A DNA stretch of 64,000 nt from Verrucomicrobiales bacterium (GTDB lineage Bacteria; Verrucomicrobiota; Verrucomicrobiia; Limisphaerales; UBA11320). The notes below the pieces were generated by a model, which saw only the letters and a list, made by a program, of their open reading frames with translations, ran no database searches and was not told the DNA's origin. The stretch is taken from assembly GCA_016793885.1 (NCBI GenBank), contig JAEUHE010000151.1:1-64000 (forward strand), given 5' to 3'. Positions 1 to 64,000 of the stretch are shown one piece after another (within the stretch, counting starts at the first letter, position 1; each line of letters starts with the position of its first letter). The position numbers and the translations under genes were made by a program.

Positions 1-131
1 TGCAGATTTTTAGCATCACACTTTTTGAGAAAACTCCGCTGTTTGCTGGGCTTTTCGATGACTTGCCTCCCGAGAAAATTCCCAACCTCAATAAAGCGCC
101 CTATTTACCGGGTTTTTAAACCGGACACTAC

Positions 132-201
132 TGATGAGTGACGAGTGATGAGTGATGAGTGATGAGTGACGAGTGACGAGTGACGAGTGACGAGTGACGA
201 G
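132..201. repeat. Tandem heptamer array, ten copies of TGAYGAG
   Basis: Ten uninterrupted copies of the 7-mer TGAYGAG fill exactly 70 bases; the variable base is T in copies 1, 3, 4 and 5 and C in the others. Because the unit is 7 bases long and contains TGA, it closes all three plus-strand frames, while the minus strand stays open. It lies just beyond the 3' end of the minus-strand beta-helix gene. No role can be read from the sequence; it is a candidate variable-number locus. Confidence 0.9.
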
Positions 202-236
202 ACCCTGCCAACGGACAACTGACCACTGCCAACGGC

Positions 237-260
237 CACCTAGCACCTAGCACCTAGCAC
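237..260. repeat. Short tandem heptamer CACCTAG, 3.4 copies
   Basis: Three full copies of CACCTAG plus a final CAC lie between the TGAYGAG array and the stop codon of the beta-helix gene. The unit is again 7 bases but the sequence is unrelated. Between the two arrays CTGCCAACGG occurs twice, about 19 bases apart. The whole 132-260 stretch is therefore built of short direct repeats. Confidence 0.85.
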
Positions 261-262
261 GG

Positions 263-1576
263 TCACTTGCCGGGGCTGCCCGGTCTGTTCTCCGCGGGAT
301 CTTTCCGTTCGTCTAGGACCTGGGTTGCGGCTTTGATTCGATTGCCAGCCAGCGTCACTTCGCCAGCGCGCGATCCAATGCGGACACCGGTCTTCTGACG
401 TCCGCTGCCGGTGTCCTCGACCAGATTATTGCGAATGACGGTATCGCGGGTGGCCCCATCCACGAATAAACCCCAGCCCTGATTATCGGTCACGGTGTTG
501 CCTTCGAACGTGACGCCGTGAGCCGCCATGGCCTCGCTCTCTGCCCGCCAATAAACCCCGCCCCGGGCGTTTCTGCGAATGATGTTACCGCGAACCAAGT
601 TATTGCTGTCCTTGTGTCCGATCGACATGCCACGTCCGGCGTTGTTTTCCAGCAGATTCCCTTCCGCCAGGCCACCTCGAACGCGCCAGCAGAAAAACAA
701 ACCGTCATCTCCATTGGCACTCGCTCGGCAATTCACCACGGACGGACGTTGAGAGCCGCTGCCCGGATGCAACCCGAAGCCGGCGCATCCTTCCACCACA
801 CAGCCTTGGACCTTCACATCGTTCGATTGCTGAAAGCTGATGCCGTCGCCTGAGTAGTTTCGCACCACGCAGTTGCTGATCACGGTATTGTCCCCGCGGT
901 AGAGGAAGATTCCGGCAGTGCGACACCCATCCACCCGGGTGGGATTCTCGGCTCGATTGCCATCGATGGTGAGGTTCTCTACACGCGCATCTTCCAAATG
1001 ATAGCCACTAATGACCGGGAAAACGGTGGCGGCGAATCCATCGTCGGCCACCATGATATCCGCGTTCATCGAGCGGCTGAGGGTGAAGTAGTTGCTGCGA
1101 CCGTTGAGCAGCGTGGCGCAAACGCCGTGGAAGTTCCGCTGCGTTTTGGAAGCGACGTAGACACCGTGGCCGATTTGGAACCCCGTTGGATCCGCGACTA
1201 CAATGGCCGCCTCACCAAAGTCACCATCGGCAGCGAGGGCGGAGCGATATTCGCGATCCTTTTTCAGCACCGTGCTGCCGCCTGAACCACGCACCGTGAC
1301 CCGGCTGCGCAAGTGCAGTGAGTCTTGCATGCGATATTCGCCGGGAGCGATGGTGACGACCCCGCCTCCGAGGCCGGCCACGTAGTCCACGGCTGCTTGG
1401 AGAGCGCGATGATCCGATCCGACGATATGGGCATCGCGTGGGCCGACCGTGATTTCGATGGCTGGCCGAGCATGCAGCTCATTTTCCGCGTGGCGACGTC
1501 CAGCCTGATCGGCCACGGCGATGTCGGCGAGGAGGAGGCTGGTGGAGAAGGTCAGCGCCAGTCCGATGGATTTCAT
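263..1576 (-). CDS. Secreted right-handed parallel beta-helix protein
   Basis: Predicted exported protein of 437 residues with a single-stranded right-handed beta-helix fold, as in pectate lyases and other carbohydrate-active or surface proteins. The ATG at 1576 is chosen because it opens directly into a signal peptide (MKSIGLALTFSTSLLLADIAVA); the frame is open further upstream but that stretch is low complexity and runs into a repeat element. The N-terminal part carries the typical opening in which a surface is built (DHRALQAAVDYVAGLGGGVV, then GEYRM). From about residue 200 there are repeated N-x-V/I-x-x-N/G turns (GNRAENPT, VQGCVVEGCAGFG, GNTVTDNQGWG, RNNLVEDTGSG) of PbH1 type. No catalytic residues can be assigned, so the substrate is unknown. 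It stands alone on its strand, convergent to nothing nearby, and ends beside heptamer repeats. Confidence 0.85.
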   Translation of the reverse strand: MKSIGLALTFSTSLLLADIAVADQAGRRHAENELHARPAIEITVGPRDAHIVGSDHRALQAAVDYVAGLGGGVVTIAPGEYRMQDSLHLRSRVTVRGSGGSTVLKKDREYRSALAADGDFGEAAIVVADPTGFQIGHGVYVASKTQRNFHGVCATLLNGRSNYFTLSRSMNADIMVADDGFAATVFPVISGYHLEDARVENLTIDGNRAENPTRVDGCRTAGIFLYRGDNTVISNCVVRNYSGDGISFQQSNDVKVQGCVVEGCAGFGLHPGSGSQRPSVVNCRASANGDDGLFFCWRVRGGLAEGNLLENNAGRGMSIGHKDSNNLVRGNIIRRNARGGVYWRAESEAMAAHGVTFEGNTVTDNQGWGLFVDGATRDTVIRNNLVEDTGSGRQKTGVRIGSRAGEVTLAGNRIKAATQVLDERKDPAENRPGSPGK

Positions 1577-1681
1577 GGCGTTACCGTAAGCATCATTCTC
1601 GCTTGCACACAAGCCAGCAAATATCCGATGGGACATCGGCTGGGGCAGTTTGGCGTCAACAGATGGAGGCGAGGCGGAGGA

Positions 1682-1788
1682 TTTAGCCGCAAGAAACAAA
1701 AGAAGTCGAAAGAAGGGGACAACGGATGGGATCAATTGACCTGAATCCGGATCAGTTTTTTCGTCATCTTTCGTTCTTTGCGGCAAAA
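1682..1788. repeat. Palindromic intergenic element, copy 1
   Basis: A unit of about 107 bases whose ends are inverted repeats: it opens with TTTAGCCGCAAGAA and closes with TTCTTTGCGGCAAAA. The interior holds GGGGACAACGGATGGGAT and a T-rich stretch TTTTTTCGT. The sequence matches copy 2 (1826-1931) over nearly its whole length. The arms resemble the CCGCAAAGAACGCAAAG type of intergenic repeat that I recall from Planctomycetes, Verrucomicrobia and cyanobacteria; that resemblance is from memory. Confidence 0.8.
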
Positions 1789-1825
1789 TGGTCTTGTTCC
1801 TGGTCGGAGGCCGAGAGAGGGAGGC

Positions 1826-1931
1826 TTTAGCCGCAAGAAGCGAAAGAAGACGAAAGAGGGGACAACGGATGGGATCCGTGGTTCTGAAGCGGAATCGGTT
1901 TTTTCGTAGTCTTTCGTTCTTTGCGGCTAAA
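1826..1931. repeat. Palindromic intergenic element, copy 2
   Basis: Second copy of the element at 1682-1788, same orientation, 37 bases further on. Here the arms are more complete: TTTAGCCGCAAGAAGCGAAA at the left and CTTTCGTTCTTTGCGGCTAAA at the right. A transcript of either strand could fold into a long hairpin. The two copies differ by scattered substitutions, so they are not a very recent duplication. Confidence 0.8.
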
Positions 1932-2451
1932 AGTCAGTTTCCCGGTTTTCGGACGACCGCAGACCCTCCCGCAAATGCCCCCTGATTATTTTCTAAATGT
2001 CTGAAAATTTCCGGTAGGCATTCTTACTTTCCTGTTCTATCCTCCCTTCAGTGGCAGGCAGTTGCTATGCCGCGCCGTGTCCTTAGTTTGTGTCTGGTAT
2101 GCGTTAGCTTCGTCGGTCGTCCGACCTTGGTATTGAATTCGCGTCTTTATTTATATTCGCGTTCGGTACGCCGAATACCTAAAGCTTCGGCAACCTGCAC
2201 GGTGACTCCTGGGTTGCGTGCGAGTTCGAAGTTTGACTTTGGTAGATGAAGTGCTTATCGCAGAACCGCTTGTAAATAGCCACTTGGCTTGGTTAGCGAA
2301 TGGATGCCCCGAATGTTAACCACCGGCGGAGAGTCGTTGACGGCCTAACAGTCCCTTCAACGGCGCTTTGACCTCTGCTTTGCATGAATTGCAGTCCTAC
2401 AAATAATTAATTATCAATTGGTTACGCTATAAATGGATTTCGGCTGCCTTT
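1932..2451. other. Intergenic region without a recognisable gene
   Basis: About 520 bases, clearly more AT-rich towards 2400-2500 than the genes on either side. A 60-codon plus-strand frame at 2067-2249 exists, but it has no ribosome-binding site, no domain and an unlikely composition. I see no coding sequence, structured RNA or repeat here apart from the promoter that follows. Confidence 0.5.
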
Positions 2452-2480
2452 TTGACTATCAACCTTTAAGAGCTTATAAT
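2452..2480 (+). promoter_or_regulatory. Strong sigma-70-like promoter of the 768-residue beta-helix gene
   Basis: TTGACT at 2452-2457 and TATAAT at 2475-2480 are separated by 17 bases, a near-consensus housekeeping promoter. Transcription should start near 2486-2488, only some eight bases before the proposed ATT start at 2495, so the message would be almost leaderless. The flank AGCTTATAAT closely resembles AGCTTATATT ahead of the secreted protein gene at 11884. Confidence 0.6.
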
Positions 2481-2494
2481 AAGGCTCATTTGTT

Positions 2495-4801
2495 ATTAAA
2501 AAGCTTGTTTACATAGTTTGTGTTTTGGGTGTGCTCTGGATGGGCGCTCTTCCGGGTTGGACGCTGTCTTCAGAATTGGTGGAAGACTTTGGCGCGGTCG
2601 GAGACGGCGTCACGTACTCGCACGTCCCCATCCAGGAAGCCATCAACGCTGCCGGTGTCGGCGGAACCGTCTATTTCACCAGCAACATGGTCTACAACCT
2701 TGGTCAAAGGTTGATCGCTATGTCCGGCCAAACTTGGCTGGGGTTCGGCGCCACACTCCGTCGGTGTGACTCTATCCAGACCAGGCTGACCGAGGATGCT
2801 CCTATCGGGAGCAAGACCCTGAAGGTGGCTGACGGGTCCTTGTTCGAGGTGGGAATGGAAATCACGCCCATCCGAGGGCCGGCTATGGGGGACGGTGAGG
2901 CTCCCTTCGACGTCGAGCACAAGATCGTCGGAATCAATGGCAATGTGCTGACCATGATGTATGAACTCGGCCAATCGTATTCGGCCGGAGACCTGGTGGT
3001 GACGATTCATCCGTTGGTGGAGCTGCCGGCCGAAAGCGAAGGAATCAAACTTCAGGGAGTACGATTCGATGGAAATTACGACAAAAACAATTTCCACCAT
3101 GCTTGGCAGGTCGGACAGCTGATTGTGTTTCGGGGGGTAGGTCAGAGTGTCGAGAACTGTTCCTTCGAGAATAGTTGGGGCGATGCCATTAATTTGGGAG
3201 GGGTGAATTCCAGGATTGTGGGCAATCGGTTCACCGGCGCGGGCGGCGCGGCGATTCATCTCAGCAGCGCTTCCCTGATGAGCATCAGCAACAATTACTT
3301 TGCCGACCTCTGCCGCGCTTCAGCACTCGCTCTGCATACGGAAGGTGCAGTGACGGTTTCCCAGCAAAACCAGGGAATCCTGCTCTTTAACAACACCTTC
3401 ACCAATATCAATGGGCTCATGGTTGGCTACATCGATCCCACCGGGAATCGCGACATGACGATTGAGCACAACGAGGCCATCGATTGCAAAGGCCTTACCG
3501 ACATTATTTTCTACCACGAAGACTTCATGCCTGGCTTTGGGCTTTCGGTGAATGTCGTTTTCCGCCACAATCGGGCTTCTAACGTGGGTTTGACCTGGGT
3601 ACGGAACTACCTGGACAGCAAACTCGAGCAGATCACTTTTTCGGACAACGTGATCGCCAATGGCTATTTGATCGTGGAAGGGGTCAGTGGTGCCAGCGTG
3701 GTCAATAACACATTTACCATGGTTTCCCCTGAGATTTATGGGGACAACACCACGTCGCCCAGCGAGTCTGCGGGATTGGTCACACTCAGGTCTTGTGACA
3801 ACGTCCGTGTTTCCGGGAATACATTGGTGGGCGGGCGAAAGGGAATGGTCATTCAGAATTGGAGTGCGGTGGCCATCAGCAATGTAGTCGTGACCGGGAA
3901 CACGGTGCAAGGTGCCGACATTCACGCACTGGAAGTGGGGGAGCGGGTGCGATTGCGAGAGGACACCAGCCGCAGCGACTTTGGGGGTCTGACGATCGAT
4001 GGCAACACGTTTAGAAGCTCCAACTCTGGCCCTACTGATAATCTGGGTTGGCTGGGACGAAAAGTGGCTTTCTCCAACAACTACCTAGAATCGCTAGCCG
4101 GAGGCCTGGAGGTCCTGGGAGGTGGAGCGCTCCTCTCCGACCATACGCGTGTTTTCGGAAATACCTTTTTCGTCGCTACCCAACCCTTGCTGATTCCGCT
4201 GCCAGCGACGTTGACCAATTTGACCATCGTCAGCAACGTTTGGTCCAGCGCGCTTCAGGCTGCTTTCTACGAGGACAGCGGGAGTGTGATCCAAGCCAAC
4301 TCCGGCCTGCTGCGGGATCTGCCGCCTCAGTCCATACATGCAGGTGGGCAGCTGAGCTTGAGCCTGTCCCCAGGCCATATCCTCTCGCCCCCAGGAACGT
4401 TGCGCTATTCTCTCCAGTCCCCGGTGTCCGATGGACTCTCGTTAGACCCGAGCCGGGGTGTCTTGTCGTGGCTGCCAGGGCCGGATCAGAGCGGCACGAC
4501 CAACGTCATTTCCGTGACGATCGAGCATGCGGAATTCCCGGATGAGCTGAATTTGACGCGATCGTTCACGATCGTCGTGAGGCCTGAAATCCGGTTGGAG
4601 CCTCGACTGCTGCCGGACGGCAGACTTCGGGTGACAGTGAGCGGTAATGAGGGTGTGCCCTTTCTGGTTCAGGTCTCAACCAACCTGATCGACTGGAGCA
4701 CCTTGTCGAGCGCAGAGATGGAAACGTCCTCGGACTCGTTCACCGATCTCAACCCGGAACGGCTGCCGGTTCGTTTTTACCGAATTCTCGTCTCGCCCTG
4801 A
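2495..4801 (+). CDS. Secreted beta-helix protein with C-terminal FYR module
   Basis: Predicted exported protein of about 768 residues. After the signal peptide comes a pectate-lyase-like opening (FGAVGDGVTYSHVPIQEAIN) and then many beta-helix turns such as GNRFTGAGGAAIHL, NNTFTNINGL and GNTLVGGRKGMVI, up to roughly residue 590. An Ig-like/putative-Ig segment follows (LSWLPGPDQSGTTNVISV), and the last 70 residues form a tail with VQVSTNLIDWSTL and a final FYRI. The start is unusual. Reading from TTG at 2525 removes most of the hydrophobic leader, whereas the frame from ATT at 2495 gives IKKLVYIVCVLGVLWMGALP, a textbook signal peptide. No ATG or GTG exists between the upstream stop (2480-2482) and 2495. 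The function is probably polysaccharide binding or cleavage, but no catalytic residues are assigned. Confidence 0.8.
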   Translation: MKKLVYIVCVLGVLWMGALPGWTLSSELVEDFGAVGDGVTYSHVPIQEAINAAGVGGTVYFTSNMVYNLGQRLIAMSGQTWLGFGATLRRCDSIQTRLTEDAPIGSKTLKVADGSLFEVGMEITPIRGPAMGDGEAPFDVEHKIVGINGNVLTMMYELGQSYSAGDLVVTIHPLVELPAESEGIKLQGVRFDGNYDKNNFHHAWQVGQLIVFRGVGQSVENCSFENSWGDAINLGGVNSRIVGNRFTGAGGAAIHLSSASLMSISNNYFADLCRASALALHTEGAVTVSQQNQGILLFNNTFTNINGLMVGYIDPTGNRDMTIEHNEAIDCKGLTDIIFYHEDFMPGFGLSVNVVFRHNRASNVGLTWVRNYLDSKLEQITFSDNVIANGYLIVEGVSGASVVNNTFTMVSPEIYGDNTTSPSESAGLVTLRSCDNVRVSGNTLVGGRKGMVIQNWSAVAISNVVVTGNTVQGADIHALEVGERVRLREDTSRSDFGGLTIDGNTFRSSNSGPTDNLGWLGRKVAFSNNYLESLAGGLEVLGGGALLSDHTRVFGNTFFVATQPLLIPLPATLTNLTIVSNVWSSALQAAFYEDSGSVIQANSGLLRDLPPQSIHAGGQLSLSLSPGHILSPPGTLRYSLQSPVSDGLSLDPSRGVLSWLPGPDQSGTTNVISVTIEHAEFPDELNLTRSFTIVVRPEIRLEPRLLPDGRLRVTVSGNEGVPFLVQVSTNLIDWSTLSSAEMETSSDSFTDLNPERLPVRFYRILVSP

Positions 4802-4990
4802 TTGGGGCCCTCGTCGGAGGTGCATCTTGGCACCCTTCGCTGCTGCAACCAGGGTAGTCGCCTCGCTCCCGGCGGCGTCTTACGCTTTGGACCCCCGGCT
4901 TTTCCGATCGTACATCGATCCTTGGTCAACAAATGGCAAGTATTTTAGCTTTTCCCCCCTGCACATCCTGTCGATGATTCCCCCAGTAGC

Positions 4991-7900
4991 ATGCGAACAA
5001 ACCGAGTCAAGTCGCGGCGAACGGGGTGGTGGTGGCTGGCTTTCTGCGTGTGGTGTCACACAACGCTTTCCACTTCCCACGGTGCGGCACAACAACAAGA
5101 GGCGAACGAGGGGCAGAAATGGCGGATGCTTTCCTTCGCGCAGGACGCGCGACTGGCGGGGCAGAACGTTTTCCACATCGACTTTCAAAGAAGACACCAG
5201 CCTGGAACCGTAGACAAGGTCTGGCTGGCGACTTCAGGTGGATTACAAGAATACGATGGCTACAACTGGCGCCAGCATGGCGTCGCACAGGGGTTGCCCA
5301 GCGACTTCGTTCGTTGCTTACTCGTCACCCGCCAGGGAGATCTGTGGGTCGGGACCGATCGGGGCTCGGGTGTTTATGATGGCCAGACATTTCGCACCGA
5401 GGGTTCTGAAACCAACCTCGCCGGCCCCAGCGTCCGACGCATGGTCGAGGACGTGGATGGGACGCTCTGGTTCTGCAGCGATCCATGGCCCAGTTCCGCG
5501 CGCAGCGGCGGACTGACGTCGCTTCGGAATGGTCAGTGGCGCCGCTTCACCACGCAGGATGGGCTGCCGAGTGATTACGTGGTGAATTATTTTCGTGACT
5601 CCTCCAACCGCCAGTGGGTGGTGACCAAGGACGGAGTGGCCCAGTGGAGCGGATCCAATTGGGTAACCACCATTACGCCGGCACCCGACAGGGATAGTTT
5701 TTCGTCCGGCTGCTTCGCAGAAGTCCCCGGCCGTCCCTTGATGTTCTCCGCGGGCGTCGATGTCTACCTGCTGCTCAACAGTGAGTGGAAGCTCCAACCG
5801 ACCCCGGCGAAACCCTCGCATCACCAACATGGCATCTGCGCTACTCGTGACGGGAAGATCCTGAGCAGCGTCTCCACAAGTCCCGGACGCAAAGCGATCG
5901 GTGAATGGACTGGTTCGGAGTGGGTCATCCGATCTGCCGAATTTGATCTCCCACAGGGTTACAATGAGGACCTTCGCGAAGCTCCGGACGGGAATGTCTG
6001 GGTGGTGGGTTTCGAAACGGTGATCTGTTGGACGCGTTACGATCAGTGGGACATGTTTCACCAAATTCCTCCTCCGAAGTTGGTTGAACCACCCAACCGG
6101 ATGTGGTTCGGAAGGGATCGCCAGGGCGTGTTGCCCGCGTTGACCCCTGTCCGCTTTGAGAACGGTCGGTGGGATCGCCTGGAGTCACCTTACGACGATC
6201 TGGCGATCGACAGCACAGGCTCGGTTTGGGGCTGGTCCTCCAACCGGGTGACGCGTTGGAACGGATCCAATGTGGTGCATTTCACCGAGACCCACACCGG
6301 GCTGCGAACGATTCAAGCCGGAAGAGGTGCTGAAACCGGCGGGTACTGGCTGATTGGGCTGGATCGGGATGGCCAGCCATCGACCGCCCGTTTCCTCGAT
6401 GGCCGTTGGTCGCAATTCGCCCTACCCACCAGAGATGGAACGTTTTCAGAAGCTGGCCTGGCAGCGAGGCAGGACAGCCTCTGGATGCTCTGGCGTCCGT
6501 TTGCCCAGACCAACGCCGTCATCTTCCAACTTGGGACAGGTAGGACGGCCACTCTGGATGTGCCGCGCGAAATCCTGAGCGAGTTCCATCACGGCCTGCA
6601 TGTGAGCCGCGATGGCTCCAGCCTCTGGTTATATGGCGACAATGGCTTGTATCGAATGCGGCTGGGCACCCCAACATGGGAACCCGTCGCCGGGCTTCCT
6701 GGTCGGACCGTCGTTGGCTTGGTGGAACGGGAAGGGGAGATTTGGGTGGGGTGCACCGGGGCAACCGGCGGAACCGTTGGGTTGGCACGTTATCGTGAAG
6801 GCCAATGGAAAACATTCCCAACCCGTTCCGTTAGCAACATCTCACTGGCTCCAGATCTGACCCTGTTGGTGGGCGGCAAGTCCTGTTTGACGGTGGTCGA
6901 AAATCATCGAGATGCCCTGCCGCTCGAAATCGAACTTCCCGAGGACATCCGCGCTGACGGAGTGATCAAAGACCATCGTGGTGCCTATTGGGCAGGCAAC
7001 GATGAGATTCTGCTACGGTTTCATCCTGATCGTGTTCCCCCTGAAACACGGCTGTCAGGGGTGGTCACCAACCTTCTGGAAGGAGGAAGCCTCACCCTGC
7101 GCGTGGAGGCCGTGGAACGGTTCCGCCCGTTAAACCATCGCTCGGATCATTCATTTTCGTGGCGGGTGGACAATCAGGAGTGGAGCCCGTTTCGGCAAAG
7201 TCCGGAACGACAGATTGAGGTTCCGCCGCTGCCTTTAGGGACGCACACGCTCACCGTCCGGGCACAGGATGGTGGAGGCGACATCGATCCTACCCCGGCG
7301 GTTTTCCACTTCATCGTCTACTCGTTGCCCTGGCAAAGCAGGAGCTGGTTCCTATGGACGGTGGCTAGCGTGGTTCTTTTGCTCGCCTCCTTTGCGTTCG
7401 TCGCCATTCGTGCACGGAGGGAGCTGGCCTCCTACACCCTCACGCTGGAGCAACGTGTTGCCGAAAGGACCGCCGCGCTGGAGGCCGACCTGATCGAACG
7501 GCGTCGCGCTGAGGCCGCCTTGCGGGAGAGCGAGGAACGATGGCAGTTCGCGCTGGAAGGCTCCGGCGATGGCCTTTGGGATTGGAACGCGCAGAACAAC
7601 GAGGTGCACTTCTCGAGCCGCTGGAAATCCATGCTAGGCTACGCCGATCACGAAATCAGTCATCACCTGGAGGAATGGGACACGCGTGTTCATCCTGAGG
7701 ACAAAGCCCGCGTGCTCGCCACGCTGCGGGCCCACCTGGATGCCCGGATACCCCTCTACGTGAGTGAGCACCGACTGCGCTGCAAGGACGGCTCCTACAA
7801 GTGGATCTTGGATCGCGGTAAGGTGATGACTCGCAGTCAGGACGGCCGTCCCATTCGCGTCATTGGCACTCATTCGGACATCTCTGATCGAAAGCGTGTC

Positions 7901-10549
7901 GAGGCGGCGTTGCTAGAAAGCGAGCAACGGCTGAACGCGACCCTGGATTCGCTGATGGAGGGTTGCCAGATCATCGGGTTCGACTGGACCTACATTTACG
8001 TCAACCGAGTTGCCGCCCAGCAGGGACGGCGGAGCCGGGAAGAGTTGATCGGAAGGAAGATTACCGACATCTATCCTGAAGTGGAGCGAACGTCCCTCTA
8101 TTCCGCATTGAAACAGTGCCTGGTCGAACGGATTTCTCAGCGCATTGAAAATGTTTTCACGTATGCCGACGGCAGTTCCGCCATCTTTGATCTGGAGATC
8201 CGGCCGGTGGCAGACGGGCTCTTTATCCATTCCATCGATGTGACGGCACGGCGTCGGGCCGAGCAGGAACGCGAACGCCTGGTGCTGCTTGTCGAGCACA
8301 GCGCCGATTTCATTGCCACCGCCGCGCTGAACGGTCAGTTGACCTACCTGAATCCGGCTGGGCGTCGGATGATTGGCTTCGGTGAGACTGAGGACATCCG
8401 GACGCTGAACTTTGCCGATTACGTGCCCGACCGGTGGCGGTCGTGGTTTACCGACACGATCGTACCCCTCGTTCGGGAAAAAGGCGTTTGGGATGGCGAG
8501 ATGCAGCTCTTCCATCTGCAGACCAAGCAACTGATCGACATCTCCCGCTCCATGTTTCTCGTCCGGAACCGAGAAACGGGGGAGCCCATTGGTTTTGCCA
8601 CGGTCACACGCGATGTAACCGCCCGCCGGGCCTCGGAAAAGGCCCTGCTTGAAAGCGAGGAACGCTTTGCCAAGGCCTTTCAGGCAAACCCTGCCATCAT
8701 TGCGATCAGTACTTATCCGGAGGGTAGGTATGTGGATGTGAACCAGGCCTTCACCGAATTGCTGGGGTTTTCCCGCGACGAAGTCATCGGACAGACCGCG
8801 ATGGAACTCGGTGTCTGGTCGATTCCGGCTCAACGCCTGGCCATCACCGAAGCTCTAGAAGCTCGCCAGCCCGTCCGGGGAGCCGAGTGTCAGCTCCGTT
8901 CCAAGTCCGGCGCTCTTCTCACCGTGCTCGCTTCCGTGGAGCAAATTGAGCTGAGCGGAAAGCGCTGCCTGCTGTTCATCAATCATGATATCACCGACCG
9001 GAAATCTTCCGAGAGAATGGTGCAGGAAACCCAGTCGCGATTTCAGCAACTTGCGGAAAACATCCGCGAGGTGTTTTGGTTGACTAACGCCGACAAGACT
9101 CAAATGCTCTACGTCAGCCCGGGATACGAACGCATCTGGGGGCGATCTTGCGAAAGCCTTTACCAGTCTCCCGGTTCCTGGCTCGAGGCCATTCACATCG
9201 ATGACCGCGAGCGGGTGGGCAACTCACTTGCCCAGAACCAGTCGCAGGGAACCTATGACATCGAGTATCGCATCCTGAGGCCTGACGGTTCGGTCCGATG
9301 GATTCACGATCGTGCGTTTCCAGTCAAGGCCGATTCAGGGGCCATCTATCGTATCGCTGGGATCGCCGAGGATGTCACCGACCGCCGCCAACTCGAAGCC
9401 CAGTTTAGACAGGCCCAGAAGATGGAGGCGTTGGGCACCCTCTCGGGTGGCATCGCTCATGATTTCAACAACATTCTGGGAGCTATCTTCGGAAATGTTC
9501 ACCTGGCCACCCTCGATCTGGATGCCAACCATCCGGCCTCGGCGAGCTTGAACGAAATCCAGAGGGCAGCGAACCGAGCTCGGGACCTTGTCCGGCAGAT
9601 CCTCGCCTTCAGTCGTCAACAGCCCAAAAGCCGGCAGAACATTCCTCTGGGGCCGGTGATTCAGGAGGCGGTAGGGCTGTTACGGGCCAGCCTGCCGGCC
9701 GGGATTGAGCTGATCAAGACACTGGATCCCACGGCGCCGAGCGTGTTCGCCGACGCCACGCAGATCCACCAGATTGTCCTCAACCTCTGCACCAACGCTT
9801 GGCACGCCATCGGTGAAGGGCCTGGACGGATCGAGATTCGACTTCAGTCCGTGAAGATTGAGGGACGAGACCCGGCACCTTCCCCGGATCTACACCGAGG
9901 CGTCTATGCCTGCCTGTCGATCATCGACAATGGGCACGGGATGGACGCTTCGACATTGGACCGGATTTTCGAACCGTTCTTCACTACCAAGGAACCGGGC
10001 CGCGGCACCGGCCTGGGACTGTCGGTCGTGCATGGCATCGTGAAATCACACGATGGGGTGATCCGTGTGTTCAGCCAGCCCGGACAGGGCACGGCCTTTC
10101 ATCTTTACTTCCCTGGAGTCGGTGCGGAGAGCGGCGGACCCGCACTCGCGGCTCGCTCCCTCCGTAGAGGTGCCGGCGAGCGAATCCTCTATCTCGACGA
10201 TGAACAACCACTGGTGGATTTGGCGGTCAAGATGCTGCATCGCCTCGGCTACGAAGCCGATGGTTACACCGATCCTGGCACCGCCTTGAGGGCGTTTAAA
10301 GCCAATCCTGAGTTCTACCAGTTGGTCATCACGGATCTGCACATGCCGGGGATTTCCGGCATCGAGTTTATCCAGGCCATTCGAAAGCTTCATCCCACTA
10401 TCCCAATTATGCTCAGCTCGGGACATCTCACTGACGATGTCGTCGCCCGAGTTCACAATCTGGGCGTGACCCGCCTGCTTCACAAACCGAACACGCTGGA
10501 CGATTTCAGCGGTTGCCTGCACGAGCTGCTTCACCAACGTCAGCCTTAA
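4991..10549 (+). CDS. Hybrid histidine kinase with beta-propeller sensor, five PAS domains and receiver
   Basis: A 1852-residue membrane sensor. The order is: signal peptide (residues 1-33); a Reg_prop-type propeller to about 690, with repeats such as GGLQEYDGYNWRQHG and GDLWVGTDRG; a Y_Y_Y domain near 710-775; one transmembrane helix near 786-808; a short coiled coil; five PAS/PAC units between about 848 and 1465; HisKA with phospho-acceptor His1490 (GGIAHDFNNILG); an HATPase with N box NLCTNAWHAI, DNGHGMD and GTGLGLS; and a receiver with Asp1782 (VITDLHMPG). The propeller plus Y_Y_Y in the periplasm resembles the hybrid two-component systems that sense glycans in Bacteroidetes, but here there is no DNA-binding output domain. 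The signal must pass to a separate histidine phosphotransfer protein or regulator, none of which is adjacent. The ATG at 4991 gives a good leader. The neighbouring secreted beta-helix gene may be part of the same response; this is inference. Confidence 0.93.
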   Translation: MRTNRVKSRRTGWWWLAFCVWCHTTLSTSHGAAQQQEANEGQKWRMLSFAQDARLAGQNVFHIDFQRRHQPGTVDKVWLATSGGLQEYDGYNWRQHGVAQGLPSDFVRCLLVTRQGDLWVGTDRGSGVYDGQTFRTEGSETNLAGPSVRRMVEDVDGTLWFCSDPWPSSARSGGLTSLRNGQWRRFTTQDGLPSDYVVNYFRDSSNRQWVVTKDGVAQWSGSNWVTTITPAPDRDSFSSGCFAEVPGRPLMFSAGVDVYLLLNSEWKLQPTPAKPSHHQHGICATRDGKILSSVSTSPGRKAIGEWTGSEWVIRSAEFDLPQGYNEDLREAPDGNVWVVGFETVICWTRYDQWDMFHQIPPPKLVEPPNRMWFGRDRQGVLPALTPVRFENGRWDRLESPYDDLAIDSTGSVWGWSSNRVTRWNGSNVVHFTETHTGLRTIQAGRGAETGGYWLIGLDRDGQPSTARFLDGRWSQFALPTRDGTFSEAGLAARQDSLWMLWRPFAQTNAVIFQLGTGRTATLDVPREILSEFHHGLHVSRDGSSLWLYGDNGLYRMRLGTPTWEPVAGLPGRTVVGLVEREGEIWVGCTGATGGTVGLARYREGQWKTFPTRSVSNISLAPDLTLLVGGKSCLTVVENHRDALPLEIELPEDIRADGVIKDHRGAYWAGNDEILLRFHPDRVPPETRLSGVVTNLLEGGSLTLRVEAVERFRPLNHRSDHSFSWRVDNQEWSPFRQSPERQIEVPPLPLGTHTLTVRAQDGGGDIDPTPAVFHFIVYSLPWQSRSWFLWTVASVVLLLASFAFVAIRARRELASYTLTLEQRVAERTAALEADLIERRRAEAALRESEERWQFALEGSGDGLWDWNAQNNEVHFSSRWKSMLGYADHEISHHLEEWDTRVHPEDKARVLATLRAHLDARIPLYVSEHRLRCKDGSYKWILDRGKVMTRSQDGRPIRVIGTHSDISDRKRVEAALLESEQRLNATLDSLMEGCQIIGFDWTYIYVNRVAAQQGRRSREELIGRKITDIYPEVERTSLYSALKQCLVERISQRIENVFTYADGSSAIFDLEIRPVADGLFIHSIDVTARRRAEQERERLVLLVEHSADFIATAALNGQLTYLNPAGRRMIGFGETEDIRTLNFADYVPDRWRSWFTDTIVPLVREKGVWDGEMQLFHLQTKQLIDISRSMFLVRNRETGEPIGFATVTRDVTARRASEKALLESEERFAKAFQANPAIIAISTYPEGRYVDVNQAFTELLGFSRDEVIGQTAMELGVWSIPAQRLAITEALEARQPVRGAECQLRSKSGALLTVLASVEQIELSGKRCLLFINHDITDRKSSERMVQETQSRFQQLAENIREVFWLTNADKTQMLYVSPGYERIWGRSCESLYQSPGSWLEAIHIDDRERVGNSLAQNQSQGTYDIEYRILRPDGSVRWIHDRAFPVKADSGAIYRIAGIAEDVTDRRQLEAQFRQAQKMEALGTLSGGIAHDFNNILGAIFGNVHLATLDLDANHPASASLNEIQRAANRARDLVRQILAFSRQQPKSRQNIPLGPVIQEAVGLLRASLPAGIELIKTLDPTAPSVFADATQIHQIVLNLCTNAWHAIGEGPGRIEIRLQSVKIEGRDPAPSPDLHRGVYACLSIIDNGHGMDASTLDRIFEPFFTTKEPGRGTGLGLSVVHGIVKSHDGVIRVFSQPGQGTAFHLYFPGVGAESGGPALAARSLRRGAGERILYLDDEQPLVDLAVKMLHRLGYEADGYTDPGTALRAFKANPEFYQLVITDLHMPGISGIEFIQAIRKLHPTIPIMLSSGHLTDDVVARVHNLGVTRLLHKPNTLDDFSGCLHELLHQRQP

Positions 10550-10630
10550 GCCTTGGTTTTCCTTGGCTTTCACCTCCACAGCGAGAGGCTCCTTTGTGGA
10601 ATGAGCCAAGCGCTCGCCTCCGGCTTGCGA

Positions 10631-11668
10631 TCATCGCGATGGATTCAGCTTGGGGCGGAGTACTTCGATGAAGCGTCGCTCGTCCGGATCCGTTGGTGCT
10701 GGGGCCTCGGAGTGGAAGAGTGAAGTGCCCTTCAGGAGGGTTTCCAATGATTCACCATCGGAGGCGACATGCTGACAGTTTACCCCTTGTTCCAGCAGCC
10801 AGGCTGCGAGCGCAAAGCGTCCGCGATCCACGGCACACATCAACAGAGTCCACCCATCGATACCGCCGGCCGACGGGGGAGCCAAGACATGAAGGTTGGC
10901 GCCGTGCCGGGCAAACAGTTGCATGCGGGCCAGATCCATGACCGGGTCGAAAATCAGGGGATAGCTTCCGGATAAGGCGGGTCGATTAAGTTCCGCACCG
11001 TGCTGGAGCGCCAACTCCGCCAGAGCAGTGGCTTGGTCACCGCTAGTTGCGACGATTCGGGCCAGCGCCTGGCCATCCGGTGCGAGAGCTGTGTCGTCCC
11101 ATTTCCCGTCACCCGCGGCAAGTAGCCAGCGCACAGCGTCGAGCTGAACCGCGGATCCAGCACTCGGATCTGCGGCTCGGGCCAACGCATGGCCGAGGAT
11201 GGTCCGGCCCAGGGAATCGCGCTGACGGCGATCCAGCGCTGGGTCGTTAGCCAGGCGTTGAATCCCAGCGGCATCACCGGCGTCGATCGCCCGCGCCAGT
11301 TCCTGTAATTTTGGATCGTAGAAACGTCCATCAGGCGCCCGGGTGAACCTCAAAGAGTTGGGCAGATTGACCTTGATGGTGATCAGAAGTGCGAGCGTGA
11401 TGGGTATCAAAACCAAAGCCGATCCAACCATCGCCGCCGCAGTTGGTCCTCCCCGAGAACCCCAGAGAAGCAGTGCTGCAGCGATGAGAAGCACCGGCAT
11501 GGAGACTAACCCCATAAGAGCGCCGGACGCGCGTCCCGCGCCATCCCCTCCGGGACTCCGGGCAGAAAGCAAATAGACTGCCACCAACGTCCAGAGAACC
11601 AAGCCTATCCAGGCAGCTGTCGTCAGGAATTTCAGCACTTGCCGAGGGTGATTGACTATCGGGTCCAT
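10631..11668 (-). CDS. Ankyrin-repeat membrane protein
   Basis: 345 residues. The first 110 carry three hydrophobic segments (WIGLVLWTLVAVYLL, ALMGLVSMPVLLIAAALLLW, GSALVLIPITLALLITI). From about residue 125 come ankyrin-like helix-turn-helix repeats, recognisable in LARAIDAGDAAGIQRLA, DAVRWLLAAG, MQLFARHGANLHVL and WTLLMCAVDRGRFALAAWLL. Ankyrin repeats mediate protein-protein contacts, here presumably on the cytoplasmic side. No partner is evident. The gene is convergent with the hybrid kinase gene and divergent from the delta-60 protein gene. Confidence 0.8.
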   Translation of the reverse strand: MDPIVNHPRQVLKFLTTAAWIGLVLWTLVAVYLLSARSPGGDGAGRASGALMGLVSMPVLLIAAALLLWGSRGGPTAAAMVGSALVLIPITLALLITIKVNLPNSLRFTRAPDGRFYDPKLQELARAIDAGDAAGIQRLANDPALDRRQRDSLGRTILGHALARAADPSAGSAVQLDAVRWLLAAGDGKWDDTALAPDGQALARIVATSGDQATALAELALQHGAELNRPALSGSYPLIFDPVMDLARMQLFARHGANLHVLAPPSAGGIDGWTLLMCAVDRGRFALAAWLLEQGVNCQHVASDGESLETLLKGTSLFHSEAPAPTDPDERRFIEVLRPKLNPSR

Positions 11669-11804
11669 GTTCGTTCGTTAATCAGGCTACCCTATCAGAA
11701 TAATAGGGCATTTCTGGTTCATCGAGCCGAAAGTTTCATTCTAGATTCGCGTCGAGCCGGTGGCTTGTTGGGCCCGAGCAAATGTTGCGTTCTACCCCTC
11801 TCGC

Positions 11805-11833
11805 TTGTGCTCAAACGATTAGGAGCTTATATT
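11805..11833 (+). promoter_or_regulatory. Promoter of the delta-60 repeat secreted protein gene
   Basis: TTGTGC at 11805-11810 and TATATT at 11828-11833 are 17 bases apart, a fair sigma-70-type match. The sequence around the -10 element (GGAGCTTATATT) is very like that ahead of the gene at 2495. The start codon lies 50 bases downstream of the -10 element. Confidence 0.45.
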
Positions 11834-11883
11834 AGTGTGTTAATGAGCGGTCTCATGTCGAACCACCCCGAGGAACCTCAGCG

Positions 11884-14046
11884 ATGAGCTCTGTGCTGAG
11901 ATCTCTCACTTTTTCCCTGATGGTGTTCAAAGCACTCCTGATCTCCGGGAACGCGTGGGGAGAGACGCGAGTGCCGCTCGAGCATGCGTGGAATTATACG
12001 ATACTGACTTGGCCGCATTCGTCCGATTGGGCAAGTCCTTCCTACGATGATACCAAGTGGCTCAAGCGGGAGGCTGTGATCGTTCGATCGCCGCTTGCGA
12101 TCGGGCGGTCTCTAGCATTGAGAACGACTTTCGTCTTCGACGGAGAACCTCGGCAAGTCGCCCTCAAGCTTTCTCATTTTATCGGCGGGGGCGCAGTGTT
12201 CTACTTAAACGGATTGGAAGTGGGCCGCTTTAATTTATCCAACGACGCACCTTTACCTGGTTGGACGGCGTGCGAGGTGGGCCCCACCAACGTCGTTCTC
12301 AATTTTCTGGTCGTGGATTCAGGGGCTCTCCGCGCGGGGACCAATGTTTTGGCCGCTGAGGTGTTCCCGAGACTGGCGGAGAAAGTGGAACGATCCTACA
12401 TTCTACCCGCCATATTTGGTCTGAGTCTGGACGATGTGCCGATCGGATCCGTCAGGATCGACTCTCAGCCCAGGGGGAGCTCCGTGCTCTCGGGTCAATC
12501 GGTTACCCTGGAATCGGTGGCATCCGGGGAGGGGAGCCTGAATTTTCAGTGGGAGAAGGACGGCGTTCCACTTGAAGGGCGACGCACACCCCAGCTTCAG
12601 ATCGCATCAGCATCTCTGCAGGACGCGGGGATCTATCGAGTTCGTGTCTGGAATGAGTCGAGTGAGTTGTGGAGCAATCCTGTCGGGTTGAATGTGATCC
12701 CTAGCGGGCAGGCCGGAGCCATTGATCCGTCCTGGTTCACGACCTTCGCTCCGTTGGCCAGCGACAGTATCGCGACCATTGCTCAGGTTTACCGTCAGAA
12801 GGACGGAGGGATGTTGGTCGCAGGAAGTTTCTCCCAAGTCCAGTGCACCCCTGGGTTTTCGGGAGTCGCGCGGCTGCGAGTTGACGGGACCCCTGATCCG
12901 TCGTTTCAGGCCCCTCAACTTACCGAGCTGACCTCCGCCAATGCCTTTAAGGTTCATGCAGTTCGCGAGCTGATGAACGGGAAAATCATCGTCGGCGGCA
13001 TCTTTGGACGGGTCAATGGGGATTCCCGGATGCTTGTTGCTTGGCTGAATCCCGATGGGACTCTGGACAGTTCCCGGTTCCTGAGGGATTCCCGGGGACC
13101 CCTCCTTTTCGTAACCCCCAAACGCGTCGAAGCGATCGTGGAACTGGAGAATGGACAACTGCTGATTGGCGGGGAGTTTGGGGTTTATTCCGGGGCCCGG
13201 TTATATGCCAGTCTGATTCGTGTCAACGAGGATGGAACCCTTGATGAGGGCTTTCGTCCGCCTTTGCCCGCGGACTGTGGAGCCCGGGCCATACAGGTAC
13301 TGCCGAGCGGGAAATATTTGATTGGTGGACGATACATCGGTTACTGGGATGCCGATCGAACCGCCTATAGCGGCGACCTGCTTCGCCTCGAGGCGGACGG
13401 CACCCTGGACTCGACCTTTCCCAAATTCCCTGGGATGAACGAGGTGAACTGCATTGTTCCGGCGCCGGACGGATCGATCTACGTCGGGGCCCTTCGGACG
13501 ACTTCCGGCTGCAACAACCTGTTGCACCTCCCGGTCGACGGCGAGCCTGACCCCTTTTTTGGAGGCGAGTTGTGCCGCCAGTTCGCGGTTCATTCGCTAG
13601 CCGTCCAGTCGAACGGCGCCCTCATTGTCAACGGCACGCATCGTTTCCGTCCGGATGGTGTTAAGGACAAGACCTTTGGTGGGCAGCCTCCGCAGGGTGA
13701 TGGCAATCCACATGCGAGGCAGCTGATTTGTCTTTCCGATGATCGTGTTCTGGCCGTCGGTAACTTTTTGAACTGGGACGATCAATACACCGGGCCTTCC
13801 GTTGTCTTGCAGGCTCCATTTTATCCCCCGGAGCTGCGGGTCGAAATCGTTCGGCCGGGGGTTCTCCGGGTCCTATGGCCCGAATGGGCGAAAGGTTACG
13901 AGCTTCAGAGCGCGGAGCGTATGAATGAAGCGGAGGGGAGTTGGTCCGCAGTTTCTACCGCTGAGGCTGAGTTGGTGGCCGGACATTGGCGGCTGTCGAT
14001 CAAGGCTTCTGATTCGACGGCGTTTTACCGTCTCAAACGGAATTAA
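11884..14046 (+). CDS. Secreted protein with Ig-like domain, delta-60 repeats and C-terminal FYR module
   Basis: A 720-residue exported protein with a signal peptide (residues 1-26). An N-terminal galactose-binding-like segment has WNYTILTW and YDDTKWLK, which resembles the domain that precedes chitobiase-like modules in such proteins. An Ig-like domain sits near 190-270 (LNFQWEKDGVPLEG, then DAGIYRVRV). From about 275 to 640 there are delta-60-type repeats of the form D-P-S-F followed by G-K-I-I-V-G-G (VDGTPDPSFQAP, GKIIVGGIFGRVNGD, GKYLIGGRYIGY). The last 70 residues are the YELQSAE...FYRL tail seen in three other proteins of the window. The ATG at 11884 has AGGA nine bases upstream. The domains suggest an adhesive or surface role; no enzyme motif is seen. 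Confidence 0.85.
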   Translation: MSSVLRSLTFSLMVFKALLISGNAWGETRVPLEHAWNYTILTWPHSSDWASPSYDDTKWLKREAVIVRSPLAIGRSLALRTTFVFDGEPRQVALKLSHFIGGGAVFYLNGLEVGRFNLSNDAPLPGWTACEVGPTNVVLNFLVVDSGALRAGTNVLAAEVFPRLAEKVERSYILPAIFGLSLDDVPIGSVRIDSQPRGSSVLSGQSVTLESVASGEGSLNFQWEKDGVPLEGRRTPQLQIASASLQDAGIYRVRVWNESSELWSNPVGLNVIPSGQAGAIDPSWFTTFAPLASDSIATIAQVYRQKDGGMLVAGSFSQVQCTPGFSGVARLRVDGTPDPSFQAPQLTELTSANAFKVHAVRELMNGKIIVGGIFGRVNGDSRMLVAWLNPDGTLDSSRFLRDSRGPLLFVTPKRVEAIVELENGQLLIGGEFGVYSGARLYASLIRVNEDGTLDEGFRPPLPADCGARAIQVLPSGKYLIGGRYIGYWDADRTAYSGDLLRLEADGTLDSTFPKFPGMNEVNCIVPAPDGSIYVGALRTTSGCNNLLHLPVDGEPDPFFGGELCRQFAVHSLAVQSNGALIVNGTHRFRPDGVKDKTFGGQPPQGDGNPHARQLICLSDDRVLAVGNFLNWDDQYTGPSVVLQAPFYPPELRVEIVRPGVLRVLWPEWAKGYELQSAERMNEAEGSWSAVSTAEAELVAGHWRLSIKASDSTAFYRLKRN

Positions 14047-14208
14047 ACTGCTCTGGGACACCAGCCCCGCATTCCAAAAACTTTGTAACCGATGCCCTTT
14101 GGGAAACGGATCGTGCGGGTATGGCGGTGTGAGAGATTCTCGCCTGACGAGGGGGCAACTCCTTAACGCGTGCGGGCACTAACTAGGGTAGTCTCGCAAG
14201 CGTCAATT

Positions 14209-14736
14209 TTATGTCCTTCGCTTGCCGGACCGTTGTTCAATCTCGTTTACAAATCTCTCTCGCTCTTCGTCAGATGAAAAATCACGCCTTGGCAGAATAA
14301 TGCCTGCGACTCGGTCAAACATGATGAAAACATGCTGTTCGGCAACGTGAATCTGACGAAGAAGCGACCACTGAAAAAGAGCCTGGTGATGCTCGGACTT
14401 TTGACGAAGGGCTTCGTCCTCTAGAATCGTCTCCTGTGAACCGAGTATGAAACCATCCTCCGCTGGCCGCATGCGCAGCATCTGCCGGCGCGAGATTCCG
14501 CTAATCACTGCCAAGAGAAGAACGATTCCGGCAATTACTCCGGAAAAAAATAAAGCCAAAGTCTTGGCATGCGCAGATAAATCCACGACGGATGCGACGA
14601 AGGCAATGGCAAGGCCGACACCGACTCCAATCAATCTCTGGATCGTCTTATTTCCCGCGGGGGGAGACACAAAGCGGGCGACGTGCTTCACGAAAGCCGC
14701 ATAGTCATCTTGAGTGATCGTGGTCTTGATGCGCAT
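14209..14736 (-). CDS. YcxB-like membrane protein
   Basis: 175 residues with two transmembrane helices (about 36-55 and 60-80) and a C-terminal domain of the YcxB-like type. The hallmark strand pattern of that family is visible: a W in FQWSLLRQIHV, then FIMFDRVAGIILPRRDFSSDEERERFV. The function of the family is unknown. The gene is isolated, on the opposite strand to the secreted protein upstream. The ATG at 14736 is the only sensible start. Confidence 0.7.
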   Translation of the reverse strand: MRIKTTITQDDYAAFVKHVARFVSPPAGNKTIQRLIGVGVGLAIAFVASVVDLSAHAKTLALFFSGVIAGIVLLLAVISGISRRQMLRMRPAEDGFILGSQETILEDEALRQKSEHHQALFQWSLLRQIHVAEQHVFIMFDRVAGIILPRRDFSSDEERERFVNEIEQRSGKRRT

Positions 14737-15018
14737 TGCGTCACCTTGCAGCTAATGGCGTTGATTCTGCGACTGATTTTTGGGACTTTTCCTCTCCGAT
14801 CCACAACATCGTTCTCTCGATCCGCCCATAAACCGTTGCATTCCCTGCACCGCATGAACCTCATACTCGCTGGCGGCCCCCTGTTCTCGCTGGAAGGTGT
14901 GCAGCGAGTATTGCTTGACCGTGGAAGCGGAAGGAAAAGGTGTAGGTGGCTTCTGGATCGCACTCCAGAGACCAGGCTTCGATCTTGGGTGTGGTGGCCA
15001 GGGCTTGCGCTTCAAGCG

Positions 15019-15125
15019 TGCCACGCGCAGTCCATAAAGGGTAAGGGCGTCCCTGGCTGTTGCCTTGATTGGTTGCCCTAGTACCCATGACCAAACCGGT
15101 GAACGTACGTTCAGCGAGTTGGTCA
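15019..15125. repeat. Interspersed repeat A with 38-bp palindromic end
   Basis: A 107-base unit repeated at 15197-15301. It ends in an imperfect 38-base palindrome (15088-15125) whose outer arms are TGACCAA and TTGGTCA and whose centre is the perfect palindrome GAACGTACGTTC. The pair surrounds no gene. Minus-strand frames across it have no domain and shift between copies, so the repeat looks non-coding. Confidence 0.75.
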
Positions 15126-15196
15126 TAAGCTTTCGGCTGGTTCCTTCCTTGGGTGAACGAAGTGCCTGTCTGTGGCGTGCAGGAAAAGCGGTGGCA

Positions 15197-15301
15197 TGCC
15201 ACACGCAGTCCATAAGGGGATGGCGTTCGTGACTGGTACCTCGATCGGGTGCCCTGGTGCCCATGACCAAACTGGTGAACGTACGTTCAGCGAGTTGGTC
15301 A
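15197..15301. repeat. Interspersed repeat B with 38-bp palindromic end
   Basis: Second copy of the unit at 15019-15125, in the same orientation with a period of about 177 bases. The palindromic end (15264-15301) differs from copy A at one base, while the rest of the unit has more changes. The better conservation of the palindrome suggests it is the functional part. Confidence 0.75.
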
Positions 15302-15478
15302 CAATGAACTCAGGGTAGACCTTCCTTAGGGCAACTCAGGGCTTTGAGGCGGAATCCTGGCGAGATTCACGGCGGTCGCATTCTTGAGGATCGGTAATTG
15401 ATGGCACAGTCGAACCTCGAGTTGCTTAGGGTCGGTTCTATATGGAGACGCCCGCCTTCGTGGAAACTTCGGCGTGGC

Positions 15479-15500
15479 AACTTTCGCAGGAAGCGAAAGT

Positions 15501-15501
<1 letters not shown>
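15479..15501 (-). terminator. Hairpin immediately 3' of tRNA-Lys
   Basis: AACTTTCGC (15479-15487) and GCGAAAGTT (15493-15501) form a perfect nine-pair stem with a five-base loop. It begins at the last base of the encoded CCA end of the tRNA. There is no U tract after it, so it may be a processing signal or a weak terminator. Confidence 0.4.
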
Positions 15502-15576
<75 letters not shown>

Positions 15577-15629
15577 AACCATGGTTGCGAGGAGGAGTTT
15601 CTAAGGGAATCGTGGCGGCCATGCAAGCC

Positions 15630-15923
15630 CTATTCTGAAAGAATCTTTGCCGAGCCTCCAGTCGGCGAGTCCGTCTCTTCAAAGTAAAAATCTAAGGTCT
15701 GGGGACTGCCCGTCTCATCGACTCGCACTTTCTCGTAGAGCTTTCGTTGCCGATGCTGGGCACAGATGACGTGCTCGCCAGGTTCCAGTGGGGGGAGTCG
15801 ATACATCCCATTGGTGTCCGTAACCGCAAACCAGGGATGCTCGAAAGTGGTAACGTAAGCAAACATCCAAGGTTTTATATCGGACTGAATTGGCTGGTGG
15901 GGGAAAGCCTCGTCACTCGGCTC
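15630..15923 (-). pseudogene. Remnant of a carboxypeptidase-regulatory-like (CDVHPWM-type) domain protein
   Basis: The frame is open from just after a TAG at 15924-15926 to the stop at 15630. Read through, it gives PIQSDIKPWMFAYVTTFEHP, then WFAVTDTNGMYRLPPLEPGE, then a FYFEE end. From memory this matches the C-terminal part of a domain common in planctomycete and verrucomicrobial exported proteins, usually C-D-V-H-P-W-M followed by H-P-Y-F-A-V-T-D-x-D-G. The metal-type cysteine and histidine are replaced (SDIKPWM), and the similarity begins before the only ATG (15866) with no start codon ahead of it. I therefore call it a 5'-truncated remnant rather than a 78-residue gene. It begins 18 bases after the uxaA stop. 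Confidence 0.5.
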
Positions 15924-15940
15924 CTACCGCGGGTTCGGTT

Positions 15941-17497
15941 CTAGAGGGTGGGGCCGAGCATCCAGGGGGCGAACTCTTCGTCGCCTAGGCCGCACTCTTC
16001 ACTCTTGGTTCGCTCGCCGCCCGCAATGGCGATGATGCGTTCGAAAATCTCCCGCCCAACGCTTTCCACCGTCCCAGTGCCATCCAGGATCGTTCCCGCA
16101 TTGATATCCATGTCGTCTTGCTGATGCCGATACAGCGGGGTGTTGCTCGCAACTTTGATACAGGGCGTGGGCTTGCAGCCGTAGGCGCTCCCACGTCCGG
16201 TGGTGAACACGGCGATGTTGCATCCGCCGGCCACGAGACCTGTCATGCTGACGGGATCATACCCAGGCGTATCCATGAAACAAAATCCCGGGTCCTTGAT
16301 CTCCTCGGCATACCGGTAAACCGCTTGCAGCGGGGCCTGTCCGCCTTTGGCGATGGCTCCCAGGCTTTTCTCGTAGATGGTGGTCAATCCGCCGGCGCGA
16401 TTCCCGAAGGATGGGTTGTTGTCGATGCTGGTGCCGAACTGGGCGACGTGCGCTTCCCACCACCGAATCAACTCCAGCAGGCTGATGCGAACCTGAGGGT
16501 TCACGGCGCGTTGCGCCAGGAGATGTTCCGCTCCGTAAATCTCCGGGGTCTCGGCCAGGACAGAGGTCCCACCGGCGGCGACCAGGGCGTCGGAGGCACA
16601 GCCCAGCGCGGGATTGGCGGTGCACCCGCTGTGGCCATCGGACCCACCGCAGTTCAGTGCGAGCACGAGTTTGTCGAGACCCTGTGGGGTTCGTTGAAGC
16701 GCGTTGGCGCCGGGGAGTAGTCGTCGGACGGCTGCGATCCCGGCATTCACGGTTTTGCGCACGCCACCCGCTTGCTGAATGTTCAGCACAACCGGGGCGC
16801 TCACGCCGTCGAGGGCGCGATCGAGCCCCTGATTGGTGACGAGGGACGACACCTGATTCACTTCACAACCCAGGCCGATCAGGACATAGCCTCCGATATT
16901 CGGATGTCGAGCCATGCCGGCCAACACACGCTGAAGGAGTTCGGTGGGCCCGCCGGGGTCGATGGCGCAACCGCTCTTGTGAGTGAGCGCAATCACACCA
17001 TCGATGTTCGAGAACTCGCGCTGCAGCGACTCCCCTTTGAAAGCGTCCGCCACGTAGCGCGAGACGGAGGCGGAGCAATTTACGCTCGAGATCACCGCCA
17101 GGTAGTTGCGAGTTCCCACCTTGCCGGAGGGACGCAAGAATCCCGGGAACGTTCGAAGGGCAGGGGACGAGGGAGTTAAGCTCGAAGCGTTCGGGGCGGC
17201 CGCTGCGAAAGCCGGGGAATGGGGTGGCAGTTCCCCGGCTTCGAGATTGTGGCTGTGGACGTGGTCACCCGGAAGGATGTCCTGCGACGCTCGACCGATG
17301 TACTGGCCATACTTCAACACCGGCTCGCCGGCGGCGATGCGTCGCAAGGCCACTTTATGCCCCGGCGGGACGGCGCGCGAGTGGAAGCCCGTGCCGTCGG
17401 GTAGAGTGATGGTTTGGCCGGCTGGGAGCGGTTTTTTCAGCACCGCTACGGAATCGTCAGGGTGCAGGACGGCGGCAAACTCCATGAGGGCGGGCAT
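15941..17497 (-). CDS. UxaA family altronate dehydratase
   Basis: 518 residues, full length for the family. It dehydrates D-altronate to 2-keto-3-deoxygluconate in galacturonate breakdown; related members act on galactarate or other sugar acids, so the exact substrate is open. An N-terminal SAF-like segment (residues 1-90, with PAGQTI and GHKVALR) is followed by the UxaA core: GTRNYLAVISSVNCSASVS, HKSGCAIDPGGP, ALNCGGSDGHSGCTANPALG and TTGRGSAYGCKPTPCIKV, which hold the conserved cysteines. It starts 12 bases after the CPXCG gene and is probably co-transcribed with it. An alternative ATG lies four codons downstream. No uronate isomerase or kinase gene is near, so the pathway partners are elsewhere. 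Confidence 0.9.
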   Translation of the reverse strand: MPALMEFAAVLHPDDSVAVLKKPLPAGQTITLPDGTGFHSRAVPPGHKVALRRIAAGEPVLKYGQYIGRASQDILPGDHVHSHNLEAGELPPHSPAFAAAAPNASSLTPSSPALRTFPGFLRPSGKVGTRNYLAVISSVNCSASVSRYVADAFKGESLQREFSNIDGVIALTHKSGCAIDPGGPTELLQRVLAGMARHPNIGGYVLIGLGCEVNQVSSLVTNQGLDRALDGVSAPVVLNIQQAGGVRKTVNAGIAAVRRLLPGANALQRTPQGLDKLVLALNCGGSDGHSGCTANPALGCASDALVAAGGTSVLAETPEIYGAEHLLAQRAVNPQVRISLLELIRWWEAHVAQFGTSIDNNPSFGNRAGGLTTIYEKSLGAIAKGGQAPLQAVYRYAEEIKDPGFCFMDTPGYDPVSMTGLVAGGCNIAVFTTGRGSAYGCKPTPCIKVASNTPLYRHQQDDMDINAGTILDGTGTVESVGREIFERIIAIAGGERTKSEECGLGDEEFAPWMLGPTL

Positions 17498-17509
17498 GGG
17501 CGCGAGACG

Positions 17510-17686
17510 CTATCCGTTGGTGGAGACACTCACCAGTTCCCCGTCCTCGCACTCCACGAGCACCTCGAAGGGGCGGCAACATACCTCGCAATCGGTCGTG
17601 AACCGTTGAGATCCGACCGAGCCATCGATCATCAGGCAATTGTCCTGACCGCAGAATGGGCAGCTGACCGTTTCATTGTCCCGCAT
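17510..17686 (-). CDS. Small CPXCG-motif cysteine-rich protein
   Basis: A 58-residue protein starting MRDNETVSCPFCGQDN and ending LVSVSTNG. It has two cysteine pairs, CPFCG near residues 9-13 and CEVCCRP near 33-39, spaced as in the family of small CPXCG cysteine-rich proteins found widely in Proteobacteria and other phyla; the fold is a zinc ribbon. The pattern E-x-L-V-E-C-E-D-G-E near the end is also characteristic. The function of the family is unknown. The gene sits between bcp and uxaA on the same strand. Confidence 0.88.
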   Translation of the reverse strand: MRDNETVSCPFCGQDNCLMIDGSVGSQRFTTDCEVCCRPFEVLVECEDGELVSVSTNG

Positions 17687-17749
17687 TCCGCAGACTCAAC
17701 CGGAAGCTGCGCTCAGATGCAAAGGCGAAATGGGACTGTCTGGCCCGGG

Positions 17750-18223
17750 TTAAAGAGCAGCTAACACTTCGGCGGCATGCTCCTCCGGTTTTACCTTCGG
17801 CCAGATCTTCTTGATCTTGCCGTCGTCTCCGATGAGGAAGGTGACCCGATGAGTACCTTGATACTTGCGACCCATGAACATCTTTTCGCCCCAAACACCG
17901 TACGCTTCAACAATCCGATGGTCCTCATCCGCCAGTAACGGAAAGGGAAGATTGAACTTCTCGATGAATTTATCGTGGGCTTTCACAGAGTCCACGCTGA
18001 CTCCCAGGATGACCGCACCCTTTTTCTTGAACGCCGCGAATTCATCGCGGAACGCACAAGCCTGCTTGGTGCAACCCGGTGTGTCGTCCTTGGGGTAGAA
18101 GTAGAGGATCACGGGCTTGCCCTTAAAGTCCTTGAGTGACGCCGTCCCTCCTCCACTGGTTGGAGCGGAGAAGAGCGGCGCCTTGTCTCCTTCCTTAAGT
18201 TCGATGCTAGGTTCTTTAGCCAT
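17750..18223 (-). CDS. bcp: Thioredoxin-dependent thiol peroxidase (Bcp-type peroxiredoxin)
   Basis: 157 residues, the usual size. It reduces hydrogen and organic hydroperoxides with electrons from thioredoxin in the cytoplasm. The AhpC/TSA fold carries the motif YPKDDTPGCTKQACAFRD: Cys51 is the peroxidatic residue and Cys56 sits at the five-residue spacing typical of Bcp with an intramolecular disulfide. The conserved Arg lies in GTHRVTFLIG. The gene is divergent from the secreted esterase gene and first in a run with the CPXCG protein and uxaA; gaps of 63 and 12 bases allow a common transcript. Confidence 0.94.
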   Translation of the reverse strand: MAKEPSIELKEGDKAPLFSAPTSGGGTASLKDFKGKPVILYFYPKDDTPGCTKQACAFRDEFAAFKKKGAVILGVSVDSVKAHDKFIEKFNLPFPLLADEDHRIVEAYGVWGEKMFMGRKYQGTHRVTFLIGDDGKIKKIWPKVKPEEHAAEVLAAL

Positions 18224-18349
18224 AGATTTGTGGTCTGAAATTAGCGCGGAAGCGTCGGGCGTCTAGGGGGAAAGTGAGAGTTGGACAGCTTCTCTCCGTC
18301 CGGGCTAGGATCTACCATCCACCACAGTCGGAGGAGCATCAGGTCATCT

Positions 18350-20824
18350 ATGAATACACAAGGCCCGATAGGGCAGCAAACCGAGCGGCGCCCCGATCGC
18401 AGGGGAGCAAGAGCGTCCCAGGCCTCTCTAGTCCGATGGTGGGGATGGGTCTTAACGACCTTGGCAATCGGGGGCCAAGTCGGCTTCGGGGCCACGGTGG
18501 ATGATTTTCTGCCACTGCGATATACGAACTCACCCACCCAGATTCTTCCGGCACGCCTCTGGACTCCGCGGAATCCATTGCCCGACCAAAAGTATCCCTT
18601 GGTGTTGTTCTTGCACGGGGCGGGGGAACGTGGGACGGACAATCGGCTGCAACTCGACGGCCAGGCGGCGCAACTCGTGTTCGTGGAGCCCCACAACCAG
18701 GCCCGCTGGCCGTGCTTTATGCTCGCCCCCCAGTGCCCTCCGGGCCTGACCTGGGCTGGCATGAACGCCGGGGACACTTGGGGGGATCCAGATGGGACGG
18801 GAGACTTTACCGCTCAGCCAACCTGGCCGCTGGCGAGCGTGATGGCACTGCTGGCACAGCTAACGAACAGCGGCCCCTATGCCGCCCAAATCGACGTGTC
18901 GCGGCTGTTGGTCACGGGGCTGTCCATGGGCGGATTTGGGACTTGGGAAGCAATCTCCCGCTGGCCCGGAGTGTTTCGCGGCGCGGTACCGATTTGCGGT
19001 GGCGGCGATCCACGAAGGGTGTCCAGCATCGGATCGGTGCCGGTGTGGGCTTTTCATGCTGAGGACGATGGCGTCGTGTTGGTGGGTCGGTCGCGTCAAA
19101 TGATTCTATCGCTGCGGGCCCTCGGGCAGTCGGTTCGTTATACCGAGTTCCCAGCCAGCCTCGGAGTAGGTCATGGATCCTGGATTCCTGCGTATGGGGA
19201 TGGCGGCCTTTTGCCTTGGCTGTTCGGTGAGGTTGTTTCGCTCGGGGGAGATGGACTTTACACCGAGTATTTTGGCACCACCAACTGGTCGGGAGCCGTC
19301 CGAACCAGGCGCGTAGAACCGGCCCCTGATCTCAATTGGGGGACTTCAGCTCCGGCCGGAGCCCCGGCCGACCGCTTCAGCGCGCGGTTGCAGGCGTACT
19401 GGGTTGTGCCGGAGACGGGACGTTACACCTTCAGAGCCAGCGCTGACGATCAGCTGTCGGTTTGGATCGATGACCAACCGCTCATCCCCTCGGAGCCGGT
19501 TATGACCAACGGAGTCGTCGCCAGTCGCGAACTTACCGCTGGTCGACACGCGCTCCGCTTGGACTACGCTGAACTGACGGGACGGGCGTGGATGCGGTTG
19601 GAGGCGGGACTGGAGGGCCAGGCCGTTCGTCCCTTGGCGATGGATGCCTTGTTCTCCGACGTGCAGCGGGTAGAGCCTCCCACCTTCGATCCTCCGGCAG
19701 GTTCGTACGCAGGCGCCCAGTGGGTGAGCCTGGCCTGTGCCACCCCGAGTGCCATCATTCGCTACACGACGAATGGAATGGCTCCCAGCTCTCAGTCCAC
19801 GCGTTATACTGGACCGGTTTGGGTGGCCGCCCCGGGGTTGCTGCGCGCGGCAGCGACTCAAGCGGGTTCGACCAACAGTCAGTTGGCCAGTGCCGACTAC
19901 CAGATCTATCCGGCGATTTTAGCCTCGCCGACCAACCGAGTGCTAGCACCGGGAGCCCCGGGAACATTCACGGTGATGGCGGTCGGAAAGGGGCCGCTGC
20001 AGTATCAGTGGTATCGGGACGGAGCGGCGCTGCTGGACGAAACCAACGCCAGCCTCACGTTCTCCCAGGCGCAGGTGGCCTGGAGTGGATCTTACACGGT
20101 TGCCGTGACGGATGAATTTGCATCTGTGACCTCGGCCCCGGCGGCCCTTTTCGTGGGACTGAAGCCGACCTTTTTGGTTCGTCCCCAAACCACCAGCGTG
20201 CTCCTGGGGGATTCGGCCTCCTTCTCCGCGGAGGTTACCGGGACTCCCCCCTTTCTATTCAGCTGGCGTCGCAACGGCCAGCCGTTCACGAACCTGCTCC
20301 GGGCCGAGAATTTTTGCATCCTGACGATTCCGGTCGTGGACAGCACTCATTTAGCTTCCTACACCGTAACGGTCACCAACCGGGCCGGAACCAGTTTTGC
20401 GAGCCCTACGGTTCGACTCTCGGGGCTGGCGGACCTCGACAATGACCGCTTGCCGGATGCTTGGGAGACCCAGTATGGATTGAATCCGGGAGTGCCTTCC
20501 GAATTGACGTTGGATTCCGATGGTGACGGCCGAAGCGATCGGGACGAGTATTTGGCCAGCACCCATCCTCGGGAAGGGACAGATTTTCTGACTCTACAAG
20601 CCACGTCGGCGCCAGGAGATCAACTCGAACTCAGCTTTGCGATGAGGTCGAATCGGACCTATCGCATCGTGCAAGCGCTGGCTTTGGGGGCGGGAGACTG
20701 GAACTCGCTGGCCGACGTGCCGGCCTCTCTCAGCAATCGCTGGGCTAGCATTCTTGTCCCGGTGGGAGACGGAGTGCCCCACTTCTATTACCGGCTGATC
20801 ACACCTGCCCCGAGTGGGCGTTAA
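18350..20824 (+). CDS. Secreted multidomain esterase with PA14, chitobiase-C and Ig-like domains
   Basis: 824 residues from the ATG at 18350, which has GGAGGAG twelve bases upstream; the frame stays open further upstream but without a better start. After an export signal (WWGWVLTTLAIGGQVGFG) comes an alpha/beta hydrolase of the PHB-depolymerase/prolyl-oligopeptidase-like type: oxyanion segment VLFLHGAGERG, nucleophile Ser192 in GLSMGGFG, Asp in FHAEDDGVV and His275 in VGHGSW. Then a PA14 domain (GLYTEYFGTTNWSGAV, ADDQLSVWIDD), a chitobiase/hexosaminidase C-terminal domain (FDPPAGSYAGAQWV, IRYTTNGMAPS), two Ig-like domains, a calcium-type thrombospondin-3 stretch (DLDNDRLPDAWETQYGLNPG) and a tail ending FYYRL. 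It probably deacylates polysaccharides. It is convergent with, and overlaps by four bases, the next gene. Confidence 0.88.
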   Translation: MNTQGPIGQQTERRPDRRGARASQASLVRWWGWVLTTLAIGGQVGFGATVDDFLPLRYTNSPTQILPARLWTPRNPLPDQKYPLVLFLHGAGERGTDNRLQLDGQAAQLVFVEPHNQARWPCFMLAPQCPPGLTWAGMNAGDTWGDPDGTGDFTAQPTWPLASVMALLAQLTNSGPYAAQIDVSRLLVTGLSMGGFGTWEAISRWPGVFRGAVPICGGGDPRRVSSIGSVPVWAFHAEDDGVVLVGRSRQMILSLRALGQSVRYTEFPASLGVGHGSWIPAYGDGGLLPWLFGEVVSLGGDGLYTEYFGTTNWSGAVRTRRVEPAPDLNWGTSAPAGAPADRFSARLQAYWVVPETGRYTFRASADDQLSVWIDDQPLIPSEPVMTNGVVASRELTAGRHALRLDYAELTGRAWMRLEAGLEGQAVRPLAMDALFSDVQRVEPPTFDPPAGSYAGAQWVSLACATPSAIIRYTTNGMAPSSQSTRYTGPVWVAAPGLLRAAATQAGSTNSQLASADYQIYPAILASPTNRVLAPGAPGTFTVMAVGKGPLQYQWYRDGAALLDETNASLTFSQAQVAWSGSYTVAVTDEFASVTSAPAALFVGLKPTFLVRPQTTSVLLGDSASFSAEVTGTPPFLFSWRRNGQPFTNLLRAENFCILTIPVVDSTHLASYTVTVTNRAGTSFASPTVRLSGLADLDNDRLPDAWETQYGLNPGVPSELTLDSDGDGRSDRDEYLASTHPREGTDFLTLQATSAPGDQLELSFAMRSNRTYRIVQALALGAGDWNSLADVPASLSNRWASILVPVGDGVPHFYYRLITPAPSGR

Positions 20825-21813
20825 GGCTTCGTGCTGGATGCGTAGAGCCGAGCAAGGTCCAAGAGCAAGGGTTCCAAGCTGGAGTAATAGTCATCCTCGC
20901 TCAGGGTCGCCTTGGTTTCACGTAACCGGGCGATCTTGAGTTCTATTTGATCACGCTGTTGGCGCAGAGCAGGCGGCAGCGCTCGCTCGGTGAGATTGGG
21001 AACCAGGCACAGCTGATTGGCTCGCAGACCGTCCGGTTCGGCTCCGTCCTTGGCTTTCTTGACAGCACGCACGCCGCGAAACCAATCGGCGGGTGTTCCC
21101 AAGCCGTCGCCATTGTCGTCGAGCAACGGATGCTCGGTCGCCATGCGTTGTTCAAGTTGGTAGAAATCGGCCGTGCGTTTGGCGGCCGTCAGATGAGCCT
21201 CCAACAGAGAGGTCTGACCATCTTTGTCGAGATCTGCCTCTGGATCGGCGATGGCGGCGCTGATGAAGTCTCCGTAGCGGGCAAAATTCTGTTCCGCGCC
21301 GTTTTTGGTAGCCGTCAGGATGCTGCGACCTTCGCCGGACAACGCCTTGAGAAAAGGGCCGCTGGCGGAGGTGCAGTTGATCACAGCAAGACGCCGTCGG
21401 AAGGGTTTCAGCCATTCTGCCAGTTCCTGGGCTGTGACGTCGTAGCCAGTCAGGTTGAATTTGGCTTCCTTGCCGTTGAAGGTTCCATGGCCAATGAGGA
21501 CGATCCACAGATCGCCCCAACCTTCCTTGGGTTCGGAATTGAGGGCCTCGCGCAGCTGTTGAATCGAGTTGGTGGCGGTTGCGGGATCGAATCCGATCGG
21601 AACGGCGGAGAGCTCGGCCTTCTGGGCGGCGGCCAGCCAGCGATCTCCCCATTCCTTGAACAGGGTTTGATAGGTTTCCTCCCCCGGGGCGCCCAGAACG
21701 ACGAGCAGTCGGCTACGGGCGGGAGGCGCGCCGGTGGCGGCTGAGTCGGCAGCGGGGAGAGCTGCGCGCATCATGGACAGACCGAGGAGAATCGGCAGCA
21801 GAATCCGTGTCAC
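20821..21813 (-). CDS. Exported clan-CD (caspase/legumain-like) cysteine peptidase homologue
   Basis: 330 residues from the GTG at 21813. This start is chosen because it shares GTGA with the stop of the upstream gene, has AGGA six bases before it and opens into a signal peptide (MTRILLPILLGLSMMRAALP). The core reads like a clan-CD fold: a strand (RLLVVLGAPGEE), then WIVLIGHGTFNG with candidate catalytic His109, then LAVINCTSASG with candidate Cys147 after a hydrophobic strand. C13 and caspase-like peptidases have just this order of His-Gly and Cys. The pattern is convincing but the family is divergent, so activity is inferred. A later stretch holds LLDDNGDGLG, a possible calcium site, and the C terminus is a helical coiled segment. 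Coupled to the VWA protein. Confidence 0.65.
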   Translation of the reverse strand: MTRILLPILLGLSMMRAALPAADSAATGAPPARSRLLVVLGAPGEETYQTLFKEWGDRWLAAAQKAELSAVPIGFDPATATNSIQQLREALNSEPKEGWGDLWIVLIGHGTFNGKEAKFNLTGYDVTAQELAEWLKPFRRRLAVINCTSASGPFLKALSGEGRSILTATKNGAEQNFARYGDFISAAIADPEADLDKDGQTSLLEAHLTAAKRTADFYQLEQRMATEHPLLDDNGDGLGTPADWFRGVRAVKKAKDGAEPDGLRANQLCLVPNLTERALPPALRQQRDQIELKIARLRETKATLSEDDYYSSLEPLLLDLARLYASSTKP

Positions 21814-24179
21814 GCGAGTCCTTTCCAACGGCGGACGCCCCATTCTCCGATGAAACAGGCCAGTGCGAAGAGGAACACCAGGGAGCGGTGCCACAGCGGG
21901 GTGCTGGCGGTCTCCATGAGGGGCACTTTGCGATTGGGCAAGCCGTTGACAAAGCTGTTCAGGCCGGAGGCCGGAACGACCTCGCCTCCCGTCACGCGGG
22001 CAAGGGTTTCGAGCAGGCCGGTGTTCGGCTTCAGGGCCTGAAATTCCTCGTTGCCGATGTTGGATGCCCAGCCGCCGGAAATTTTTCCTTCCTCCACTCC
22101 GGTTCCCGAAGTCGCCACGACGCGTGCTTCAAAGGCCCCGGCCTCGCGGGGGATGTAGGTGGTCTCGTACACCCCGGGCTCGGTCGCCGAAGGCTCGGCG
22201 GTCAGTCGAACCGTCGATCGGTTCGTGCCGACGGCAGTCATCTGCTCCACGACGATGGAGGCGCTGACGTTATCGAGGGGTAGAAAATCCTTGCCCCGCA
22301 CGCGCACCCGCAGGGTGGTCGACTGGTTGGGATCGGACAGATTTGTCTCGGTTTCCAATTCGACGCGTTTCGGCACATCGGCCACGAGCCAGCGGACCAG
22401 CTGACGCCAGGCTTTGTCCATATCCTGGTGCAACTCTGCGTCCTTGAGGCCCCATCGCCACAGATCGCCGATCATGACGGCGGCGGTGCGGCCGTTTCCG
22501 AATCGCTGAGTGACGATGGCGGGGTATTGGGTTCCCTGATCGTCCTTGACGGTGGCAACTACGGTGGCTCCCGGCTTAAAGTCCCGGACTTGGTTGAGCA
22601 CTTTGAACCCGGGCATGGCATCGATTCGAACCTGCTCATCGACTTCCTGGCTGCGCAGGCGAGCCCAGGGTTGCAGCAATCCTTCCCGGGTGAGGCTGAA
22701 CTTGAGTTGGTTGGTGGCGGGACGGGTTACGGGGGGGGCATCCAGGTAGACTGGCAGCATGTCCCCCACGGGGGTGCGCTGGTATTTCCCTTGTTGGAAG
22801 CATTCCTGTCCGCCGAGCATGAGCAAGCCGCCGCCGCGCAAGGAGACAAACTTTTGCAACAATAGCAACTGGTCGGGACTGAAGAACTCCGCCTCCAGAT
22901 CGTCGATGATGACGGCATGGTAGGCGAAGAGATCCTCCGGCAGTTTGGGGAACCCGCCGCGCAGCTCATTTTGATCTCGGAGGTTCAGTCGGATCAGCAC
23001 GGGTTGATCGTAGCGCTCGATCTCTTCCTTATCCTGGTTTCCAAAGCCACGGAACAGCGGATTGCTGGACTCGCCGGTCCGGCCTCGGAAATCGAACTTG
23101 GGCTCGCGACGGGCGATGCGGATGAGGCCAACCAACTGCACCTGGCTGTCCTCTTGGAGGGCGCGGTTCAGAAACTTGTATTCCCAATTTGGACGGCCGG
23201 ACACGTAGAGCACACGAAACGGATCCTGCCCGCGGTCGACAGAGAAGTGGCGAGAGTTATTGGCCAGGGTTGCTTCGGAGGTGGGGAGCGGTGGGGAACT
23301 GGACGATCGCTCGTCCTGAGCCAGGACCTTGACTTGGTAGTGGCTCAGTCCGGCGTGGTCGGGCTTGAACTGAAAGCGGAACGCCACTCGGGCGTCGTCA
23401 CTGGTGGGAGTTTCGGTCTGCTCAGCGATGACCTTGCCGGCCATGTCGAGCAACTGCGCGGAGATCTTGCGTCCAGAGTAGCCGAACGCCGCGACATCGG
23501 CCTGGGCACTCACGGGCGCATCCTCAAAGGCGGTCTGAGTGGCACTCACTCCGGTCAGAGCGATGTCCCGAGCCGGCGCGTTTCGGCCCAGGACCACCGG
23601 GTAGATGGGGGGGAGTCCATTGGTATCCGTGATACCTTTGGGCAGATCGGTGGCATTCCCGTCGGTAAAGAGCAGGATGCCCGCGACGGGTTGACCTTGG
23701 AAGCGTTCTTTCAGGGACGCGAGGGCGGATCCCAGGGCGGACGCCTTACCATCGAAGGGGAGATCCGAGAAGGCCTCTACGCGCTGGACCCGGGAGCTGA
23801 AGGTGTAGGATCGCACCTGAAAATCCTTGGCCAGAGTGCTTTGCCAGGCTGGCCCCTCCTCGACCAGGAGCTTTTTGAGTTCATCTCCTCGGCTTTGGGC
23901 ACTGCCCTGGTCCTTGATCTGGAGGCTCATACTATTGTCCGCCAGAACCAGAAAGAAGTTGGCTCCTGATCGGGCGCGTTCCGCCACCCACACCGGTTCG
24001 AGCAAGCACAGAGCCAAGGCGATCAGACCGAGAATCTTGAGGCTCAGGCATAGAAGTTTGTATGCCGGGGAGAGTCGGGAGTTGCGATAACCCCACGCGA
24101 GAAAGACGAGCGCGACGAGCAGCAGCAAGGCCGCTGGCATCAGCCAGTTCAGCGCGTTGAAGAGGATCGCAGCGAACAT
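21810..24179 (-). CDS. VWA-domain membrane protein with glutamine-amidotransferase-like domain
   Basis: 789 residues. Two N-terminal transmembrane helices (about 11-29 and 44-62) and one at the C terminus (about 765-780) anchor a large outer part. The VWA domain has an intact metal site: DNSMS at residues 81-85 (DxSxS) and LLFTDGNATD. Further on, FRVLYVSGRPNWEYKFLNRA and YHAVIIDDLEAEFFS with GGGLLMLGG are features of the glutamine-amidotransferase-like domain found with VWA in planctomycete and verrucomicrobial proteins. The usual partners, a MoxR ATPase and a DUF58 protein, are not next to it. Instead its stop overlaps the start of the clan-CD-like gene (GTGA), suggesting a coupled pair. The ATG at 24179 is well placed before the first helix. 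Confidence 0.82.
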   Translation of the reverse strand: MFAAILFNALNWLMPAALLLLVALVFLAWGYRNSRLSPAYKLLCLSLKILGLIALALCLLEPVWVAERARSGANFFLVLADNSMSLQIKDQGSAQSRGDELKKLLVEEGPAWQSTLAKDFQVRSYTFSSRVQRVEAFSDLPFDGKASALGSALASLKERFQGQPVAGILLFTDGNATDLPKGITDTNGLPPIYPVVLGRNAPARDIALTGVSATQTAFEDAPVSAQADVAAFGYSGRKISAQLLDMAGKVIAEQTETPTSDDARVAFRFQFKPDHAGLSHYQVKVLAQDERSSSSPPLPTSEATLANNSRHFSVDRGQDPFRVLYVSGRPNWEYKFLNRALQEDSQVQLVGLIRIARREPKFDFRGRTGESSNPLFRGFGNQDKEEIERYDQPVLIRLNLRDQNELRGGFPKLPEDLFAYHAVIIDDLEAEFFSPDQLLLLQKFVSLRGGGLLMLGGQECFQQGKYQRTPVGDMLPVYLDAPPVTRPATNQLKFSLTREGLLQPWARLRSQEVDEQVRIDAMPGFKVLNQVRDFKPGATVVATVKDDQGTQYPAIVTQRFGNGRTAAVMIGDLWRWGLKDAELHQDMDKAWRQLVRWLVADVPKRVELETETNLSDPNQSTTLRVRVRGKDFLPLDNVSASIVVEQMTAVGTNRSTVRLTAEPSATEPGVYETTYIPREAGAFEARVVATSGTGVEEGKISGGWASNIGNEEFQALKPNTGLLETLARVTGGEVVPASGLNSFVNGLPNRKVPLMETASTPLWHRSLVFLFALACFIGEWGVRRWKGLA

Positions 24180-24374
24180 TCGAGTCGGACTATGCCAAGG
24201 GCTGGCTCAGATGCGAATAAATTATTGGGGGCCGGGGTTGGGGGGGCAGGAGTGGGCTCGACCAGAACAGAACCCCAAGGTCAATCGGATCGATCTTCGA
24301 TCTAGTCTCTCCCTACCTGGGTGACGATTCCCTTCAAGTCTCACCCGGAATTAACCATCTGCAGGCGTCCTGTC

Positions 24375-24464
24375 CAAAGGACCGGTGAAGTGAGGCCTGT
24401 CCCTGATCGCGCAGGCGTTCAAAGGACGAGTGAAGTGAGGCCTGTCCCTGATTGCGCTGGCGTT
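24375..24464. repeat. Two tandem 45-bp repeats
   Basis: Two adjacent 45-base units, 24375-24419 and 24420-24464, sharing GTGAAGTGAGGCCTGTCCCT and differing at only a few positions. They lie in the leader ahead of the ABC transporter start. The frame is open through them, but the start codon after the repeats is more plausible. Confidence 0.85.
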
Positions 24465-24497
24465 TGGGGAGGTGAATTCCTAGGCTGCGACCCGTTC

Positions 24498-26282
24498 ATG
24501 GCGAACCTTTTGCGCGCACTTAGATACTACCGGGCCGACACCTTTCGAATCCTGGGAGTGATCGGGTTGCTCATCCTGGGAGTTGTGGCCGGCCTGCTTC
24601 GCCCCTGGCCGCTCTCCATCCTAGTCGATCACTTCCTTGGCGGAAAAACCGAGGCTCAGGGGATGAAGGGCTGGACCTCAGTTTGGGTAGGCACGCCCCA
24701 GCAAGGAATCGTGGTCATGGTGGGGCTGGCTTTTCTCGTCTATGCCTTTCAGGCGCTGATTTCTGCGCTCCAGAATTACCTAAGCATTGGCATTAGCCTT
24801 CGGGGCCTGGCCCGGGTTCGATTGGACCTGCTCGCCCGACTGCAGCAACTCTCGTGGCGGTTCCATCAAAAGATGCCCAGCGGGGACCTGATCTATCGAG
24901 CCTCCTGGGACACTTACGCCTTCCAGACTCTCTTCCAGCAGGGCCTGATGACTCTGCTCACGGCACTTTTGTCGCTGGCGCTGATGTTCTTGGTCATGGT
25001 GCAGATCGATCTACTGCTGGCCACGATTGCGCTCGGCACCGCGCCGGTTTTGTTGTTTGTCATCCGCATGTTGGGCCCCGCGATGAGCCAGCGAGGCAAA
25101 TTGGCACAGGAGTCCGACAGCGAGGTGTCTTCGCGCGTTCAGCAGACCATCCATCTGCTGCCGCTCATCCAGAGCTACACGCGGGAGACTTACGTCCAAG
25201 GGATTTTCCAGCGTCTGGCAGATTTGTCCCGAACCCGCAGGCTCTCCCAGCATGCGGCTGAACTTCGCTACGGTGCCGCCGTGGCTCTGACGTTTGCCGC
25301 CAGCAGCACGATCATTTTGTGGGTAGGTGGGAATCGCGTTCTGGATGGACAGCTCACGGTCGGACAACTGCTCATCTTTTTGGCCTACCTCACCCAGTTT
25401 CAGGAACCCTTAAGCCAGCTGTCCCACGTGGGTGCCACCCTCGCCACAGCAGGCGCGGGCACTCAACGGGTATTCGAGATTCTAGACGAGCCACAGGAGG
25501 TTCCCAATTGCCGCACGCCCCAGCCCTTGCCTTCGCTTCGGTCCGTGACTCCCGGCTCCGGGCCCTGGGAACTCGAGTTCGCTGAGGTGTCCTTCGCGTA
25601 CCAGCAGGGACATCCGGTGATTCGCGACGTGTCGTTCAGGGCGCAGCAAGGGGACGTGATCGCCATCATCGGCCCCAGCGGCGCCGGGAAATCAACCTTG
25701 CTCCATATGATCCCCCGGTTTTTCGACCCCAGCAGCGGCGCAATTCGCCTGGCGGGAATCGATCTGCGTGAGCTTCGTCGAGACGAACTGCGCGGCCAGA
25801 TCGCCCTGCTGCTGCAAGAGCCCCTGCTCGTTCAGGGTACGATTCGGGAGAACATCGAGTTCGGTCGGCTGGGAGCATCGCAGCAGGATATTGAGAATGC
25901 GGCGCGGTCTGCGAACGCGCATGACTTCATTCTGCGTCTTCCGGGAGGCTACGATACACTGGTTGGCGAAGGCGCGGCCCGCCTGAGCGTGGGCGAGAAG
26001 CAGCGCATCAATCTGGCCCGCGCCTTTCTGAAGGATGCTCCGATTCTGCTGCTGGATGAGCCCACCAGCGCCTTGGACAGAGAAAGCGAGGCGCTGGTGA
26101 TCGAAAGCCTCATCTTGCTCATGAAAGGACGGACGACATTTATGGTCGCCCATCGTTTGGCGACGATTCAGGCCGCCAGCAAGGTGCTGGTAATCCGGGA
26201 CGGCGCCGTCGCGGAGTTCGGCACACCTCAAGAGCTTCAAAAGCTCGGCGGCTACTTCGCGCAAGTCAGCGCCGGTGTCTAG
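24498..26282 (+). CDS. ABC exporter, fused permease and ATPase
   Basis: 594 residues from the ATG at 24498; an upstream in-frame start would add 59 residues coded by the tandem repeat and is rejected. A type-I exporter half-transporter: six transmembrane helices in about residues 15-310, then the nucleotide-binding domain with Walker A GPSGAGKST (near 392-400), Q loop LLLQEPL, signature LSVGEKQR, Walker B ILLLDEPTSALD and switch VAHRL. It would act as a dimer and resembles MsbA-like lipid and multidrug exporters, but the cargo cannot be told from sequence. It stands alone and is convergent with the response regulator gene. Confidence 0.93.
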   Translation: MANLLRALRYYRADTFRILGVIGLLILGVVAGLLRPWPLSILVDHFLGGKTEAQGMKGWTSVWVGTPQQGIVVMVGLAFLVYAFQALISALQNYLSIGISLRGLARVRLDLLARLQQLSWRFHQKMPSGDLIYRASWDTYAFQTLFQQGLMTLLTALLSLALMFLVMVQIDLLLATIALGTAPVLLFVIRMLGPAMSQRGKLAQESDSEVSSRVQQTIHLLPLIQSYTRETYVQGIFQRLADLSRTRRLSQHAAELRYGAAVALTFAASSTIILWVGGNRVLDGQLTVGQLLIFLAYLTQFQEPLSQLSHVGATLATAGAGTQRVFEILDEPQEVPNCRTPQPLPSLRSVTPGSGPWELEFAEVSFAYQQGHPVIRDVSFRAQQGDVIAIIGPSGAGKSTLLHMIPRFFDPSSGAIRLAGIDLRELRRDELRGQIALLLQEPLLVQGTIRENIEFGRLGASQQDIENAARSANAHDFILRLPGGYDTLVGEGAARLSVGEKQRINLARAFLKDAPILLLDEPTSALDRESEALVIESLILLMKGRTTFMVAHRLATIQAASKVLVIRDGAVAEFGTPQELQKLGGYFAQVSAGV

Positions 26283-26301
26283 GCGACGTCTGCCCACCTG
26301 G

Positions 26302-27753
26302 TCAGGTCACAGATCCCGCGCCGGTATCGGTGGAGTAGGATTCAGGTTTCGTCTTTTGGCCGGAAAGCCGGTAGCGCACGTAGTCTCGGGATACCCCGAG
26401 TACGCGCGCGGCGGCGGACACGTTTTGATCGGTCTGCTGGAGTGCATGGGCGATCATTCGGTTGATCGCGGTTTCGAGAGAGAATCCCTCCGCCGGAAAT
26501 TTAAACTCTGGATTGAACCAGTCGTGGGTTGAACCCAACACGGCCGGCGGCCGCGCGCCGGACGTTCTCGCCGCGAACTGCTCCAGTTGCAGCTCGGGGG
26601 TTTCCTCGAAGACCACGGCTCGCTCGAGTTCGTGCGACAGCTCGCGAACATTGCCTGGCCAGGTATTGGAGAGCAATCGTTGGAGTCCGACAGGACTTAG
26701 GGGGCGCTCTGGAAGTCGATGGCGTTTGAAGGTTTGGCGCAGCAGCAGCTCGGCCAGGGCGGGAAGATCCTCAGCACGTTCCCGCAACGGGAGCAGCTGC
26801 AGCCGATAGAGATCCAAGCGGTGGTACAGATCCTGACGAAATTGGCCGCTGGCGACCAGTTGGGCGAGGTCGGCGGGGGCGGCCGCGATAATACGGACGT
26901 CGACGGCGATCTCGCGGTTGCCGCCGAGACGCCGGATTCGATGATCCTCTAGCGCTTTCAACACTTTCGCCTGAAGCAGGGGGGAGAGGCTGGGAAGCTC
27001 GTCGAGGAACAGTGTTCCACCGTTGGCGGCCTCGAACAATCCCATTCGAGCGCTGCGCGCGTCGGTAAAGGCGCCGCGCTCGTGACCGAAAAGCTCGGAC
27101 TCGGCCAGGGTGTCCGGCAAGGCGCTGCAGTTGACCTCGACCAGGGGAGCGTTGGCGCGAGGACCATGGTGATGGATCCATCGGGCGATGGTGGTTTTGC
27201 CGGTGCCGGTTTCCCCCTGGATCAGCACGGGGGGCAAGTGAGCCAGCAGGCGCTGGTCGGCGGCCACAATTTTTTCCAGGTGCCGCTGCACACTGGCGAG
27301 GCTGCGGCCGAAGAAGAAGTGGTTGCTTGATTCGTCCCCCTCGACCCGACGATGTTCGTCCAGCCGGGCATGCTGCTTCTGCTGCCGAGCCCGGGCGAGG
27401 ACCAGGGCTACTTGAACCGGTTCAAACGGTTTCACCAGATAGTCCAAAGCACCCAACCGCATCGCCTCCACGGCGCCGTTGACCTCGCCGTGGGCGGTCA
27501 TGATGATCACACCGGTGTTCTTGGGGAGCTTTCCTTCCTTCAGCCAGTCGGTTCCTCGGCCGTCCGGCAGGTGGACGTCCAGCAGCAAGAAGTCGAAATC
27601 GACGCCGTGCATTGCCCTCTGGGCTGCCTCCAGGGATCCAACCGATGTGGCGTCGGCGCCCAAACGTTCGACTTCTGCCGCGAGCTGTCTGCGCAACAGA
27701 GGTTCATCCTCGATGATCAAAACGCTCAGTCCTTTGAGATCAGGAGTTTGCAT
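26302..27753 (-). CDS. Sigma-54-dependent NtrC-type response regulator
   Basis: 483 residues: a receiver (about 8-125) with phospho-acceptor Asp59 in FLLLDVHLPDG, an AAA+ domain with Walker A GETGTGKT, the sigma-54 loop as RGAFTDA and Walker B GGTLFLDELPSL, and a Fis-type helix-turn-helix near 440-470 (NVSAAARVLGVSRDYVRYRL). It would activate sigma-54 promoters after phosphorylation. The loop has Asp where the consensus GAFTGA has Gly; this variant does occur in the family. No histidine kinase gene is adjacent, and none of the nearby promoters shows an obvious -24/-12 site to my eye. Convergent with the ABC transporter gene. Confidence 0.92.
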   Translation of the reverse strand: MQTPDLKGLSVLIIEDEPLLRRQLAAEVERLGADATSVGSLEAAQRAMHGVDFDFLLLDVHLPDGRGTDWLKEGKLPKNTGVIIMTAHGEVNGAVEAMRLGALDYLVKPFEPVQVALVLARARQQKQHARLDEHRRVEGDESSNHFFFGRSLASVQRHLEKIVAADQRLLAHLPPVLIQGETGTGKTTIARWIHHHGPRANAPLVEVNCSALPDTLAESELFGHERGAFTDARSARMGLFEAANGGTLFLDELPSLSPLLQAKVLKALEDHRIRRLGGNREIAVDVRIIAAAPADLAQLVASGQFRQDLYHRLDLYRLQLLPLRERAEDLPALAELLLRQTFKRHRLPERPLSPVGLQRLLSNTWPGNVRELSHELERAVVFEETPELQLEQFAARTSGARPPAVLGSTHDWFNPEFKFPAEGFSLETAINRMIAHALQQTDQNVSAAARVLGVSRDYVRYRLSGQKTKPESYSTDTGAGSVT

Positions 27754-27827
27754 GACGACCGGATCTTAACAGGGATTCTGGGAACAGGGCGTTAAAAAAA
27801 TCGACTTTTTGATCAGGCTTGATGTCG

Positions 27828-29141
27828 ATGCGGAGTTGCCTCTTTACTGGCGCGCTTGTGCATTGCGACTTTTGCTTTTGGCGGTGGTTTCCTCATCCGT
27901 GGCGATGGGGCCTGATCTTGCTTTCGGGAATCCTGGTAGGCTGCGGACCGAATCGCGGCGAGAACGACGAAGCGGCGCGTCGGGCGTTGCCCCCTGTGCC
28001 TCATCCAGCGCCGTTGGCGGATTCGTGGGGCGACGCGGGATCGGTGTGGGTCGAGACGGCGCTCTCACCGGCCCTCCTGCTCCACACCGCCGCGCGAGAA
28101 GTTCGCTTTTTCGTGCCGGAATCGGCTCAGAGTCCCACCGTTCCTCGCTACCTTGCCTTCGGTGCCAATGGGCCCAAGTTAGTAACCAACGGCACCCCGG
28201 CCGAGGTTTCAAAAATGCAGGAGCGCTGGATTCTCTTGTGGTTTGGTGAGACCAAGGGATGGGAGCAGGGTGACTGTCCGCTGGGCATCTTTCTGCAGCA
28301 TCCCCTGCAGGAGCTCGTGTTTGATTCGGGGGGGCTCACCCTGCGGTTCTCAGGGCCCGCGGGAGATATCACGGTCATGCCCTTGTATGGTGCGCGCGGT
28401 CTGCCGGTTTCTGCGGCTGACCTTGCCGCACTGCCGCTCAGCCGGGAGGAGCGAAGAAAGCTACCTCGGGTGTGGGAATGGACGAAGTCCGTCCCGCGCG
28501 ATCCGCTCACTCGACTACGCTATTGGTCCAGCGTGCTGGCTCGTTACCCCTATGGCGCTTGGGGCTGCTGGGGACATGATCCGCTGAAGCCTGAGCTTCT
28601 TGGTCTGTATGCCGCCTTCGATCAGCATGAGATTCCATTTACCTGGCCCATTTCTCCCCTCGTGCTCTCGCCCATCCCGACCGGTCTCGCGGAGGTTACC
28701 CGGCTCAAGCCATCGCCCCTGTCAACCAGCCGGACGGTCTTTGACATGGATTGGCCCGGGCTCAAAGCGCCTCTGTATGCGGTGCCTGAGGCCGCTCACT
28801 ATTCGATCCAGCGGGGAGAAGCGCCTGGCGGGGTGCCTGAGTTTAAGGCATCGGTTGCCCAAGTGGTGCATCTCGCCGACCGAATCCAAGGTCAAGTCAC
28901 TCTTCATGCAGAGGGTTGGCGTGAGTGGACCTTCGATCGCGAGTTCATCGGCGACACCCATCGAAGTGTGTTGCGACTGGATCCCTTGTCGTCCCTCGTG
29001 GAATGGGGGCAAAACAATCAGGCGCAGGTGGCACGACGTTCCCTGGGACAGGTGTGGCTTGACGGGGTCCGCCCGGACCGCTGGGACGTCAGAGCCATTA
29101 ACTCGAACACTCGAGTCTTTCGCAGTATGCCGAGCCGATAA
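27828..29141 (+). CDS. Lipoprotein of unknown function
   Basis: About 437 residues. A long N-terminal region ends in a lipoprotein signal (WGLILLSGILVGC, lipobox LVGC), so the mature protein should be lipid-anchored at a cysteine near residue 38. Three starts are possible (TTG 27819, ATG 27822, ATG 27828); AGG around 27815-27817 gives 27828 the best spacing. I do not recognise the body. It is rich in Trp and Pro, with stretches such as YGAWGCWGHDPLKPELLG and FTWPISPLVLSP. It is divergent from the response regulator gene, with 74 bases between them, so that regulator might control it. Confidence 0.6.
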   Translation: MRSCLFTGALVHCDFCFWRWFPHPWRWGLILLSGILVGCGPNRGENDEAARRALPPVPHPAPLADSWGDAGSVWVETALSPALLLHTAAREVRFFVPESAQSPTVPRYLAFGANGPKLVTNGTPAEVSKMQERWILLWFGETKGWEQGDCPLGIFLQHPLQELVFDSGGLTLRFSGPAGDITVMPLYGARGLPVSAADLAALPLSREERRKLPRVWEWTKSVPRDPLTRLRYWSSVLARYPYGAWGCWGHDPLKPELLGLYAAFDQHEIPFTWPISPLVLSPIPTGLAEVTRLKPSPLSTSRTVFDMDWPGLKAPLYAVPEAAHYSIQRGEAPGGVPEFKASVAQVVHLADRIQGQVTLHAEGWREWTFDREFIGDTHRSVLRLDPLSSLVEWGQNNQAQVARRSLGQVWLDGVRPDRWDVRAINSNTRVFRSMPSR

Positions 29142-29158
29142 GGACACTCCGAGGTCGG

Positions 29159-30598
29159 CTAGTGGGTCGCCAATTTCGACGACTTAGGACTCTTGCTCGA
29201 CGGATTGGCATCCAGCTCGCCCACCGGCTTGCCATCCGTGGTGTTCCAAACGAGCACCTTGCCACTGAAGGTGCCCGCGAAGAGCAGCCGGCCGTCTTGG
29301 CTAAAGGCAACGTTGAGGGGAAGCTCGTTCTGGAGCTCCATGGATTTACGTTTATTTCCATCCTTATCCCACGTCCGCACTTTGCCATTGCGACCGCAGC
29401 TGGCGATAAGTCCATCATGGGAGAAATGGAGCCCAGTGACACCTCCTTCATGAGCGAGCCAACTTTTCACCGGTTTGCCGCTCTCGAGCTCCCAGGTCTT
29501 GATGGTGCCGTCCGCTCCGGCGGACGCGAGAACCTTCGAATCTCCTCGCCAACTGAGGGCTCGAATGCTCCCTGGGTGTCCCGGGAGGGAGAAGATTTCC
29601 TGACCGCTGTCGGGATCCCAGACGTAGAGGCTACCATTGCGATCGCCGGAGGCCAGGAGCAGTCCGTTCGGACTGAATGCCACGGCGGTGATCCAATCCG
29701 TGTGCTTTTTAATCCGGTGCTCCACGTCTCCGGTTGCGGTGAGGTGAATCTTGAGGGTGCGGCCTGGACCGCCGAGAGCGACGCGGGTCTGGTCGGGGCT
29801 GATATCCCCGGTAAGGGCCACATCATACTCATCGCCCACCACCATGATGGGTTTGCCTGACCCCACATCCCACAGCGCCACTCGTCCGGACTTCCCGCCC
29901 TGACCACCCGCGGCGAGCACCAGATCGCCGCTGCGCGAAAACCTGACGGTGTGCGGCTGTCCGTTGGTGAACGGGAGAACTCCGGCGAGCTCGCGGGTGT
30001 CCGAGTGATAGAGCAGGACTTGCTTTTGTCCGGAAACGGCCAGCACCGGCGCCCAGGGGCTGGCGCCGATGCTCAATATCGGACCCGCCCGTTGGGTATG
30101 GAGGACGGGCTCGACGGGAAGCCCCCGCGGTATGGCCGGGGCTCCGGTGGGTTTGCCGTCCAGGGTGGCTTTCAGCGTGAGATCAACCGCTAGGCGAGAA
30201 GCCATGGTCGCTTTGCTCCCAGAGTTGTCCAGCAAGCCGTCCATGATCCAGCGTTTGAAAACTTCCAGGTCCTTGTCGGCGAGGCGAGGCCGATTGGGTG
30301 GCATGGTGGGTTCCTCATCGTGCGTGAGAACCCGATACAGCTTGCTGGCCTCGGGATTGCCACTTTGCGCGACCACTCCGGAGGCGCCTCCTTTGGTGAT
30401 GCCGGAGTAGCTGGTCAGATCGAGGTCACCTTTCCTTTTGTCAGGGTTGTGGCATTTGGCGCAGTGATTCTCGACCAGCGGCAGGATCTGATCCTGGAAG
30501 GTGGTCTTGGACTGCGCCGAACTCGAGGCCGTCAGGGCCCAGGTGATGAGTCCGGTAGTTACCCAGCGCCAACCCGTCATGCATGTATCGCGGACCAT
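29159..30598 (-). CDS. Planctomycete-type cytochrome C domain fused to WD40 propeller
   Basis: 479 residues. After a signal peptide comes a short cytochrome-c-like domain with CAKCH and the PSCyt-type context (PLVENHCAKCHNPDKRKGDL, then MPPNRPRLADKDLEVFKRWI). From about residue 170 to 460 it is a WD40 propeller, clear in HTDWITAVAFSPNGLLLASG, NGSLYVWDPDSGQEI, GSIRALSWRGD and VRTWDKDGN. Proteins of this architecture occur in Planctomycetes and Verrucomicrobia next to DUF1549/DUF1553 and DUF1501 genes; their biochemical function is unknown. It is the last gene of a four-gene run, 21 bases after the DUF1553 gene. An ATG at 30580 is an equally good start. Confidence 0.88.
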   Translation of the reverse strand: MVRDTCMTGWRWVTTGLITWALTASSSAQSKTTFQDQILPLVENHCAKCHNPDKRKGDLDLTSYSGITKGGASGVVAQSGNPEASKLYRVLTHDEEPTMPPNRPRLADKDLEVFKRWIMDGLLDNSGSKATMASRLAVDLTLKATLDGKPTGAPAIPRGLPVEPVLHTQRAGPILSIGASPWAPVLAVSGQKQVLLYHSDTRELAGVLPFTNGQPHTVRFSRSGDLVLAAGGQGGKSGRVALWDVGSGKPIMVVGDEYDVALTGDISPDQTRVALGGPGRTLKIHLTATGDVEHRIKKHTDWITAVAFSPNGLLLASGDRNGSLYVWDPDSGQEIFSLPGHPGSIRALSWRGDSKVLASAGADGTIKTWELESGKPVKSWLAHEGGVTGLHFSHDGLIASCGRNGKVRTWDKDGNKRKSMELQNELPLNVAFSQDGRLLFAGTFSGKVLVWNTTDGKPVGELDANPSSKSPKSSKLATH

Positions 30599-30619
30599 GG
30601 AGTAGCGGTGTGATTCTGG

Positions 30620-33253
30620 CTAGTGATTGAAAACGAACTCCTTGGAGTTCAGCAAGGCCCAGAACAAGTCATTGAGTACGGGCACAGGATCGGCTGCCTC
30701 CTTGAAGAAACCCTCGAGGTTTTGCACCTCTTCGGGGGTCGGTTTGCGAGCGAGGCAGCGCAGGTAGAGCTCATCGACAACCTCTTGCCGACGTTTTCCT
30801 TCCTTGATCAGCTTCTTCACCACGCCTCCTTGTTCGATCTTTTCATGCGTCGTCGCGCCGTTGAGGAGATGCAGGGCTTGCGAGAGATTCGGTTCGGTTC
30901 GGACTTCGCAGGAACAGACGGTGGTGCGAGTGGCCCGGCCGAAGGTTCTCAGAAAGTAGTTGTTAACATTGCCGTCCGGGATTTCCACCGCCTTGGAACC
31001 CCTGGGCAGTCCTTGAAATTTGTTCTTGGTTTCGGTCACTTGGGTTAGGACATCCAGCAGCACTTCTGCGCGCAGCCGGCGTATGTTCCCTCGAGCAAAG
31101 TTTCGGTCGTCCAGGGCGTTGCTGTCATTGGTGCGGGTGGACAACTGGTAGGTGCGCGAGTTGCAGATGTCACGAACCAGCCTTCGAAAGTCGTATTGGT
31201 ACTCGGTAAATCGTTTTCCCAAGGACTCGAGAAGTTCGGGGTTGGAGGCGGGATTGCTCACCCGCACATCGTCGACGGGGTCGATGATTCCGCGTCCCAT
31301 GAAATGCGCCCAGACCACATTGGCCAGATTTTTCGCGAAGTAGGGATTGTTGGGTGATGCCAGCCAGGTGGCGAGCGCTTCGCGGCGTCCTTCTGGATCC
31401 TCGATGTTCGGCGTCTCCCCACCGAGGAATTTGGGAGGCATCGGGCGGCCGCCCACCGGATGCTTGATCTCTCCTTCTGGACGGTCGTAGACGATGAATT
31501 CCCGGGGATCCTCGCCAGGCTTGCGTCCCACGCGGGCGAAGAAGCTCGCGAAGCCATAATAGTCATCCATGGTCCAGCGGTCGAAAGGGTGGTTGTGGCA
31601 CTGCGCGCACTGAATGCGCATGCCCATAAAGACCTGCGCGGTGTTCTCCGCAAGTTTAAGAGTGTCCGTCTGAACTTGATAGTAATTCGCTTGGGGTTGT
31701 CGGAACGTGCTCCCTGTGCCGGTCATGAGGCTTTGCACGATTTTGTTGATAGGGACATTGGCGAGCAGTTGGTCCCTCAGCCAATCGTAGTACTGCAACG
31801 CGGACTTGTAGCTGAACTGGTCTTGAGCGGACCGTATTTGGAGCAGTTCGGCGAACTTCATGACCCAGAGGTCGGCGAACTCCTTTCGCTTCAGAAGTTC
31901 GTCGATCAGCTGTTCCCGTTTACCGGAGCCCATGTCCTCGACGAATTCCTCCACTTGGCGGGCCGTGGGGAGCGTGCCAGTGACATCCAGGTAGGCTCGG
32001 CGGATGAAGGTCGCGTCATCACACAGCGGCGATGGCTGCATCCGCAATTTACGCAACTTGGCCTGAACGAGTTCGTCGATGTAGTTGTTCGCCGGGACTT
32101 CGGGGAAGGGTGTTGAGCTGCCGGGAGGGACGACGATGATCTGCGCTCCCACGGTGTGGGTCTCAAACCGAGCCATGACGAACGCCTCGCCACGCTGTCC
32201 CGCGGTCACCAGGCCGGCTTCGCTCACTTTGGCTGCGACTTCGTTGCTGGTGAAAAACACCGCCAAGGAGGTGACGTCGCGGTCGCTTCCATCCGTGTAG
32301 TGGGCTCGTATGCTGAGCTTTTGGGTCGAGTCTTTGCCTTCGAGCACGGCGTGTGAAGGCATGACCTCCAGGCGCAGCACGGAGGGCACGTTGGTGAGGT
32401 CCGGCGGCGCGCCCGCTTGCAGCCAGCGGAGAAGGACCCGATAGGAATCGCTGTCCACCTTGAAGCGTTCTCCTCCTCCATGCGGGACCCGGGCGATCGC
32501 CTTCTCGAGGACCAGGCTTTCCTCGGGTAGGGCGAGATTGATCCGTCGACCCACCCATTCCCGTGTCAGGCGATCATAATCGCCATCGGGATCGTAGCCG
32601 AACAGGGACAGGTGAAATCCGTCCTTGCCCCGGGAAGCTCCGTGGCAGCCGCCGCTGTTGCAGCCTGCTTTCATGAGCACGGGCATGACGTCGAGCCGAA
32701 AGCTTACGCTACGATCCTCCTGCGCATGGGATACGGACAGCGGGATCGTCTTTTCTTTGCCCCCGTAGCGCACGCGGAGCTGCGTCTGTCCATCCGACTT
32801 GGCCTGGATGATCCCGGCCTCCACCCGAGCGACGCTGGCATCCGCCAATCGGATCGAGGCTTGCGCGGTGACATCGCGGGTTGCCCCGCTCTTCAGCACC
32901 GCTTGGACCACTAAAGACTGACGGTCCTCTCGCGAACTGATGTGGATGCTCGGAGGAAAGACTTCCAAGGATTCGACGGGCGGGGCGGTCCAACTGCTGA
33001 GCCATCCCGAGATCGGCATCCTGCCACTGAGGCCCCAGACGAGAGCTAGGAAGGCGACCGCACAAGCGATTCCCCAGCCCCGTTTCCCGCGCCGCTGAGA
33101 AGCCCCTTGGGCGGGTGGAAGTTCGGAGGAAGACTGAGGGGGAGCTGGAGGAACCACCAAGTTGTGTGCGCACGCCGGGCAGGCGATGCTGCGTCCGATC
33201 CAGGCCTCATCGGCGTCGAGATGCTGGGAGCAATGAGGGCAGGCAAACTTCAT
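30620..33253 (-). CDS. DUF1549/DUF1553 cytochrome-like protein with zinc ribbon
   Basis: 877 residues. The N terminus is a cytoplasmic zinc ribbon (FACPHCSQHLD, then SIACPACAHN), followed by one transmembrane helix (about 56-76) and a bacterial Ig-like domain. Next is CNSGGCHGASRGKDGFHLSL, the altered heme-binding segment (C-x4-C-H) usual in this family, a second BIG2-like domain, DUF1549 (NNYIDELVQAKL, AYLDVTGTLPTARQVEEF) containing CAQCHNHPFDRW, and DUF1553 (YFAKNLANVVWAHFMGRG, then RTYQLS). It is predicted to sit on the outer face of the membrane. Its start overlaps the stop of the pre-peptidase gene (ATGA), showing translational coupling. Confidence 0.92.
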   Translation of the reverse strand: MKFACPHCSQHLDADEAWIGRSIACPACAHNLVVPPAPPQSSSELPPAQGASQRRGKRGWGIACAVAFLALVWGLSGRMPISGWLSSWTAPPVESLEVFPPSIHISSREDRQSLVVQAVLKSGATRDVTAQASIRLADASVARVEAGIIQAKSDGQTQLRVRYGGKEKTIPLSVSHAQEDRSVSFRLDVMPVLMKAGCNSGGCHGASRGKDGFHLSLFGYDPDGDYDRLTREWVGRRINLALPEESLVLEKAIARVPHGGGERFKVDSDSYRVLLRWLQAGAPPDLTNVPSVLRLEVMPSHAVLEGKDSTQKLSIRAHYTDGSDRDVTSLAVFFTSNEVAAKVSEAGLVTAGQRGEAFVMARFETHTVGAQIIVVPPGSSTPFPEVPANNYIDELVQAKLRKLRMQPSPLCDDATFIRRAYLDVTGTLPTARQVEEFVEDMGSGKREQLIDELLKRKEFADLWVMKFAELLQIRSAQDQFSYKSALQYYDWLRDQLLANVPINKIVQSLMTGTGSTFRQPQANYYQVQTDTLKLAENTAQVFMGMRIQCAQCHNHPFDRWTMDDYYGFASFFARVGRKPGEDPREFIVYDRPEGEIKHPVGGRPMPPKFLGGETPNIEDPEGRREALATWLASPNNPYFAKNLANVVWAHFMGRGIIDPVDDVRVSNPASNPELLESLGKRFTEYQYDFRRLVRDICNSRTYQLSTRTNDSNALDDRNFARGNIRRLRAEVLLDVLTQVTETKNKFQGLPRGSKAVEIPDGNVNNYFLRTFGRATRTTVCSCEVRTEPNLSQALHLLNGATTHEKIEQGGVVKKLIKEGKRRQEVVDELYLRCLARKPTPEEVQNLEGFFKEAADPVPVLNDLFWALLNSKEFVFNH

Positions 33254-35652
33254 TTCGCGGGTGGGATGGCTTCCGCAGAAGACGTCCGCTTGAGGCCGGA
33301 GACTGTTTTTTTGGGCTGCACGATCCGAAGGATTCCTCCGCTGCCGACGGTCTGCACAATGGTTTCATCGCCTTCCTTGATGTGCACTTGGCACGCCAGG
33401 TTCTTATGAGAACCGGTAGGTATTTTGGGATCCAGGGTCACGTCGAACACGACTTCTTTATCTTCCTGGGTGATCTCTCGATCCTGGGTTTGGGCTTTGT
33501 CGGGCAGCCCCACTAGCCGGACCAATGCTTTGCCAGCAAAAGGCTCGCGTTGATCGAGGTCGCATTTCATCTGGAACGTTCGGCCAGGCTCGGTCACTAC
33601 GGTCGTGATCTTTCCGAGGATGAACGGCTCGCTGACGCGCAGAGGTGTGAGATCGGACGAGGCGTAGGCCGTTCCTCCCTTGTGCGGTGCAGAGCCTAGA
33701 ACCACGATCTTCCAGGTTGAAACCGGGGCATCCCCTTTTGCGGTGAGCGGGTAATCGACCGAAGTTTTCCCTTTGCCGATGGTGACCTCCGTTTCGGCGG
33801 TAACGCCGGGAGGATTCCAGAGCATTTTGATCGTGATGGGATCGTCGAAGCCTGGGCGTCGTACGGCCCCCACCTTGAGCTTCAGGTTTCCGGCCCGGAC
33901 CAGCGCTATGGAAGGGGGTTCCAAGGTGAGCTGGAAGGGTACCTCCTGGATGACGGCGACCGCCAGTTGATCGTTGAAGGTTCCGTAGTAGACCTGGTCG
34001 TTGTTGCCGCGCACCAATTCCAACGAATGCCGGAACGAGGATTGGAATCGGGGAACGGGTTTCGTCGGTCTGGCCACGGGACGAATGAGGCGGCCGGCCA
34101 GGCCTGCGTCAGGAGAGGCGGTAAACACCCAAGGCATGATGTCGACTCCGGAAGGCATCGACTCCGCTTGAACGGAGACGCCCGCGGGAAGATCAGGGAC
34201 TTCAAAGCTCAACTCTCCATTGAACGCGGAACGTTTGGCGCGGAGCAGCGTGGCCATGCGGTTGCCTCTGGGCACCGCAATGGACTGGCGTGTTTGCGTG
34301 TCGTTGCGCGCGACCTCCGGTATGCTGAGTTCTGCACGCGGCTCGGGCAGGCGGACTTCGACGCGGTAGGCGTAATCGGCCCCGCCGCTTCCGAGCTGAT
34401 CGTTAATCCGGAGGAAGTAGCGTCCGGTCTCTTCCGGTGTGAATTTCAGCACACTGTCCGGTCCGGCTCCATCGTCGTTGGAATCGAGGAGTTTGCCCTT
34501 GGCATCGTAAATCTGAAGGACCGAGTCGATGGGAGAGCGGAGGCGACGGCCGTAGACGGAGAGTTCCAGAGGCTGCTGTTTATTGGCGAGGAAGGAGAAC
34601 CAGTCCTGCTCGCCCGCCTTGGCCAGAATCCCATTCAATGCGAATGGAGGGGAGACCGGGGATGGGTTGGCGCTGGCCCGTTGATGATTGTCTCCGACTT
34701 CGAATACATTCGTGAGGTTGGCTAGACGGATTCGGTTGCCGGAGGGAGATCGCAATCCCTCTTGCTCGGCGAAGAGAGACGTTTCTCCGAGCGGCGAGGT
34801 GGGGAGGCTGAGGCGTTGCTTCCAGGGGCCGATGGGATCGCCAAGGAAAGTGAATTCGGCGCTCTCGCCCGGGGCTGCTCCCAGGGGGTAGACCAGCATG
34901 GGACGGGGGAACGAGCCCAAGTGCAGTCGATAGACAAAATCCTCCGCCCCGCCCCAGGATGAATCCCGAATCAGAACGGAGTAAAAGCCGTCGGCTGGGA
35001 TGAGGAGCGAGAGCACGGGATCCTGAAGCCGCAGCATCGAGTCGTCGCAAGTGGCCAAGGCTTTGCCATCGGGCGCGAGGATGGACAGATAAGCGTCGAA
35101 CAAGACCCTTCCAAGCTGGATCGCCTCGAGTTCGACCGAGAGACGCTGGCCCTTTTTCGCGGGGAATTTGAAGTAGTCGCTATCCTCGCTGGTGATGGTT
35201 CCCGAGAGTGTGCTGTTCAGCGGAACCATCTGGGCCTTGGCCGGTTCGTTATTGGGCTCGCTTTCCTTGATCGTCTGGAACGGCCCCACGAAGAAGGTGC
35301 GGATCTCACTCAGCCCCGAGAGAGTTCGCAGCCGGAGCTGATGCTCGCCCAGCGTGCAACTCGGCTCAATCGCGATCAAGGCCCGAACCTTCGTGCCTCC
35401 TTTGGCCTCCAGAGCCCGGACGGTGAGGCCTGGTGAGTAAAGCAGCAGCTCCTGGGCGTCCTCGAGTCGGGAGCCGTTCAACTGGACTTCGACCTCGGTG
35501 CCGGCCATGCCGCCGGGCGGGTTGAGCGAGGTGACCGAGGGTGAAACCGCGAGGACGGGTTGAGCGGCCAGCCAGCAGCCGAGCGCTCGCGTTAGCCAAT
35601 GTGTCGCGCGGCCGGCGACGCGGGGCCAAAAGGTTGTCAGTCGGTTACTCAC
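33250..35652 (-). CDS. Secreted protein with pre-peptidase C-terminal (PPC) domains
   Basis: 800 residues with a signal peptide (LTRALGCWLAAQPVLA). An IPT/TIG-like domain near 40-110 (SLNPPGGMAGTEVEVQLNG) is followed by two PPC domains: NEPAKAQMVPLNSTLSG with DSDYFKFPAKKGQRL, and AGEQDWFSFLANKQQPL with TGRYFLRINDQLG. PPC domains commonly flank exported enzymes and bind polysaccharide or assist export; no peptidase domain is seen here. The second half is beta-rich and unassigned. It lies between the DUF1501 and DUF1553 genes, 20 bases after the former and overlapping the latter by four bases. Confidence 0.85.
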   Translation of the reverse strand: MSNRLTTFWPRVAGRATHWLTRALGCWLAAQPVLAVSPSVTSLNPPGGMAGTEVEVQLNGSRLEDAQELLLYSPGLTVRALEAKGGTKVRALIAIEPSCTLGEHQLRLRTLSGLSEIRTFFVGPFQTIKESEPNNEPAKAQMVPLNSTLSGTITSEDSDYFKFPAKKGQRLSVELEAIQLGRVLFDAYLSILAPDGKALATCDDSMLRLQDPVLSLLIPADGFYSVLIRDSSWGGAEDFVYRLHLGSFPRPMLVYPLGAAPGESAEFTFLGDPIGPWKQRLSLPTSPLGETSLFAEQEGLRSPSGNRIRLANLTNVFEVGDNHQRASANPSPVSPPFALNGILAKAGEQDWFSFLANKQQPLELSVYGRRLRSPIDSVLQIYDAKGKLLDSNDDGAGPDSVLKFTPEETGRYFLRINDQLGSGGADYAYRVEVRLPEPRAELSIPEVARNDTQTRQSIAVPRGNRMATLLRAKRSAFNGELSFEVPDLPAGVSVQAESMPSGVDIMPWVFTASPDAGLAGRLIRPVARPTKPVPRFQSSFRHSLELVRGNNDQVYYGTFNDQLAVAVIQEVPFQLTLEPPSIALVRAGNLKLKVGAVRRPGFDDPITIKMLWNPPGVTAETEVTIGKGKTSVDYPLTAKGDAPVSTWKIVVLGSAPHKGGTAYASSDLTPLRVSEPFILGKITTVVTEPGRTFQMKCDLDQREPFAGKALVRLVGLPDKAQTQDREITQEDKEVVFDVTLDPKIPTGSHKNLACQVHIKEGDETIVQTVGSGGILRIVQPKKTVSGLKRTSSAEAIPPAK

Positions 35653-35672
35653 CTCGGGTGTGCAGGGAGAGA

Positions 35673-39153
<3,481 letters not shown>

Positions 39154-39161
39154 TTCCTCAC

Positions 39162-39178
39162 CCCGACTCCGAGTCGGG
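39162..39178 (+). terminator. Short hairpin after ligA
   Basis: CCCGACTC and GAGTCGGG are perfect inverted arms around one base, nine bases after the ligA stop. The stem is GC-rich, but the loop is formally too short and no U tract follows, so this is at best a weak terminator. Confidence 0.3.
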
Positions 39179-39185
39179 TTGATTG

Positions 39186-39277
39186 CTAGCAGGCCGGCAT
39201 CCAAAAAACCCGAGAACTTGACAGTAGCCCTGGCTGGCACCCTGCAGAACGATATTCCAAGTCCGACGGCCTGCTAG
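39186..39277. repeat. 92-bp stretch bounded by 11-bp inverted repeats
   Basis: CTAGCAGGCCG at 39186-39196 is the exact reverse complement of CGGCCTGCTAG at 39267-39277. The right arm overlaps the stop codon of the VanZ-like gene. The interior shows no gene. It could be a small miniature element or a regulatory stem between two convergent genes. Confidence 0.6.
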
Positions 39278-39759
39278 GGGGGGAATTCGGCCGCTCGGCG
39301 GCTTTTCACTCGGTTCCAGCCATAGCAGATCAGCACCCCCAGGAGAGCCCCGCAGGAATCCAGCGCGACATCCTGCCAGTGTCCGGTCCGCGAAGGCACG
39401 AACATCTGGTGGAGCTCATCGGAGGCGGCGTAGGTGGCGGCGCTAGCCCAAGCCACTGCGGCGACACGCCAGCTCCAAGGCGGAGTGGGGGCAGCAACCG
39501 AGTTTCGAGCTGCCGACAGCGCGCGCCAAAGCAGGATCGCTAGGATGGCGTATTCAGTGACATGGGCGCCCTTCCGGATCAAAAACACCACCTGCTCCAG
39601 GCCGGCTTTAGTAATGTCCGGGTAAAGCCAGCGTACGATCGGACCGATAAATCGGGAGGTGTTTCGGGAAGCTCCCATATCGCTGGATGCCCCAAAAATA
39701 ACGAGCATCCAGGCAGCCACCATCAACCAATGTTTAATCGAACCGCGAATCAGCGACAT
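39274..39759 (-). CDS. VanZ family membrane protein
   Basis: 161 residues with about four transmembrane helices. The VanZ pattern is visible: a short N-terminal helix, IRKGAHVTEYAILAILLW, and SDELHQMFVPSRTGHWQDVALDSCGALLG, with the conserved H-x-x-E-Y and D-E-x-H-Q-x-F. VanZ-like proteins are widespread with mostly unknown roles; the namesake confers teicoplanin resistance, which should not be assumed here. The gene is divergent from the secreted protein gene at 39855 and convergent with ligA. Confidence 0.9.
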   Translation of the reverse strand: MSLIRGSIKHWLMVAAWMLVIFGASSDMGASRNTSRFIGPIVRWLYPDITKAGLEQVVFLIRKGAHVTEYAILAILLWRALSAARNSVAAPTPPWSWRVAAVAWASAATYAASDELHQMFVPSRTGHWQDVALDSCGALLGVLICYGWNRVKSRRAAEFPP

Positions 39760-39854
39760 CTCAGGAGATCACATCAGACTCCGATCCCCTTGGAAAAGGA
39801 GAATTTCTCCATTGGCTTTCCCGAGCCTTTTCTGGCATTGAAAGGTTCTCATTC

Positions 39855-41618
39855 ATGAACACGAGTTCAAATTTTCTTTGTAGGCTCACTGTTGTAGCGG
39901 CGTGTGTGCTGAGCGCCTATGGATTGGCGCAGGCGCAGGAGGATTCGATTGTTTACCGACACCACTCGGTAGGCTCGAGTGGCTTTGCCGCCTTGGAGGG
40001 CGGCACGACCTTCAAGTCGATCTGGGCGATGTCTCAAACGGAAGAGGTCCGCAGGCAAGTGTATGCATCCCTGGGACGAGCATTGGCCAAGCAGTTCTCG
40101 GGGGCGGGCACCAATGACCTGGGGCCGCTCTTTGTCCCGCTGTTTAGCGATTTGGTTCAATTTGAATCGGTGGCCGACGTGCGCGGCCAGGACGGCAAGC
40201 TTGAGTGGACCGTGGCAGTGCGGCTGTCGGAGCCCCGCCAGAAGGCGTGGCAGGAGGCTTTCCAGCAGATTCTCACGCAGGCGAAGCTGCCAATTCCTTC
40301 TGTGGGCAAGCTGGAGGGCTATCCCGCTGGCCAAGCCAAGTTTTCCGAGCGGGAGTTCAGCTGGGTATCGGCTGGCGATTGGCTGGTGGCGGGGCTGGGG
40401 GTGGGGCTGGGGGTGGGACGGCCAGCCCAGCTCGGCACGATGATCTCGGGGATCAAAACCGCCGGTCGTCCGGTGGCGGCCCTGGCAGGACCCTGGATTA
40501 AGGTGAATGCCGATCTTTCCCGTTTGCGCCGTTCTTTTCCTCTCTTGCCCGAGTTCATTGGATCCAAGCTGGAGCTGACTATGGCTGGCAAAGGGGAGGG
40601 CGTGAGGACCGACGCCAAGCTCTTGTTTCCGGAGCCTCTCAATTGGCAGGCTGAGGAGTGGCAGATTCCTTTGAACAGCATTATGGACCCCGTGGTGGGA
40701 TTTTCGGCCGCGCGGGGCATTGAGCGTCTCCTGCGAAAAAACGACGAAGTGGGGCTTCTTCAGCTCCCTGCGTTTCCGAACCAAGCCTGCTCCTGGTCGG
40801 TAGCCAGCGTGCCTTACTTCACGTTCGTGGCGGCTCCGTTGACCGGGGTTAGCAACATCATGTGGAATGCCCTGCCGATGCTTCCGACCCTCATCACCAA
40901 CCACGGCAAGCTTTCGGGACAGCTGTTGTGGGTGACCAACAACACGCAAATTGTCTGGCAGGGATTGCCGATCATGACCCCGGTCGTGCGTCCTTTGTTC
41001 GATGGCGGACGGGAGTTTATCCAGGCGGGCATGATGCCTTTGCCCTCGCACGTGCGCAAGCCACCCGAGGAGCTCTTTCAGTTTACCAAGCGCGCCAATC
41101 TTGCTTGGTATGACTGGGAGATCACCGAGGAGCGGGTCAACGCATGGCGACGTATCTACATGCTCGGTCTGCTGGGTTTCCTGCGTGAGTCGCCGATGAC
41201 CAACGCCCCCACCCAGCGCCTTCTGGACCAGCTGGGGCAGGGCCGAAAGCTGGGCAATTCGATCAGCGAGTTGACAGTGACCGGGCCTTCCGAGCTGAGC
41301 TTCCTCCGACATTCACAGGTTGGCCTCACCGGCTTGGAGATTGTCAGCATTCTGCGCTGGATCGACTCGTCGAATTTTCCGTTCACTTGGGAATCCACTC
41401 CCTTCATGGATTTCAAGAAGAACTCGGCCCTGCGGAAAGCCAGCCGCACCAACGCGGGTCCTCGGCAAGTGACGCCGATGCCTCCCAGCCGCCAGGTGCC
41501 ATCCAAGCCCGCGCCGGGCGCCGCTACCGGGGCGAAGCCGAGCGGTGGTGCCTCTTCGCTGAAGCTTCCGGCGCCCGCTCCCGCGAAGCCGGTGCAGCCA
41601 TCCGCCCCGAAACCTTAG
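39855..41618 (+). CDS. Secreted protein of unknown function
   Basis: 587 residues with a signal peptide (FLCRLTVVAACVLSAYGLAQAQ). I do not recognise the domain. The body holds a mixed alpha/beta region that reads as a DUF3352-like or related repeat protein at best (GSSGFAALEGGTTFKSIW, then GYPAGQAKFSEREFSWVSAG). The C-terminal 70 residues are Pro/Ala/Lys-rich and probably disordered. AAGG lies nine bases before the ATG. It ends ten bases before pdxJ, so the two are likely co-transcribed. A 481-codon frame runs antisense inside it but is Arg/His/Gln-rich and has no leader or domain; this plus-strand reading is the real one. Confidence 0.7.
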   Translation: MNTSSNFLCRLTVVAACVLSAYGLAQAQEDSIVYRHHSVGSSGFAALEGGTTFKSIWAMSQTEEVRRQVYASLGRALAKQFSGAGTNDLGPLFVPLFSDLVQFESVADVRGQDGKLEWTVAVRLSEPRQKAWQEAFQQILTQAKLPIPSVGKLEGYPAGQAKFSEREFSWVSAGDWLVAGLGVGLGVGRPAQLGTMISGIKTAGRPVAALAGPWIKVNADLSRLRRSFPLLPEFIGSKLELTMAGKGEGVRTDAKLLFPEPLNWQAEEWQIPLNSIMDPVVGFSAARGIERLLRKNDEVGLLQLPAFPNQACSWSVASVPYFTFVAAPLTGVSNIMWNALPMLPTLITNHGKLSGQLLWVTNNTQIVWQGLPIMTPVVRPLFDGGREFIQAGMMPLPSHVRKPPEELFQFTKRANLAWYDWEITEERVNAWRRIYMLGLLGFLRESPMTNAPTQRLLDQLGQGRKLGNSISELTVTGPSELSFLRHSQVGLTGLEIVSILRWIDSSNFPFTWESTPFMDFKKNSALRKASRTNAGPRQVTPMPPSRQVPSKPAPGAATGAKPSGGASSLKLPAPAPAKPVQPSAPKP

Positions 41619-41628
41619 GTCATTCCGC

Positions 41629-42375
41629 ATGCTCAAGCTAGGTGTCAACATAGACCACGCCGCCACGCTGCGCGAGGCGCGGTATCGGGGCAAGCCAGGC
41701 GGTGAACCGGATCCCGTGGCGGCCGCGCTTCAGGCGGAAGCGGCGGGAGCCCAGGGCATCACGGCCCACCTACGCGAGGATCGGCGTCACCTGCAGGATC
41801 GGGACCTGATCCGACTGCGACAAGAAATCACGACGCGGCTTAACCTCGAGATGGCGAACACTCCGGAGATGGTCGGGATCGCCCTGAAGGTAAAACCCGA
41901 CATTGTCTGCATCGTCCCTGAAAAACGGCAGGAGATCACCACGGAAGGCGGGCTGGATGTGCTGGGGCAGGCGGAGTTGCTTCGCGAGAGCATTGCCCGG
42001 ATCAAGGATGCCGGCATTGAGGTGAGCCTCTTCATCGCTCCGGATCCGGAGCAGGTCGAGGCCTCCGCGCGAGTCGGGGCGCAGTTCATCGAGCTTCACA
42101 CTGGCAGTTATGGTGAAGGTTTTGCGGATCGGACCGTGAGAGAGCGCGAGCTTGTTCGTCTGGTGGAATCAGCTCGTCTGGCGAAACGCGTGGGCTTGAG
42201 AGTCAATGCGGGACATGGCCTGAATGTTCCCAACATCCCCGCTTTGTTCGTAGTTCCCTACTTGGAGGAGCTCAACATAGGACACAGCATCCTCAGCCGC
42301 TCCATTTTTATCGGAATGACGGCGGCCGTTCACGAGATACTCGAAGCGATGAAGGGCTACCCCGACGGTCGTTGA
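41629..42375 (+). CDS. pdxJ: Pyridoxine 5'-phosphate synthase PdxJ
   Basis: 248 residues, full length. It condenses 1-deoxyxylulose 5-phosphate with 3-amino-2-oxopropyl phosphate in the last step of the DXP-dependent vitamin B6 pathway. A TIM barrel with the family landmarks: LGVNIDHAATLREARY at the N terminus, GITAHLREDRRHLQD, VCIVPEKRQEITTEGGLDV, IELHTGSYGE and NAGHGLNVPN. The gene follows the secreted protein gene by ten bases and is convergent with the TauE/SafE-like gene. pdxA is not in the window. Confidence 0.97.
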   Translation: MLKLGVNIDHAATLREARYRGKPGGEPDPVAAALQAEAAGAQGITAHLREDRRHLQDRDLIRLRQEITTRLNLEMANTPEMVGIALKVKPDIVCIVPEKRQEITTEGGLDVLGQAELLRESIARIKDAGIEVSLFIAPDPEQVEASARVGAQFIELHTGSYGEGFADRTVRERELVRLVESARLAKRVGLRVNAGHGLNVPNIPALFVVPYLEELNIGHSILSRSIFIGMTAAVHEILEAMKGYPDGR

Positions 42376-42392
42376 GACCAGGCGCGGCGGGT

Positions 42393-42830
42393 TCACCCGT
42401 GCTTGGCGGTCGCCGCGGCTGCCGTTGGGCTGGACGGCTTAGCCGGCGGGCTCTTGGAGAACGTGATCTGGAGGCCGGCGAGAATGATCAGGAGTCCGAA
42501 CAGGCGCTTCAGGGTATCGGCATCGACATGATGTTTGGCGATCCAGGCTCCGAGGTAGCTTCCGAGAATCGCGGTTGGAGCGAGCCATAGAACCACCTGC
42601 CAGTGAACGTTGGAAACCTGTGCGTCGGAGTGGTGATGCTTGAAAGTGCCGACGATCGCGGTGGGGATGATCACTGCCAGGGATGTGCCAATGGCCTGTT
42701 TGATGTCGCGGATCGGCGGACTGAGCAGATAAAGCATCGCGGGCACCATCACAATTCCGCCTCCCACTCCAAACATCCCACTCGTAATGCCGCTGGCGAG
42801 TCCGATCAATGCTGAGATGAGAATTGTCAT
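42393..42830 (-). CDS. Half-size TauE/SafE family membrane protein
   Basis: 145 residues, about half the usual length of the family. The first half of the repeat is present: LIGLASGITSGMFGVGGGIVMVPAML with the glycine-rich motif G-x-G-G-G, followed by IGTSLAVIIPTAIVGTFKHH and a further helix pair (ILGSYLGAWIA, RLFGLLIILAGLQI). It should export small sulfur-containing or other organic anions. The C-terminal 25 residues are low complexity. Half-size members are known and could act as dimers, so this need not be a fragment. Confidence 0.83.
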   Translation of the reverse strand: MTILISALIGLASGITSGMFGVGGGIVMVPAMLYLLSPPIRDIKQAIGTSLAVIIPTAIVGTFKHHHSDAQVSNVHWQVVLWLAPTAILGSYLGAWIAKHHVDADTLKRLFGLLIILAGLQITFSKSPPAKPSSPTAAAATAKHG

Positions 42831-42873
42831 GGCTAAGCGTTCGCGGTTGGGGGTGGCGTGCGAATGAGTTGGG

Positions 42874-44559
42874 CTAAGTTAGGGTCGGGGGATTGAGGCC
42901 GGCCGCTGGGTGCCGTCTGGATCGGATCCAGACTGGCAATCCGATCGTCATCACCAGAAGTGTGCAGCTCCAGCTGAAGACCTCTCCATGTTTGCGATAG
43001 AAGGTCCAGGACTCCTTGGGAGCATGGTGGAGCGGCACCGTGAAGTGTTTGACTCCCTCTCCATAGGGGCTGATCCCGGACTCAAATTCGGAGCCAAAGA
43101 GACGTCCCCGAGCGTCGACCCAGCAGGTGATGCCATTGTTGCTGCAGCGGACCAGGGGGATGCCGTTCTCAATTGCTCGAAACGCCGCGCTCGTGGTGTG
43201 CTGCCATTGCTGAGCGCTCTCTCCGAACCATCCGTCGTTGGTAATATTCAACAAGAACTGGCAGTCCTCCTGAGCCTGATCGCGGACCACCCTGGCAAAC
43301 ATATCCTCGAAGCAGATCAGGGGACTGAAGCGCAAACGCCGCGGGGGGATTTCGAAGCTGACGCGCTCCTCGCCGGCGCTGAAACCGCCGGTGATGGGGG
43401 TGAACCAGCGGAGGAAGGGCAACCATTTAACGAGCGGCACGTATTCGCCGAAGATCACGAGCTGTCTTTTGGCGTAGTGGGCCGCCAGTTCACCCGTTGG
43501 ACTCAGCAGAAACGCACTGTTGTAGTAATTCGTCGCCTGGACCGGGGCGGTCACCGGGGTAAGGCTGATGTCGTCACTCCCGAACACCATCCACGTGGAG
43601 GTATTGGTGAGCAGCCGAGTCAGTCCCAAGTAGAGTTCCGCCTCGAACCGGATGGGATAGGGCAGGGCGGCTTCGGGCCAGACCAGCAGATCAGGTTTTT
43701 CCGTCATGGCACCGCGGGAGAGCTCGAATAATTTGGAGAGCCGCTGGCTGCTGGCGTTCTCGTCCCAAATCATGGTCTGCGGGATGCTGGGCTGGACCAA
43801 GGCGACTCGGAGTTCCTGGTCGGCCGCGGAGGTGGCGTGGAGCTGCTTCCAGCCATACGCTGCGACCAGGAACACCGCCGTCATGGGAACGGCGAGCTCA
43901 CGTTGCCAGGCGAGGCGTTTAGAGGGCGCCTTGGCGATCTCGCTCGCGGTGAGCCAGAGGGCGACGGACCCCCAGACGATGAGGAACGAAACTCCTGAGA
44001 CCCCTGTGAACGCAGCGATCTGAGTGAGGAGCAGGAGCGAAGAGTGTGATGCCCCGAGCAGGTTCCAGGGGAATCCGGTGAAGAGATGGCTTTGGACCGT
44101 TTCCCCAGCCACCCAGGCCAGGGCGCAAAACAAAGCCCAAGTGCTCCGCTGGGCCCAGGTGGTTTCCTGTCCGGATTCGAACCGAAAGCTCAGGTGTGGA
44201 CTGTCGGTGGAAGGCGGGGTCTCTCCCGGAAAGAGCCGCCAGCACAGCCATGCCCAGCTCGCGCAGTAAAGACCGAGGTAGGCGCATAGCGAGATCCAAC
44301 CCAGAATCGGAAAGAAATCCACCGGCATGTAGAGCAGCCAGTGCAATCCGGCGAGCGCGTGGACCACGCCGGCTGTGTATCCCAATCGGAAGCGAGTTCG
44401 AGAGGTGCAGCCGGAACCCGCCAGCAGAATCATCCCGGGAGCGATCCAGGCGAAGCCCGCCACGTTCCAGCGTGGAAACGCCATGGCCCACAGCAAGCCG
44501 GCGGCTGCCGCGATGACATAGCGCAGGATTAGGGGGCGTCGAGCAAGTCCACGTTGCAC
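42874..44559 (-). CDS. lnt: Apolipoprotein N-acyltransferase
   Basis: About 561 residues from the GTG at 44559; a TTG at 44595 would add 12. It transfers an acyl chain to the N-terminal cysteine of lipoproteins in the inner membrane. The N-terminal half has about six to eight transmembrane helices ([20 protein letters not shown] is the family opening). The nitrilase-like domain holds the Glu-Lys-Cys triad: Glu in [10 protein letters not shown], Lys in [14 protein letters not shown] and Cys in LICFEDMF. The active-site loops [10 protein letters not shown]-like segment reads [11 protein letters not shown]. The presence of a lipoprotein gene at 27828 fits. Divergent from the ThuA-like gene. Confidence 0.95.
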
Positions 44560-44658
44560 TCGTTGATTATCACCCAGGCTGCCGGACGTAGGCAATCAGT
44601 TGTTCGTTGCGCCTACCTTGGAGTTGACTCGCGCTGGGGGATGGTTCATTTCAGGGGC

Positions 44659-45441
44659 ATGAACCCGAGTCTCCGTGTGCGTGTCTGGAATGAATATGTC
44701 CACGAGCGCGAAAATGCTGCGGTCGCGGCGATCTATCCGCAAGGCATCCATGAGACCCTGGCTGGATTTCTGCGGGAAGTGCCGGACTTCCAGGTTTCCA
44801 CGGCTGTTCTGGAAGAGCCGGAACATGGGCTGTCTGAATCGATTCTTCACCAGACTGATGTTTTGCTGTGGTGGGGGCATGCCGCCCATGATCGTGTGTC
44901 CGATGAGGTGGTGGCCCGGGTGCAGGAGCGGGTGATCCAAGGCATGGGTCTCGTAGTTCTCCACTCAGGGCACAATTCCAAGATCTTTAAGCGTTTGATG
45001 GGGACCAGCTGCATGCTTTGCTGGCGGGAGGCGGGAGAGCGGGAGCGTGTGTGGGTTGCTCAGCCTGGGCATCCGGTCGCCGAGGGAATTGGGGACTGCA
45101 TTGAGCTCGAGCAGTCGGAGATGTATGGCGAGCCTTTCGGAATCCCCACTCCTGATGAACAGGTTTTCATTTCCTGGTTTGAAGGAGGAGAGGTCTTCCG
45201 GAGCGGCTGTTGTTGGACCCGCGGGAGCGGACGCATCTTCTATTTTAGTCCGGGACACGAAGCTTACCCCATCTACCATCACCCGATGATTCAGCGGGTG
45301 ATCAGCAACGGGGTGCGCTGGGTTCGTCCGTCGGGCCGTCCGGCCAATGTGCCGCGCCACGTGCCGATCGAAGCAGCTCGCGAGCCTCTGGTTTCCAGGG
45401 GGCCGCGCCTCCATGACCCCAGCGGTCGCCTCGAGCACTAA
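44659..45441 (+). CDS. ThuA-like domain protein
   Basis: 260 residues from the ATG at 44659 (an in-frame ATG at 44641 is possible). It has the class-I glutamine-amidotransferase-like fold of Thu[21 protein letters not shown] at the N terminus, [38 protein letters not shown] and [20 protein letters not shown]. The His-rich stretches are typical. ThuA belongs to trehalose utilisation in rhizobia, but most members in this phylum are of unknown substrate, often next to dehydrogenases and glycosidases. Here it is followed by a secreted DUF4832 protein and preceded divergently by lnt. Confidence 0.88.
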
Positions 45442-45528
45442 CTCAGCCTCGAGTGAGTGACACCTATTCCTGCTCCTTGACGTGAAGGAAGCTTGACGTC
45501 GAAGTCTGGGCCGTTGAGGGTTTGCTAA

Positions 45529-47145
45529 ATGGTGCATCCTCGCTATCTCTGGAGCCGGTGGTTGGTCCGCAGCTTTCAGGTGGCCTTCCAAGTCAACCTG
45601 GCGACCTTCTCCATCCTGGCAGGACTGGTGGAACTGGAGCCCGCTCCGGCTCCGCCTGACAATCCACTCAAGGGTTTCATGCCCTACTCCGGCGCTTATG
45701 CCACGTTTCCTCACAGCCTGGAATGGACTTATCTCCATCTCAGCGAGGTCCAGTCAGGTTACAACGAGTTCCGCTGGTCCTATCTCGATGGCCTGCTGAA
45801 CCAGATCGCGGGCCGGGGGCACCAGGCTATCTTCCGCACCTTTTTGGACTACCCGAACCTCGGGTATGGCGTGCCTGGTTTTCTGTCGCATGTTCCCAAG
45901 CGATCCTACACCGATCACGGCAATGGGGTTCGCGGGACCAGCTACAGTCCCGACTATTCGCATCCGGATCTCCGTCGCGCCATGACCAATTACATTGCCG
46001 CGCTCGGAGCGCGGTATGACGGAGATCCAAGGATCGGATTCATCACCATCGGAATGCTCGGGTTTTGGGGAGAGTGGCATACCTTTCCCTACAATGGGTT
46101 CGATGGTAAGCCCGACTGGTTTGCGCCTGTGGCGGTGCAGAAAGAGATCCTGGATGCGTTCACCCAGGCTTTTCCGCGCACCAAGCTGTTGGTGAGAGAA
46201 CCCAAGGATGGACTCGATTTTCGCAAATGGGCGGTGGGCTACCACGACGACTCCTTCGCCTTCTCAACACTGGCCCCAGTGCCGTGGCACTTCTGGCCAC
46301 GCATCAGCAGCAAAGGCTTGGATTCGATCTGGAAGACTCAGCCCATCGGAGGAGAGGTTCGTCCTGAAATCCAGGGGTGCATGTGGCAGGAGGGGGCTGC
46401 CTGTGTTCCTGTCGGGCAGGGATATGAGCAATCTGTCGCGACCACGCACGCCTCCTGGATGTTGAATCAAGGCGCGTTCAACGGACGCCTCAGCGGTGAC
46501 GCGCTCGGGCGCGCGATCGAGGGGGCTCGTCAGTTGGGCTACGAGTTGCGAGTCCTCGCCGCGGAGTTTCCCCAACGAGCGGGAGTCGACCGATTCTCCG
46601 TCGGAGTGACCATGACGAATGCAGGGGTGGCCCCGTTCTACTATGCCTGGCCGGTGCGTCTGGGGATGCGCTCTGGCACCGGGAGCATGCGCCTGTGGAC
46701 CAACTCATGGAATCTGACCGAGGTGATGCCGGGTCGCGGCAGCTCACGGTTCACGGCCAATGTGGCGGTGGATGGCCTCGGAGCGGGCGACTATCAACTG
46801 ATGCTGAATGTGCCCAATCCGTTGCCGAATGGGCATCCCCTCCGCTTTGGAAACCGTAACCAGGATCTAACTCTTCCCGGATGGTTAACCTTAGGGGACA
46901 TTCGGATTGGAAGCCCTCCCCGGGTGGAGAACGTCTCACTCTCTGGTCAACAGATCCACGTTGACTTTGGCTCCCTGGTGGCTGGGTGGAGATATGTGGT
47001 GGAGAGCAAGGAGCTCGGGAACTCCACCGAAACAGGTTGGACCGTCGTTGAGTCCTGGACAGCGACTGCAGATCGAGCGGCTTGGACACATGTCCTGAAC
47101 GGGGCGGAGTCGGGACGTTTCTATCGACTGGCCGAAGAGCGCTGA
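45529..47145 (+). CDS. Secreted DUF4832 protein with FYR module
   Basis: 538 residues. The N-terminal leader (LWSRWLVRSFQVAFQVNLATFSILAG) is followed by the DUF4832/DUF4874-type TIM barrel: NPLKGFMPYSGAY, HLSEVQSGYNEFRWSYLD, ARYDGDPRIGFITIGMLGFWGEWH and VREPKDGLDFRKWAVGYHDD. The W-G-E-W-H motif after the strand suggests a glycosidase-like site. The DUF4832 C-terminal beta-domain follows, and the last 70 residues are a tail with YVVESKELG and GRFYRL. A direct repeat TTGACGT lies twice (about 45478 and 45494) ahead of the gene. It follows the ThuA-like gene by 87 bases on the same strand. Confidence 0.88.
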   Translation: MVHPRYLWSRWLVRSFQVAFQVNLATFSILAGLVELEPAPAPPDNPLKGFMPYSGAYATFPHSLEWTYLHLSEVQSGYNEFRWSYLDGLLNQIAGRGHQAIFRTFLDYPNLGYGVPGFLSHVPKRSYTDHGNGVRGTSYSPDYSHPDLRRAMTNYIAALGARYDGDPRIGFITIGMLGFWGEWHTFPYNGFDGKPDWFAPVAVQKEILDAFTQAFPRTKLLVREPKDGLDFRKWAVGYHDDSFAFSTLAPVPWHFWPRISSKGLDSIWKTQPIGGEVRPEIQGCMWQEGAACVPVGQGYEQSVATTHASWMLNQGAFNGRLSGDALGRAIEGARQLGYELRVLAAEFPQRAGVDRFSVGVTMTNAGVAPFYYAWPVRLGMRSGTGSMRLWTNSWNLTEVMPGRGSSRFTANVAVDGLGAGDYQLMLNVPNPLPNGHPLRFGNRNQDLTLPGWLTLGDIRIGSPPRVENVSLSGQQIHVDFGSLVAGWRYVVESKELGNSTETGWTVVESWTATADRAAWTHVLNGAESGRFYRLAEER

Positions 47146-47201
47146 TTTCGGCCCGTACACGGTTGGAGGTCCTAGTCCTACTCGCAGCGCTGAAGGACAG
47201 C

Positions 47202-48656
47202 TCAGTTCTCTCGAGGCTTGGCGGCGGGCGACGCGGCGTTTGGCTCCGCTGTTGGCTGCTTGAGAGGCCAATCCGGGTGTTCCGTTCGAGCCGTCTTCAA
47301 GAATTGCTCCATGCGGGCGGCGACCTCCGGTTTGGCCTCGGCGAGGTTATGCTGCTCGGCGGGATCCGCCTTCAGATCGTAGATCTCCAGAGCCTTGTCG
47401 ATGGCCGTTCGAATCCCTTTCCACGAGCCCATGCGCACTGCCTGCTGGGTGTGCGGCTGATGAGTTTCCCAATAGAGAAAGTCATGCTGGTTGGTTTGGG
47501 CCAGGCCGTAGAGGCTTCGCGCCATGGAGATTCCATCGATTCCCTTTGGTTTGGGCAGGCTGGTCAGTTCGGCGACGGTGGGGACCAAATCCCAAGCCGC
47601 CCACACTTGGTCGCTTACCCGGCCGCCGGGGATTTTGCTGGGCGACCACACGATCATTGGCACCCGAATGCCTCCTTCGAACAGATCTCCGCGTCCCCCC
47701 CTGAAAGCGCCGGTGCTCTTCAGGCGCGCCGCGTTGGTCCGGCCAGCCTGCTCTGGCCCGCTGTCGCTGGTCAGCACCACGATCGTGTTTCGGGAGAGCT
47801 TGTTGGCCTCGAGGCTAACCATGAGACGGCCGATATCTTGATCCAGTCGAGAAATGGAGTCCGCTTTGCGTTTCTCCGCCGGCGTCCAGTCCTTGCCGGC
47901 ATAGCTGCTTTCCGACGCCGTCTGGGCAGCTGAACTCATGGGCGGAGGGGGCAGCAAGCTGGAGCCCGGCAAGGTGGATGAGTAGACCAGCAAGAAAGGA
48001 CGATATTGCGCGGACCTCAGAAAATTAGTCCCCATGAGAAGCAGGAGATCGGGGAAGTATTGCCCCTTCTTTCCATTCCGATTGCTCTCCAACGTCCAGT
48101 CCTCGCCATTCCGGTACAGGGTGACAGGATAATTGTCTTGAGCCTTTCGGACATCCAGGAGAGCCCGCACCTCTTCGAATCCCTGGCTTAGGGGGGTGCC
48201 GGTTGAGCCCGCGAGTCCCAGCCCCCACGAGCCTAACCAGGTAGTCTGATAGTTGGCCGGCAAAAGCAGTCGAGCCAGCGTCAGCTCCCCGGAGGGAAGA
48301 GGGATTCCTTCTCCACCGCGCACGCTCGAATGGCCGGTATGGCGTCCGGTGATCAAGGAGCAGCGAGACGCATTAGCGAGCGGGCTGCCCGCGTAGAAAT
48401 CCGTGTAGCGAACGCCTTCGGCGGCAAGTCGATCCATGTTCGGCGTGCGGATCTCGGTCTGTCCATAGCACCCAAGGTCTCCATGACCCAGGCCGTCTGC
48501 GATGATCAGGAGGACATTGGCGGGAAATTTTTCCGCCATCGATTCGCGCATCGACCGGAACTGCGGGGCTCGGTTGGTTGCTCCCCAAGCGAGCGGGGCC
48601 ATGGCTCCGATGAGCATGGCAGCGATACACCGGAGCAGGAACCGTCTGGAGTTCAT
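47202..48656 (-). CDS. Sulfatase-family protein lacking the formylglycine motif (probable pseudoenzyme)
   Basis: 484 residues with a signal peptide (RCIAAMLIGAMAPLAWG). The sulfatase fold is clear: NVLLIIADGLGHGDLGCYGQ, TPNMDRLAAEGVRYTDFYAG, LITGRHTGHSSVRGGEG, VLTSDSGPEQAG and the C-terminal LKADPAEQHNLA. But the key residues are changed. The C/S-x-P-x-R site that is converted to formylglycine reads ANASR (residues 94-98), so the catalytic Cys is Ala and the Pro is Ala. The metal motif that is usually ADDLGYGD is ADGLGHGD, and DNG is DSG. The protein is full length and without frameshift, so loss of catalysis under retention of the fold is likely. Its start overlaps the stop of the membrane/TPR gene (ATGA). 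Confidence 0.88.
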   Translation of the reverse strand: MNSRRFLLRCIAAMLIGAMAPLAWGATNRAPQFRSMRESMAEKFPANVLLIIADGLGHGDLGCYGQTEIRTPNMDRLAAEGVRYTDFYAGSPLANASRCSLITGRHTGHSSVRGGEGIPLPSGELTLARLLLPANYQTTWLGSWGLGLAGSTGTPLSQGFEEVRALLDVRKAQDNYPVTLYRNGEDWTLESNRNGKKGQYFPDLLLLMGTNFLRSAQYRPFLLVYSSTLPGSSLLPPPPMSSAAQTASESSYAGKDWTPAEKRKADSISRLDQDIGRLMVSLEANKLSRNTIVVLTSDSGPEQAGRTNAARLKSTGAFRGGRGDLFEGGIRVPMIVWSPSKIPGGRVSDQVWAAWDLVPTVAELTSLPKPKGIDGISMARSLYGLAQTNQHDFLYWETHQPHTQQAVRMGSWKGIRTAIDKALEIYDLKADPAEQHNLAEAKPEVAARMEQFLKTARTEHPDWPLKQPTAEPNAASPAAKPREN

Positions 48657-51574
48657 TTAAGCTGTCTCAGGCGGTTGCGGATCTCTTCGGCTTCGGCCGA
48701 GCTCGGAGCCTTCTTGAGGTATTGCTCATAGAACTCGATCGCATCCTTGTTGCGCTTGGCGCGGAAGGCGACCTCCCCCAGGCCATACAGGACCTGATAC
48801 GGCACATCGGGCGACAGCAGCCGAACGCGTTCATAGTCCTGCTGAGAGCGAGTCAGGTCATTCATCTTAAGGTAACAGATGGCGCGGTTCAGCAAAGCGG
48901 GACGATTGTCCTTGTCCATTTCCAGGGCTTTGGTGAGCGCGGGCACCGCTTCGCTGTACTGATCAATGCGCATGAACGCCGCCCCGTAGTTGACCCAGGC
49001 GTTGACATTGCTGGGCTGAGTTTGGATTTGTCGTTCGAGCGTCTGTCGCGCCGCCGCCAGGAATTCACGGCTTCGGTTGGTTGACCCCCGGCGGTGCTCG
49101 AACGCGGCGCGCTGGATATAGATGCCGACCAAAGTGCTGAACGGCATGTCCTCCATCGGATAGGAGGCGATGGTGTCCTTGAGCAGTTTCTCTGCGCGCG
49201 GCAAGTCATCGGTGCGATCCGCGGATTTGGCTTCAATCTCGACCAGCTCCATGAGGTTGGTAACATTGGTGAGATACTTGCCAGCGGCCTTTTCACGGAC
49301 GTTGCTGATGATTCGAAGCGCCATCTCCGGCCGGCGCGCTTCCACCAGCAGCTTGGCGATCGCGACCTCGTATTCCATGGGATCCTGGCTGCGCTTGGCG
49401 ACCGTTTGAAGCAGCTGGGCGGACTGGATCAGATTTTGTCCCTCCGCGAAGGCGCGGGCCAGCAAGAGCATGTTGCCGGTTTCGATGACCGGTCCGGCGG
49501 CGCGGAGCAACATCTGCAGACCGCCGTAGATTTTGAGCTTCTCCAAAACTTCCGGTGAGGGAGCCAGTTGCGATTGGGCGTTGGTGCGCGAGTGAGCCAG
49601 GTACGCCCGGTTGATCATGGCCGAGGCGTTGTCGGGATTGAGCTTCAGGGCCTTCTCGAAATAAGAATCAGCCAAATCCGGCTGCCCCTCAGTAAAGAGC
49701 TTGGCTCCGAGCCAGTTCAGGGATCGCGAGTAGCCTGTCCTGAGAATCTGCGCACCGGTGTCCTTAGGAAAGCGGTCCTTGGAAGTGGAGGCCTTCTTGG
49801 GTATGGAGGCTATCACACTGGGGAAATCGGACGTTTCCATACCCCGCCAGAAGGCGTCCTCTGCGGCGATTTTTTCGCGGGCCAGGGGCGGGGCCTCGAT
49901 TCGGTTCGCCGGCAGCGGGAGCAGCCGATAAACCATGCCGGCCGGTTCCAGATAATTGCCCTCAAAGAAGAAACCGAAGCTGGGCTCGGTGTAATAGACC
50001 AGGTTGGAGCGGGATAGGTCGCTGAGGAAGCGAAGAACTGTGGATCGGTCCAGCAAGGTTCGGCTGCCAAAATCCCGACTCAGGGCGCCCCAGCGGGCAG
50101 GCAGCTTCTTCTGCATGGCCTTGTGGTAGGCACCCAGCATCAGGCCGCCTGAGTCGACGTGCGTGAGCTTGGATTGACGTCCCTGGTATGAAGCCCCGGC
50201 TTGCGAGAGGTAAAACCACAACGGCGTGTCGGAGATGGTGATCGAACCATCTGGGATACGTTCTACCAGGCGCTTGGAGTAGGTGCTGAGGTGTCCGGAG
50301 TAGGAGCTAAACATCCCGCCCAGGTTCCGGTAAACCAGCAATCCAGGCACCGCTATCAACGTGAGTATCAGGACCCCGACGAGGATCTGGTTCACGACCT
50401 TTCCAAATGCCGATGGACGGCCCCATTTATGGATCGAAGGAGTTCCGAAAACGAGGTAGAAATAACCGGCGTAATAGCCAAGTGAAATCGCGCTGAGGTA
50501 GTAGACCGTGAGCACGACCGGTGTGCCCGCGGAGGCGGCCAGCTGTCGGACGCTGACCTCGGTTGAGCCCACGCCCGTCATCTGATATTCGAACGCCACC
50601 AAGCAGCCCAGCACGAGGAACAAGCCATGGATGATGTGCATCAGCCAGGCGGTCACCTGATGAGACGCCCCGCTGATGTCCCCGCCGGATTCACCCCAAC
50701 GGAACGCGAAGCCTAGGAGCGGAAGCAGCGAGACGGAACCGAGGAATAGGGCATAAACCCGGCCGTAGGAGAAGATCGCCGATTTTTGAGTGCCGAGGTA
50801 GGTTCGCAGGGCCTCCCAGAAGCTGAGCCAGGAAGCGTCCGAACCGATGTGAGCCAAGGGGACGATGAGATAAGCCAGGAGGCCGACCGAACCCAGCAGG
50901 GCAAACTTCATCAAGAACTGGAAGGCGAAGAACGGGCGACCCTTGACCCAGGCAACGGTCAGTAGGAACAGGGGCAGGTAAGCGATCATCGAAAAGCTAT
51001 TTGCGATGCCGAAGCCGTACGCCAGCGCCGCCTTGTGAAGCCATCCGTCCTTGCCATCGATGCGAAACTCAGCGACCGCCCTTACCACGTAGGCGAACAG
51101 CACGAGGTCGAGCATCTCGTTCGAGAACGAGGTGGCGTTCTGCCAAAAGGTGAGTTGCAGCGCGCAGACCAGCAGGGCGAGGCTGGCGGGCAGCCAGCCG
51201 ATGGACGCCGGCAGAATCCCGCGGTTATCCAAGACCCTCTGGCGCTGGAGCCGGGTTCGTTCCTGGGGCAGGATTAAAACCGTCCTGATCAGCATGGCGA
51301 GTGACGCCATGGCGGCCAAGAAGGTCAATCCGCTCAGCAGCACCGGCTGAACCGACAGGGGGAGGAACCGGATGGGATAAGTGAGGAGGAAGTGGACCGG
51401 CCGCTCGGCGAGCGGTTTCCAGTCCCACCCGTTGATCTGCGCCAAGGCGGGAAGATTTTGCTGGCTTAGCCAACGATCCATGGAGAGCAGGTATAGCACC
51501 CCAATGACCGCTAAAAGTATCCAGGGAAGCCACTTCAGCCCCGAGGCCCGATGTTCAGTTTCTCGTGTTTGCAT
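48653..51574 (-). CDS. Polytopic membrane protein with C-terminal TPR repeats
   Basis: 973 residues from the ATG at 51574 (the frame is open further upstream but unlikely). The N-terminal half has about ten transmembrane helices (LPWILLAVIGVLYLLSMDRW, GLTFLAAMASLAMLI, SIGWLPASLALLVCAL and others), arranged as in the GT-C/DUF2723-type proteins of this phylum, with LTFWQNATSFSNEMLDLVLF. The canonical DUF2723 G-D-S-G-E and H-P-P-G-Y-P motifs are not visible. From about residue 620 there are TPR repeats (ADSYFEKALKLNPDNASAMI, NVNAWVNYGAAFMRIDQYSE, AVPALTKALEMDKDNRPALL). Coupled to the sulfatase-like gene by ATGA, so a common function is likely. Confidence 0.8.
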   Translation of the reverse strand: MQTRETEHRASGLKWLPWILLAVIGVLYLLSMDRWLSQQNLPALAQINGWDWKPLAERPVHFLLTYPIRFLPLSVQPVLLSGLTFLAAMASLAMLIRTVLILPQERTRLQRQRVLDNRGILPASIGWLPASLALLVCALQLTFWQNATSFSNEMLDLVLFAYVVRAVAEFRIDGKDGWLHKAALAYGFGIANSFSMIAYLPLFLLTVAWVKGRPFFAFQFLMKFALLGSVGLLAYLIVPLAHIGSDASWLSFWEALRTYLGTQKSAIFSYGRVYALFLGSVSLLPLLGFAFRWGESGGDISGASHQVTAWLMHIIHGLFLVLGCLVAFEYQMTGVGSTEVSVRQLAASAGTPVVLTVYYLSAISLGYYAGYFYLVFGTPSIHKWGRPSAFGKVVNQILVGVLILTLIAVPGLLVYRNLGGMFSSYSGHLSTYSKRLVERIPDGSITISDTPLWFYLSQAGASYQGRQSKLTHVDSGGLMLGAYHKAMQKKLPARWGALSRDFGSRTLLDRSTVLRFLSDLSRSNLVYYTEPSFGFFFEGNYLEPAGMVYRLLPLPANRIEAPPLAREKIAAEDAFWRGMETSDFPSVIASIPKKASTSKDRFPKDTGAQILRTGYSRSLNWLGAKLFTEGQPDLADSYFEKALKLNPDNASAMINRAYLAHSRTNAQSQLAPSPEVLEKLKIYGGLQMLLRAAGPVIETGNMLLLARAFAEGQNLIQSAQLLQTVAKRSQDPMEYEVAIAKLLVEARRPEMALRIISNVREKAAGKYLTNVTNLMELVEIEAKSADRTDDLPRAEKLLKDTIASYPMEDMPFSTLVGIYIQRAAFEHRRGSTNRSREFLAAARQTLERQIQTQPSNVNAWVNYGAAFMRIDQYSEAVPALTKALEMDKDNRPALLNRAICYLKMNDLTRSQQDYERVRLLSPDVPYQVLYGLGEVAFRAKRNKDAIEFYEQYLKKAPSSAEAEEIRNRLRQLK

Positions 51575-51633
51575 CCGAATGTGATTCCGGCAAGTTGACC
51601 GCAATGGGCCTCGCTTGGCAAGGCACCATTCTG

Positions 51634-52812
51634 TTACCGTTCGCCCACTGCGGCGCCCGGCATGCTTCGTATATCGGCAACGCACTCAACATGTTGAGTC
51701 TGTGGAAACATATCCACAGGCACAATGCGACGCAGATCAAAGACACCGCCTTGGCAGAGAATGTTCAAATCCCGCGCGAGGGTAGCCGGATGGCAGGAGA
51801 CGTAGATGATCTGGCGGGGGGCCACCGCCCGCAAGCACTCGATGATTTCCGGACCGCAGCCGGTCCGGGGGGGATCTAGGATCACGGTTGTCTCCGCGGC
51901 CGGGAAGGACTGGACCAGCGAAGGCAAGAGATCTTCTGAGCGGCCCTGCACAAATTCCCCGTTGGTGATCCCTTTGTTGTGCATGTTGGTCCGCGCCGCT
52001 TTGATGGCCATGCCATCCAGCTCGACTCCGCGGAAGGACTTAAAGCATTCGGCGGTCGCGAGGCTGAAGAAACCCACCCCGCAGTAGGCATCGACCAGGT
52101 AACTTGAGCCGGCGTCCTGGAGCCGCCCCCGCACGGTCTCCACCAAGCCGGGAAGCATAAAGAAATTGTTCTGAAAGAAGGAGTCCTTGGGCACCACCCA
52201 GTCTTCCGGCGGGATGCGCAGCACGACTTTGATGCCCCCTTTGGGTGGGGGATTTTTCCGGACTTCAGTCAGCTGGACGTTCAGTCCTGGCTCGGCGATT
52301 TCGCATCGGTCGATGTCCACCACCAGTCGGCTTTCCGCCTCCAGGAATCCGATGTCGAGTTTCTGAGCCGGCTTATTCCACTGGCTGCGCACCATGATCC
52401 GGTTGCGATAGCCATAGGGGGCGGGGCAGGGCAGCACCGCGTCGACCCGGTCGGCCGGGAATTTGCCGATCCTGACCAGCAGATCCGAGACCTGCTTGCG
52501 CTTGATTTCCAACTGTCGCTCGTAGCGCACATGCTGGTACTGGCACCCCCCGCATTGACCGAAATAGCGGCACTTGGGATCCGTCCGGTCGGGAGACGGG
52601 GTTAGGATCTCAAGCAACCGCGCCCGGGCGAACTGCTTTTTCACCTCGGTGACCTGGGCGCGGACCGTCTCTCCTGGGATCGTGCCGGCGACAAAGATCA
52701 CGAATTCCCGGCATCGACCAACCCCCTCGCCACCGAATCCGAGATCGTGAATGTCGAACTGAAGCACCTCGCCAAGGCTGGGTGGTTCCCCGCACGGGAT
52801 GAAGGACTGCAT
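51634..52812 (-). CDS. rlmD: TrmA/RlmD-family 23S rRNA uracil-C5 methyltransferase
   Basis: 392 residues. It transfers a methyl group from S-adenosylmethionine to C5 of a uridine in rRNA (U1939 in E. coli for RlmD); the family member cannot be fixed from sequence alone. An N-terminal TRAM domain (FDIHDLGFGGEGVGR) is followed by the iron-sulfur ligands in CRYFGQCGGCQYQHV, the Rossmann fold (LVDAYCGVGFFSLATAECF), ILDPPRTGCG and the catalytic Cys in YVSCHPATLARDL. The fourth Cys of the cluster is before the window of these motifs (DPKCRYFG). It lies 29 bases after DUF3500 and 59 before the TPR gene, on the same strand. Confidence 0.93.
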   Translation of the reverse strand: MQSFIPCGEPPSLGEVLQFDIHDLGFGGEGVGRCREFVIFVAGTIPGETVRAQVTEVKKQFARARLLEILTPSPDRTDPKCRYFGQCGGCQYQHVRYERQLEIKRKQVSDLLVRIGKFPADRVDAVLPCPAPYGYRNRIMVRSQWNKPAQKLDIGFLEAESRLVVDIDRCEIAEPGLNVQLTEVRKNPPPKGGIKVVLRIPPEDWVVPKDSFFQNNFFMLPGLVETVRGRLQDAGSSYLVDAYCGVGFFSLATAECFKSFRGVELDGMAIKAARTNMHNKGITNGEFVQGRSEDLLPSLVQSFPAAETTVILDPPRTGCGPEIIECLRAVAPRQIIYVSCHPATLARDLNILCQGGVFDLRRIVPVDMFPQTQHVECVADIRSMPGAAVGER

Positions 52813-52841
52813 GCAACGTCAGATGAAAGGAACGCTAACGC

Positions 52842-53876
52842 CTAGTGGGATCGTTGATAGTGCTCCTGGAGCACATCCGCGCCGAAGTCGTTCTCGAAGT
52901 CCCGCCACACCGTATGGATATGGTTGTTGTTGTTTTGAACGTTGTCGTATTCGAGTAGGAAGGTGGGGCCTTGGACCCGGAAATAGTGGCCCTGAAATTT
53001 TTCGGTCCCACCCGCCCAGGCGAAACGCAGTTTAGACCAGCCTGCTTTCTCGATTTTCGCCAAGTCTTGGCCGGCGATCTCGCTGCGGTAGCGGTTGACG
53101 TATTCCAGGACGAGTTCGCGCAGCATGGCCTGCTGCTCCTTTTTCATCTTGCCGAACGCGAGCCCAGCTTCCGCCAGCGGCTTCACCCGGCGTTGGGCTT
53201 CGGTGAAGATGTCTTTGGGGGCGGTGGCGGAGAGCAAGGCGACTTTTTGTTGTTCCGCGCTCAGGGCTTTGAACAGCGCGCGTCCGAGGTCCTCTTCTTT
53301 GCCGAGCACGCGCAAGCCTTTGCGAGGTCCTTCCAGCACATCGGCCGGGTTGGTGCCGAAAAAGGAAGGGCTGGCCGCTACGAGGTCACCCTTAGCGATG
53401 GTGAAGTTGAGGGCCAGATGGTGACCTTCGACGCGCCATCCCCATTCTTTGGGGTCTCCGGGTTGGCCGAAGATGCTGACGTAGTAGAGTTCTTCATCGC
53501 GGACCATTCCCGTCCTGCCTTGCTCAGTCTCGCGGAGAATCTGCTCCAGCGTCATAATGGTGAGCGCTTTGGCGTAGCCGCGCTGGCTGAGACCGCTGGC
53601 CAACAGCACCTGGGCGAGTCGTTGTTGAACCGCCGTCATTTCCTTAAGAGGCAGGCCCTTGCGGGCCCGCGGAATGAAGTGCCAATTCAGCCGTTCATCG
53701 GACGAAAAATCGAAGCTGGCTTTCGACTTCTGCTCGGGGTTCAGGGAGAACAGCAGGTTGGCTGCGGCTTCGGCCATCTCCGCAGCGGCACCCTCTGAGG
53801 ATGCGATTCGAGGGCTCAGAAGGAGACACACTAGACTCAGGCTGCCTAGAAAATGAGAGAGATGTCGGTGTAACAT
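52842..53876 (-). CDS. DUF3500 family exported protein
   Basis: 344 residues from the ATG at 53876, which starts a signal peptide (LHRHLSHFLGSLSLVCLLLS); an ATG at 53969 would overlap erpA. The DUF3500 pattern is clear: DERLNWHFIPRARKGLPLKE at the front and HYFRVQGPTFLLEYDNVQNN with NHIHTVWRDFENDFG at the C terminus. Members are found in Bacteria and fungi without a known role; the C-terminal H-I-H and Asp/Glu residues suggest a metal site. It lies between erpA and the methyltransferase gene. Confidence 0.92.
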   Translation of the reverse strand: MLHRHLSHFLGSLSLVCLLLSPRIASSEGAAAEMAEAAANLLFSLNPEQKSKASFDFSSDERLNWHFIPRARKGLPLKEMTAVQQRLAQVLLASGLSQRGYAKALTIMTLEQILRETEQGRTGMVRDEELYYVSIFGQPGDPKEWGWRVEGHHLALNFTIAKGDLVAASPSFFGTNPADVLEGPRKGLRVLGKEEDLGRALFKALSAEQQKVALLSATAPKDIFTEAQRRVKPLAEAGLAFGKMKKEQQAMLRELVLEYVNRYRSEIAGQDLAKIEKAGWSKLRFAWAGGTEKFQGHYFRVQGPTFLLEYDNVQNNNNHIHTVWRDFENDFGADVLQEHYQRSH

Positions 53877-53944
53877 CCCTCTTAAATCCAGGAAACCCCC
53901 GGCGGAAAGCAATGAAAATAATCGGGAGGCCTCGGGAGGCCTCA

Positions 53945-54295
53945 TCAGGCCTCGAAGGACTTCCCGCACCCACAGCTGGTTCGAGCATTGGGGTTGGAGA
54001 TCTTGAACCCACCGCCGGTGAGAGCGTCCGAGAAGTCAATGACGGCACCCTTCAAGAACTCGGCGCTGGTCGAATCCACCACCACACCGACTCCAAAGAA
54101 CTCGCGGGTGATATCGCCATCGCGTTTTTCGTCGAAGGTCATGCCATATTGAAGACCTGAACAGCCGCCTTCCTCCACATAGACCCGGAGAGGCTTCCCG
54201 GCGTTCTCCGCCTGATCCGCTTGCATGACCAGGATCTGGGCGGCGGCTTTTTCGGTGACCGTGACAATCGTATCAGTTTGGGTGGCGGTGCTCAT
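53945..54295 (-). CDS. erpA: Iron-sulfur cluster insertion protein, IscA/ErpA type
   Basis: 116 residues from the ATG at 54295, which has AGGAG eight bases upstream. An A-type carrier that passes Fe-S clusters to apoproteins. The three cysteines are in place: VEEGGCSGLQYGM and, at the end, RTSCGCGKSFEA. The rest follows the HesB fold (VTVTEKAAAQILVMQ). It starts 19 bases after the Nramp-like gene and is probably co-transcribed. The downstream methyltransferase carries an Fe-S motif and may be a client. Confidence 0.94.
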   Translation of the reverse strand: MSTATQTDTIVTVTEKAAAQILVMQADQAENAGKPLRVYVEEGGCSGLQYGMTFDEKRDGDITREFFGVGVVVDSTSAEFLKGAVIDFSDALTGGGFKISNPNARTSCGCGKSFEA

Positions 54296-54314
54296 GATCT
54301 TAACTCCTGGCAAG

Positions 54315-55814
54315 TTATCGAGGCTTGACCACTCTGTCAAACGGGCGGACCAAGATTTTGAGTTGGAAGGCGACGAGCCAGCCGACCGCCAGAGTCCCCC
54401 CCAGAACGCTCAAACCCAGCCAACCGTTTAGTTCCCAATACCCTTTGAAGCCCAATCCCAAAAACACGATGGCTGACAAGAGATTGAGCCCTTGCACCCA
54501 GCGGGGAAGCCGATCCAGCGTGGCTCCAAAGCGGCGGTCCATCCACAGGTTCAGGGCGCAAATGACCCCGCAGGCGGTCACTCCGGTAAACAGGTTGGCG
54601 GGAGTGAGCAGGCCGACCAGCTTCAGCCCCCCTCCGCCCGGCTGCCTCCAGACCAACAGGGCATTGGCCATCAGAAGTAAGAGGGCACCCAGGGTGCACC
54701 ATCGGATGGACCACTGCCGAACACGTGGATCCCCGGCGGCCAGTGAACCCAGGGGGCGGGCCCGCAAGACCTCACGAGCCAGGGTAGGGGCAACTTCGAT
54801 CGTTCCATAGAGAGTTCCTCCCATCGCCAGCAATGCCCCGAGAAAATAGAGGGGTTGGAGCCAGCTCACTCCTCCGCCGACAAATTGAGCTTGAAGGGTC
54901 AATAAATCGGTGCCGGAAGGCACTCGATGTTGGGGAGCCAGCAGAATCGCACCGCAGGCCACGAACACGCCTGTGAAGGCGAGGACCATGACGAAGCTGA
55001 GTGTGCAGTCGACCCAGATGACTCGGCGGAGATCCCTCATCGCAGCGGGATTGCTTCGTGCCTCTCTCGCCCGTTCCCCATGTTTCTCCCGGAGCCAGGC
55101 CACGTAGGCAAGGTAGTCATAACCTCCTCCGCCCAGAACCCCCGCGTAGTTGGCCACCTCGACCCACACCGGCCGCGCGGAGAATTCCGGGAGTTGAGCC
55201 ACCCAGTCTGGATAGTGCCAGGGTCCCAGGTGAAGCAGGCCGCGGAGCATGGCCAAGAGATCGGGTTTTAGAAAGACCAAGGAGACCAATACGGTCACCA
55301 GCATCACCGCGACGATGACAGATTGAACCCGCTCGGACCGCGCATAGCCTCCGGTGGAGCTCAGAGCCAGACAGCTGAGCAGGGCCGCGATGCCCCACAG
55401 GATAGGGGCAGAGCCGTTCAGTGACTGAGTGGTGTGAGTGAGTGACGACAGCAAGGTCCCGATGGTCCCGGCGTGAAAGCTGACCCAGACTGGGAAGGCG
55501 GTGATCGCCAGAAGTAAAAAAGTAATCGGCAGCCATCCTGCGGGCCCGGGCAGCGTCGTCCATCGCTCCAGCGGATGCCGGTCGGTGGTGAGCCAGTGGT
55601 GAGAGGCGCCGATCACCAGCGCCCACTTGAGCAACAGAACCAATACAAAAACCCCCAGCAATCTGAATTCGAAAATGGCTCCTGCGCGACTGCTGAACAC
55701 GAGTTCCCCGCTTCCGATGGTCAGCGACGCCATGATCGCGCCTGGACCTAGCTGTCTCAGGAATCCTCCGAGGCTGCCTCGGGAAGGGTTCGGACTTGGG
55801 GTTGGGTGGGGCAT
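54315..55814 (-). CDS. Nramp-superfamily transporter without DPGN motif
   Basis: 499 residues with about eleven transmembrane helices. The LeuT-like fold is recognised by the opening GPGAIMASLTIGSGELVFSS. In proton-coupled Mn/Fe transporters the first helix carries DPGN and the sixth MPH, and both bind the metal. Here the first is GSGE, and the region of helix 6 reads NYAGVLGGGGYDYLAYVAW without MPH. This belongs to a separate group that databases label Nramp family divalent metal transporter, but its substrate is unknown. The gene lies upstream of erpA, which would fit iron, but that is weak. Confidence 0.83.
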   Translation of the reverse strand: MPHPTPSPNPSRGSLGGFLRQLGPGAIMASLTIGSGELVFSSRAGAIFEFRLLGVFVLVLLLKWALVIGASHHWLTTDRHPLERWTTLPGPAGWLPITFLLLAITAFPVWVSFHAGTIGTLLSSLTHTTQSLNGSAPILWGIAALLSCLALSSTGGYARSERVQSVIVAVMLVTVLVSLVFLKPDLLAMLRGLLHLGPWHYPDWVAQLPEFSARPVWVEVANYAGVLGGGGYDYLAYVAWLREKHGERAREARSNPAAMRDLRRVIWVDCTLSFVMVLAFTGVFVACGAILLAPQHRVPSGTDLLTLQAQFVGGGVSWLQPLYFLGALLAMGGTLYGTIEVAPTLAREVLRARPLGSLAAGDPRVRQWSIRWCTLGALLLLMANALLVWRQPGGGGLKLVGLLTPANLFTGVTACGVICALNLWMDRRFGATLDRLPRWVQGLNLLSAIVFLGLGFKGYWELNGWLGLSVLGGTLAVGWLVAFQLKILVRPFDRVVKPR

Positions 55815-55865
55815 GCCTCCATCGGGCCGGATCTTCGTCCGACGGGCAAGCCTGAATGCGGCGCC

Positions 55866-56720
55866 CTATGGCTGGGGCTTCGTGGTCCATTCCCGCAGGG
55901 CTTGGATGGTGAGGGAAGTGGTTTCGACGTTGGCCACTCCGGACCAGGATCCGTCATCGACGTAGTCGGTCACAATCCCACCCTCCTGGTTTTGTTGAGC
56001 GAGCAGCCGGTTGAGCACTATTTCATGCAAGTGGCTGGGAGTCGCGAGTCGGCGTTCGGCCAGCAGATACAGCGCGAGTTTATAGGCGGCGTAGCGCTTG
56101 AGGCCGCGCGATGCCGGATCTACAAAACCTTTTCCGTCCCACATGGAGGTGGCGGCTGCGAAATGTTCCCGGGCTTCGCCTTTCGCCGACCCGGTCAGGG
56201 CGAGTGCGGCCAACAATCTCAGATCGGCATAGGCTTCCCAGCCCTTCATCTGGCCGGGGCCGATGACCTCCGTGCGAATGGTTTTGCCTCCCACCTCAAC
56301 CACGTTGGTCAGGACAAAGTGGCGAAAGGGCAGCGGCCGGTGAGCCTCGTTGAACACGATTTCGATTTTGCCTGAGTAGCGTATCCCGCGAGAGTGGATG
56401 GATTCGACCAGAGTCGCCGCGAGCTTGGGCTCGGTGGGGGCTAGCACTTTAGCGGCCAGATAGTTGTCGTGGTAGAGCCAATATACCTTGGCCCCCCGGA
56501 ACTCCGGCAGCAGTCGAACCTGCGGGTCGTACAGATTGGTGAGGAAATGTAGACCACGGGTGATGGCTTCGGTCGGGGTCGGCAACGGGGCGGGCGCAGC
56601 GAGCAGCAGGCTGGGCAGGAAACCGCAGAGCACGGTGAGAGCCCAGCTCACCGAGGTTTGAACTCTGGTCTTAGGGGAACCTGGGGAGCGCATGAGTTTT
56701 ATAAGTTGTTCGCGATGCAT
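55866..56720 (-). CDS. Exported helical protein of unknown function
   Basis: 284 residues with a signal peptide (SWALTVLCGFLPSLLLA). Mostly helical, with VYWLYHDNYLAAKVLAP, GWEAYADLRLLAALALTG, KRYAAYKLALYLLAERRLA, LAQQNQEGGIVTDYVDDGSW and NVETTSLTIQALREW. The recurring Y-x-D-L-x-L-L and Q-x-G-G-I-V-T-D-Y elements resemble an alpha/alpha toroid. I recall similar patterns in secreted proteins of archaea, but this is memory, not a search. ATG at 56693 is an alternative start. First gene of a long minus-strand run. Confidence 0.6.
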   Translation of the reverse strand: MHREQLIKLMRSPGSPKTRVQTSVSWALTVLCGFLPSLLLAAPAPLPTPTEAITRGLHFLTNLYDPQVRLLPEFRGAKVYWLYHDNYLAAKVLAPTEPKLAATLVESIHSRGIRYSGKIEIVFNEAHRPLPFRHFVLTNVVEVGGKTIRTEVIGPGQMKGWEAYADLRLLAALALTGSAKGEAREHFAAATSMWDGKGFVDPASRGLKRYAAYKLALYLLAERRLATPSHLHEIVLNRLLAQQNQEGGIVTDYVDDGSWSGVANVETTSLTIQALREWTTKPQP

Positions 56721-56794
56721 CCTGGCGGAGCGGCGCTCGCCAGTCGATCGAATCCTGGATTTTTCCGATTTACCATTTAAGCACGAGGCTTAGA

Positions 56795-57706
56795 GTGCGC
56801 GCGCGCATGCCGCTACAGCCCATTCAGTATTATAACCGTTACACCGGCCGAGTGGAGTCCGAGGTGATCTACGGGGGCGCTTGGCTGCGCTGGACTTATG
56901 GGAGTCCGCTGGGCCGCCTCGCACTGCATCTGTTGGTGAAGCGGGCGGCCTTTTCCCGCTGGTATGGCTGGCGCATGGACTCGCCGAGGAGCCGTGCTCG
57001 CATCCTGCCTTTCATGCGCGACTATGGGATCAGCCGTGATGAGCTGCTGGATTCCCCGGAGAGCTATGGCTCTTTCAATGAGTTTTTCTATCGCCGGTTA
57101 AAACCCTCGGCCCGCCCCGTCGACGGCTCGCCGGACTCCGCTGTGTTTCCGGCGGATGGCCGCCATCTGGGCTTCGCGACGCTGGACGGCTGCGAAGGGA
57201 TCCTGGTGAAGGGCGAAGTCTTCGACCTTGAGGACTTGCTGCAGAACGCCGACCTGGCGCGCGCGTATCGCCACGGGAGCCTGGTGATCTCCCGCCTCTG
57301 CCCGGTGGACTATCATCGGTTCCATTTTCCCGTCGCGGGAACCCCGGGGCCCACCGCGATGATTGAGGGACCTCTGTTCTCCGTCAACCCGATCGCCCTC
57401 CGTCAGGACATCCGGATCTTGGCGCGGAATCGTCGGTGGATCACGGAGATCGAGTCGCCGTCCTTCGGTCGGGTGCTGATGCTTGAGGTCGGAGCCACCA
57501 ATGTCGGAAGTGCCATTTCGACTTATGCGGCCGGGCAGCCGGTGGCCAAGGGCGCAGAGAAGGGCTTCTTCAAGTTTGGAGGATCCCTGACCATGTGTCT
57601 TTTCCAGCCCGACCGCCTTCAGCTTTCGGAAGATCTGCTTCAACGGACCGCTGAGGGCCTGGAGTTATACGCTCGAATGGGCGATCGAATGGGGATGGCC
57701 ACTTAA
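56795..57706 (+). CDS. psd: Phosphatidylserine decarboxylase proenzyme
   Basis: 303 residues from the GTG at 56795, which has GAGG six bases upstream; an ATG 12 bases further on is less well placed. It makes phosphatidylethanolamine in the membrane. Family landmarks: SFNEFFYRRLKPSARPVD, PADGRHLGF, ISRLCPVDYHRFHFPVAG and VLMLEVGATNVGSA. The self-cleavage site reads FFKFGGSLTMCLF, so cleavage is before Ser264, which becomes the pyruvoyl group; the canonical LGST is GGSL here. The adjacent ClC gene is on the same strand, 66 bases downstream. Confidence 0.93.
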   Translation: MRARMPLQPIQYYNRYTGRVESEVIYGGAWLRWTYGSPLGRLALHLLVKRAAFSRWYGWRMDSPRSRARILPFMRDYGISRDELLDSPESYGSFNEFFYRRLKPSARPVDGSPDSAVFPADGRHLGFATLDGCEGILVKGEVFDLEDLLQNADLARAYRHGSLVISRLCPVDYHRFHFPVAGTPGPTAMIEGPLFSVNPIALRQDIRILARNRRWITEIESPSFGRVLMLEVGATNVGSAISTYAAGQPVAKGAEKGFFKFGGSLTMCLFQPDRLQLSEDLLQRTAEGLELYARMGDRMGMAT

Positions 57707-57772
57707 CTATGCTCCGCGGTTCGGCATTATTGAAAGCTCGTCAAACCGGTCTCGCTCTTCCTAAGTTTCTTT

Positions 57773-59584
57773 ATGGCTGACGCACAGGGCACTTGGCAAC
57801 GGTGCCTGGATGTTTTTCGAAGGTTTGTCCAGAAGCATTGGCTGATGGCGTTGAAGGTGAGGGACCGCCTCCGCATGTCGGAGGAGGCTTTCCATCTGTT
57901 CATCGCCGGGGTGGTCGGCATCATCGGTGGCCTCTCTCAGATAGCCTACTATGTCTGTCATCAACTGCTCCAGTTGCTGTTCCTGGGCGGGTCGGGCGAC
58001 ATCCTGGTCCTCGCTCAAAGCATGTCGGGCTGGATGCGTGTGTTGCTGCCCACGCTCGGGGGATTGGCTGCGGGCCTGGTCTTGCATGTGGGGTTCCGCG
58101 TTCTTCGATCGGGGCCGGAGAGCAATTTTCTGGAGGCAGTAGTGGCTGGGGATGGTCGGCTGGCCGTTCGTCCGGCCTTGGTGAACGCCTTGTCGTCGCT
58201 GCTCAGCATCAGCAGCGGCGCGTCCATCGGCAAAGAGGGGCTCGTCGTTCAGTTGGCCGCCACGATCGCGTCGCGGCTCGGGACGCTGATGGACTGGCCC
58301 CCTTATCGGCTGCGATTGCTGGTGGCCTGCGGGGCCGCCTCGGGGCTTTCGGCGGGCTGCAACGCGCCGATCGCGGGGGCCGTTTTTGCGGCCCAGATCG
58401 TGTTAGGCAATTTCGCGATGAACCTGTTCGCTCCGGTGGTGTTTTCCTCGGTGATCGCGATCATGGTTTCCCGCTCTTTTGTGGATACCGGACAGTGGTA
58501 TGTCGTGCCGTCGTTTCACTTCGACCGGCTCGGGCAGCTACCTTGGTTTTTGTTGCTCGGGGGTTGCTGTGGGCTGGCGGGGGCTTGGTTCCTCGGCGGG
58601 CTGGGGTGGGCTCAGGGGTTTTTTGGGCGGCTTCGGGTGCCGATCTATCTCAAGCTGGGGCTCGGTGGCCTGGCGGTGGGGTTGATCGCTCTGGAGTTTC
58701 CAGAAGTGTGGGGCAATGGGTATGGTGCGACCAACAAGATTCTGGGCTTTAAAGAGGGACCTCAGATCTTCTGGATGGTTTGCGGCCTCACGGTCGCCAA
58801 AGTCGCCGCCACCATCATTTCGGTCGGAAGCGGGGCGGTCGGCGGCATCTTCACGCCCACTTTATTCCTGGGGGCTTCCTTGGGTAGTTTGTTCGGCGCC
58901 GTGCTCCATCTGGGCGGTGTGGCCGAGGAGCTGCCGGTCGGAGTGTTTGCGTTGGTCGGCATGGGCAGTGTGCTGGCAGCCACGACTCACTCGCCTCTGC
59001 TGGCCATGATCATGGCCTTTGAGTTGTCCTTGAACTACTCCTTGATGCCCCCGTTGATGCTGGCCTGTGTGGTGTCGGCTCTGGTGGGCCGGCGTTTCCA
59101 TCCAGACTCCATCTACACCGAGCCGTTGCGTCGTCGCGGGCTCGAAGGCGACGGTGCTCGAGGGAGTGGAGCGACCGCCCAGCGCGTTGGCGATTTTATG
59201 AGGGAACCGGTTCCACCCATCCGCGAGGACGCCTCGTTCCGCGAGATCGCCGACCGCTTTCTAACCGGGCCCAATAACTTTCTGCCCGTTTTGGATGGTG
59301 ACCAGCGACTCGTGGGTGTCGTTGCTTTGCAGGATCTCAAAGACTCCTTGCACGAGGGAGCTTTATTGAACGGGATTATCGCCTCGGATCTGATGCGGCC
59401 AGTTCCCCAGTGTCTGACCCCTGATTTGAAGCTGGCCGAAGCCTTGCCGATCCTGATCGCCAGCGAGCTGCGCAATGTGCCCGTGATTGACTCGAATCAC
59501 GGACGCCGTCTGATCGGACGTATAGCCAGGGCCGAGGTCATTGGCGTGATGACGGAAGAGCTGACTGCGACGCGATTGAAATAA
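57773..59584 (+). CDS. ClC chloride channel/antiporter with CBS domains
   Basis: 603 residues. The ClC signatures are present: GSGIP is replaced by GPESNF (residues 108-113), GKEGLVVQLAA carries the gating glutamate Glu155, GCNAPIAGAVFAAQI, and GSGAVGGIFTPTLFLGASLG. The glutamate suggests a proton-gated channel or Cl-/H+ exchange. The C-terminal 140 residues hold a CBS pair (DFMREPVPPIREDASFREIA, LMRPVPQCLTPDLKLAEALP) that usually binds adenine nucleotides. It follows the phosphatidylserine decarboxylase gene and is followed by a Na+/H+ antiporter gene on the same strand. Confidence 0.93.
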   Translation: MADAQGTWQRCLDVFRRFVQKHWLMALKVRDRLRMSEEAFHLFIAGVVGIIGGLSQIAYYVCHQLLQLLFLGGSGDILVLAQSMSGWMRVLLPTLGGLAAGLVLHVGFRVLRSGPESNFLEAVVAGDGRLAVRPALVNALSSLLSISSGASIGKEGLVVQLAATIASRLGTLMDWPPYRLRLLVACGAASGLSAGCNAPIAGAVFAAQIVLGNFAMNLFAPVVFSSVIAIMVSRSFVDTGQWYVVPSFHFDRLGQLPWFLLLGGCCGLAGAWFLGGLGWAQGFFGRLRVPIYLKLGLGGLAVGLIALEFPEVWGNGYGATNKILGFKEGPQIFWMVCGLTVAKVAATIISVGSGAVGGIFTPTLFLGASLGSLFGAVLHLGGVAEELPVGVFALVGMGSVLAATTHSPLLAMIMAFELSLNYSLMPPLMLACVVSALVGRRFHPDSIYTEPLRRRGLEGDGARGSGATAQRVGDFMREPVPPIREDASFREIADRFLTGPNNFLPVLDGDQRLVGVVALQDLKDSLHEGALLNGIIASDLMRPVPQCLTPDLKLAEALPILIASELRNVPVIDSNHGRRLIGRIARAEVIGVMTEELTATRLK

Positions 59585-59606
59585 GGTCAGCGCGGTATAG
59601 GCCCCT

Positions 59607-59647
59607 CCGCACGTGGACGCGACATATCCTGCTGGCCTTACGTGCGG
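59607..59647. other. Stem-loop between ClC and antiporter genes
   Basis: CCGCACGT at 59607-59614 and ACGTGCGG at 59640-59647 are exact inverted repeats with a 25-base loop. They lie 22 bases after the ClC stop and 23 bases before the antiporter start. It could attenuate read-through or bind a regulator. No U tract follows. Confidence 0.4.
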
Positions 59648-59670
59648 GGATCCGCTAAGTCCATCGGCGC

Positions 59671-61248
59671 ATGACAGTGGCGCATCTCCAGAATACCTCG
59701 AACAGCCCGCGACCGCGGGTGGGTTCGGTGCATCGATTTCGCTGGCCTCTTTGGATTGGCCTCCTGTTTCTGCTCTGCGTCGGGCTGCCTGAGGCAGCAC
59801 TCGCCGCCGCCCACCCAGCCGCTCCGGCCATCGATTTCCCGCCCCCCTTGTCGGGATACCAGGACTCGGGCGCGTCCGGCGTTCTGGAGATTCTGAAGCG
59901 TCGGGTGGAGCAGCAGCCCTTCAACCTGTGGGCGACCTTGCTTTTTTTGGGGGCGGTCATTCATACGTTCGTGACGCATAAGTTTCGGCATCTCGCCCAC
60001 GTGTTCGAAGAGCGCCACGCCCTGGGAGCCGCGGAGCGGGTTGCTCGTGGCGAACCGGCCGGCAGCAGCTCCTGGGCACGGCTGTTCCACTTCCTTGGCG
60101 AGGTCGAGGCGGTTTTTGGTGTGTGGGTGCTCCCCCTGGTCCTCCTGATCACCCTCGAGTTTGGCTCATCGACCGCTGTGCACTACATCAACCACGTGGT
60201 GAACTATCAGGAGGCCATGTTCGTGGTGGTGATCATGGCGATCTCATCGACCAGGCCGGTGTTGGCCTTGGCAGAGGCGGCGTTGCGTTGGGTGGCCGGA
60301 CTGGGTGGCGGCGGCCCTACGGCGTGGTGGTTTTCGATCCTTACCATTGGGCCCACATTAGGTTCCTTCATCACCGAACCGGCCGCGATGACCATCTCCG
60401 CGGCTCTGCTCGCCAAGCAATTTTACCACCTCAAGCCGCGTCCGGCGCTGGCGTACGCCAGCCTGGGGCTCCTGTTTGTCAACGTGTCCATCGGTGGAAC
60501 CTTAACGCACTTCGCGGCGCCGCCGGTGTTGATGGTGGCGGGAGCCTGGGGCTGGGACACTCCGTTCATGTTCCTTCACTTTGGATGGAAATCTTTGCTC
60601 TCCATCTTGATTTCTAACGGAATCTATTACCTCGTGTTTCGGAAGGATTTCGCTCTCCTGTCTCGATCGGAAGCCGCCAGCTCTGCCACATCTGTCAGGG
60701 AGGCATCCAGACGTCCCGTGCCGGTCTGGATCACCCTCTGCCACCTGTCGTTCATGGCCTTCGCGGTGTTGAATGCCCACAACCCGGCGATCACCGTGGG
60801 AACCCTGCTGTTCTTCATGGCGTTCTTTGAGGTGACCCAGGATCATCAAACCGAGCTGCAGCTTCGGCCCGCGATCCTCGTCGGGTTCTTCCTGGCTGCG
60901 CTAGTGATTCATGGCGGTCTCCAGGCGTGGTGGATCGCACCGGTCTTGGGCAGCCTTTCCGAGGTCCCCCTCATGATCGGCGCCGTGTTTCTCACGGCCT
61001 TCAACGACAACGCGGCCATCACCTTTCTTTCCACCCTGGTTCCGAACCTGTCCGAGGGAATGAAATATGCCGTCGTGGCTGGGGCGGTGGCTGGCGGCGG
61101 ATTGACCGTTATTGCCAACGCACCGAACCCGGCCGGTCAATCCCTGCTCAATCGCTTTTTCCAAGATGGCGTGTCTCCGCTGCGGCTGTTTCTGGGAGCT
61201 TTGCTTCCGACGGTTGTGACGACCGTTGTTTACCTCTCCATACGCTAG
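59671..61248 (+). CDS. Putative Na+/H+ antiporter (PF07399 type)
   Basis: 525 residues with a signal-like first helix (WPLWIGLLFLLCVGLPEAALA) and about ten more membrane segments. The sequence matches the putative Na+/H+ antiporter family: VIHTFVTHKFRHLAHVFEER, LGEVEAVFGVWVLPLVLLI, GSFITEPAAMTISAALLAKQ, GGTLTHFAAPPVLMVA, FLTAFNDNAAITFLSTL and VIANAPNPAGQSLL. It resembles ion transporters of the ArsB/NhaD superfamily, where the conserved Asn/Asp and Glu in the broken helices carry the ion. Activity has been little tested in this family. The gene lies after ClC on the same strand and both could serve ion and pH balance. Confidence 0.9.
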   Translation: MTVAHLQNTSNSPRPRVGSVHRFRWPLWIGLLFLLCVGLPEAALAAAHPAAPAIDFPPPLSGYQDSGASGVLEILKRRVEQQPFNLWATLLFLGAVIHTFVTHKFRHLAHVFEERHALGAAERVARGEPAGSSSWARLFHFLGEVEAVFGVWVLPLVLLITLEFGSSTAVHYINHVVNYQEAMFVVVIMAISSTRPVLALAEAALRWVAGLGGGGPTAWWFSILTIGPTLGSFITEPAAMTISAALLAKQFYHLKPRPALAYASLGLLFVNVSIGGTLTHFAAPPVLMVAGAWGWDTPFMFLHFGWKSLLSILISNGIYYLVFRKDFALLSRSEAASSATSVREASRRPVPVWITLCHLSFMAFAVLNAHNPAITVGTLLFFMAFFEVTQDHQTELQLRPAILVGFFLAALVIHGGLQAWWIAPVLGSLSEVPLMIGAVFLTAFNDNAAITFLSTLVPNLSEGMKYAVVAGAVAGGGLTVIANAPNPAGQSLLNRFFQDGVSPLRLFLGALLPTVVTTVVYLSIR

Positions 61249-61397
61249 CAGCAAACGCCGCCGAAAACCTATGGGCTTCGCGTCAGCGGCTCTAGGGAGC
61301 GCGGTGGCACGACCTAAGCATTACCTTCAAGAATGCAGACTAGACAAGCTCTAGGAGATCCTCCCTTCTTCGCATGAGTTCCTGAGGCCGAAGCTGA

Positions 61398-61650
61398 GAA
61401 CCCTCAGGGTTCAAAGAGTTTAGCCGGGGTGTGGAGCGCAGCGACACCCCCGGTCTGTCGTACCCCTATTCAACAGCACCCTGAAAGGCGTGCCACCCGT
61501 CGGCGAACGTAATGCCGAACTGATTAGGTTCCTTGAGTCGGGTGATGCAAATCTCCGAAGCCGGTGGCATCGCTGCGCGATGCTCGGTACTTTTAACAGT
61601 TCCGGGGGTGCGAGCACCCCCGGCTAGATCTCTTTGAACCCGACGGGTTC
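61398..61650. mobile_element. MITE-like element with inverted terminal modules
   Basis: Left module 61398-61453 and right module 61602-61650 are inverted copies of each other. Each starts at its outer end with a 15-base palindrome (GAACCCTCAGGGTTC; GAACCCGACGGGTTC), followed by a CAAAGAG-TAGCCGGGG segment and an inner hairpin. The right hairpin CCGGGGGTGC/GCACCCCCGG (61602-61623) is perfect; the left one encloses GGAGCGCAGCG. About 150 bases lie between. No transposase is coded. A 108-codon minus-strand frame across it has no recognisable domain. Confidence 0.6.
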
Positions 61651-61902
61651 GGGCCCTGCCGGCAAAGTGGGAAACGCTGGCATCGCCCAGCTTGTCTCGT
61701 GCGCATTTTTGGAGGTAATGCTCAGGGCACGACACCGCTGTTCCTTCGCCGTAGATCAGCCTCTCCAATGCAAGCGTTTTCAATAGGCACAACAGCAGCT
61801 ACTCCGCCGCGCAGGAAAAGCGGAGACTTGTCTTCGCAGTTCATAGCGCCTTGTTCCTTCGCATGAAGCTGGGTGACTCCGGACACCTAAGTGATGCCCG
61901 GT
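61651..61902. other. Intergenic remainder without recognised gene
   Basis: About 250 bases between the inverted-repeat element and the HAD gene. The same is true of 61249-61397 on the other side. I find no start codon with a ribosome-binding site, no RNA fold and no known repeat. The region may be debris of the element's insertion. Confidence 0.4.
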
Positions 61903-62583
61903 TCAGCGAAAGCTCGTCGGGCTTGTCCGTAGACCAAGCAGGCTGTTGATCTCATGCGGCTCTAGGGCGGCGACATGCTGCCTCCGTAGAAGCAGTCCCT
62001 GGAGCCCAGCGTCGGTGGATCCACCGAAGTCTTCGGAGCGACTATCCCCGACGTGCAACACTTGCTTCGGTTGCAATTGCAGCGCTTCACAGGTGGCGTG
62101 GAAGATCGCCGCGGTGGGCTTGTGGTAGCCGAGGGGACCCGATGCGGTTACCACTTCGAAGTAATCCTGCAAGTTCAAGGCCCGGAGCGTGGCGTCGAGA
62201 CGTTCATCCCAATTGGAGGTGATCGCCATCCGCAGCCCCTGGGCACGGAGCCGTTCCAACGTCGGCAGCACGTCCGGGTAGAGATGCCATGAGCGCGCCT
62301 CGGTAAAGCGATCGTAAATCAGCGGAAACAGTCGCGACGCGACCTGCGAGGGGAGCACGCCCTCAAAGCTCTTTTCGACGACCTCAGCCCAGTCCTGCCG
62401 CGTGTAGCCGAAACTCTTTCTGCCCTGCCAGGCTTGAACGAATTGCCGGGTTATCCGCTGTGGATCAGGGCAGGGGTAGCCCGACTCGGTGGCTACCTCG
62501 GCGTAGACATCGCCAACGGAAGGCCAGGGCTCGATCAGGGTTCCGCCCACATCGAAACTGATCGCCTGGATACCCGAAGCCAT
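61903..62583 (-). CDS. HAD-superfamily hydrolase-like protein
   Basis: 226 residues with HAD subfamily IA architecture. Motif I reads ISFDVGGTL, with the nucleophilic Asp but Gly in place of the second Asp of D-x-D; motif II is ITSNWDERL, motif III the Lys in GYHKPTAAIF and motif IV HVGDSRSEDFGG. The cap is four-helical. Loss of the second Asp is shared by a known HDHD3-like group and argues against ordinary phosphatase chemistry. It lies 24 bases after the prolyl oligopeptidase gene on the same strand and could be co-transcribed. Confidence 0.88.
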   Translation of the reverse strand: MASGIQAISFDVGGTLIEPWPSVGDVYAEVATESGYPCPDPQRITRQFVQAWQGRKSFGYTRQDWAEVVEKSFEGVLPSQVASRLFPLIYDRFTEARSWHLYPDVLPTLERLRAQGLRMAITSNWDERLDATLRALNLQDYFEVVTASGPLGYHKPTAAIFHATCEALQLQPKQVLHVGDSRSEDFGGSTDAGLQGLLLRRQHVAALEPHEINSLLGLRTSPTSFR

Positions 62584-62607
62584 GGGTCTAGTTCTCTGAT
62601 CAGAACC

Positions 62608-64000
62608 CTAACGCATGTCCAACTCGCGGACCAGAAAGGCCCACTTGTCGGCGCTCTCCTCAATGAGTTTGGTTGTGGGCTTGCCCGCTCCGTGCCCGGC
62701 TTTCATCTCCACCCGGATCATCACCGGGTTGCTGCCTCGGTGGCATTCCTGCAGGCGGGCGGCGAATTTGAAGCTGTGCGCTGGAACGACGCGATCGTCG
62801 TGGTCGGCGGTGGTGATGAGAGTGGATGGATAGCGCGTTCCGGCCTTGAGGTTATGATACGGCGAGTAGCGGTAGAGAGCTTGGAATTCATCCTGTTTAT
62901 CCGATGAGCCGTAGTCGGAGGTCCAAGCCCAACCGATCGTGAACTTCTGAAACCGCAACATGTCGAGTACTCCGACGGCGGGCAGCGCCGCCGCGAAGAG
63001 GTCGGGACGTTGGGTCATGCAGGCGCCCACCAGCAGGCCCCCGTTGCTGCCTCCGGCGATGGCCAGCTTCTTCGAGGAGGTGTAGCGGTTGGCGATCAGC
63101 CATTCGGCGGCCGAGATAAAATCATCGAACACATTCTGCTTCTTGAGCTTGGTCCCGGCCTGATGCCATTCCTCTCCGTATTCGCCGCCGCCTCGAAGAT
63201 TGGGCATGGCGTAGACGCCCCCGCGTTCCATCCATACCAGAAGACTGACGGAGAAGCTGGGGGTGAGGCTGATGTTGAAGCCCCCATACCCGTATAAGTA
63301 GGTGGGGTTGTTGCCGTCCAGCTTGAGGCCTCTCTTGTGGGTTATGAACATGGGGATCCGTGTGCCGTCCTTGCTGGAGTAAAACACCTGCTTGGTCTCG
63401 TAGTCGGCCGGATCAAAATCTACCTTGGGCTGTCGGAACACCGTGCTCTGACCGGTGCGGAGGTCGTGTCGATAGATCACCCCGGGCACGGTAAAGCTGG
63501 TGAAGGAGAAAAAGGTTTCCGTGTCATTGCGCTCGCCTCCGAAGCCTGAGGCACTGCCGATGCCGGGCAACTCCAGGGTGCGGATGGGTGCCCCCTGTAG
63601 GGAGAAGACGTTGACCTGGCTTTGGGCATCCTTGAGGTAGCTGCAGACAAACTGATTGTTCAGGACACTTACCGACTGCAGGGTCTCGGCAGCTTGAGGA
63701 ATCACCTCGATCCAGCGACTGCGCTGGGGTTGGGTGGTGTCGATGGCGATCAGGCGGCCGCGCGGGGCGTTCAGATCGGTCAAAAACCAAAACACGGGTC
63801 CATCGTTCTCAACGAAGTTATAGGAGGCATCAAAGTCGTTGAGCAGTTCCACCACCTGGCTGTCGGGCTTGGACAAATCCAGATAGAACACGCGGTTTTT
63901 CGGATTAGTTCCTTGCCAGACGCTGATGATGAGGTAGTTGCCGTCGTCCGTCACCGAGCCGCCAAATCCCCACTCCTTTTGATCCGGTCGATGGTAGATC
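62608..64000 (-). CDS. Prolyl oligopeptidase family serine peptidase, 5' end outside window
   Basis: The frame runs off the end of the window; the GTG at 63954 is not the start, because the translation upstream of it continues as family sequence (YHRPDQKEWGFGGSVTDDGN). 464 codons including the stop are visible, covering the end of the propeller (NRVFYLDLSKPDSQ) and the whole catalytic domain: LYGYGGFNISLTPSFS, nucleophile Ser in AIAGGSNGGLLVGACM, Asp in TTADHDDRVVPAHSFKFA and His in EMKAGHGAGKPTTK. It cleaves after proline in short peptides. The HAD gene follows by 24 bases. Confidence 0.95.
   Translation of the reverse strand, partial: IYHRPDQKEWGFGGSVTDDGNYLIISVWQGTNPKNRVFYLDLSKPDSQVVELLNDFDASYNFVENDGPVFWFLTDLNAPRGRLIAIDTTQPQRSRWIEVIPQAAETLQSVSVLNNQFVCSYLKDAQSQVNVFSLQGAPIRTLELPGIGSASGFGGERNDTETFFSFTSFTVPGVIYRHDLRTGQSTVFRQPKVDFDPADYETKQVFYSSKDGTRIPMFITHKRGLKLDGNNPTYLYGYGGFNISLTPSFSVSLLVWMERGGVYAMPNLRGGGEYGEEWHQAGTKLKKQNVFDDFISAAEWLIANRYTSSKKLAIAGGSNGGLLVGACMTQRPDLFAAALPAVGVLDMLRFQKFTIGWAWTSDYGSSDKQDEFQALYRYSPYHNLKAGTRYPSTLITTADHDDRVVPAHSFKFAARLQECHRGSNPVMIRVEMKAGHGAGKPTTKLIEESADKWAFLVRELDMR

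Follow-up and report, generated by a model that had tools for sequence, protein, structure and literature searches.

A conserved gene pair of Verrucomicrobiota and Planctomycetota, normally at the tail of a Bat-type operon, encodes a VWA/GATase-like membrane protein and a probably exported protein of predicted legumain/caspase fold

Several described systems bear on the locus analysed here. Experiments on the Bat-type protein BB0173 place its VWA domain in the periplasm and give it three helices (PMC5700661), and deletion of all bat genes in Leptospira biflexa produced no growth or oxidative-stress phenotype (PMC3557215). In the MoxR-vWA ternary conflict systems, MoxR and VWA proteins occur together with a caspase-like domain that is often inactive (PMC7159879). 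Caspase homologues whose dyad is broken have been described from prokaryotes, Planctomycetes in particular (64% conservation; PMC3501461), and pseudo-orthocaspases are bacterial caspase-fold proteins that have lost the dyad, the natural Tyr/Ser orthocaspase variants being presumed inactive (PMC6426788).

In the window (the whole stretch of 64,000 nucleotides that was analysed), two minus-strand genes are joined by an overlap of stop and start codons:

21810..24179, minus strand: VWA/GATase1-like membrane protein (P0002, 789 residues), an open reading frame whose sole domain-library match is Pfam GATase1_like (1.1e-10), with an AlphaFold2 model of pLDDT 82 and VIA-align matches
20821..21813, minus strand: exported protein of predicted clan-CD fold (P0001, 330 residues), an open reading frame with an AlphaFold2 model of pLDDT 91.1 and a legumain match
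21810..21813, minus strand: four-base stop/start overlap GTGA, between the VWA reading frame (24179 to 21810) and that of the exported protein (21813 to 20821)

An earlier note on this DNA had described GTGA as shared by the VWA stop and a GTG start of the partner, as is confirmed at these positions. The other end of the exported-protein gene meets a convergent plus-strand reading frame (18281-20824) in the palindrome TTAA at 20821-20824, so that both stops lie within four bases on opposite strands. Some 5 kb upstream of the pair, at 29159-33253, inspection by eye only shows a gene of cytochrome c/WD40 type and a large Planctomycetes-style gene resembling DUF1549/DUF1553. The interpretation that we favour, with a fair degree of confidence, is that the exported partner is a periplasmic pseudo-legumain subunit, probably calcium-binding, that would dock on the VWA protein, a membrane protein with a pseudo-GATase domain.

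The features of the exported protein on which the argument turns are these:

21748..21813, minus strand: probable signal peptide, about residues 1-22 (hydrophobic N-terminus, low pLDDT)
21487..21489, minus strand: His109 in G108-H109-G110, present in 112/112 aligned rows
21373..21375, minus strand: Cys147, the proposed nucleophile (Cys 55, Thr 44, Ser 5, Gly 5 and Ala 3 in 112 rows)
21199..21234, minus strand: EF-hand-type loop DLDKDGQTSLLE, residues 194-205 (D194, D196, D198, S202 and E205 in 112/112)
21106..21120, minus strand: DDNGD motif, residues 232-236 (D233 and D236 in 112/112, D232 in 110)

Sequence searches with this protein gave no Pfam, NCBIfam, PDB-sequence, C13 or C14 match, and the Pfam C13 family (PF01650) matched 3 of 78 members, none convincingly (best E 0.025), and not the window protein. 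The AlphaFold2 model, computed on 78 relatives (pLDDT 91.1, pTM 0.87), has the clan-CD (legumain/caspase) fold: VIA-align superposed it on legumain (4nol_A) with a Z of 19.5 and an rmsd of 2.6 over 196 residues, on Arabidopsis metacaspase 4 with a Z of 18.3 and on GPI transamidase subunit K (PIGK) with a Z of 16.6, many clan-CD families exceeded a Z of 15, and Foldseek ranked MALT1, metacaspases and caspases at the top (E about 1e-4 to 1e-6). A hydrophobic N-terminal segment, seen in the window protein and in 71 of 78 relatives, suggests that the protein probably goes to the envelope. Both the clan-CD fold and the signal peptide that the earlier note had read into this gene are thus borne out, the latter as probable. 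The likeness to legumain and PIGK extends to the GHG motif and, for PIGK, to its being a subunit of a membrane complex; the exported protein differs from both in lacking a C13 match above the cut-off and a conserved catalytic cysteine, and in having its own C-terminal helical segment (residues 274-328) and the EF-hand-type loop. In the model, this loop, D194-x-D-x-D-G-x-x-S-x-x-E205, sits between helices 179-187 and 203-220, which is the arrangement of an EF-hand calcium site (DxDxDGxxSxxE between helices), and its five ligand positions are invariant across the 112 rows. That the exported protein binds calcium is a strong prediction from the alignment and the model.

The catalytic positions tell a different story from the fold. 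His109 follows strand 102-107, as the clan-CD histidine follows strand 3, and the positions invariant in the 112 rows are G108-H109-G110, N120, D125, R163, T169, D194, D196, D198, S202, E205, E227, D233 and D236. The conserved cysteine that clan CD carries after strand 4 has no counterpart: position 147 is variable, and none of the other alignment columns in the 112 rows holds a conserved cysteine. On a maximum-likelihood tree built without column 147, at least 12 changes between Cys and other residues, mostly Thr, are required. Since half of the family has Thr, Ser, Gly or Ala at this place with the other conserved positions fixed, the conserved function does not need Cys147. Profile alignment to a legumain fragment and to remote relatives was tried as a means of fixing the nucleophile column, but the choice of anchor moved it between 147, 148 and 149, and no register is claimed; caspase-family (C14) proteins with the same order read D-[SATC]-C-x-S-G, suggesting column 148, and an hhalign trace to the legumain fragment, of insignificant score, sets Ser149, rather than Cys147, against Cys189. 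Judged from the alignment, cysteine is not conserved in any of the registers 147-149, and the exported protein is probably not a cysteine peptidase. Of the His109/Cys147 pair in the earlier note, the numbering is right and the histidine holds for the whole family, but the cysteine for only 55 of 112 rows, and the idea of a protease with its adaptor is not supported.

A version of that idea could still be defended, in which the protein is a true clan-CD cysteine endopeptidase in the Cys147 lineages, the window's included, catalysis having been lost independently elsewhere, and in which the VWA protein is the membrane anchor, as the earlier note had it. Cys147 occurs in both phyla, in the window's own clade, among those members of the window's genus that have the gene, and in 18 of 25 Planctomycetota rows, and this distribution, together with the predicted fold and the invariant His109, is what such a reading would lead one to expect. 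We nonetheless consider it unlikely: the 57 rows that lack Cys147 keep His109 and the remaining conserved positions just as fixed, the repeated switches are between Cys and other residues, mostly Thr, and column 147, restricted to C/T/S/G/A, resembles the small residue found just before the nucleophile in canonical families, so that 147 may not be the nucleophile column, to which the legumain trace (again of insignificant score) adds by pairing Ser149 with the legumain cysteine.

The same trace places S149-x-S151-[GA]152 opposite C-x-S-G, an insignificant match that nevertheless invites a serine-type hydrolase or transamidase on the clan-CD fold, using His109 and either Ser149 or Ser151. Ser151 is found in 111 of 112 rows, as nearly fixed as His109 (112/112), and Ser149 in 104; the remaining rows have Ala (six), Gly (one) and Pro (one) at 149, two transglutaminase-fused relatives (L185 and L186) keep the His with Ala and Glu in that column, and the natural Tyr/Ser orthocaspase variants are presumed inactive (PMC6426788), all of which make such an enzyme quite improbable. 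The fuller proposal, that the exported protein is an active, cysteine-free serine-type peptidase or transamidase held by the VWA protein and processing or sorting envelope proteins, seems to us more doubtful still; if true, it would be a bacterial analogue, in layout, of GPI transamidase.

The fused relatives bear on our preferred reading, a pseudo-legumain binding subunit, in another way. Three signal-peptide proteins of about 800-890 residues (L185, L186 and L187) are fusions of DUF3857/transglutaminase domains with an N-terminal domain remotely related to the exported protein (E 1e-16 to 1e-21); they retain the His (LLGHS, LLGHGG, LFGHGS) and have no Cys at the expected place, from which a non-catalytic clan-CD branch seems to be older than the six-gene operon described below. 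The pseudo-orthocaspases share with the exported protein a bacterial caspase fold and a lost dyad (PMC6426788), but have a C14 p20 domain in which Tyr/Ser replace His/Cys, a pattern that the exported protein does not have: its histidine is invariant, it has no Peptidase_C14 match, it is predicted to be extracytoplasmic and its operon context is its own.

The VWA protein was modelled with AlphaFold2 at a pLDDT of 82.3, and has the following parts:

24084..24152, minus strand: transmembrane helix 1, residues 10-32 (helix in the model)
24003..24068, minus strand: transmembrane helix 2, residues 38-59 (helix in the model)
23925..23939, minus strand: MIDAS motif DNSMS, residues 81-85 (D81 and S83 in 83/83 rows)
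22371..23225, minus strand: GATase1-like domain, about residues 319-603 (Pfam 1.1e-10; VIA-align)
21825..21884, minus strand: transmembrane helix 3, residues 766-785, with an R783-R784 tail (model)

The loop between the first two helices is rich in K/R (mean 2.75 over 84 rows), and the C-terminal tail has a mean K+R of 2.92 with a D+E of 0, R783 and R784 being invariant in 56 rows; because this charge pattern follows the positive-inside rule, the loop and tail are probably inside and the VWA/GATase body periplasmic, a three-helix topology like that of BB0173 (PMC5700661). By VIA-align, the VWA fold, interrupted by other domains, is aligned over about residues 68 to 757, and its matches include a Bacteroides aerotolerance protein (4jdu, Z 15.1) and BatB (3ibs, Z 14.5). 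Domain-wise alignment was used here as Foldseek, given the whole 789-residue model, put beta-galactosidases on top at a TM of 0.12, which we discarded as a multi-domain artefact. The GATase1-like domain matches a Planctomyces limnophilus protein (3rht, Z 21.5). As an enzyme it falls short in the alignment, where the C460 position reads S67/T8/C6/A2/M1 in 84 rows (Ser/Thr in 75/84), so that the domain is without the conserved catalytic Cys of class I glutamine amidotransferases. The earlier note was right to call this partner membrane-anchored, given the three modelled helices, and to see a glutamine-amidotransferase-like domain in it; its intact MIDAS is found in the window (D81-N-S83-M-S85, T172-D173-G174) but not throughout the family, in which S/T147 and D173-G174 are kept in 84/84 rows and the third serine, position 85, is Ser in 29 and Gly in 54 of 83.

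The pair normally closes a Bat-type operon of six genes. When 10 kb of flanking sequence is included, 26 of the best 80 loci show the complete order MoxR, DUF58, BatA (VWA), a DUF4175-like protein of about 1,230 residues, VWA/GATase and exported protein, the families having been assigned by Pfam in one reference locus, where the DUF4175 match lies below its cut-off. The VWA fold, the three-helix topology and, in relatives, the presence upstream of adjacent MoxR, DUF58 and BatA genes tie these loci to the Bat operons, from which they differ by the giant DUF4175-like membrane protein, the GATase1-like domain on the VWA protein, the exported clan-CD-fold protein, and the dispersal of the components in the window's genus. 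In the window's genome (G000), DUF58 lies on contig C124, BatA on C134 and the DUF4175-like gene on C32, apart from the pair on C151; in another genome (G004) they are scattered likewise, and only the VWA and exported genes remain together. Genetically, the strongest reason to think that the two proteins act together is that this pair alone stays adjacent after the operon has broken up. The window's genome also holds, on contig C93 (L166), a separate, paralogous MoxR-DUF58-BatA cluster whose VWA/GATase protein is distantly related (about 25% identity), and the stretch of it that was read has no clan-CD/exported partner. The earlier note had found no described system to match; the pair fits a described kind, the MoxR/DUF58/BatA-type operon, and in the literature we found no description of the six-gene version or of the exported-protein family, an absence that is not proof.

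The joint presence of MoxR, VWA and a caspase-fold protein also recalls the MoxR-vWA conflict (defence) systems of Kaur et al. 2020, with the exported protein as an inactive caspase-like effector, and it is this composition that the two share (PMC7159879). Conflict systems of this kind shuffle their effectors, whereas the gene order here is near-uniform across two phyla and the neighbourhoods examined yielded no recognisable VMAP, iSTAND third component or variable effector, nor a PADLOC match; the genes are single-copy in the genomes checked, and the Bat-type components probably belong to the envelope rather than the cytosol. A defence role of this type is therefore highly improbable, and a subunit of an envelope system remains the reading that we prefer.

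Conservation of the pair itself was followed through at least 484 relatives in named genomes, the best 80 loci of which were fetched from Verrucomicrobiota and Planctomycetota; they include Chthoniobacter flavus, Singulisphaera, Tautonia, Limnoglobus and Aquisphaera, and a few metagenome bins with apparently mislabelled titles. The VWA gene lies directly upstream in 74 of these best 80 loci; of the other six, four are cut off by the end of the contig and two are genuine solos. In 53 of the 74 pairs, an in-frame start codon allows the four-base overlap with the VWA stop. As the same two genes adjoin in this way in two phyla, they are a conserved two-gene unit beyond chance, the unit that the earlier note had proposed. 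The exported protein was present in 32 of 58 related genomes searched, where the VWA protein adjoins it wherever the contig permits, except in two genomes with an exported gene but no adjacent VWA gene (L084/L038, L084 being G023:C464, and L091/L168, L168 being G043:C416). Each protein has one copy in the five genomes checked, all named strains. The neighbours of the solo gene L168 are unrelated, and L122 (8433-9941) shows the widest spacing of any observed pair, with about 1.5 kb between the VWA gene and the exported gene. Viral contigs contained no relative, and a phage origin was set aside. An accidental adjacency of unrelated neighbours, for which one could cite the rest of the operon lying elsewhere in the window's genome, is dismissed: the pairing in 74 of 80 loci already refutes it, the same 5 of 194 genomes drawn from the phylum carry the strong matches to both proteins, and the pair outlasts the breakup of the operon.

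Our proposal is that Verrucomicrobiota and Planctomycetota have an envelope system of Bat type (MoxR/DUF58/BatA) in which the VWA and exported proteins would be the two final subunits. Anchored in the inner membrane by its three helices, the VWA protein would expose its VWA/GATase-like body to the periplasm; the exported protein, a non-peptidase of legumain/caspase fold, would share that compartment as a binding subunit, probably stabilised by calcium and docked on the VWA protein, and its former active-site groove may present or hold a peptide or a partner. Several observations pull against this proposal. The occurrence of Cys147 in the window's clade and most Planctomycetota fits an ancestral activity lost repeatedly, the invariance of His109 is unusual for a non-catalytic protein, Ser149 and Ser151 are conserved enough that either could serve as nucleophile, and two genomes have the exported gene minus an adjacent VWA gene.

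A single His/Cys pair in a single sequence does not justify calling a protein a protease. Bat/MoxR-VWA envelope systems are widespread and have no agreed function; the six-gene version, found in two large phyla and containing two enzyme folds whose catalytic cysteines have seemingly been lost, offers a concrete complex to isolate and suggests that in the bacterial envelope a clan-CD fold may serve as a binding module.
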